Assembly (NCBI GenBank): GCA_017409345.1
Contig: JAFQSX010000014.1
Coordinates: forward strand, 1-33,212
Direction of reading: 5' to 3'
Source of the DNA: Muribaculaceae bacterium
GTDB lineage: Bacteria > Bacteroidota > Bacteroidia > Bacteroidales > Muribaculaceae
Length of the DNA stretch: 33,212 nt
The position numbers and the translations under genes are program-made. Shown here piece after piece: positions 1 through 33,212 of the stretch (position 1 is its first letter; the number at the start of each line of letters is the position of its first letter). The notes below the pieces were generated by a model. It made no database searches. It was not told the origin of the DNA and was given only the letters and a program-made list of their open reading frames with translations.

Positions 1-94
1 CGTTAGGATCATCCTTTGGTTCATCTTTTTCACATGATGTAAAACTCATGCCTAATGCCATAATTAGTAATGATATAAATTTAATCTTTTTCAT
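1..94 (-). CDS. SUMF1/FGE-fold lipoprotein, N-terminal fragment (third array copy)
   Basis: This is the start of another array member; the rest lies beyond the left edge. The ATG is the reverse complement of 92-94 and the frame stays open to the edge, giving 31 residues with a lipoprotein signal peptide and a Cys at residue 21. Positions 1-119 match 830-948 base for base, so the signal peptide, the 13-bp spacer and the last codons of the preceding gene are shared with the next copy. It is probably co-transcribed with the two copies at 108-923 and 937-1770. The SUMF1 domain itself is not visible, so the family is inferred from that identity. Confidence 0.75.
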   Translation of the reverse strand, partial: MKKIKFISLLIMALGMSFTSCEKDEPKDDPN

Positions 95-107
95 AACTTT
101 TATTTTT

Positions 108-923
108 TTACTTTCGACATACTAAGCGAAAACCGAAATTATTCCACCGCTCATCTGCATTAGCAAAATCTCGGGAAGAAACTCTACAAGTCCATTTCCC
201 ATAGACATAAGTTCCTCCCCTGCAAACAACCCCTAACCCTGTTTTAGGTCCAGTGGGATTAACTGTTGGACTTGATGCATAATAATTTTCATCATACCAA
301 TCACTACACCATTCAGCCACATTGCCATTCATATCATATATACCTAACTCATTGGGCGCTTTAGTGCCTACATGATGAGCATTATACGATGAATTACGTT
401 CGTACCATGCCACATCGTCAAGGATGTTGCTTCCTGAATATATATATCCTTTACTCATATTCCCTCCGCGGGCTGCATATTCCCATTCGGCCTCGGTGGG
501 AATATCAAAATGCTTTCCGGTGAGACTATTTAGATTTGCAACAAAATCAACACAATCCATCAATGAAACACTTTCTACCGGATGCTTAGCCATTTGTGGG
601 AACGACGGATTATACCCCATCACATATTCCCACAATTCTTGTGTCACCTCATATTTGCCAATATAAAAATCTCCCACCGTAACTTCATGTGCAGGAAATT
701 CGTCATCTTTAGGAGCTTCAGGGATTTGTTCCTCTGTAGCTCCCATCGTAAAAGTACCTCCTTTTACAAACACCATCTCATCATATGATATTTCCTCAAA
801 AATATCAAAATCAGCCTCCTCTGTAGGCGCGTTAGGATCATCCTTTGGTTCATCTTTTTCACATGATGTAAAACTCATGCCTAATGCCATAATTAGTAAT
901 GATATAAATTTAATCTTTTTCAT
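108..923 (-). CDS. SUMF1/FGE-sulfatase-fold lipoprotein, array copy 2
   Basis: Predicted lipoprotein of 271 aa with a SUMF1 (formylglycine-generating-enzyme) fold. Residues 1-20 form a signal peptide followed by Cys21 (FTSC), then an acidic Asp/Glu/Pro linker. The SUMF1 domain fills the rest, with hallmarks FVKGGTFTMG, the YEVTQELW segment, PTEAEWEYAARGG, NVAEWCSDWYDENYY, CRGGTY and a GFRLVCRK end. In true FGE two cysteines of the GGS-Y-M-C...C segment bind copper; here the first is Tyr and only the second remains, so sulfatase activation is unlikely. Many proteins with this fold, which is related to C-type lectins, bind ligands instead. Compared with the copy at 937-1770, the segment from DEMVF to GSN has 3 differences in about 117 residues, while the following 108 or so residues have 23, clustered in loops. 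It sits 13 bp after the upstream copy. Confidence 0.9.
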   Translation of the reverse strand: MKKIKFISLLIMALGMSFTSCEKDEPKDDPNAPTEEADFDIFEEISYDEMVFVKGGTFTMGATEEQIPEAPKDDEFPAHEVTVGDFYIGKYEVTQELWEYVMGYNPSFPQMAKHPVESVSLMDCVDFVANLNSLTGKHFDIPTEAEWEYAARGGNMSKGYIYSGSNILDDVAWYERNSSYNAHHVGTKAPNELGIYDMNGNVAEWCSDWYDENYYASSPTVNPTGPKTGLGVVCRGGTYVYGKWTCRVSSRDFANADERWNNFGFRLVCRK

Positions 924-936
924 AACTTTTATTTTT

Positions 937-1770
937 TTACTTTCGACAGACTAAACGAAAACCGATATTCACATAACGAGCATTTGCATTAGCAAAATCT
1001 CGATAAGAGACTCTACAAGACTGTTTCCTATAGCTATAAGTTCCTCCCCTGCAAACAACCTCTAACCCTGTTTTAGGTCCAGTGGGATTAAGTGATGGAC
1101 TTGATGCATAATAATTTTCATCATACCAATCACTACACCATTCACCCACATTGCCACTCATATCATATATACCTAACTCATTGGGCGCTTTAGTGCCACA
1201 TTGATGAGTTATTTGCGATGAATTATCGGTGTACCACGCTACATCGTCAATAATATTACTCCCTGAATATATATATCCTTTACTCATATTCCCTCCGCGG
1301 GCTGCATATTCCCATTCGGCCTCGGTGGGAATGTCAAAATGCTTCCCTGTGAGACTATTTAGATTTGCAACAAAATCAACACAATCCATCAATGAAATAC
1401 TTTCTACCGGATACTTAGCCATTTGTGGGAACGACGGATTATACCCCATCACATATTCCCACAATTCTTGTGTCACCTCATATTTGCCAATATAAAAATC
1501 TCCCACCGTAACTTCATGTGCAGGAAATTCGTTATCTTTAGGAGCTTCAGGGATTTGTTCCTCTGTAGCTCCCATCGTAAAAGTACCTCCTTTTACAAAC
1601 ACCATCTCATCGCAGGTGAGGTCTTGGAATATATCAAAATTTTCACCTACTACCGGTTGATTGGGATCTTCTTTGGGCTCTTCTTTTTCATCACTACACG
1701 ACACAAAAACCACCGACAGCATCATCGCTACCATTAGCCACAATCTTCTCTTTGCTTTCATAATTCTCAT
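937..1770 (-). CDS. SUMF1/FGE-sulfatase-fold lipoprotein, array copy 1 (promoter-proximal)
   Basis: Predicted 277-aa lipoprotein and first gene of the array in transcription order. The signal peptide runs to VFVSC (Cys25 from the start used here); an in-frame ATG at 1761 gives an equally good signal peptide, so the start is uncertain by three codons. The linker is acidic, followed by a full SUMF1 domain. Its signal peptide and linker differ from the other two copies, whereas its domain core is almost identical to the copy at 108-923. Divergent residues cluster in WYTDNSSQITHQC, GGTYSYRKQSC and NARYVNIGF. The first FGE active-site Cys is again replaced by Tyr. A predicted promoter lies at 1810-1838. 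The exact ligand or function cannot be read from sequence. Confidence 0.9.
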   Translation of the reverse strand: MRIMKAKRRLWLMVAMMLSVVFVSCSDEKEEPKEDPNQPVVGENFDIFQDLTCDEMVFVKGGTFTMGATEEQIPEAPKDNEFPAHEVTVGDFYIGKYEVTQELWEYVMGYNPSFPQMAKYPVESISLMDCVDFVANLNSLTGKHFDIPTEAEWEYAARGGNMSKGYIYSGSNIIDDVAWYTDNSSQITHQCGTKAPNELGIYDMSGNVGEWCSDWYDENYYASSPSLNPTGPKTGLEVVCRGGTYSYRKQSCRVSYRDFANANARYVNIGFRLVCRK

Positions 1771-1809
1771 TATTTTATATTAGGTTAGTAAATTCAGATT
1801 ATATAAACA

Positions 1810-1837
1810 CAAATTTAGATAAATATCCAATCAACAA
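1810..1837 (-). promoter_or_regulatory. Predicted Bacteroidota promoter for the SUMF1 array
   Basis: On the minus strand, TAAATTTG (1810-1817) matches the -7 consensus TAnnTTTG, with TTG at 1835-1837 about 17 bp upstream as the -33 element. The leader to the ATG at 1770 would be about 35 nt. Confidence 0.5.
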
Positions 1838-1991
1838 CCATGCATAATGATGCATTGTGACACATACTATATATTCAGTTGAAAATCACCAACACTTTTA
1901 TAGTGTAACTTCTCCTTTAACACATAAGTTTCATAAAAAACATGAACAACAATATAAAGTAACCTCAATCATTGAATTAATGTAGTTGGAA

Positions 1992-2210
1992 TTTTTCACC
2001 ACCTCCCGGCTTTGCCGTACTCCTCCTAAACAAGGTTCAGGAGGAGAGTTTTCCGATCCTCTTGCAACCGCCTATGTATTAACTAACTCCTGCCCTTCCT
2101 TTAGGAAAGAGGAGGTGTCACGTAGAGACGGAGGGGTAAGGTTCGCACTATGAACTGAATGAATTAGATTTTAAAATGCAGTATTTTTTTCACCACCTCC
2201 CGGCTTCGCC
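1992..2210. repeat. Intergenic repeat pair and hairpin-rich element
   Basis: The 519-bp spacer 1771-2289 has no convincing gene. It holds two direct copies of a 25-bp sequence (1992-2016 and 2186-2210) with one mismatch, each with the core CACCACCTCCCGGCTT. Between them are short hairpins: TCCTCCT...AGGAGGA around 2030-2047 and TTCCTTTAGGAA near 2098-2110. A GAGGAGGTGTCACGTAG segment near 2109-2125 is partly complementary to the first repeat. The arrangement resembles a dispersed palindromic intergenic element, but copies elsewhere in the genome cannot be seen from here. Confidence 0.55.
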
Positions 2211-2228
2211 CCACCCACCCTCTCAAGC

Positions 2229-2261
2229 AAAAAAGGTTGCATCGCGTAGTGTGATGCAACC
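2229..2261 (-). terminator. Rho-independent terminator after spt
   Basis: Minus-strand hairpin GGTTGCATC / GATGCAACC, a perfect 9-bp stem with a 9-nt loop, followed by six T. It lies about 30 bp after the spt stop codon. Confidence 0.9.
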
Positions 2262-2289
2262 TCTTGGAGTATATAATTAAATTGTTTTA

Positions 2290-3477
2290 TTATGGTATCA
2301 AGCCATAAGCACGGAACACTTTTTGGATTTTTTCGAGCGCATAGGTTACTTGTTCTTTAGTGTGTGTAGCCATCATGCTGAAACGAATCAAAGTGTCTTG
2401 TGGAGCAACCGCAGGTGAAACAACAGGGTTCACGAAGATACCTTCATTGAGAAGATCACGAGTGATTGCAAATGTTTTCATATTATCGCGGATATACAAT
2501 GGAATGATAGGAGTAGAAGTGTGACCTATCTCACAACCCATGTTGCGGAATCCTTCAAGAGCATAATTAGTGATATCCCAAAGGTGTTCTTGCAATTCGG
2601 GTTCTTTCTCCATGATATCGATCGCAGCAAGAGCGGCGGCAGTTGATGCAGGAGTGATACTTGCTGTAAAGATATATGAACGAGAGTGGTGACGGAGGAA
2701 GTTGGTGATCTCTTTATCGGTTGCGATAAATCCACCAAGCGATGCGAATGACTTACTAAATGTACCCATGATGAGGTCTACATCTTTAGTCACACCGAAA
2801 TGGTCGCAAGTACCACGGCCACCTTTACCAAACACACCTATACTGTGTGCCTCGTCAACCATCACAGTAGCGTTATATTGTTTTGCTAGTCTTACAATTT
2901 CAGGTAGATTAGCAACATCACCTTCCATTGAGAACACACCGTCGGTCACGATAAGTTTCACTTTATCGGGATCACACTTTTGAAGTTGCTTTTCTAGCGA
3001 CTCCATATCGTTGTGTTTATATTTCAACTTTTGAGAGAATGCCAAACGATGACCTTCAATGATTGAAGCGTGATCTTGTTCGTCCCAAAGGATATAGTCT
3101 TCACGACCGGTAAGTGCCGATACTACACCGAGGTTTACACCGAAACCTGTTGAATAAATCATTACATCTTCTTTGCCGATATACTCAGCAATACGTGCTT
3201 CAAGTTTTTTGTGAAGATCGAGTGTACCATTAAGGAATGGAGAGCCGGCACAACCTGTACCGTATTTGCGAGTTGCTTCAATAGCTGCTTCTTTAATACG
3301 AGGGTCATTAACTAGACCGGTATAGCAGTTTGAACCAAACATCAACACCTTCTTGCCATCAATGATTACTTCACAATCTTGTTCGCTTGAAATAGCACGG
3401 AAATATGGATATACTCCGGCTGCTTTTGCTTCTTGTGGTGCAGTATACTTTGCGAGTTTAGCTTGTAATAGCTTCAT
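2290..3477 (-). CDS. spt: Serine palmitoyltransferase (alpha-oxoamine synthase family)
   Basis: PLP enzyme of 395 aa in the alpha-oxoamine synthase family, expected to condense L-serine with palmitoyl-CoA to 3-ketosphinganine, the first step of sphingolipid synthesis. Visible landmarks are the substrate/PLP-stacking HAS (His136), VDEAHSIGVFG (Asp208, His211), and GTFSKSFASLGGF with the Schiff-base lysine Lys242. The family also contains glycine C-acetyltransferase (Kbl), the name such genes often receive, and BioF. I favour serine palmitoyltransferase because overall sequence and length closely resemble what I recall of the Bacteroides enzyme, including the KYKHNDM...LEKQLQKC stretch. It appears monocistronic, with its own -7 element and a strong terminator. 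Confidence 0.82.
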   Translation of the reverse strand: MKLLQAKLAKYTAPQEAKAAGVYPYFRAISSEQDCEVIIDGKKVLMFGSNCYTGLVNDPRIKEAAIEATRKYGTGCAGSPFLNGTLDLHKKLEARIAEYIGKEDVMIYSTGFGVNLGVVSALTGREDYILWDEQDHASIIEGHRLAFSQKLKYKHNDMESLEKQLQKCDPDKVKLIVTDGVFSMEGDVANLPEIVRLAKQYNATVMVDEAHSIGVFGKGGRGTCDHFGVTKDVDLIMGTFSKSFASLGGFIATDKEITNFLRHHSRSYIFTASITPASTAAALAAIDIMEKEPELQEHLWDITNYALEGFRNMGCEIGHTSTPIIPLYIRDNMKTFAITRDLLNEGIFVNPVVSPAVAPQDTLIRFSMMATHTKEQVTYALEKIQKVFRAYGLIP

Positions 3478-3554
3478 AGTTTATTAATAATATGAAAATG
3501 AGGTTATAAACTATCTGCAAGAACTAAAGATACACATCTCATTTTTGCAGGCTA

Positions 3555-3562
3555 CAAAGATA
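3555..3562 (-). promoter_or_regulatory. Predicted -7 element for spt
   Basis: TATCTTTG on the minus strand matches TAnnTTTG, about 78 bp before the spt ATG. No clear -33 TTG at the usual distance, so this is partial support only. Confidence 0.4.
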
Positions 3563-3665
3563 GCAATTTTTAACGAGAATATTGTCTTTTTTGACAAATA
3601 TTTTACACATTTGTTCCCACATTTGTGCAAAAAAATCAAAATAGGGCTATATTTTATTTACTCTC

Positions 3666-3703
3666 AAAAAAAAAGATAGGGTGTAACACTATCGTGCACA
3701 CCC
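3666..3703 (-). terminator. Rho-independent terminator after the aspS operon
   Basis: Minus-strand stem GGGTGT / ACACCC with an inner CAC/GTG pairing, then a run of nine T four bases later. It closes the aspS - NIF3 - zinc-ribbon transcription unit. Confidence 0.8.
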
Positions 3704-3728
3704 TTAGGATATTGTCGTGATTAGATTT

Positions 3729-4490
3729 TTAATCTTTGATTCCTGCGAGTTCAGGATCAATCATAATACGACCACAATACTCACATACGATAATTTTCTT
3801 GTGTAATTTGATTTCCATTTGTTTTTGAGGTGGAATGCGATTGAAACAGCCACCACATGCGTTACGTTGAATATAAACAACCCCAAGACCATTGCGCGCA
3901 TTTTTACGAATACGTTTAAATGCTGTCAATGTACGAGCGTCAATTTTGGGTTCTAGCGCTTTTGCTTTTTCTCGAAGCACCTCTTCTTCCTGACGAGTTT
4001 CTGATACGATTTCATCAAGTTCCACTTTCTTTTCGTCAAGAATATGTTGCTTATCTACAAGGATTTCTTGTGTATATGCAATATCATTGCTCTTATTATC
4101 AATAATACGAGCAAACTCATTCAAGTGCTTTTCGCACAATTGAATTTCCAATGATTGGAATTCAATTTCTTTTGACAAAACTGAAAATTCCTTACTATTT
4201 TTTATATCATTGAGTTGCTCTTTATATCTCTCGATTTTAGCGAGTGACTCATTTATCTTTTCTCGTTCTACATTACTCTTATGACGCAACTCATCTATTT
4301 CCTTTTGATAGTTGCTTATACGAGTATTTAGGCCCTCGATTCCATCTTCAAGATCTTTTACTTCAAGAGGGAGTTCGCCTCGAATTGTTTTAATGCGGTC
4401 AATTTCTGACAATAGTGTCTGAAGTTGATAAAGTGATTTCAGACGTTGTTCCACTGATAATGTTTCGCTTTTTGACTTATCTGTAGCCAT
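3729..4490 (-). CDS. Coiled-coil protein with C4-type zinc ribbon
   Basis: Cytoplasmic protein of 253 aa. Roughly residues 10-190 are heptad-like and rich in Glu, Lys and Leu, predicting a long antiparallel coiled coil. The C-terminus is a zinc ribbon with ligands Cys212, Cys215, Cys236 and Cys239 (CGGC and CEYC). This matches the widespread C4-type zinc-ribbon family, thought to bind nucleic acid; its molecular role is poorly defined. The ATG lies 3 bp after the stop of the NIF3-family gene, so the two are almost certainly co-transcribed and probably translationally coupled. No signal peptide or membrane segment is seen. Confidence 0.88.
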   Translation of the reverse strand: MATDKSKSETLSVEQRLKSLYQLQTLLSEIDRIKTIRGELPLEVKDLEDGIEGLNTRISNYQKEIDELRHKSNVEREKINESLAKIERYKEQLNDIKNSKEFSVLSKEIEFQSLEIQLCEKHLNEFARIIDNKSNDIAYTQEILVDKQHILDEKKVELDEIVSETRQEEEVLREKAKALEPKIDARTLTAFKRIRKNARNGLGVVYIQRNACGGCFNRIPPQKQMEIKLHKKIIVCEYCGRIMIDPELAGIKD

Positions 4491-4493
4491 ATC

Positions 4494-5591
4494 TTACAAA
4501 TAATTTATGGGATTTTGTTCTATATCTGAGTAATAAAGTGCAAAGTTAGGAAATTTTTCTTGAATTACACGATAAAAAATATTTTTTGTGCATTGTTCAC
4601 TCTCAAAATGCCCAATATCTATGATAATTATATCATTTTTATAATCAACAAAATCATGATATTTGACATCCGAGGTCAAATACACTTGTGCGCCTTGGGC
4701 TATTGCATTTCGTATCAAAAATGCACCGGAACCTCCACACATCGCAATTCGAGCAATCATTTGACCTTCATCAACAGCATTACATCTTACGACAGGCGAA
4801 TTAAACTCTTTTTTTATTCTATTTATTAACTGAGACAAACTCATTGGTTCCGACAATGTCCCAACGATTCCGGAACCGGTAAATTTAGACTCATTTTCTA
4901 TCGCAATAAACTCATACGCAGGCACTTCGTATGGATGTGACTCGATTAATGCTTTTTCCACTTTGCTTTTTAGCCAACGTGGCAATAACACATCTACGCG
5001 TATTTCCGGTTCATGATGAATATCTCCATGCGTGCCCACAAATGGAGTTGCCCCTTCCAATGCTCTAAACGACCCTTGTCCTTCTACCGAGAAACTACAA
5101 CAGTCATAATTCCCGATTTCGCCTGCTCCGGCTTTAAATATTGATGTTTTCACAGCATCACAATGAGCCTTTGGCACCATAAATGAAAGTTTCAATAATT
5201 TCCCTTGTTGTGGCTCCAATGTTTCAACATTGATTACATTTAATCGGCGAGCCATTTCCCATGACACTCCATTGGTTGCATTGTCAACGGCCGTATGACA
5301 CGAATAAATTGCTATATTATTAGATATAGCCTTTAATACTACTCGTTCAACTTGTGTTGCACCGGTTATTCGTTTCAATCCTTTAAATATCAATGGATGA
5401 TGCGACACGATAAGATTACAACCTCGTGCAACAGCCTCGTCAACGATAGCCGGCGTAACATCAACACATAGGAGCGCTCCATGACACTCTGCCGAGCGAT
5501 TTCCCACTTGCAACCCACAATTATCATAATCCTCTTGCAAGGCAAGTGGAGCAAACGCCTCTAAAGCCGATGTTACTTCTGCTATTGTCAT
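4494..5591 (-). CDS. NIF3/YbgI-family dinuclear metal protein
   Basis: Protein of 365 aa of the NIF3 (DUF34) family, which forms toroidal hexamers with a two-metal site. Metal-binding motifs are visible: VSHHPLIF (His64, His65), the following CHTAVDNA aspartate, and the C-terminal IDIGHFESEQ with His and Glu. At about 365 aa it is the long form, with an inserted PII/CutA-like domain in the middle (about 130-235). Such proteins are often labelled GTP cyclohydrolase I type 2, but the physiological reaction is unsettled. It starts 11 bp after aspS ends and is followed at 3 bp by the zinc-ribbon gene. Confidence 0.9.
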   Translation of the reverse strand: MTIAEVTSALEAFAPLALQEDYDNCGLQVGNRSAECHGALLCVDVTPAIVDEAVARGCNLIVSHHPLIFKGLKRITGATQVERVVLKAISNNIAIYSCHTAVDNATNGVSWEMARRLNVINVETLEPQQGKLLKLSFMVPKAHCDAVKTSIFKAGAGEIGNYDCCSFSVEGQGSFRALEGATPFVGTHGDIHHEPEIRVDVLLPRWLKSKVEKALIESHPYEVPAYEFIAIENESKFTGSGIVGTLSEPMSLSQLINRIKKEFNSPVVRCNAVDEGQMIARIAMCGGSGAFLIRNAIAQGAQVYLTSDVKYHDFVDYKNDIIIIDIGHFESEQCTKNIFYRVIQEKFPNFALYYSDIEQNPINYL

Positions 5592-5602
5592 CTTTAATGC
5601 TA

Positions 5603-7366
5603 TTATTTTTCTTCTTGTGGAAGAACTACATCTATAGACAATTCCTTGAGTTGTGCGTCATCAATAGTTGATGGAGCATCAATCATCATATCGCGACCTG
5701 AATTATTTTTGGGGAACGCAATTACATCACGGATAGAATCCAATCCGGCAAGAATTGAAACAAATCGATCAAATCCGAAAGCCAATCCTCCATGAGGAGG
5801 CGCTCCATACTTGAATGCATTCATCAAGAAACCAAATTTATATTGAGCATCCTCTTCGGTTAGACCAAGAAGGCTAAACATTTTATCTTGAAGTTGTGCA
5901 TCGTGAATACGAATACTTCCACCACCAAGTTCATTACCATTAACAACCATATCATAGGCTGTGGCACGCACCTCTCCTGTTGCAGTATCAAGTTTATCTA
6001 AATCTTCAGGGTTAGGCGATGTGAATGGATGGTGCATTGCATAGTAGCGTTGTGTTTCATCATCCCACTCAAACAATGGGAAATCAATAACCCATAGGCA
6101 TGAAAATTTTTGTGGATCGCGTAATCCCAATTGGCTACCCATTTCAAGACGCAATTCACAAAGTTGCTTACGTGTCTTCATTGTTGGTCCGGCAAGAATT
6201 AGAATCAAGTCACCGGGTTTAGCCTCACAACGATCTGCCCATGTGCGCAATTCTTCTTCTGTATAGAATTTTGACACCGAACTCTTTATTGAGCCATCTT
6301 GCTCTACTTTTACCCACATCATACCTTTAGCTCCTATTTGTGGGCGTTTAACGAAGTCGGTCAATTGGTCTAGTTGTTTACGAGTATATGATGCACAGCC
6401 GGGAGCACAAATAGCACCCACATATTCAGCATCATCTAGCACTGCAAATCCTTTTCCAACTGTCAAATCTTTGATTTCTACAAATTTCATTCCGAAACGA
6501 GTATCAGGCTTATCACTGCCATAATATTTCATAGCATCAGCCCAAGTCATACGTGGGAATGGATCGGTAAAGTCTATATCTTTTACATATTTGAAAATAT
6601 GTTTTACCAAGCCTTCAAACATTTGAAGCACATCTTCTTGCTCTACAAACGACATTTCACAGTCAATCTGAGTAAATTCGGGTTGGCGATCAGCACGAAG
6701 GTCTTCATCACGGAAACATTTCACGATTTGGAAATAGCGGTCAAAACCACTCACCATCAATAATTGCTTAAATGTTTGTGGTGATTGAGGCAATGCGTAA
6801 AATTCGCCGGGATTCATGCGTGAAGGCACCACAAAGTCACGAGCGCCTTCAGGGGTTGACTTGATTAACACCGGTGTTTCTACTTCAATAAATCCTTTTT
6901 CGTCAAGATAACGGCGAATTTCAAATGCCATTTTGTGACGCAATTCCAAATTACGACGCACGGCTGGACGACGTAAATCTAGATAACGATATTTCATTCT
7001 CAAATCATCTCCACCATCGGTATCATCTTCAATCGTAAATGGTGGAACTTCTGATTTGTTTAATATCTTCAAATCTGTTGCTATTATCTCAATATCTCCG
7101 GTAGGAAGATTGGCATTTTTGCTTGAGCGTTCTGCCACCTCGCCTGTTACCTGAATCACATATTCTCGACCAAGATGATTGGCTGCTTCGCACAATGCTG
7201 CATTTGATTCATTATTAAACACCACTTGAGTCACGCCATATCTATCACGCATATCTACAAAGGTCATTCCACCCATTTTGCGTGCTCGTTGCACCCATCC
7301 GGCTAGTGTCACTACTGTTCCGGCATCGCTTATGCGGAGTTCTCCGCAGGTTTTGCTTCTAAACAT
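5603..7366 (-). CDS. aspS: Aspartyl-tRNA synthetase
   Basis: Class II aminoacyl-tRNA synthetase of 587 aa, the usual bacterial length, charging tRNA-Asp. Residues 1-110 form the OB-fold anticodon-binding domain ([20 protein letters not shown]). Class II motif 2 is at 218-240 ([16 protein letters not shown]). The bacterial GAD insertion lies around 285-410, and motif 3 is GGLAFGFDR with Arg534. It is the first gene of a three-gene minus-strand unit with the NIF3-family and zinc-ribbon genes. A weak -7 match (TAACTTTA, 7461-7468) lies about 95 bp upstream. Confidence 0.98.
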
Positions 7367-7517
7367 ATTTGTGTATTGAAATAATAAAACGTTTTATCTT
7401 TACTTGCGTTTATAAATCACACTCTCGCAATTCACAATACGCATTTATTCAAATTTCGTGTAAAGTTACAACATTTCATTGAATTAATACACATTAAATT
7501 GCACTTTTTATAGTGCT

Positions 7518-7865
7518 CTACCATCGACCAAACCACATTTTCATTTTTTCCCAAAATGTCACCGGTTGGGGTTTGATATGCACATTTTGTTTTGGCTCAT
7601 TTTTATCCAAAAATATGATTGACGAATGGAGCACTATCGCAATCGTTTTTTCAAAGTTTACAATACCATGAACTCTTGACAATGATATACGGTGAAATAA
7701 TGATGATGGCTCAACACTATTTATCACTATTTTATTATCTTCGATTACTATCCCGTGAGTATCTCCCACTTCTTCAAATAACAACCCCACATTCAAACGA
7801 TCTACCGACTTGGGCTTCTTGCGATACTTCTTATATACTTCTTTTATAACTTCTTTGGTTATCAT
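7518..7865 (-). CDS. Conserved-looking small hypothetical protein
   Basis: Cytoplasmic protein of 115 aa that I cannot assign to a family. It begins with a basic helix rich in Lys and Arg (residues 1-22). A mostly beta region follows (HGIVIEDNKIVINS, then RVHGIVNFEKTIAIVLHSSIIFL), and it ends in a Trp/Met-rich tail (WEKMKMWFGRW) that could associate with a membrane or a partner. There is no signal peptide. It stands alone, with a promoter-like element upstream at 7937-7969 and aspS starting about 150 bp downstream. It does not obviously share a promoter with aspS. Confidence 0.75.
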   Translation of the reverse strand: MITKEVIKEVYKKYRKKPKSVDRLNVGLLFEEVGDTHGIVIEDNKIVINSVEPSSLFHRISLSRVHGIVNFEKTIAIVLHSSIIFLDKNEPKQNVHIKPQPVTFWEKMKMWFGRW

Positions 7866-7936
7866 AAGCAGGTATTTTTTATTATTGCACGATAATTCAA
7901 GTGAACACTTTCACCCTATTTTTACTATCTTAACAA

Positions 7937-7969
7937 CAAAGTTATATTTTTTGTTTAATATAATTCAAA
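7937..7969 (-). promoter_or_regulatory. Predicted promoter for the 7518-7865 gene
   Basis: Minus-strand TAACTTTG (7937-7944) fits TAnnTTTG, with TTTTG at 7966-7970 about 21 bp upstream as a possible -33. Confidence 0.45.
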
Positions 7970-8142
7970 AAAAGCATGAGTATCCTAAGACACAAACTGC
8001 GTTAGAGCATATTTCACATATTGCAATAACAGCATCAAATCAAGGCCTTATCTTCAAAAAAGTATTCGTTATTTTACGAGTACAAAGATACTCATTTTTA
8101 CGTCATTCAGTCGCTTTTATCATCTTTCCTTGCTTAAAAAGC
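7970..8142. other. Non-coding spacer with a second -7-like element
   Basis: This is part of a gene-free stretch of about 340 bp. A second TATCTTTG (8083-8090, minus) lies about 110 bp before a weak 5-bp hairpin (7980-7993) followed, after a gap, by a T run on the minus strand (7968-7974). It could define a short transcript, but the hairpin is poor. I see no convincing ORF here. Confidence 0.3.
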
Positions 8143-8177
8143 AAAAAAATGTGTGGGCACATTATTGTGTCCACACA
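8143..8177 (-). terminator. Rho-independent terminator of the mmd operon
   Basis: Minus-strand stem TGTGTGGACACA / TGTGCCCACACA, 12 bp with one wobble pair and a 4-nt loop, followed by seven T. It lies about 25 bp after mmdB. Confidence 0.93.
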
Positions 8178-8202
8178 TTAAATAAATATAGTATATTCTA
8201 TA

Positions 8203-9360
8203 TTATCCTAAGAAAGCAAGGAGAACACCAGCTGCAGTAGCCGAACCGATTACACCTGCCACGTTTGGACCCATAGCATGCATCAACAAATAGTTAGATG
8301 GGTCATATTCCAACCCAAGGTTATTTGAGATACGTGCCGACATTGGCACTGCCGATACACCGGCGTTACCGATAAGCGGATTGAGTTTTTTGTCTTTTGG
8401 CAACACGAGGTTAAACAATTTGACAAACAACACTCCCGATGAAGAGGCAATGATAAATGCCATGAAACCAAGGAAGAAGATTCCGATTGTTTCCAATGTC
8501 AAGAATTCTGATGCTTGAGTCGAAGCTCCCACTGTCATCCCAAGGAGAATTGTCACGATATCGGTCAACGCGTTGCTTGCTGTTTTTGCAAGACGAGTTG
8601 TCACACCACATTCGCGCAACAAGTTTCCGAAGAACAACATTCCGAGCAATGGAAGAGCGGTTGGCACAACGAAACAAGTCAACAATAAACCCACGATTGG
8701 GAATATAATTTTTTCGTTTTGCGAAACGGCACGAGCTGGTTTCATCTTTATCAATCGTTCCTTCTTTGTTGTGAACAAGCGCATAATCGGTGGCTGAATC
8801 ACTGGCACAAGAGCCATATATGAATAAGCCGATACTGCGATTGCACCCATCAAGTTTGGTGCAAGTTTTGACGACACAAAGATTGCAGTTGGACCATCAG
8901 CACCACCGATGATAGCGATAGCACCTGCTTGGTCGGGAGCAAATCCCAATGCCAACGCAACCATATATGCACCGAAGATACCAAATTGAGCGGCTGCACC
9001 CACAAGCATCAACTTAGGGTTAGCAATCAATGCAGTAAAGTCAGTCATTGCTCCAATTCCAAGGAATACAAGTGGTGGATACCAACCGGCACTCACACCA
9101 TTGTATAAAATATTCAACACAGTACCTTCTTCATAAATCCCTACTTCCATACCAGATGCAAAGGGAATGTTTCCAATAAGGATACCAAAACCGATGGGCA
9201 CGAGCAACATTGGCTCAAAGTTCTTCTTAATTGCGAGATAAAGGAAGAACATACCCACAGCAAGCATCACAAAATGCTGCCATGTGGCATTGGCGAAACC
9301 CGTCATAGCCCAGAAGGTCTCAAGGTTTCCCGACATGAATTCACTTAAAGATTGTTCCAT
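8203..9360 (-). CDS. mmdB: Methylmalonyl-CoA decarboxylase, beta subunit (Na+ pump)
   Basis: Inner-membrane protein of 385 aa, the OadB/MmdB/GcdB beta subunit of a sodium-translocating decarboxylase. It removes CO2 from carboxybiotin and couples this to Na+ export. About ten hydrophobic segments are visible. The conserved IIGGADGPTAIF (Asp155, an Na+-site residue in the family) and the GNAGVSAVPMSARISN segment near 330-345 are intact. It is the last gene of the operon, 11 bp after the biotin carrier gene, and is followed by a strong terminator. Specificity for methylmalonyl-CoA rather than oxaloacetate or glutaconyl-CoA is inferred from the mmdA and mce neighbours. Confidence 0.95.
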   Translation of the reverse strand: MEQSLSEFMSGNLETFWAMTGFANATWQHFVMLAVGMFFLYLAIKKNFEPMLLVPIGFGILIGNIPFASGMEVGIYEEGTVLNILYNGVSAGWYPPLVFLGIGAMTDFTALIANPKLMLVGAAAQFGIFGAYMVALALGFAPDQAGAIAIIGGADGPTAIFVSSKLAPNLMGAIAVSAYSYMALVPVIQPPIMRLFTTKKERLIKMKPARAVSQNEKIIFPIVGLLLTCFVVPTALPLLGMLFFGNLLRECGVTTRLAKTASNALTDIVTILLGMTVGASTQASEFLTLETIGIFFLGFMAFIIASSSGVLFVKLFNLVLPKDKKLNPLIGNAGVSAVPMSARISNNLGLEYDPSNYLLMHAMGPNVAGVIGSATAAGVLLAFLG

Positions 9361-9371
9361 AATTGGTTGAT

Positions 9372-9806
9372 TTATTCAAGTGTTATAAGAGCTGCTCCTT
9401 CAAGGACAGAGTCTCCGGCATTTACATTTACTGCTACAACCTTACCATCGCGACCTGCATGAATAGCATTTTCCATCTTCATTGCTTCTAGCACTACTAC
9501 TGTATCAGAAGCCTTTACGGTATCACCGACTTTAACGGCAATTGAAATTACAACACCGGGTAGCGGAGCTTTCACTTGTGCTCCTCCGGCCGATGCTGCC
9601 GTTGGTTTTGAGATTACCTTTTCGCCTGCTTGTGTACGTGGTGCTGCCGATGGACGTGGCGCTGAAACTACTTTTACTGATTCTTTCTTTTCTAGTTCCA
9701 CTTTATAAGGTGTACCATTTACTTCCACTTGAGCGATGCCATTATCGATATCGCCTACGGCTACCTTATAGGTGTTACCATTGATTTTATATTTATATTC
9801 TTTCAT
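9372..9806 (-). CDS. mmdC: Biotin carboxyl carrier subunit of the decarboxylase
   Basis: Protein of 144 aa with a biotinyl/lipoyl attachment domain at about 78-144. Biotin is expected on Lys110 in VVLEAMKMENAIHAG. The carrier shuttles CO2 from the carboxyltransferase (MmdA) to the membrane subunit MmdB. The N-terminal 45 residues form a small beta-rich module (YKYKINGNTYKVAV), joined by a flexible Ala/Pro-rich linker (about 48-80) typical of these carriers. It sits between mmdD and mmdB. Confidence 0.95.
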   Translation of the reverse strand: MKEYKYKINGNTYKVAVGDIDNGIAQVEVNGTPYKVELEKKESVKVVSAPRPSAAPRTQAGEKVISKPTAASAGGAQVKAPLPGVVISIAVKVGDTVKASDTVVVLEAMKMENAIHAGRDGKVVAVNVNAGDSVLEGAALITLE

Positions 9807-9842
9807 TGTGGTAAATTTTATTAATTGGTTAGCAATAAACGA

Positions 9843-10757
9843 TTAACGACGAGGCAACTCGCGCAATCCGTAAATTTTTGAACTCCATGGAGAATATGCT
9901 TTCTTCACTTTATTAATAGTGAGGATAGTATTTTCTTGGTCATGTGCATTTAGATGTTCATGCAACGCCATCACGATAGCGGCAATCTCTTCTCCAGAAT
10001 CATGTCCGGGGGCATCCTCTTTTGATACCATTTTTGGCTCAACACCTTGAGAGCGCATCTTATTAGCTTTAGAGATAGCCGATCCGATTTTGCTTATTGC
10101 ATAGAAGCATAGACACAACACTAATAATGCACCAAATACAATAGCCATTGCCATTACTGTTAGCACTACTCCTGATTTATCAAGGATTCGGAAACTTTCC
10201 ACCTTTGTATTGGTATCAACAATAATATTATTACTACTTGGAGTAATATATTTATCTCCACCATCGCGCACTTCCCATGCATTTTGATTCATGCCACCCT
10301 TACCGTCAGCCTTACGAGCAAATGTTGTATTTGCTTTAAGGTCTGTTGGAATTGTCACTTTATCAAGAATTGTTTGTTGATCAGCATCGTAAATGTAGAT
10401 TGTTTCACCGGGTTTGATTTTGAAACTGACATGGAATGTTCCTTTATTAGGTTCGCCATCAGCCCAAAATATCACATGTTGCAATGGAGGAATCTCAGTA
10501 TTTACATCTCCAAGAGGCACAGGATAAAGCGTTGGTTTTGTGCTATCATTTGTGAGATATACACTTGATATTTCCATTGATGCGTGTGTGGAGTTATATA
10601 ACTCAATCCAACCATGGTGCAAGCCATAGTCGTCAACCACGCTCGAATCATTTTGCACCATCACCTCATTTATACACAATCCCTTGCGACCTTGTGCATA
10701 AGCCGCTGTTGAGATTGCCATAAGGGCAACGAGCATTAATAATAATTTCTTTTTCAT
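9843..10757 (-). CDS. mmdD: OadG-like decarboxylase subunit with periplasmic lamin-tail domain
   Basis: Membrane protein of 304 aa occupying the delta/gamma (OadG) slot of the operon. Ordinary OadG subunits are about 80-120 aa: one membrane helix and a short cytoplasmic tail. Here a signal peptide (1-22, ending AYAQ) precedes a lamin-tail domain at about 25-140, recognised by CINEVMVQN, GWIELYNST and the IPPLQHVIFWADGEPNKG strand pattern. The OadG-type helix follows at about 197-222, then a basic, cytoplasmic tail. The lamin-tail domain would face the periplasm. The subunit probably assembles or stabilises the complex. The role of the extra domain is unknown to me. Confidence 0.85.
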   Translation of the reverse strand: MKKKLLLMLVALMAISTAAYAQGRKGLCINEVMVQNDSSVVDDYGLHHGWIELYNSTHASMEISSVYLTNDSTKPTLYPVPLGDVNTEIPPLQHVIFWADGEPNKGTFHVSFKIKPGETIYIYDADQQTILDKVTIPTDLKANTTFARKADGKGGMNQNAWEVRDGGDKYITPSSNNIIVDTNTKVESFRILDKSGVVLTVMAMAIVFGALLVLCLCFYAISKIGSAISKANKMRSQGVEPKMVSKEDAPGHDSGEEIAAIVMALHEHLNAHDQENTILTINKVKKAYSPWSSKIYGLRELPRR

Positions 10758-10777
10758 AAATCTTATAATGTCGTCGA

Positions 10778-12331
10778 TTATAGAGGTATATTACCGTGCT
10801 TCTTAGCAGGGTTGGTTACTTTCTTGGTTGCAAGTTGTTGCAATGCGCGAATCACGCGGAAACGAGTGTTGCGTGGCTCGATTACATCATCAATGTAGCC
10901 ATATTTTGCTGCATTGTATGGATTGCAGAACAACTTATTGTATTCTTGTTCTTTTTCGGCAAGAACTTGTGCAGGATTTTCTGATTCTTTTGCTTCACGA
11001 GCATAGAGAACCTCTACTGCACCGGCTCCACCCATTACTGCGATTTCAGCAGTTGGCCATGCATAGTTCATGTCGCCACGGAGTTGCTTACAACTCATCA
11101 CGATGTGGCTACCTCCATAACTCTTACGCAATGTAACGGTTACTTTGGGCACTGTTGCTTCACCATAAGCATAAAGAAGTTTAGCACCATGAAGAATAAC
11201 GCCATTGTATTCTTGACCTGTACCTGGAAGGAAGCCTGGCACGTCAACAAGAGTTACCAAAGGAATATTGAATGCGTCGCAGAAACGTACGAAGCGTGCA
11301 CCCTTACGTGAAGCGTTGCTATCAAGCACACCTGCCAAGAATTTTGGTTGGTTGGCTACGATACCCACTGCTTGACCATTGAAGCGTGCGAAACCTACGA
11401 TAAGGTTCTTTGCATAGTCGCGTTGTACTTCAAGGAATTCGCCATTATCGATAATCGCACCGATAACTTCATACATATCGTAAGGCTTGTTAGCCGAGTC
11501 TGGAATGATTTCATTCAACGAATCTTCAAGACGATCGATTGGGTCTTCACATGGCACTAGTGGAGCTTCTTCAAGATTGTTTTGTGGAATATAACTGAAG
11601 AGTTTGCGAATAATCTTCAATGCTTCTTCACCATCTTCAGCAGCAAAGTGAGCAACACCACTCTTTGAAGAGTGTACTTCAGCACCACCAAGAGCATCTT
11701 GTGTCACATCTTCGCCGGTTACGGTTTTCACCACCTTTGGACCGGTGAGGAACATGTAAGAGATACCTTTTGTCATGATTGTAAAGTCGGTCAATGCTGG
11801 AGAGTAAACAGCACCACCGGCACATGGACCGAGGATACCTGAAATTTGAGGTATCACACCCGATGCCATAATATTGCGTTGGAAAATTTCGGCATAACCT
11901 GCAAGAGCATTGATACCTTCTTGAATACGAGCACCTCCCGAGTCGTTAAGACCGATAACAGGAGCACCCATCTTCATTGCCATATCCATCACTTTGCATA
12001 TCTTCAACGCCATTGTTTCTGACAATGAACCACCAAACACGGTGAAGTCTTGTGCAAAAACATATACCAAACGACCGTCAATTGTACCATAACCGGTTAC
12101 AACACCATCGCCCAAGAAACTTTTCTTTTCTTGACCGAAGTTGGTACAACGATGTTTTACAAACATATCTAATTCTTCGAAAGAGCCTTCATCAAGCAAT
12201 TGTGCGATACGTTCGCGTGCTGTATATTTGCCTCTTTCGTGTTGTTTTTGGATAGCCTTTTCACCGCCACCCAAACGAGCCTCATTGCGCAATGCGATAA
12301 GCTCTTGTACTTTAGCAAGTTGATTACTCAT
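10778..12331 (-). CDS. mmdA: Methylmalonyl-CoA decarboxylase, alpha subunit (carboxyltransferase)
   Basis: Cytoplasmic protein of 517 aa with the two-part acyl-CoA carboxyltransferase fold. It moves the carboxyl group of methylmalonyl-CoA to the biotin on MmdC, releasing propionyl-CoA. Visible motifs include [17 protein letters not shown], the oxyanion-forming [28 protein letters not shown], and [14 protein letters not shown]. Closely related propionyl-CoA carboxylase beta subunits look the same; the adjacent OadB, OadG and carrier genes and mce make decarboxylase the better call. It starts 24 bp after mce. Confidence 0.95.
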
Positions 12332-12355
12332 TACTATTATTTTGATTGAAATTGA

Positions 12356-12775
12356 TTACTTATTAGGATCTTCGCAAAGTTCGATCAATGCGCCACAAGT
12401 TGATTTTGGGTGAAGGAATGCGATGTTAAGACCTTCAGCGCCTTTGCGAGGTGCTTTGTCGATAAGAGCGCAACCTTTTTCTTCAGCTTCGGCCAATGCA
12501 TTAGCCACGCCGTCTTCCATTGCAAAAGCGATGTGTTGAATACCGCCACGACCGCCATTCTTTGCGATGTATTTTGAAATTGCACTGTCTTCGCTTGTGC
12601 CTTCAAGGAGTTCGATTTTAGTTTGACCTACTTGGAAAAATGCTGTACGCACTTTTTGATCAGCCACCTCTTCAATAGCGAAACATTTTAGACCTAAGAT
12701 TTTTTCATAGAAAGGAATTGCTTCGTCCAAACTTGGAACCGCAATACCCACATGTTCAATATGAGAAATATTCAT
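12356..12775 (-). CDS. mce: Methylmalonyl-CoA epimerase
   Basis: VOC-fold metalloenzyme of 139 aa that interconverts R- and S-methylmalonyl-CoA. It links methylmalonyl-CoA mutase to the decarboxylase encoded downstream in the succinate-to-propionate pathway. Metal ligands are visible as His8 (IEHVGIAV), His81 (GIQHIAF) and Glu132 (GALIELCE). It is the first gene of the operon, with a good promoter about 95 bp upstream. The mutase genes are not in the window. Confidence 0.96.
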   Translation of the reverse strand: MNISHIEHVGIAVPSLDEAIPFYEKILGLKCFAIEEVADQKVRTAFFQVGQTKIELLEGTSEDSAISKYIAKNGGRGGIQHIAFAMEDGVANALAEAEEKGCALIDKAPRKGAEGLNIAFLHPKSTCGALIELCEDPNK

Positions 12776-12870
12776 AATAAATTAATTTATTAAATTGGTT
12801 TATAATTAATTATCACACAATCACACATGAGAAAAAGATACAATCCACCCTTTCCCATGCATTTATGTTG

Positions 12871-12899
12871 CAAATATAACAAATTTATTTGAATATCAA
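12871..12899 (-). promoter_or_regulatory. Predicted promoter of the mce-mmd operon
   Basis: Minus-strand -7 TATATTTG (12871-12878) with TTG at 12897-12899, 18 bp upstream. A second overlapping -7 match, TAAATTTG, lies at 12880-12887. Leader about 90 nt. Confidence 0.55.
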
Positions 12900-12902
12900 C
12901 CC

Positions 12903-12951
12903 GAAGTGCCCCCTAAAAGTTAGACAAAAAACTTTTTGGGGGGGACACTTC
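12903..12951. repeat. Palindrome resembling two abutted insertion-sequence ends
   Basis: Left arm GAAGTGCCCCCTAAAAGTT (12903-12921) and the reverse complement of 12930-12951, GAAGTGTCCCCCCCAAAAAGTT, are near-identical apart from small indels, separated by 8 bp. The GAAGTG-C run-AAAAGTTAGAC pattern resembles terminal inverted repeats of IS3-type elements, with no interior left. No T tract follows on either strand, so it is not an ordinary terminator. Confidence 0.5.
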
Positions 12952-12991
12952 ATTGGCGTATCTCCCATTTGATTTTTACAATTCCAAATCT

Positions 12992-13570
12992 CTATTTCCC
13001 CACAAGGTTAGGCACAAAGCGTTTGATAAGCAAAATTACCGGTATCGATGCGGCAATTACAATAACATACGACACTATCCCTTGAATCATCAACGACATA
13101 TCATCGACGCCGGTTAAACCCACCTTGGGCAACACTTTTGATGCCGCCAACAATATAGTACCATGCACACATAGAATCGTCAATGAGTTCTGACCGATAA
13201 ATAACAATAATTTTTTCTTATTAACCCATTTATCAACCAGCATCAACAACCCTATCAACGCCATTGACATCAACAACGCATTACGGCTACCATACGCAAT
13301 ATAAGCCCAACTACTCATCTCCCCACTGCAAAATATCAGTGCAAACAGCAAAAACGGCACATATATAGTCTTGATTTTCTTCATCAAAAAATCCTTATCA
13401 ATCTTTTGAGCCCGATAGGTATAACCCGATAGCACAAAAAACAACGGCATATGAAATGCATAAATCCATTGTAGCACCTCATTGGGCATCTTTATATGAC
13501 CAAATATCACCAACGAGATACCCAACCACTTACACACATCTACATAATCCAATCGCTTCACTTTTTCCAT
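12992..13570 (-). CDS. Acyltransferase-3 family membrane protein, probably internally deleted
   Basis: Membrane protein of 192 aa. The N-terminus is a clear acyltransferase-3 (OatA-like) start: RLDYVDVCKWLGISLVIFGH, then FHMPLFFVLSGYTYR, including the conserved His of the FGH motif. The family is normally about 330-380 aa. Here the text jumps after VPFLLFALIF to a C-terminal-type region (about 95-192), so the central membrane helices seem absent. It is either an in-frame deletion remnant or a minimal form. It follows the beta-helix gene at 17 bp and would act, if functional, in O-acylation of surface sugars. Confidence 0.7.
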   Translation of the reverse strand: MEKVKRLDYVDVCKWLGISLVIFGHIKMPNEVLQWIYAFHMPLFFVLSGYTYRAQKIDKDFLMKKIKTIYVPFLLFALIFCSGEMSSWAYIAYGSRNALLMSMALIGLLMLVDKWVNKKKLLLFIGQNSLTILCVHGTILLAASKVLPKVGLTGVDDMSLMIQGIVSYVIVIAASIPVILLIKRFVPNLVGK

Positions 13571-13587
13571 ATCAAATTCTTCGAGTC

Positions 13588-15279
13588 TTACTTAAACTGA
13601 AATACATTATTTCCTGAATCTTTCTCCATATATAGTTCAAAGACCTTTCCAATCGGTCGCACATGATACACTCCACTCTCAGTCAATGTTATCTTCTTTC
13701 CTTCTGCATTTGTTATCACTATCTTGGAGCCGGCCGAAATCTTGCACACTAATGCGAAATCCAAATTTGCTCCCACCAAACTATGTTCGGTAGCAATATT
13801 CAAAGTTGAGTTATCATTTACCGTGATAAAAGCCTTATCACTCAACACCTTTTGGTCGCCTACATTCGCAAAAAACAAATCATTGAAATTCATTTTTTGT
13901 ACCACTCCACCACGCGGAGCAGTCTTTGAAGCCCCCACATAGATTTGTTTTATCTCAGCCGCGCCAACTGTGCTTCGTGTCAATAACTTCACATTTTCAC
14001 TATTCTTATCCAATGCATTATTCAACGGATTATATGCGCCATTCTCATTCAAGATATAAAGACGGTCATATCCCGCAAAATACCCCAATCCGTTATCGGT
14101 GAAATTAGCACGCATCTCAATATGATTACACCTTGTTGCTTTTACCGATGAATATGGTATCTGGCTCTTAAAACTAAAGTTCAAATATCCACATTGTGTG
14201 AGATCAATCCATGGCTGACCAATTGGCACATATCCTTCACTCAATCTTATATCATTAAAGTTATTGTGCCATGCATTATATAAAGTAATAGCCTTGCATT
14301 TAATATTTCCTTCCCCTTCAAAACCGATACTATTAAATACATTGCCATTTATCACGCCTATCGTCTTTTTATATTTATCATCAACAGGAGTAGAATAAAT
14401 TCCATATCGACACATCAATCGCCCGCCGTTAAATTGGTTTTCATTCACCCATATACGATCTCCTTTCTTGGCATTTTTTGCGCCCGATGGCATATCTATA
14501 TAAATTCCATACTCACCTATAACATACTGCCATGAGATTTTACAATACTGAATTCCACAATACCATTCTTTACCCAATTGTGGTGACAAATCAAATGCTC
14601 TATCAAAATACAGCACTTTATCAATATTTATATTTGCATTATATACATTCCCCGAAAGCAATACTCCTTTGCCTTTGAATTTTGCAGCTTGATTATACCC
14701 CGACCCTGCATTATGACGTAACTCACAAATATCAACCTCAATAAATTTCTCTTTCAATTCTATCGCTGCCCCTTCGCCTCGATATGAAATAATGCCATCG
14801 CAACGCAACTTTTGATTTTCTCCCAACACAATTGTTTCATTGGTCAAATATCGTAGATTGTCAAGCACCACCCACGATGTGCCGGCATTTTGCAATGACC
14901 GGTTTATCGCTCCACAATCATAAGCAGCACCATCTCCTTTTGCACCCCACCAATGTGCCGACACCTCGCCATTGGCAATAGCACCTTTGTCAAAGTTTAC
15001 TTTTTCACCAAATATCTGATACTTCGGTGCATCAATCATTAAACGTGAGCCTTTTATTGTTCCGGAGCCCACAAGCGCACCTCCCTCAAATTTCAATATG
15101 GAACCTGCCGCAAGCGCCACATCGCCCGAAAGCGAGCAATCACCATCAATTATATACATCGTCTGTCCTTTTTCCACAGCCGCATTAAAACTACCTTGCG
15201 ACACTCGCTTAACCGTCATTGCATTAACTTGCAATGCACATAACAACATTACTATTGCAAAATATCTTAATTTACTCAT
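13588..15279 (-). CDS. Secreted right-handed beta-helix protein (pectate-lyase-like)
   Basis: Secreted protein of 563 aa. The signal peptide is residues 1-20 (cut after VNA). A short beta-repeat stretch follows, then WWGAKGDGAAYDCGAIN at 110-126, the signature opening of the pectate-lyase-3 type beta-helix (GAKGDG...AIN). The remainder is rich in short Asn-, Gly- and Ile-containing strands consistent with stacked coils, with a small C-terminal beta region. Relatives include polysaccharide lyases, hydrolases, epimerases and tailspikes; no catalytic residues can be assigned by eye. Its place beside acetyl-transfer genes suggests it acts on the same polysaccharide, as AlgG does in alginate loci. 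Confidence 0.75.
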   Translation of the reverse strand: MSKLRYFAIVMLLCALQVNAMTVKRVSQGSFNAAVEKGQTMYIIDGDCSLSGDVALAAGSILKFEGGALVGSGTIKGSRLMIDAPKYQIFGEKVNFDKGAIANGEVSAHWWGAKGDGAAYDCGAINRSLQNAGTSWVVLDNLRYLTNETIVLGENQKLRCDGIISYRGEGAAIELKEKFIEVDICELRHNAGSGYNQAAKFKGKGVLLSGNVYNANINIDKVLYFDRAFDLSPQLGKEWYCGIQYCKISWQYVIGEYGIYIDMPSGAKNAKKGDRIWVNENQFNGGRLMCRYGIYSTPVDDKYKKTIGVINGNVFNSIGFEGEGNIKCKAITLYNAWHNNFNDIRLSEGYVPIGQPWIDLTQCGYLNFSFKSQIPYSSVKATRCNHIEMRANFTDNGLGYFAGYDRLYILNENGAYNPLNNALDKNSENVKLLTRSTVGAAEIKQIYVGASKTAPRGGVVQKMNFNDLFFANVGDQKVLSDKAFITVNDNSTLNIATEHSLVGANLDFALVCKISAGSKIVITNAEGKKITLTESGVYHVRPIGKVFELYMEKDSGNNVFQFK

Positions 15280-15368
15280 TTCTTATTTTTAATAGTGCAA
15301 GTTAACTCATTTTCAACAAATTGCAAAAAGATACTCAGTTAATTAAACTTAATCTTCACAATAACCAC

Positions 15369-15398
15369 AAAAAACGAGCAATCACATCGTGACTACTC
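15369..15398 (-). terminator. Rho-independent terminator after the MBOAT-SGNH operon
   Basis: Minus-strand GAGTAGTCAC / GTGATTGCTC forms a 10-bp stem with two G-U pairs and a 3-nt loop, followed by G and six T. It separates the four-gene MBOAT operon from the beta-helix gene. Confidence 0.85.
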
Positions 15399-15462
15399 GC
15401 TCCATACTATAACAGTTCTCAACGACAATACCTCAACAAGACTCAAAACATCTTCTATCCTT

Positions 15463-16050
15463 TTAAAATTCATATTTTACCGATGTCAATAGTCTCATAC
15501 TTTTTACAGAAGAATCTTCAATAGGGATTGAGACCCTTGGACTCACCCACAATGGTCCAACATCAAAAGACAGACCTAAATATACTCTATCTTCCGCTTT
15601 TCTATATTCTGGGATATTTGACACACTTGCCACTATTGAAAGTGCCTTATACGCATTAAACCACACCCCACCTTGATAACATGTTGAATAATCGTAACCT
15701 GAATCGTAGTGAGGATTTATTGCTGCTTTAATCTTAAGACGATTAATCGGACTATATTCTGCTCCTATTTTAGCCCCTACATTGTAAAAATCGCCATTAT
15801 ATATAGTTCCCCCATATACGAATCCTAAAAATTCAAATTTGCTCACTTGTTGCTTATATCCGGCATTCACCCTTATATATTGATATGGAATTTTTTCGGC
15901 AAATACACTATGTTCAAGTTTAAACTCCCATTTTTTGTTTAATTCATATGCCACATTGACATAATTATTATCCCTCAACCCAATACTCCATTGAGCATAA
16001 CATGAAACACCTACCAACACAAGTAGTGTAAATAACAAAATCTTTTTCAT
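15463..16050 (-). CDS. Outer-membrane beta-barrel-like protein
   Basis: Protein of 195 aa with a cleavable signal peptide (residues 1-20, ending CYAQ). The mature part consists of alternating hydrophobic/polar strands such as NNYVNVAYELNKKWEFKLEH, and ends in Phe (VKYEF), as outer-membrane barrels usually do. The length suits an 8- to 10-strand barrel. The family is not recognised. Its ATG overlaps the stop codon of the SGNH lipoprotein by 4 bp, so the two are translationally coupled. By analogy it could provide an outer-membrane component for the acylation module, but that is inference. Confidence 0.75.
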   Translation of the reverse strand: MKKILLFTLLVLVGVSCYAQWSIGLRDNNYVNVAYELNKKWEFKLEHSVFAEKIPYQYIRVNAGYKQQVSKFEFLGFVYGGTIYNGDFYNVGAKIGAEYSPINRLKIKAAINPHYDSGYDYSTCYQGGVWFNAYKALSIVASVSNIPEYRKAEDRVYLGLSFDVGPLWVSPRVSIPIEDSSVKSMRLLTSVKYEF

Positions 16051-16622
16051 CTCAAATTTGAAATTAATAATTCGCTTAAAATCTCATATCCATATGGGCT
16101 CAAATGCAATCCATCATATGAGTATTGACTATCTATACTCTCATTTCTTTTAAAATATGAATACGCATCTATATAAATCACATTACCATAATTCTCCGAT
16201 TCAGCCTTTATCAACGCATTTAATCGCTCTATTCTTTGATTTATCGTGACTGTATCTCCTTCAAACTTTCTAGGCAATATTGAAAACAAATAAATATTTT
16301 CAGCATCAGTTGCCACTATTTGTCGCATATAACTTTGTGCATATTCTGCCATTGTCTCATCTGTGATTCTTCCCAAATCATTTGTCCCTACAATAACCAC
16401 AATATTTTTTTTACCACATTTATGAGCATAATTTGCAACATTTGCGATACCGCTGCCCGACACTCCTTTATTTTCTACAACATATGACGGAAACGACACT
16501 TCCAAGTCCCATCGTGCAACTATTGAGTCTCCGATAAAAACAAGGTGTACATCCTCATCGGTACTACACGATGTCACCACCATAACACTCAACAGCATCA
16601 ATATTTTTATAACTTTTTTCAT
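16047..16622 (-). CDS. SGNH/GDSL hydrolase lipoprotein
   Basis: Predicted lipoprotein of 191 aa (signal peptide to VVTSC, Cys19) with a complete SGNH hydrolase core. Block I is FIGDS (Ser33), block II NKGVSGSG (Gly53), block III GTND (Asn81) and block V YDGLH (Asp170, His173). The family includes acetyl-esterases and O-acetyltransferases of surface glycans. I start at the ATG at 16622, since the slightly longer form would need a TTG. It begins 2 bp after the upstream SGNH gene and overlaps the barrel gene by 4 bp, placing it firmly in the operon. Confidence 0.9.
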   Translation of the reverse strand: MKKVIKILMLLSVMVVTSCSTDEDVHLVFIGDSIVARWDLEVSFPSYVVENKGVSGSGIANVANYAHKCGKKNIVVIVGTNDLGRITDETMAEYAQSYMRQIVATDAENIYLFSILPRKFEGDTVTINQRIERLNALIKAESENYGNVIYIDAYSYFKRNESIDSQYSYDGLHLSPYGYEILSELLISNLR

Positions 16623-16624
16623 CC

Positions 16625-17542
16625 TCAAAATATGCTATCTTTTTTCATTCTGTTCACCAAATCTCCGGTATATTTATATGCTCCCTCTTTGTTTAGATGA
16701 GTCTCATCATAAAACATTGTCGAGTCATTTAAATATTCCTCTTTTTGAACATCAATATAATATTTTACATCATTCTTTTTACATATGTCAACAATATCTC
16801 TTATCGACGATAGATTTCCGTTATTATATAGTTTGAGATATTTAGGCAAAAACACCACTACTAAATTTACGTCCTTTGCTTTACACATATCTACAATCTT
16901 TGAAAATTGCGCCAAACGCTCAGGTGTAGACTCATAATCCTTATTTTCTGAATTTAGTCGTGGATAGTATCGAGGCATTCCCTTTGCAACAAATCCCTGT
17001 TTCCCCTGCTCATTTGGTGTCACAAATTGATATAATAAAATTCGCCACCAAATATTGTTGTATCTATATAAATTTGACTTCAATAAATATTTTTCCTCTA
17101 CCGACGACGATTCCAAATATCTATCAAGTGTTTCATATCCTTTGCCATAATATGGGACCAATAGATTATATCGTTCCCCTATTCCGGTTGTTGTTGTTTC
17201 ATTTGGGCGGAATCCAAAAATTATCGTTTTAGGGGCATATCTTTGAAACACACACTCTAGCATTGTCTCAAAAAATGGCAACACTTGACCATTAGCAGCT
17301 CCATTATAGCACGATAATCCAGTGCTATCGGTTATAACCGCCGGGACAAGTCCGTTTAATGCAACCGATGATCCCAATATCAATACATCTTCATCACATT
17401 GAGTCATCACATATTCAACCGATTTATAATCTCCTGCCATTTTGTGGTTATCCACCATATAATCACCTATTTGCCCCACTAATAAATCCATGACGACAAC
17501 TATTGCAACTATAATTAATACGAATTTTATTACCTTTTTCAT
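16625..17542 (-). CDS. AlgJ/DltD-like membrane-anchored SGNH protein
   Basis: Protein of 305 aa with an N-terminal membrane anchor (about 4-22) and a periplasmic SGNH-like domain. Block I is LILGSSVALNG (Ser58 or Ser59) and the C-terminal block V is DETH (Asp279, His282) followed by LNKEGA, as in AlgJ, AlgX and DltD-type partners of MBOAT enzymes. An upstream in-frame ATG at 17590 would overlap the MBOAT gene by 44 bp. The start at 17542, 4 bp after the MBOAT stop, gives a standard signal anchor and is preferred. It probably receives the acyl group from the MBOAT protein and transfers it to a glycan. The polymer is unknown. Confidence 0.8.
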   Translation of the reverse strand: MKKVIKFVLIIVAIVVVMDLLVGQIGDYMVDNHKMAGDYKSVEYVMTQCDEDVLILGSSVALNGLVPAVITDSTGLSCYNGAANGQVLPFFETMLECVFQRYAPKTIIFGFRPNETTTTGIGERYNLLVPYYGKGYETLDRYLESSSVEEKYLLKSNLYRYNNIWWRILLYQFVTPNEQGKQGFVAKGMPRYYPRLNSENKDYESTPERLAQFSKIVDMCKAKDVNLVVVFLPKYLKLYNNGNLSSIRDIVDICKKNDVKYYIDVQKEEYLNDSTMFYDETHLNKEGAYKYTGDLVNRMKKDSIF

Positions 17543-17546
17543 AACC

Positions 17547-18956
17547 TTAGAATTGGAAATAGATAAATTGGCCACTCTCAAACTCGGCACACAATAATAT
17601 TAGCACTATCATCATGGCTGTTGAAACCATACCCACCACTTGTGATTTACTATGCATAAAATGGATTGGCCATTTTAATTCATCTTTTATCTCTTTAAAC
17701 ATCAACAACGCAATCAAACACAAGCACATCAATATCTGTGGCATTCCTTCTCCATTATACAACCCTCCGATATCGGTAAACATTGATTGTAGAATATGAA
17801 TTGCGTCACTCATAGAGTTGGCTCTAAAGAAAACCCAGCCAAGCATTGCCAATGCAAAGGTAAATAGCACTTTTCCCACTGTCATGATTTTGCCACTAAA
17901 TTTGATGGGGATATACTTTTTCTTCAATACTTCAAAACACAATATCACTCCATATAGGCCTCCCCATGCCACAAATGTCCAATCGGCGCCATGCCACAAA
18001 CCACTAATCAAAAATGTAATTAGCAAATTTCGCAAATGCTTTATTAACGTACAACGGCTTCCTCCCAATGGGATATATACATAATCAGTAAACCATGTTG
18101 ACAACGAAATGTGCCATCTTCGCCAAAACTCCTTTATTGATGTTGACAAATAGGGACGATTAAAATTCATCATCAATGTAAAGCCCATGCATTTGGCGGC
18201 TCCAATTGCAATTAATGAATAACCACCAAAGTCACAAAATATTTGGAACGTAAAGAAGAATGTTGCCAATATCATGCTAGTGCCATTATGCATCATCGCA
18301 TTATTATACACAGCATCTACATATGGCGCTACATTCTCTGCTATACACAATTTCATAAAATAGCCCCATATCATAAGTTTAAATCCCTCTATCAACCAAT
18401 CGCCATTAAACTTATGAACCGGATTAAATTGTGGCAAGAGATTCTTTGCACGTTCAATAGGTCCGGCTACTAATTGCGAAAAAAATGACACAAATAATGC
18501 ATATTTCCAAAACGACCGTTCTACAGGAATATCTTTACGATACACGTCAATCATGTATCCTAATGCTTGGAATGTATAGAATGAGATTCCCACCGGTAGC
18601 AATAAATCAAAATGAGGCACCTCCATTCTTAACCCACACCAATCTAAAAATCCATATACACTTGTGGTTGCAAAATTTAGATATTTGAATAAAAACAACA
18701 CTCCTAAATTCAATCCTAAACCTATATACATATAGGTTTTCCTAGATTTTCCTTGAGTTTTATCTATTCCCAATGAACATAAATAAGTGACAACTGTGGA
18801 CCCTAAAATCAACAATGCATAAATAGGTTCCCAATTCATATAGAAATAGTAACTCGCAACCAATAGCATCAGATTCCTATATCTATGAGGTAATATCCAA
18901 TATAGCAACACCACTACTGGGAAAAATAGCAAAAATGCCAATGAATTAAATAACAT
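17547..18956 (-). CDS. MBOAT-family O-acyltransferase (AlgI/DltB-like)
   Basis: Polytopic inner-membrane protein of 469 aa. The family signature is complete: LLPVGISFYTFQALGYMIDV, QLVAGPIERA, CDFGGYS, the FWRRWHISLSTW segment (His282) and the catalytic ISGLWHGADW histidine (His322). Such proteins move acyl, usually acetyl, groups across the membrane to partners that O-acylate polysaccharides. The start is the ATG at 18956 (MLFNSLAFLL, the normal family beginning); a longer form from 18998 would need a TTG inside the promoter region. It is the first gene of a tight four-gene operon. The genes here look more AT-rich than dnaK, but I did not compute this. Confidence 0.95.
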   Translation of the reverse strand: MLFNSLAFLLFFPVVVLLYWILPHRYRNLMLLVASYYFYMNWEPIYALLILGSTVVTYLCSLGIDKTQGKSRKTYMYIGLGLNLGVLFLFKYLNFATTSVYGFLDWCGLRMEVPHFDLLLPVGISFYTFQALGYMIDVYRKDIPVERSFWKYALFVSFFSQLVAGPIERAKNLLPQFNPVHKFNGDWLIEGFKLMIWGYFMKLCIAENVAPYVDAVYNNAMMHNGTSMILATFFFTFQIFCDFGGYSLIAIGAAKCMGFTLMMNFNRPYLSTSIKEFWRRWHISLSTWFTDYVYIPLGGSRCTLIKHLRNLLITFLISGLWHGADWTFVAWGGLYGVILCFEVLKKKYIPIKFSGKIMTVGKVLFTFALAMLGWVFFRANSMSDAIHILQSMFTDIGGLYNGEGMPQILMCLCLIALLMFKEIKDELKWPIHFMHSKSQVVGMVSTAMMIVLILLCAEFESGQFIYFQF

Positions 18957-18979
18957 AACACAATTTTTAATATATGCCA

Positions 18980-19009
18980 CAAAGTTAATAAAAAACAATT
19001 GACCAACAA
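18980..19009 (-). promoter_or_regulatory. Predicted promoter of the MBOAT operon
   Basis: Minus-strand TAACTTTG (18980-18987) fits the -7 consensus, with two overlapping TTG triplets at 19004-19009, 16 and 19 bp upstream. The leader to the ATG at 18956 is about 20 nt, which supports that start. Confidence 0.6.
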
Positions 19010-19045
19010 CGTAAAAAGAAAAAGAAAACGAAAAGTCAATACCAT

Positions 19046-19126
19046 AGTTCCCCCAGTTGTCTCAGTCGTCCTAGTTCCCCCAGCCGCCCCAGTTGCCCTA
19101 GTTGTCCCAGTTGTCTTAGTTGTCCC
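19046..19126. repeat. Degenerate 9-bp tandem array upstream of dnaK
   Basis: Nine head-to-tail 9-bp units of the form AGTTGTCCC, with variants such as AGTCGTCCT, AGCCGCCCC and AGTTCCCCC. The array is C/T-rich on the plus strand and lies in the gene-free stretch 18957-19381. The period of nine leaves long frames open (Val/Pro-rich or Gly/Thr-rich), but these have no start context and look fortuitous. The same unit recurs after dnaK at 21408-21504. Confidence 0.85.
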
Positions 19127-19273
19127 AAAAACAACTAAAGAATCCCTCTCAACCCTCAACCACTTTTGTCACCCTGTCAGTCGCTTTGTCAGTCGTCGTG
19201 TCATATACCGCAAAACAAACCATCATATCACTACCCACTAATTATCAACACATTACACACAAATAAACCTTTT

Positions 19274-19289
19274 TGGCACAAGATTTGTT
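19274..19289 (+). promoter_or_regulatory. Sigma-54-like element upstream of dnaK
   Basis: TGGCACAAGATTTGTT (19274-19289) resembles the -24/-12 consensus TGGCACG-N4-TTGCW, with GG at 19275-19276 and GT instead of GC at the -12 position. No good TAnnTTTG with a -33 partner is evident nearby. The leader to the dnaK ATG would be about 80-90 nt. Confidence 0.4.
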
Positions 19290-19381
19290 TTATTTAGGAG
19301 TCGACGATGAAGTCCTAGTGACGGCATCACAACACAAACACAAGAAATTAATAACAAAAACAATAAAAAACTCAAAAGACT

Positions 19382-21310
19382 ATGGGAAAAATTATCGGTA
19401 TTGACTTAGGTACTACCAACTCATGTGTAGCAGTTCTCGAAGGTAACGACCCTGTTGTTATCCCTAACAGCGAAGGTCGCAACACTACCCCTTCAGTAGT
19501 AGCATTTGTTGACGGTGGCGAACGCAAAGTAGGCGACCCCGCTAAACGTCAAGCTATCACAAACCCAAAACGCACCATCTACTCTATCAAGCGTTTCATG
19601 GGCGAATCTTACGACAACGTAGCAAAAGAAGTTGAACGCATTCCTTATAAAGTAGTGCGTGGCGACAACAATACTCCTCGCGTTGACATCGACGGTCGCG
19701 AATACACTCCACAAGAAATCTCGGCTATGATTCTTCAAAAAATGAAGAAAACCGCCGAAGACTATCTCGGACAATCAGTTACCGAAGCGGTTATCACCGT
19801 TCCTGCTTACTTCAACGACTCTCAACGTCAAGCAACTAAAGAAGCCGGCGAAATCGCAGGTCTCACAGTGAAACGTATCGTGAACGAACCCACTGCTGCA
19901 GCTCTCGCTTATGGCCTTGACAAAATTGACAAAGACCAAAAAATCGCAGTATTCGACCTTGGTGGTGGTACATTCGATATCTCTATCCTCGAACTCGGCG
20001 ACGGTGTATTTGAAGTAAAATCTACCAATGGTGACACTCACCTCGGTGGTGACGACTTCGACCACGTGATTATCGACTGGTTGGCTCAAGAATTCCTCAA
20101 CGAAGAAGGTGTTGACCTCCGTCAAGATCCTATGGCACTCCAACGCCTCAAAGAAGCTGCTGAAAAAGCAAAAATCGAACTTTCAAGCACCACTTCTACC
20201 GAGATCAACCTTCCTTACATCATGCCTGTTAACGGCATACCCAAACACTTGGTAAAAACTCTCTCTCGTGCTAAATTCGAACAACTCGCCGACAGCCTCA
20301 TTCAAGCAACTATCAAGCCTTGTGAACAAGCACTACGCGATGCAGGTCTTAGCGCAAGCGACATCGACGAAGTTATCCTTGTAGGTGGTTCTACTCGTAT
20401 CCCTGCAATCCAACAAATCGTTGAACGTTTCTTCGGCAAAGCTCCTTCTAAAGGTGTTAACCCCGACGAAGTAGTTGCCGTAGGTGCTGCAATCCAAGGC
20501 GGTGTGCTTTCAGGCGAAGTGAAAGACGTGCTTCTTCTCGACGTTGTCCCCTTGTCAGTAGGTATCGAAACTCTCGGTGGCGTAATGACTAAACTCATTG
20601 AAGCCAACACCACAATCCCTACTCGTAAGAGCGAAACATTCTCTACTGCTGCCGACAACCAACCTTCAGTAGAAATCCACGTGCTTCAAGGTGAACGCCC
20701 AATGGCGAAAGACGACAAAACTCTCGGTCGCTTCCACCTCGACGGCATCGCTCCTGCTCCTCGTGGCATTCCTCAAATCGAAGTTACTTTCGAAATCGAC
20801 GCTAACGGTATTCTTAACGTATCAGCCAAAGATAAAGCAACAGGCAAACAACAAAGCATTCGCATCGAAGCATCTAGTGGCTTGACCGACGAAGAAATCA
20901 AACGCATGAAAGAAGAAGCTGAAGCCAACGCTGCTGCCGACGCTAAAGAAAAAGAACGCATCGACAAACTTAACCAAGCCGACGCTATCATTTTCCAAAC
21001 CGAAAAGCAACTCAGCGAACTCGGCGACAAGATTCCTGCCGACAAAAAAGCACCTATCGAAGCTGCTGTAGCAAAACTTAAAGACGCACACAAAGCACAA
21101 GATATTCCTGCTATCGACGCAGCTATCAAAGAAATTGAAACAGTGTTTGGTCAAATCCAACAAGACATCATCAATGCTCAACAACAAGCAGGTGGTCAAC
21201 CAGGTGCCGGTGCTAACCCATTCGCAGGTGGCCAACCCGGAGCAAACCCTAATGCTGGAGGCAAGGATGATGACACAGTAATCGACGTAGATTACGAAGA
21301 AGTAAAATAA
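19382..21310 (+). CDS. dnaK: Chaperone DnaK (Hsp70)
   Basis: Hsp70 chaperone of 642 aa. The ATPase domain (about 1-385) begins [18 protein letters not shown] and includes the phosphate loop [11 protein letters not shown] and VGGSTRIP. The interdomain linker [11 protein letters not shown] is intact, followed by the substrate-binding domain with SLG...TLGRF elements, a helical lid, and a Gly/Gln/Pro/Asn-rich tail ending in the acidic DVDYEEVK. Codons are strongly biased to C-ending forms (TAC, AAC, GAC, CTC), unlike neighbours, which fits very high expression. No dnaJ or grpE is adjacent. It is a single-gene unit with a strong terminator. Confidence 0.99.
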
Positions 21311-21350
21311 TTATCTCTCAACTCTATAAAATCTATAAAAACATGCACCC

Positions 21351-21383
21351 GAGCGTTCCCATCAGAGGGAACGTTCTTTTTTT
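21351..21383 (+). terminator. Rho-independent terminator of dnaK
   Basis: GAGCGTTCCC / GGGAACGTTC, a 10-bp stem with one wobble and a 6-nt loop, followed by seven T. It lies about 40 bp after the stop. Confidence 0.95.
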
Positions 21384-21407
21384 AGCCTCATCCACCCCAC
21401 TACTCCC

Positions 21408-21504
21408 AGTTACCCCAGCCACCCCGGTTTCAGAGTTCCCAGCCTACCCCACTTCTCCCAGCCGTCCTAGTTGTCTTAGTTGCCCTAGTTGTCTTAGTCG
21501 TCTT
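21408..21504. repeat. Degenerate 9-bp tandem array downstream of dnaK
   Basis: This is a second array of the AGTTGTCCC type. Five clean units at 21460-21504 (AGCCGTCCT, AGTTGTCTT, AGTTGCCCT, AGTTGTCTT, AGTCGTCTT) are preceded by more decayed units from 21408 (AGTTACCCC, AGCCACCCC). It sits exactly between the dnaK terminator and the terminator of the converging gene, in the same orientation as the array at 19046. Confidence 0.8.
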
Positions 21505-21510
21505 AGATAT

Positions 21511-21546
21511 AAAAAACTCCCGCGACACCTTACGATATCACGGGAG
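21511..21546 (-). terminator. Rho-independent terminator of the pRiA4b-like gene
   Basis: Minus-strand CTCCCGTGA / TCGCGGGAG, 9 bp with one wobble and a 12-nt loop, followed by six T. Confidence 0.88.
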
Positions 21547-21573
21547 CACATTATTATACACCTTCGTTATTCT

Positions 21574-22125
21574 TTAATCATCAAAAGTCATTTCTTCGAA
21601 ACCCTCTGCCTCAAATTCATCAGCATTAAACTCTTCCGAACCATAAAATTCTTCATCTATATCATCTACCGATGCAGCAGCCAATTTCGCATCAACCTTA
21701 GCCTCAAATTCATTGATATCCATCAACTGAACTGGAGCCTTACCGATTGCCAACGTACACAATGGATCTTTCAACTTCTTGCCGGTTATCATCTCCTTCA
21801 TTTCTATAAAGAAAGAACGCTCGGTCATATAGTCAAACATAAATATCAACTTTTGACCCTCATCCTCGATGTAATCGCTCAAGATGGTATCTTCCATCAG
21901 CCACACATCTTCATCCGAACTGGTTCCCATATCCTCAAGAGTGATTTCAGTTTCTTTCTCCCAACTTTCATCACACAAGAAAAAAGAACACAATTGATTT
22001 TTGTCATACCCTACAGCATCACAAATTGCATTTTTCAAATCGAGGAAAGTGTAATCTGCATCGATTTTAATCTCTCTTTTGAAGTTATCTACTTCGTCAG
22101 AAACTAATCTAAAATTGAATATCAT
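21574..22125 (-). CDS. pRiA4b ORF-3-like protein
   Basis: Cytoplasmic acidic protein of 183 aa resembling the plasmid pRiA4b ORF-3 family. Typical features are the N-terminal IFNFRLVSDEVDNFKREIKID strand pair, the FLDLKNAICDAVGYD helix, a DESWEK segment, and FMFDYMTERSFFIEM near 90-110. The C-terminal 40 residues are highly Asp/Glu/Phe-rich (EEFYGSEEFNADEFEAEGF) and probably disordered. The family is found both on plasmids and in chromosomes; function is not established. It converges on dnaK and has its own terminator. Confidence 0.75.
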   Translation of the reverse strand: MIFNFRLVSDEVDNFKREIKIDADYTFLDLKNAICDAVGYDKNQLCSFFLCDESWEKETEITLEDMGTSSDEDVWLMEDTILSDYIEDEGQKLIFMFDYMTERSFFIEMKEMITGKKLKDPLCTLAIGKAPVQLMDINEFEAKVDAKLAAASVDDIDEEFYGSEEFNADEFEAEGFEEMTFDD

Positions 22126-22405
22126 ATACTTAACTTATCTTTTATTTCGTTTTTTCTATCTTTTAAATCACCTCGTGACTCGGCTCTATCCAAATCACAC
22201 TGCGAATATAGAAAACTTTCCTCATATAACACAAATATTTTATCATATTTTCTAAAAAATATTTCAACTCCACATTTCCCTCATACATCACCCATCATCA
22301 TCCCAACCACTAAAATCTCTTTTATCATTTCTGCTAACAATATCATTACCAACATTCACCATTCCAACTTCACTTCTACGATAAATAATCATCACATCTC
22401 CTCCA
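22126..22405. other. AT-rich non-coding spacer
   Basis: I see no convincing gene, strong hairpin or full promoter in this stretch between the pRiA4b-like gene and the small-RNA unit. Confidence 0.6.
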
Positions 22406-22435
22406 TTGTATTTTATCCTCAAATTAGTATCTTTG
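22406..22435 (+). promoter_or_regulatory. Promoter of the small-RNA candidate
   Basis: Plus-strand -33 TTG (22406-22408), 19 bp, then a perfect -7 TATCTTTG (22428-22435). Transcription would begin near 22441. There is no ORF with a plausible start before the terminator. Confidence 0.65.
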
Positions 22436-22440
22436 TAATA

Positions 22441-22529
22441 TAGAATACACCTTTTCGCTCCCCGATTATCGAGTCCGCACCGTTGTGAAAATATTTAGGT
22501 TGCCCTCGTCCTTTATCGGGGGCTTTTTT
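22441..22529 (+). ncRNA. Candidate small RNA of about 90 nt
   Basis: A strong promoter ends 5 bp before this segment. It ends in a classic terminator: stem GCCCTCG (22502-22508) / CGGGGGC (22517-22523), an 8-nt loop and six T (22524-22529). A second fold pairs CCCCGAT (22460-22466) with ATCGGGG (22515-22521) and CGAG (22470-22473) with CTCG (22505-22508), using the same bases as the terminator stem. The two folds exclude each other. The promoter-plus-terminator layout recalls Bacteroidales-restricted RNA motifs such as Bacteroidales-1, but I cannot align it from memory. It could also be an attenuated leader, though no plus-strand gene follows closely. Confidence 0.55.
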
Positions 22530-22599
22530 ATTTATACAAAATTGCGGTTACCTGGACAAAATTGCTATGTATCTTTGGGTCTATTGGTCAAAATAGTAC

Positions 22600-22631
22600 A
22601 AAAAAAGAGAACCACGTTTGTGATTCTCTTT
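22600..22631 (-). terminator. Rho-independent terminator of the tRNA-Pro unit
   Basis: Minus-strand AAAGAGAATCAC / GTGGTTCTCTTT, about 12 bp with one wobble and loop AAAC, followed by T residues. It begins 3 bp after the tRNA. Confidence 0.9.
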
Positions 22632-22633
22632 TG

Positions 22634-22708
22634 TCGGGGTACCAGGATTCGAACCTGGGACCCCCTGCTCCCAAAGCAGGTGCGCTAACCGGACTGCGCT
22701 ACACCCCG
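22634..22708 (-). tRNA. tRNA-Pro(TGG)
   Basis: Minus-strand cloverleaf of 75 nt. The acceptor stem is CGGGGTG / TACCCCG with discriminator A. The D arm contains AGTCCGGTTAGCG, the anticodon loop is CTTTGGGA with anticodon TGG (proline), and the T arm has GGTTCGAATCC. CCA is not encoded; the 3' flank reads CAA. It is followed immediately by its own terminator. Confidence 0.97.
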
Positions 22709-22799
22709 ATGCTTTCGCCTTATTGGCTTTTGCGAGTGCAAAGATAGAAAATATTTTTTATTCTCGCAAATCTTTTTCAAAATAATTTTAATTTTCTAC

Positions 22800-23543
22800 T
22801 TATTTTTCTTGTTTCATCACATCGGCAATAACCAATTCGGCCAATTTTAATCCAAAAATGGCTGTTGTGTGCGATAATGTGCCGTTAACTGAAACTTTGT
22901 CATAGGTCATTGAGCCATCTACTTCAACAGACACTCCCCGATTGGGAAAAATTTCATCACTATACACACATTTAAACTTGCGAGAAGGCAACTGCTTGTT
23001 GCGTTTAAATCGACGACGCAATGCCGCCGCCAACGGACACCCTTGTACCTTCCAAAATTCAGCAGTGGATATGCGAGACGAATCGGTTTTCAATGCTGCT
23101 CCCATAGAGGAAAACAGTGTGGTTTGCGAGTCACACGCATTACGTATCAACAAAGCCTTATCGGCAAGCGAATCTATTGCATCGATTACATAATCGTAGT
23201 CATTGAGGTCAAACTGTGATGCGGTCGATTCATCATATCGTTTTTCGAGTGCCGTAACCTGAGCGTCGGGATTTATATCAAGTAAACGGCGTTTCATAAC
23301 CTCCACTTTCACCCCGTTGATAGTTGAAGTAGTTGCCAATAATTGGCGATTGATATTTGTCACACACACTTTATCGGCATCAACCAATGTTATGTTGCAT
23401 ATTCCCGAACGTACCAACGACTCGGCACACCAACTCCCTACTCCACCGACTCCAAACACGATTACACGCATCTTCATCACTTGGCTCAATATTTCATCAC
23501 CAAGCAACAATCTCAATCTATTAAATCGTGGATTCTCAATCAT
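22800..23543 (-). CDS. tcdA: tRNA threonylcarbamoyladenosine dehydratase
   Basis: Protein of 247 aa of the ThiF/MoeB/E1-like family. In the TcdA (CsdL) subgroup it uses ATP to cyclise t6A37 to ct6A in ANN-decoding tRNAs. The opening RFNRLRLLLGDEIL, the nucleotide-binding VFGVGGVGSWCAESLVRSG (about 29-47), DADKVCVTNINRQLLA and DAIDSLADK are subgroup hallmarks, as is the C-terminal half with SRKFKCVYSDE. It lies 34 bp after the znuC gene on the same strand and may be transcribed with it. Confidence 0.92.
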   Translation of the reverse strand: MIENPRFNRLRLLLGDEILSQVMKMRVIVFGVGGVGSWCAESLVRSGICNITLVDADKVCVTNINRQLLATTSTINGVKVEVMKRRLLDINPDAQVTALEKRYDESTASQFDLNDYDYVIDAIDSLADKALLIRNACDSQTTLFSSMGAALKTDSSRISTAEFWKVQGCPLAAALRRRFKRNKQLPSRKFKCVYSDEIFPNRGVSVEVDGSMTYDKVSVNGTLSHTTAIFGLKLAELVIADVMKQEK

Positions 23544-23577
23544 AAATCAACCTCAATAAATTATGAATTATGAATTA

Positions 23578-24267
23578 TTAATTGCATTGCGTGGCAATAT
23601 AATGATGCTCGGCACTACATTCATGGAGTGTGCGATCGATAATGATATGTCGATTGGCCATGGTTGCTATGCGAGTCATCTCATGCGACACTAGAATAAT
23701 AGTCGTGTATTGAGCCAATTGGGTTATAATCTCATACAATCGACCTTCAAACGCCTTATCGACATAGCTCAAAGGTTCATCAAGCACAAGAATGCGTGGG
23801 CGCGACACGATAGCACGCCCCAATAAGGTGCGTTGCAACTGACCGCCCGACAACTCTCCGATCAAACGAGTCGCATGCTCTTCAAGTCCCATCAAAGCAA
23901 TTGTTTGCGCCACTCTATCACGACGTTCTTGTTTTGACAATCCCTTTTGTGACATTAACCCTAATTCGATTACCTCTTTTACCGTAATAGGGAAACGACT
24001 ATCAATCTGATTTTTTTGAGGCAGATATCCTATTTCCAACGATTCAACCTCTTGTCCACCGCTTCGGTAGATTACTTTTCCGGTCGTGGGCTTTATAAGA
24101 CGCAAGATAAGGCGCAAAAGAGTAGTCTTTCCTCCTCCGTTAGGTCCTGTGATAGCCACAAAATCGCCCTCGTTGATTGACAGACTCACATTTTGCAGCG
24201 CCACATGTTTATCCCACTGCATCGCCACCGAGTCAAGTTCGATTATCTTATTTTGAGGCAATCGCAT
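23578..24267 (-). CDS. znuC: Metal ABC transporter ATP-binding protein (ZnuC-like)
   Basis: ATPase of 229 aa of the metal-ion ABC family. Walker A is GPNGGGKTT, the Q-loop lies in LPQKNQID, the signature is LSGGQ, Walker B is ILVLDEP and the H-loop is VSHE. I start at the ATG at 24267, about ten residues before the first strand and overlapping znuA by 20 bp; an ATG at 24300 is also in frame. Substrate is inferred from the His-rich ZnuA-like partner. No membrane permease follows: the next gene is tcdA. Confidence 0.9.
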   Translation of the reverse strand: MRLPQNKIIELDSVAMQWDKHVALQNVSLSINEGDFVAITGPNGGGKTTLLRLILRLIKPTTGKVIYRSGGQEVESLEIGYLPQKNQIDSRFPITVKEVIELGLMSQKGLSKQERRDRVAQTIALMGLEEHATRLIGELSGGQLQRTLLGRAIVSRPRILVLDEPLSYVDKAFEGRLYEIITQLAQYTTIILVSHEMTRIATMANRHIIIDRTLHECSAEHHYIATQCN

Positions 24268-25159
24268 CGACGATGCGTCTAATTTCGGCTTCCCAGTCAT
24301 AACTCAATGGATTAATGGTTATCATCGTAGCACCTATCTGCTCATTTAGCACCGATGCTTGTTGAGAGTCAAATTCTTTTTGAAAGAAAAACACTTTGGC
24401 ATTGTGATTGCGCGCGTTGTCAATTTGTGCTTGAAGTTGTTGAGCCGACAACTCTTTTCCTATTTGCCCCACGGTAATTTGCTCCAAACCGTAATCGCGA
24501 GCAAAGTAACTCAATGACGGATGCCACACCATAAAAGCCTCACCCTTGTGTGGAGCCAATTTTTCAGTAGCATAGTTATCCAGAGAGTCAAGCGCAATCA
24601 TCAACTTATTATAATTATCGTTATAATAATTCTTATTAACCGAGTCAATCTCCACTACCACATCAAGCATATTTCGAGCAATCACTTTGGCATTTTTCAC
24701 CGAGGTCCAAGTGTGAGGATCGGCCACGGCTTCGTGATGATGGTGATCGGCATCATGATGCGAGTGAGCATGATCATGATGATGCTCACAACAATCGTGA
24801 GTGCCCATTATATAGTCAATGCCTTGCGAAGAATCATACACTCGGAGTGACTTATTGTTTTGCGCAAGTTTCTCAACCAACACTTGTTCAAATCCCACAT
24901 TACCCATTTTGATATATGCGGCACTGCGTTCAAGAGTCATCAAGTCGTTGATTGACGGCTCATAACTTTCGGGATTTGCTCCATTTTGTAGTAAGCATGC
25001 CACTTCAATGCTATCGCCTACAATTTTTTCAAGCAAATATTTTTGAGGTTCAAGACTCACAGTAACTACTGTTTTGTCACTTGACAATTTGGCTTCACCA
25101 CAACTGTGCATCAATAGAGCAACGGTCCCTATAAGCAATAAATATATTTTATTTTTCAT
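24248..25159 (-). CDS. znuA: Zinc-type metal ABC transporter substrate-binding lipoprotein
   Basis: Lipoprotein of 303 aa (signal peptide to LLMHSC, Cys20) of the cluster A-I metal-binding family. A His/Asp-rich loop at residues 121-142 precedes DPHTW (His149), the usual mark of zinc-binding ZnuA. The usual first ligand His in the GAxPHxYEP motif is Glu here (GANPESYEP), so the site may use Glu or another His. WHPSLSYFARDYGL and INPLSYDW fit the later metal-site regions. It overlaps znuC by 20 bp and has a -7-like element 22 bp upstream. Confidence 0.92.
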   Translation of the reverse strand: MKNKIYLLLIGTVALLMHSCGEAKLSSDKTVVTVSLEPQKYLLEKIVGDSIEVACLLQNGANPESYEPSINDLMTLERSAAYIKMGNVGFEQVLVEKLAQNNKSLRVYDSSQGIDYIMGTHDCCEHHHDHAHSHHDADHHHHEAVADPHTWTSVKNAKVIARNMLDVVVEIDSVNKNYYNDNYNKLMIALDSLDNYATEKLAPHKGEAFMVWHPSLSYFARDYGLEQITVGQIGKELSAQQLQAQIDNARNHNAKVFFFQKEFDSQQASVLNEQIGATMITINPLSYDWEAEIRRIVDAIASK

Positions 25160-25180
25160 TCTTTTCTTTTTTTGTAATTA

Positions 25181-25188
25181 CAAAAGTA
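25181..25188 (-). promoter_or_regulatory. Predicted -7 element for znuA
   Basis: TACTTTTG on the minus strand fits TAnnTTTG. A -33 TTG at normal spacing is not clear. I could not identify a Zur-type palindrome. Confidence 0.4.
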
Positions 25189-25240
25189 CCACATTTTTAA
25201 CAAATACACTCACAAAATTGCTTACAAACATCACTCAAAT

Positions 25241-25786
25241 CTAATCTTTTACACCATACACATCACGATGCAAGCATTTTGACACGTGCTGAAGACTTAT
25301 ATCATGGGGCGCATTAGCTGTCATCAACATCAATGGAACCGATGAAAGACCTTTGTCATAAGGAGGCTGAATATATTTGAAGTCACGATGTTCTACAAAA
25401 CCATTGTGTTTATAAAAATCAATGCGACGACGAGCCATTTCCCCTTCTTGTGGCAATTCTACCTCTAACACTACCGGACAACTACATTGAGCGACAAAAT
25501 GCCGAATTGCTTCAGCCCCTATTCCATTACCACGCAGTTGCGAGTCAACAGCAAAATGTTCTACATAACAAAAGTCACCAAAAATCCAAGATGTGATAAA
25601 TCCTGCAAATTTGTCATTTAGAAGCACTACTTTCAAATCGTAAGCCGTAGAATCGGCTTGTAGTAATTGTTTCACACTTTCCCATGAGCGACGTTCTTCG
25701 GGTGGAAACGAATTGAAATACAAATCCTTTACCAGTACAAGCATTTGTCGGCAAATATCTATATTTTGCAGTTTAATTTCTCTCAT
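25241..25786 (-). CDS. GNAT-family N-acetyltransferase
   Basis: Acetyl-CoA-dependent acetyltransferase of 181 aa. The core is FAGFITSWIFGDFCYVEHFAVD followed by the acetyl-CoA pyrophosphate-binding loop LRGNGIGAEAIRHF (Q/RxxGxG/A form), and FYKHNGF near 130. The substrate cannot be told. I begin at the ATG at 25786 (MREIK) because the longer in-frame start at 25825 would lie upstream of a -7 element at 25804-25811. It is divergent from the Lrp/AsnC gene. Confidence 0.88.
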   Translation of the reverse strand: MREIKLQNIDICRQMLVLVKDLYFNSFPPEERRSWESVKQLLQADSTAYDLKVVLLNDKFAGFITSWIFGDFCYVEHFAVDSQLRGNGIGAEAIRHFVAQCSCPVVLEVELPQEGEMARRRIDFYKHNGFVEHRDFKYIQPPYDKGLSSVPLMLMTANAPHDISLQHVSKCLHRDVYGVKD

Positions 25787-25803
25787 TTTGATATTTTTGT
25801 TTA

Positions 25804-25811
25804 CAAAATTA
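25804..25811 (-). promoter_or_regulatory. Predicted -7 element for the GNAT gene
   Basis: TAATTTTG on the minus strand, 18 bp before the preferred ATG. The -33 element is unclear. Confidence 0.4.
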
Positions 25812-25865
25812 GAAAAAACATTCAAATTTCTATCAAAATGTCACTTATAATTTGAAACAATTTTC

Positions 25866-25873
25866 TATCTTTG
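25866..25873 (+). promoter_or_regulatory. Predicted -7 element for the Lrp/AsnC gene
   Basis: A perfect TATCTTTG on the plus strand, 42 bp before the ATG at 25916. The intergenic region is shared with the divergent GNAT gene, so an autoregulating Lrp-type protein could affect both. Confidence 0.5.
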
Positions 25874-25915
25874 TAAAAATATTTTCTAAAAAAACGGTAC
25901 TAAATAATTTTTATC

Positions 25916-26386
25916 ATGTCACAAATACAACTTGACACTCTTGATATCAAAATTTTACAACAACTTGCTGCCAACGCACGCAAGCCATATCTAAAAATCG
26001 CCGAAGAATGTGATGTATCGGGTGCTGCTATTCATCAACGCATTGCCAAACTCACGTCAATGAATGTCATCAAGGGATCTGAACTTCTCATTGACCCATC
26101 GTCGGTTGGATATGAAACTTGCGCCTATATCGGTTTCTTCCTCAAGGATCCTTCTCAATTTAACCACGTGGTTGAAGAGTTGAAAAAAATCCCCGAAGTA
26201 GTGGAGTGTCATTTCACCACCGGGCAATATGATATGTTTATCAAGTTGTATGCTCGTAACAACGATCATCTTCTACACATCATCCACGAGAAGTTGCAAC
26301 ACTTGGGGTTATCACGCACCGAATCACTCATTTCGTTCAAAGAGGTATTTAAGCGTCAAATTCCCATTTCAAACAATAAAGACTAA
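25916..26386 (+). CDS. Lrp/AsnC-family transcriptional regulator
   Basis: Regulator of 156 aa with the standard two-part layout. An N-terminal helix-turn-helix occupies about 1-60 (LDTLDIKILQQLAANARKPY, then VSGAAIHQRIAKL). A RAM ligand-binding/oligomerisation domain fills about 68-145 (TCAYIGFFLKD, VVECHFTTGQYDMFIKLYA). Such proteins form octamers that sense amino acids. The effector cannot be deduced. The inositol-phosphatase-family and M64 peptidase genes follow on the same strand about 50 bp later. Confidence 0.95.
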   Translation: MSQIQLDTLDIKILQQLAANARKPYLKIAEECDVSGAAIHQRIAKLTSMNVIKGSELLIDPSSVGYETCAYIGFFLKDPSQFNHVVEELKKIPEVVECHFTTGQYDMFIKLYARNNDHLLHIIHEKLQHLGLSRTESLISFKEVFKRQIPISNNKD

Positions 26387-26433
26387 TAGTGTGTTATTAT
26401 AACATCTAATTATTACTCAAATAAAGGTTGGCT

Positions 26434-27225
26434 ATGAATGTTCCTGATATTGACACTCTTCTAAATCATGCTACCGAATGGGCGCGTGAGGCCGGGCTTG
26501 TTCAACTTGAATATTTCAGAAGCAACAATCTCAATATTGAATCAAAATTTAATGACAGCGATATAGTAACAGCAGCAGACAAGGCATCGGAACGCATCAT
26601 CATTGATCACATACATCACACCTACCCTCATCATGCAATCCTATCGGAAGAGATGGGAAACAACGCCATAGAGAGCAATTATCGGTGGATTATTGATCCT
26701 CTTGACGGCACCACCAATTTCAGCAATGGGTTGCCTCTATTTTCGGTATCCATAGCCATTGAATATCAAGGCGAGACTATCATTGGTGTGGTATATGCAC
26801 CTTATCTCAACGAGATGTTTTATGCCACTAAAGGGGGTGGCGCTTGGCTCAATGGCTCGGCAATAAAGCCATCGGGTAAAGATCGACTTGCTTACGCTGT
26901 GGTCACTACCGGATTCCCGATTGACAAAGATCGCACAACGGACAATAATCTCGACAATGTGTCGCGGGTGTTACCTCTAGTGCGAGGTATGCGACGCTTG
27001 GGTTCGGCGGCAATAGACCTTTGTTACGTGGCAGCCGGATTTCTTGATGGATATTGGGAAATGAACTTGCATGAATGGGATGTGGCAGCCGGACGACTAA
27101 TCTTAGAGGAAGCCGGCGGACGATATGACACTTTCCGCAATGATCGCAACGTCTCGGCCGTAGCCTCCACCCCTCTAATTTTTGACCAATTATTTTCATT
27201 ACTATCAGATAAGCCTCTCTCATAA
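26434..27225 (+). CDS. Inositol monophosphatase family protein
   Basis: Metal-dependent phosphatase of 263 aa of the IMPase/SuhB/CysQ superfamily. Metal-binding motifs are complete: SEEMG (Glu72, Glu73), DPLDGTTNF (Asp88, Asp91) and the C-terminal WDVAAGRLILEEAGG. These enzymes hydrolyse inositol-1-phosphate or similar sugar phosphates and nucleotides; the exact substrate is not evident. The ATG at 26434 is preferred over an in-frame TTG six bases earlier, with AAAGG about 7 bp upstream. The M64 gene starts 6 bp after its stop, suggesting co-transcription. Confidence 0.93.
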   Translation: MNVPDIDTLLNHATEWAREAGLVQLEYFRSNNLNIESKFNDSDIVTAADKASERIIIDHIHHTYPHHAILSEEMGNNAIESNYRWIIDPLDGTTNFSNGLPLFSVSIAIEYQGETIIGVVYAPYLNEMFYATKGGGAWLNGSAIKPSGKDRLAYAVVTTGFPIDKDRTTDNNLDNVSRVLPLVRGMRRLGSAAIDLCYVAAGFLDGYWEMNLHEWDVAAGRLILEEAGGRYDTFRNDRNVSAVASTPLIFDQLFSLLSDKPLS

Positions 27226-27231
27226 CCGTTT

Positions 27232-28521
27232 ATGAACCGAACAATCAGTTTCATTTTTCTTGCATTGGCAACAATGTTGTCGGCAAACGCACATGTCGAT
27301 TTTGACAAATATTTTTGCGACTCCACCTTACGCATTGACTACATCTTTGAAGGTGCAGCCAAAAGTGATGACTGCAATGTGAGCGTAAAGGCATTACATA
27401 AATCTCCATCATGGGCAGGCCGCAAAGTAAATCTTGACCGATTGCCGGTAGAGGGCAACGGGCTTATTGTGATGTGTGATGCAATGAGTGGCGACACCAT
27501 ATACATGACATCGTTTTCTTCGCTATTTCAAGAATGGATGGTAGAGATCGACACAGTGGCCAGGAGAGCATACGAAAACACATTCCTTGTGCCTATGCCT
27601 CAACGTAATGCATATATCGACATCAAGTTGATGAACAATCGCCGACAAGTGATGGCTAACACTCGTCACCACATCAACCCCTCGGATATATTGATAAAAC
27701 GACATTCTACAACACCTCTACCTCACCGATATATTCATCGTGGTGGTTCAACGACCAACTGCATAGATGTGGCAATCCTCGCCGAAGGATATACGGTGGA
27801 AGAAATGGATTCGTTTTACGTTCATGCACAACATGCCGTAGATGCAATAATGAGTCACGAGCCATTTGGCAGCAATCGCGATAAATTTAATTTTGTGGCA
27901 GTGGCATCACCATCGCAACATAGCGGTGTGAGCATTCCTCGATTGGGAGAATGGAAAAACACTGCATTTTCATCACATTTCAGCACGTTCTATGCCGATC
28001 GTTATCTCACTACTTCAAATGTGTGGGATGTTCACGATGCTCTAACGGAAATACCCTACGAACATATCATCATCCTTGCCAATACTAAAGAGTATGGCGG
28101 AGGTGGAATCTATAATTCTTACACACTCACTACTGCCAAACACCCGACATTTAATGTTGTAGTAGTGCATGAGTTTGGACATAGTTTTGGAGCACTTGCC
28201 GATGAATATTTCTATGAGTCGGGGGTGCTTACCGACTCCTACCCTCTCAATATTGAACCCTGGGAACAAAACATCACAACCAGGGTGGATTTTGAGGCAA
28301 AATGGCAAGATATGATGGGAGCAGATGTTCCGGTACCAACTTTGTCGAAAGATGCGAGCCGTTACCCGGTGGGGCTTTACGAAGGTGGCGGATATGTAAC
28401 AAAAGGGGTGTATCGTCCTGCCGATGAGTGCCGTATGCGCAACAATGTCGCACCCGAATTTTGCCCTGTGTGCCAACGCGCACTGCAACGCATGATTGAT
28501 TTCCACGTTGTGAAGCGATAG
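27232..28521 (+). CDS. Secreted M64-family metallopeptidase
   Basis: Exported zinc peptidase of 429 aa. A signal peptide (1-20, ending SANA) is followed by an N-terminal beta domain (about 22-165) typical of Bacteroidota M64 proteins, then the catalytic domain. The zinc motif is HEFGHSFGALADEY: His313, Glu314, His317 and probably Asp324 as third ligand. The family name derives from an IgA-cleaving clostridial enzyme, but the substrate here is unknown. It is encoded 6 bp after the phosphatase gene. Its last 248 bp are overlapped on the opposite strand by a doubtful ORF. Confidence 0.92.
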   Translation: MNRTISFIFLALATMLSANAHVDFDKYFCDSTLRIDYIFEGAAKSDDCNVSVKALHKSPSWAGRKVNLDRLPVEGNGLIVMCDAMSGDTIYMTSFSSLFQEWMVEIDTVARRAYENTFLVPMPQRNAYIDIKLMNNRRQVMANTRHHINPSDILIKRHSTTPLPHRYIHRGGSTTNCIDVAILAEGYTVEEMDSFYVHAQHAVDAIMSHEPFGSNRDKFNFVAVASPSQHSGVSIPRLGEWKNTAFSSHFSTFYADRYLTTSNVWDVHDALTEIPYEHIIILANTKEYGGGGIYNSYTLTTAKHPTFNVVVVHEFGHSFGALADEYFYESGVLTDSYPLNIEPWEQNITTRVDFEAKWQDMMGADVPVPTLSKDASRYPVGLYEGGGYVTKGVYRPADECRMRNNVAPEFCPVCQRALQRMIDFHVVKR

Positions 28522-28831
28522 GGTCAATAGTGTCGCTAAGGTCATTAAAGTCGTTAAGTCCGCCTAATGGCTCAATGATATTATTGGTAGTAGTTCGCTC
28601 AATGTTTTCATTGAGTATTTCTTGGTTTTCGAGGTCAAGAAGGTATTTAATATATCGTTGAATTTCAAGGTGAATTTTTGAATGTAGGGAGTCAAAAAAT
28701 TGAGCCGGAGAGAAATCTCCGTTGATATTCTTTTGCACTGCTTCTTTTATTTTTTCGGGATACCAGATGTGATATTGCATAATATATCCACGATATTGCT
28801 CCCATACTTTTGCGATGTTTTCTTGTTTCAT
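28274..28831 (-). CDS. Doubtful ORF, real-looking N-terminus running antisense into the M64 gene
   Basis: From the ATG at 28831 the frame encodes 185 residues. The first 85 or so look like genuine protein: helical and amphipathic, with KQENIAKVWEQYRGYIMQYH, PEKIKEAVQKNINGD and EIQRYIKYLLDLENQEIL. I do not recognise the family. From 28557 down, the frame reads a 9-bp repeat (LNDFNDLSDTID) and then the antisense of the M64 gene, giving low-quality sequence. The original C-terminus may have been lost, or the repeat and read-through form a tail. A good -7 element lies at 28872. Coding beyond about 28520 is unlikely to be meaningful. Confidence 0.45.
   Translation of the reverse strand: MKQENIAKVWEQYRGYIMQYHIWYPEKIKEAVQKNINGDFSPAQFFDSLHSKIHLEIQRYIKYLLDLENQEILNENIERTTTNNIIEPLGGLNDFNDLSDTIDPIASQRGNQSCVAVRVGTQGKIRVRHCCAYGTHRQDDTPLLLHIRHLRKAPPGNGSHLSTKLVPEHLLPSYLAILPQNPPWL
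28522..28557. repeat. Degenerate 9-bp array after the M64 stop codon
   Basis: Four 9-bp units (GGTCAATAG, TGTCGCTAA, GGTCATTAA, AGTCGTTAA) begin at the base after the M64 stop codon. The period matches the arrays around dnaK, but the unit differs (GGTCGTTAA-like rather than AGTTGTCCC). On the other strand it lies inside the 28274-28831 ORF. Confidence 0.6.
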
Positions 28832-28871
28832 AGTTTTCGGAATTAAGAATTGATAAATTTTAAACATGAAG

Positions 28872-28898
28872 CAAAGTTACAATGCAAAAATTGTCAAA
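28872..28898 (-). promoter_or_regulatory. Predicted promoter for the 28274-28831 ORF
   Basis: Minus-strand TAACTTTG (28872-28879), with TTTG at 28895-28898, 15 bp upstream (slightly short). It argues for the ATG at 28831 rather than 28867. Confidence 0.45.
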
Positions 28899-28927
28899 AA
28901 CTGCGATAATGAACAATAATAGTTTAT

Positions 28928-28945
28928 AATTCATAATGCATAGTT
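28928..28945. repeat. 18-bp AT-rich repeat, copy 1 (upstream of trpS)
   Basis: AATTCATAATGCATAGTT is identical to 30207-30224, so the two copies flank trpS as direct repeats. Degenerate relatives follow here (TTCATAATGCTTAATTCATAATT) and a similar run lies near 23558-23580. The rest of the 28832-29146 gap holds only the two promoters and AT-rich sequence. Confidence 0.6.
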
Positions 28946-29061
28946 CATAATGCTTAATTCATAATTAATTGCGGGGGATGTTTTTTCTTTTTTGCTCGTT
29001 CCTTTTTACTATTGTTTTTACTATTGTTTGTGGTGGGTTTTCAATTTTCAATTCTTTGTAT

Positions 29062-29069
29062 TACCTTTG
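29062..29069 (+). promoter_or_regulatory. Predicted -7 element for trpS
   Basis: TACCTTTG on the plus strand fits TAnnTTTG, giving a leader of about 70 nt. No clear -33. I saw no Trp-rich leader peptide or T-box. Confidence 0.45.
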
Positions 29070-29146
29070 CATTTTGAATTAAAAACGGATGTACGTCGCT
29101 GATGGCGTGGGTCTATTAATAGGTAAATTATATACATTAATATATC

Positions 29147-30208
29147 ATGAGTAAGGAAATCGTATTGAGCGGGATTCGTGCAACGGGTAATCTCCATTTG
29201 GGGAATTACTATGGCGCGTTGAGTAAGTTTGTAAAAATGCAAGAGGATTATGATTGTCTATTTTTTATTGCCGACTTGCATGCGTTGACTACTCATCCCG
29301 ATCCAAAAACTCTTCACTCTAATGTGAAGAATATTCTTGCCGAATATCTTGCAGCAGGTGTTGATCCTGATAAGGCTACTATCTTTGTGCAAAGTGATGT
29401 TCCCGAAATTTCGGAATTGTATTTATTATTAAATATGCATGTAGGTATCGGTGAGTTGATGCGTACTGCTTCATTCAAGGACAAGGCTCGCAAGGCTCTC
29501 GGCATCAAGGCCGACAAAGAAGAAGGCGAAATCGAAAAGGAAATCATAGGTAATGAGTCGAACAAGCGTGTGAATGCCGGTTTGTTGACCTACCCTACTC
29601 TCATGGCTGTGGATATCTTGATTCAAAAGGCCAACAAGGTGCCCGTGGGTAAGGATCAAGAGCAACACTTGGAGTTGACTCGTCGCTTTGCTCGTCGTTT
29701 CAATTCGTTCTATGGAGTGGATCTGTTCCCCGAACCCGAAAATTTCAACTTCGGTGGCAATGCAGTTAAGGTTCCCGGTCTTGATGGCTCGGGCAAGATG
29801 GGAAAGAGTGAGGGAAACTGTATCTATCTCATCGATGAAGAGAAGGTGCTTCGCAAAAAGGTGATGCGTGCTGTGACCGATGAGGGTCCCAAGGTGCCAA
29901 ATTCACCTGTGTCACAACCGGTAGAAAATCTATTCACTTTGATGGAGTTGACTTCGGCTCCCGAGGTTATTCAACAATATCGCGATGCTTATGCTGATTG
30001 CTCTATCCGTTATGGCGATTTGAAGAAGCAGTTGGCAGAGGATATCTTGAAGGTAACATTGCCTATTCGTGAACGTATCCTTGATATTCAAAACGATGAT
30101 GCGTTGTTGGCTCGCGTAATAAAGCAAGGTGCTGACCGTGCTCGAGAACGTGCTTCAAAGACATTGAGCGAAGTACGCGAGATTATGGGGATTAAGAAGT
30201 TTTATTAA
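29147..30208 (+). CDS. trpS: Tryptophanyl-tRNA synthetase
   Basis: Class I aminoacyl-tRNA synthetase of 353 aa, charging tRNA-Trp. The N-terminal SGIRATGNLHLGNYYGAL carries the HIGH-equivalent HLGN, and the KMSKS-equivalent is KMGKSEGN within LDGSGKMGKS near 222-230. The Rossmann core contains LFFIADLHALTTHPD and VPVGKDQEQHLELTRR. Length is typical. It is a single gene with its own terminator, flanked by identical 18-bp AT-rich repeats. Confidence 0.98.
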   Translation: MSKEIVLSGIRATGNLHLGNYYGALSKFVKMQEDYDCLFFIADLHALTTHPDPKTLHSNVKNILAEYLAAGVDPDKATIFVQSDVPEISELYLLLNMHVGIGELMRTASFKDKARKALGIKADKEEGEIEKEIIGNESNKRVNAGLLTYPTLMAVDILIQKANKVPVGKDQEQHLELTRRFARRFNSFYGVDLFPEPENFNFGGNAVKVPGLDGSGKMGKSEGNCIYLIDEEKVLRKKVMRAVTDEGPKVPNSPVSQPVENLFTLMELTSAPEVIQQYRDAYADCSIRYGDLKKQLAEDILKVTLPIRERILDIQNDDALLARVIKQGADRARERASKTLSEVREIMGIKKFY

Positions 30209-30224
30209 TTCATAATGCATAGTT
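30207..30224. repeat. 18-bp AT-rich repeat, copy 2 (at the trpS stop)
   Basis: Identical to 28928-28945. It begins inside the trpS stop codon and lies before the terminator. Confidence 0.6.
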
Positions 30225-30247
30225 AATAGGACTTTAAAAACAATAAT

Positions 30248-30285
30248 AAAAACGCGTGTTACATGGTGTTGTAACGCGCGTTTTT
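30248..30285 (+). terminator. Rho-independent terminator of trpS
   Basis: AAAAACGCGTGTTACA / TGTAACGCGCGTTTTT, a 16-bp stem with one wobble and a 6-nt loop. The A run on the left makes it potentially bidirectional. Confidence 0.93.
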
Positions 30286-30396
30286 GTCTATATGTTTGTC
30301 GCTGTTGCTCAAAAGGAAATATATTTTAACAATGTTGCATCAATTTTATAATTCAAAAAATATGTAAATAAAGCCCAAAAATTAATTTTATTTTCA

Positions 30397-30404
30397 TATT
30401 TTTG
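30397..30404 (+). promoter_or_regulatory. Predicted -7 element for the secreted C39-like gene
   Basis: TATTTTTG on the plus strand fits TAnnTTTG, about 85 bp before the ATG at 30491. The leader is AT-rich. The -33 is not evident. Confidence 0.4.
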
Positions 30405-30490
30405 CATGATAATATCACGTAGTACTAACTCTACATACAAAAAAACTATACATTTACGACAATTAATTTTTAAATCTAATATTTAAATTT

Positions 30491-33212
30491 ATGAGTATTT
30501 TTACCAAATTATCAATCGTTAAGAAGGCAGTTGTGGCTGCAGTCTTGATGACTTCGATGGGTGCATCAGCACAAATCGACTCTTATGAAGTGGGTGATAT
30601 GGGATTCCTCCGTTCACCAATGGAAACGGCTAATGGTATCATTATGACCAATAACCGTTATTCAGAAATCTACAGTCTAAAAGGCAACACGTTGACTCCT
30701 ATTTTGCGTGCCAACAACTGTGGTCTTTACACTAACTTGAGCAAAGACGGCAAATATCTTGGGTTCAAGAGTTTCGATGCTCACGACCATCAAGCGCCTG
30801 CTATTCTTGATGTAACAACAGGTGTTGTTACTGTTCTCGAAGACTATGTATGGGAATGTGGTCAAGTTTCATTTGCTAACGATGGAACAATGGCTTATAC
30901 TATGGGTAATAGTCTTATCATTCGCAAAGGCAATATGCGCAAAGCATTTGACCTTGGTTTCTATACAAACATTGCAAACATTTCGCCCGATGGAACACAA
31001 GTGGCGTATAGCAATATCGAAGGTAAATCATTTATCATCAATATTACTACAGGTGCAAAAGAAACTCTACCTTTAATTGATGGTTATCGTGCAATATGGT
31101 CACCTGACGGTAGCAAAATGGCAATCCAAACAGCAACAGGTGGTGTTGTAGTGCGTGAAAATGCTTCAAAACGCATGTTTGACCTTGGAAAAGTTGAATC
31201 AGTAAACTGGGCAAATAATTCAACTGAATTGGTTGTTACTCGTGTTGAACGCAAAAACGAATTTGAAGTTACCGGTAGTTCAATCAAGCGTGTAAACTTT
31301 GATGGCTCAAACGAAATTACTCTCGTAAACAATTCAAACAGCCTTCCTGTTGATGCGATTCTAACTTCAGACAACCAACTTTTGATTCCTTACAAAACCG
31401 GGGCAAAACGTGGTCTTGCAGTTAAAGATCTTCGCGCAGGGATTACTCCATTAGCAGCATCTATCGCCGACAATTCTGTCATCAAATTTGATAGCGAAAC
31501 TGTTTTTGGTGGTCGTATTTCTAACCCTAATGACAATCCTAACATCAAACCCAACCCAATACCTGCTGAAGGTACTATCGGCGAACTTGATATTGAATAT
31601 TTGAGCCAAATTTATGACTCTCCTGCTGTTAATGGTTGTACAAAACACGGTTATGTAACTTGTGCTCCAACATCAGCTTGTATGCACCTTGGTTATTTCG
31701 GCCTTCTTAACAAAAAAGCTACAACTAACCGTTACAGTGGTGCTACTAAATATTATGCTCACGCAATTAGTGCAGTATTTACTAACCAAGCTGGTTCAAA
31801 AACATTCAACGAAACAGCTTATGGTAATGGTTGCTATAGCGTTCCTGGTGGTTATGGTTATATGTGGACTGGCGACAACTCTCCTGGTGGTGGCCGCATG
31901 GGTACATTCTATACTCTTAATGGTGCAACTTCTGCAACTTACTGTTGGTCAGCATCAACTTCTTGGAGCCAATTCTGCTCTGAAGCAGCTTCAGGCCGTC
32001 CTTACCCATTGTGTATCGCCCTCGATTCAAGCGGTCACTTGATTCTCGGTTTCCGTACTAACCAATACTACCGTTCTTCTGAAGGTGGTTTCGTAGCTCG
32101 TACAGGTTGTTTCGTTTGCCACGACCCTTATGGTGACGACAACGATGCTACATGGGCTGACAATGATGGTCAACACTCTTCTTACGACTGGTTAGGCTAT
32201 AACTCAGGTCGTGCGAACATCGGTACTTGGTACTGGAGTATCAAAGTAGGTATCCCTGCAAACGCTAACCCTGGTACATCAACTGAAGTAGGTGTTAAAT
32301 GTGACCCTGCAAGCATCGAACTAGCTGGTGAAGTAGGTTCTTCTGCTAACATTTATAAAGATGTAAAAGTAACTGGTACTGGTCTTACTACTGACATCTC
32401 TGTAAACAGTGCAACTTCAGCTATCACAGTTGAAAAACTTTCAGGTTGGAATGATCGCACAGGTGGTACTCTCCGTTTGAAACTTAACACTAACTTCTCA
32501 AAAGGAGCCGGTACTTATGAAAGCTACGTAGCTGTTCAATCTACTTCAACTTATCGTGTGCAAATCGCAACTAAAGTAACTCTTACCGACCCTGCTGGTA
32601 GCACACCTACTCCTACTATCGCAGTTTCTCCTGCTACTGTAGCTATGAGTGCTAAGGTTGGCGAAACCGCAACTTCAGCAATCACAGTAACCGGTACTAC
32701 CTTGACAGGCAATATCACTGCATCACTCGCAGGTGACGCAGCATTCTCAATCAATACTACTTCACTCGGCACAACCGGTGGTGCAATCAATGTGACTTAC
32801 AAACCAACTGCTGCAGGTACTCAATCTGCTACTCTCACATTGACATCAGATGGTGCAACAGCACAAAAAGTAACAATCACAGGTACTGCAACTGAAGCAG
32901 GTAGTTCAACTCCTTCTACCCCAGGTCAAACTATCGCTAAGGGTCTTACAAAAGTATGGCAAAACACCTCAAGTGTTCCCGGTCAAGCAGCAGCCGGCGA
33001 TGTTCGTTTCGCTGCTGTATCTAACGGCAAACTTATTGCAACAGACAAAGCAAACAATAAGATTATCGAAGTAACAGAAACAGGTTCTACTACTTACTAT
33101 GATCCATCAGCAGCTCTTACTGAATATTATGGTCAAACAATCTCTACAGCTATCGGTTGTGACGATGCAGGTAATATACTCATCAGCACAGGGTTCTCCG
33201 GTGCCGCATCAG
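30491..33212 (+). CDS. Large secreted protein: beta-propeller, C39-like peptidase, Ig-like domains (3' end beyond window)
   Basis: An open frame runs from the ATG at 30491 to the right edge, 907 codons with no stop. A signal peptide (1-28, ending GASAQ) leads into a beta-propeller-like region (about 30-350) with TolB/WD-like turns such as NISPDGTQVAYS and WSPDGSKMAI. A papain-like domain of C39-type follows (about 375-600): CAPTSACM (candidate nucleophile Cys391), GHLILGF (His516) and HDPYGD (Asp545). Then come beta-sandwich modules (about 605-700 and 703-795, the latter like choice-of-anchor/CHU repeats with ISV/VSPATVAMS). From about 815 a new propeller begins (KVWQNTSSVP, GDVRFAAVSNGKLIATD). 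It is probably a surface or secreted protease-like protein; any sorting signal lies outside the window. Confidence 0.88.
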   Translation, partial: MSIFTKLSIVKKAVVAAVLMTSMGASAQIDSYEVGDMGFLRSPMETANGIIMTNNRYSEIYSLKGNTLTPILRANNCGLYTNLSKDGKYLGFKSFDAHDHQAPAILDVTTGVVTVLEDYVWECGQVSFANDGTMAYTMGNSLIIRKGNMRKAFDLGFYTNIANISPDGTQVAYSNIEGKSFIINITTGAKETLPLIDGYRAIWSPDGSKMAIQTATGGVVVRENASKRMFDLGKVESVNWANNSTELVVTRVERKNEFEVTGSSIKRVNFDGSNEITLVNNSNSLPVDAILTSDNQLLIPYKTGAKRGLAVKDLRAGITPLAASIADNSVIKFDSETVFGGRISNPNDNPNIKPNPIPAEGTIGELDIEYLSQIYDSPAVNGCTKHGYVTCAPTSACMHLGYFGLLNKKATTNRYSGATKYYAHAISAVFTNQAGSKTFNETAYGNGCYSVPGGYGYMWTGDNSPGGGRMGTFYTLNGATSATYCWSASTSWSQFCSEAASGRPYPLCIALDSSGHLILGFRTNQYYRSSEGGFVARTGCFVCHDPYGDDNDATWADNDGQHSSYDWLGYNSGRANIGTWYWSIKVGIPANANPGTSTEVGVKCDPASIELAGEVGSSANIYKDVKVTGTGLTTDISVNSATSAITVEKLSGWNDRTGGTLRLKLNTNFSKGAGTYESYVAVQSTSTYRVQIATKVTLTDPAGSTPTPTIAVSPATVAMSAKVGETATSAITVTGTTLTGNITASLAGDAAFSINTTSLGTTGGAINVTYKPTAAGTQSATLTLTSDGATAQKVTITGTATEAGSSTPSTPGQTIAKGLTKVWQNTSSVPGQAAAGDVRFAAVSNGKLIATDKANNKIIEVTETGSTTYYDPSAALTEYYGQTISTAIGCDDAGNILISTGFSGAAS

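Follow-up and report, generated by a model that had tools for sequence, protein, structure and literature searches.

The closest described counterpart of the locus examined here is the TvpA family of Treponema denticola, whose members combine a formylglycine-generating enzyme (FGE)-sulfatase / C-type-lectin fold with a variable tail, as do the proteins of the present array (PDB 2y3c; PMC4891356). As PMC4891356 describes that system, T. denticola genomes each hold several targets of diversity-generating retroelements (DGRs), several of them with lipoprotein signals, together with an HRDC accessory gene, and some isolates hold targets without a reverse transcriptase (RT) or template repeat (TR), which are called likely leftovers of lost DGRs. 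On that account orphan DGR targets are known in T. denticola. The layout of the array described below is different: the targets of strain ATCC35405 are reported as scattered over the genome (PMC4891356), and the word 'tandem' is absent from the main text of that article, whereas the copies studied here stand in tandem and undergo conversion with one another. In gut Bacteroides, DGRs diversify pilus tip proteins (Macadangdang et al., as cited in PMC12632263 and PMC12875486); going by these citing articles, they have in common with our array that the targets are surface binding proteins, but those targets are tip pilins and not FGE-type lipoproteins. The metagenome survey of Roux et al., as presented in PMC8144416, would miss DGRs with remote targets, and among the titles and listings of literature on Muribaculaceae with DGRs and on SUMF1 with DGRs there was no tandem FGE array. 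We regard the present locus as ordinary in kind and unusual in its tandem layout, with no diversifying machine found.

The window, that is, the whole stretch of DNA analysed, is the entire contig C9 (33212 bases) of a Muribaculaceae genome (G000; 2.09 Mb in 38 contigs, estimated 75% complete). The features of the array within it are the following, with codon numbers counted from DEMVF.

1..94, minus strand: start of the coding sequence of a third copy, truncated where the contig ends (no mismatch between window 1-107 and 830-936)
108..923, minus strand: c2 (protein P0001, 271 aa), FGE-sulfatase / C-type-lectin-fold lipoprotein, mosaic (PF03781, E=7.1e-45)
132..221, minus strand: tail of c2 from RGG to GFR (codons 188-217), corresponding by homology to a DGR variable region (codon-by-codon gapless alignment to the template and variable regions of congener G007)
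369..521, minus strand: divergent tract of c2, probably recombinant, codons 88-138, including loop 1 (24/153 differences from c1)
522..782, minus strand: tract of c2 homogenised with c1, codons 1-87 (0 synonymous changes between c1 and c2)
937..1770, minus strand: c1 (protein P0002, 277 aa), FGE-sulfatase / C-type-lectin-fold lipoprotein (PF03781, E=1.4e-44; syntenic orthologue g1 in sister species G004)
961..1050, minus strand: tail of c1 from RGG to GFR (codons 188-217), corresponding by homology to a DGR variable region

A preliminary description of this sequence had supposed that the array continues beyond the left edge, and it does: window positions 1-107 show 0 mismatches to 830-936, and a third copy starts at position 94 and runs off the contig. 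Contig C26 of the same assembly opens inside a further copy, ck (C26:1-411), which is followed by the more diverged last copy of the array, cl (C26:434-1315), and then by two genes that we take to be rubrerythrin-like. Synteny with the sister species G004 (80% complete) suggests that C9 and C26 adjoin, the junction itself being unassembled. In that genome a syntenic array of three copies (g1, g2, g3) is followed by the same two genes, by one more gene, presumably thioredoxin-like, and by a copy g4; the window aligns with it at 94% over 4 kb, and the leaders are orthologous, matching at 155 of 159 positions for c1 and g1 and at 140 of 141 for c2 and g2. Within the array, c1, c2 and ck make up a diverged sub-family (the focal copies), whose tails, together with those of g1 and g2, are of the c type. 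Among 397 genomes of the family, c-type tails were seen in these two genomes only (E<=1e-4); at most two candidates were scored per genome, so that copy counts are lower bounds (c2 itself is absent from the list), and the match in genome G392 covers just the query's first quarter, ahead of the tail. Many of the nearest named relatives of the protein come from Bacteroidales metagenome genomes; relatives on viral contigs and the majority of the 80 on genome contigs served at most as rows in alignments. A 36-nt imperfect direct repeat (83%) occurs in the intergenic DNA next to the array, at 1992-2027 and 2186-2221. Elsewhere in the window, a 563-aa open reading frame (13588-15279, minus strand) gave no Pfam match at E<=1e-10.

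The C-type-lectin-like fold that had been proposed for these proteins and the comparison drawn with TvpA were both borne out. TvpA is the best solved relative by sequence (2y3c, E=9.6e-32) and by fold (rank 1 in Foldseek, E=4.2e-22), ahead of the listed formylglycine-generating enzymes, and the c2 tail aligns without gaps to that of TvpA. The AlphaFold2 model of P0001 has a mean pLDDT of 89.6. The model places the variable-region segment in the C-terminal part of a predicted C-type-lectin-fold protein, as expected of a DGR target. FGE (SUMF1) and GldK/PorK have a Pfam domain or fold in common with the array proteins, but the array proteins differ from both. FGE possesses a functional cysteine pair in its C-terminal RGG segment. 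When P0001 is aligned to 6muj, the second cysteine of this pair is kept and the first is a tyrosine; across the array this first position is variable. As for the gliding lipoproteins, P0001 scores 96.6 bits with the NCBIfam equivalog model of GldK, far under its cut-off of 350, and 45.4 bits with that of GldJ (cut-off 458.2). In copy g2 of the sister species (L206:11449-12264) one variable tail codon encodes cysteine, so that, probably by chance, two cysteines are spaced as in FGE. The array proteins probably serve for variable binding at the cell surface, with glycans, other cells or phage as partners.

The amino-acid differences counted by eye between c1 and c2 in the preliminary description were reproduced exactly by a codon table: 3 from DEMVF to GSN (codons 27, 67 and 72) and 23 in codons 121-224. 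The absence of synonymous change in window 181-360 (codons 141-200) is likewise correct as a count (11 nonsynonymous and 0 synonymous differences), but given the available sites it is not significant (Fisher p=0.073), and over codons 121-224 the two classes of change are about equally frequent per site (dN 0.150, dS 0.160, p=0.70), so the absence is merely local. Over the whole C-terminal half dN/dS is ~1, which counts against the explanation preferred below. Recombination, which had been offered as an alternative, is supported. Nucleotide differences between c1 and c2 rise across a sharp boundary from 3/261 in codons 1-87 to 24/153 in codons 88-138 (p=1.1e-8), and in the set c1, c2, g1 and g2 there are 38 private changes for c2 against 5 for c1, c2 being the aberrant, mosaic copy. 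In codons 1-87 there are 0 synonymous changes over 52.5 sites between c1 and c2, compared to 7 over 52.3 sites between c1 and g1, and the longest unbroken series of polymorphic sites with the same state in c1 and c2 extends over codons 4-25 (P=0.0002). Judging from these sequence comparisons, the N-terminal part of the two copies owes its conservation in part to gene conversion.

Codons 88-127 of c2, by comparison, carry many synonymous changes (dS 0.525, dN 0.01). Of the three loops that had been compared with DGR variable regions, the first (loop 1) falls outside the DGR region and is mostly specific to c2: six of its seven variable codons (128-138) set c2 alone apart, and only codon 135 also parts c1 from ck, g1 and g2. 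Given the homogenised codons 1-87 and the divergent tract of c2, the loop 1 difference is almost wholly due to that tract. A search for the donor of the c2 tracts among the fetched loci found none closer than the sister copies. A mosaic of this kind might also be created by the assembly, if repeated copies at a contig edge were fused into chimeras or collapsed, and it is true that C9 ends and C26 starts inside the array and that window 1-107 is identical to 830-936. We think such an artefact improbable, however, since the sister species has the same gene order with orthologous leaders, and its g1 and g2 differ from each other at those same tail columns (8/32 of the columns that are adenine in the template described next, versus 3/76 others); the divergent tracts of c2, for their part, have no counterpart in that genome.

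A DGR acting on the same protein family was found in a congener of a different species (G007). C8:29587-31428 (L233) of its assembly holds, in succession, the tail of a target gene that the contig end truncates, an HRDC gene, an RT and a template; we take IGNLTSQ and YMDD in this RT to be DGR motifs. The local variable region (VR) has 22 mismatches to the TR, 22/22 at TR adenines, and a second target on C24 has 18, of which 16 are at adenines; the locus thus combines RT, TR, accessory gene and VRs with adenine-specific mismatches, all the marks of a DGR. Both the target family and the position and columns of its variable region are the same as in the window's array, and the template aligns at 76% to the last copy cl. 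Among 12 genomes of the genus, including that of the window, a match to this DGR RT (E<=1e-8) was found in G007 only and is absent in all 4 that are at least 90% complete, the other 8 of the 12 being less than 90% complete. RT domain matches of any type (RVT_1) occur in 7 of the 12 genomes; motifs were readable at 9 of the 12 RT loci, and the others (L218, L219 and L223) were judged by their match to the G007 DGR RT instead. The core pattern of the G007 template had no match elsewhere in the 12 genomes.

The DGR interpretation of the array calls for an RT and a template in its own genome, and neither was found in the assembled, 75%-complete G000: the G007 DGR RT gave no match at E<=1e-8, and pattern and BLAST searches returned no template repeat, whether of G007, cl or c type. 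The only RT found in this assembly (C27:204381-204944, L010) matches the model of a UG24-type defence RT (PADLOC E=2.2e-258) and reads GIPQGLPQS in place of the G007 motif, and was rejected as the diversifying machine. Candidate template matches at G004:C28 and G000:C11 proved not to be templates when the sequences were inspected, and a c-type template pattern allowing up to three mismatches returned only four known copies from the 12 genomes of the genus. No HRDC gene was found in G000 either, which has little weight as no HRDC of any kind turned up there. With G000 and G004 75% and 80% complete, respectively, a DGR could quite plausibly have escaped detection, and failure to find one in these assemblies is no proof that it is lacking.

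The last copy of the array, cl, carries a variable region of the DGR type, as read from the distribution of its nucleotide differences. Compared with g4, it differs at 21/32 TR-adenine columns but at only 4/64 others (p=1e-9), where the two VRs of G007 differ at 19/32 and 2/64; when the 66 pairs formed by 12 variable regions were ranked by fewest non-adenine differences, the G007 pair came first and cl/g4 second. Third codon positions differ between cl and g4 at 3/32 sites in the tail versus 69/210 upstream (p=0.004), whereas first and second positions differ at 22/64 versus 34/420 (p=1e-7). A constant backbone with changing adenine columns is the pattern that template copying predicts. Compared directly with the G007 template, cl mismatches at 13/32 adenine and 18/76 other columns, which is not significant (p=0.063). 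The two copies occupy different places, cl preceding the two post-array genes and g4 lying beyond them, with g3 in the place of cl in G004, and outside the tail they are 82–85% identical over the domain; we therefore treat them as diverged relatives and not as clear orthologues.

The focal sub-family behaves differently. In a further difference from the T. denticola TvpA family, its backbone mismatches the known (G007) template, from which c1 differs at 57 of 108 positions, and none of c1, c2, ck, g1, g2 and g3 shows adenine bias against it (p 0.25 to 0.57). The tails of c1 and c2 differ at 11/32 adenine and 9/64 other columns, by the template of another species, and carry third-position changes at 7 of 32 codons. 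As 9 of these 20 tail differences lie at non-adenine columns and no template was found in the incomplete assembly, we rejected an active DGR on c1 and c2 as the leading reading. The preliminary proposal of a DGR target array is thus upheld for the protein family, by the DGR of the congener, and for the variable region of cl, but it is not supported for c1 and c2, which do not behave as two VRs of one DGR.

With the G007 template as reference, however, the columns that vary among the tails of c1, ck, g1 and g2 coincide with its adenines (13/32 versus 5/76 others, p=5e-5; 13/31 versus 2/41 at codon positions 1 and 2 only). The coincidence is best at register 0 of 31 slides and has a codon-shuffle P of 0.00065, and ck and g2 differ at 6/32 adenine and 0/64 other columns. 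This pattern, the cl/g4 signature and the incompleteness of both genomes are what would be expected if the whole array, focal copies included, were diversified now by one or more unassembled DGRs, the c-type copies with a second template of their own backbone. We consider this scenario, which overlaps with our preferred explanation on the array's past, to be unlikely: none of the 10 focal tail pairs comes near saturation (differences at 2 to 11 of 32 adenine columns, compared to 19 in the G007 pair), and the third-position changes between c1 and c2, the recovery of known copies only by the c-type template pattern and the lack of a DGR RT match in 11 of the 12 genomes, including the 4 most complete, all argue against it.

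Alternatively, the focal copies may be ordinary tandem paralogues with no DGR history, shaped by gene conversion and by diversifying or relaxed selection on their ligand-binding loops, in which case the coincidence with DGR columns would reflect shared structure. The near equality of dN and dS in the C-terminal half of c1 and c2, the conversion and divergent tracts, and a c-type backbone unlike the template and without adenine bias are all consistent with this. So are three control pairs of FGE orthologues without NNC-type tails, in which tails are mildly more variable than bodies (p=0.039, 0.036 and 0.0095), and shared structural constraint may explain part of the focal variation at TR-adenine columns. 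Against this reading stand a coincidence with TR adenines that is specific to register and column, the DGR signature of cl at the end of the same array, and TvpA as the closest solved relative; a history free of DGRs is possible, but we hold it to be doubtful.

The explanation that we prefer, and consider reasonably probable, is that these TvpA-like lectin-fold lipoproteins form an array that either once had a DGR or has one in unassembled DNA, and that its focal copies are changed today by conversion, recombination and selection acting at a binding face of DGR type. Tandem surface lipoproteins with an FGE-derived, TvpA-like fold would expose a C-terminal binding face, and the lineage of the window would once have had an active DGR, which has since been lost or else lies in DNA missing from the assembly. 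At present the focal copies would not be rewritten from any detectable template. Conversion between tandem copies would homogenise their N-terminal parts, recombination would import divergent tracts into c2, and DGR-type positions would be left free to vary by selection acting at the binding face. More tentatively, the focal sub-family might be viewed as a binding array founded by a DGR and now independent of the retroelement, in which positions opened by adenine mutagenesis are diversified by tandem duplication, by conversion maintaining a uniform scaffold, and by recombination and selection in the tails. The locus shows a target family of DGR type organised in tandem. The retroelement itself is rare among the genomes of this genus examined here, one of 12 (8 of them less than 90% complete) yielding a DGR RT. 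If the array has outlived its DGR, it would be a case for asking how a hypervariable binding site fares after losing the machinery that mutated it.

Further genes of the FGE type with tails related to the G007 template lie outside the array. In the window's genome, C5:2693-3448 (L002) mismatches the template at 22/32 adenine and 19/76 other columns (p=2.6e-5) and C27:230803-231534 (L003) at 20/32 and 21/76 (p=8e-4); both have NNC-type tails and are candidates for further DGR targets or leftovers. In another genome, G006, which is 99% complete and has no match to the DGR RT, an FGE-type gene at C23:101381-102041 contains one in-frame TGA and has a tail with a 76% match to the template of G007; this gene is possibly a fossil target.
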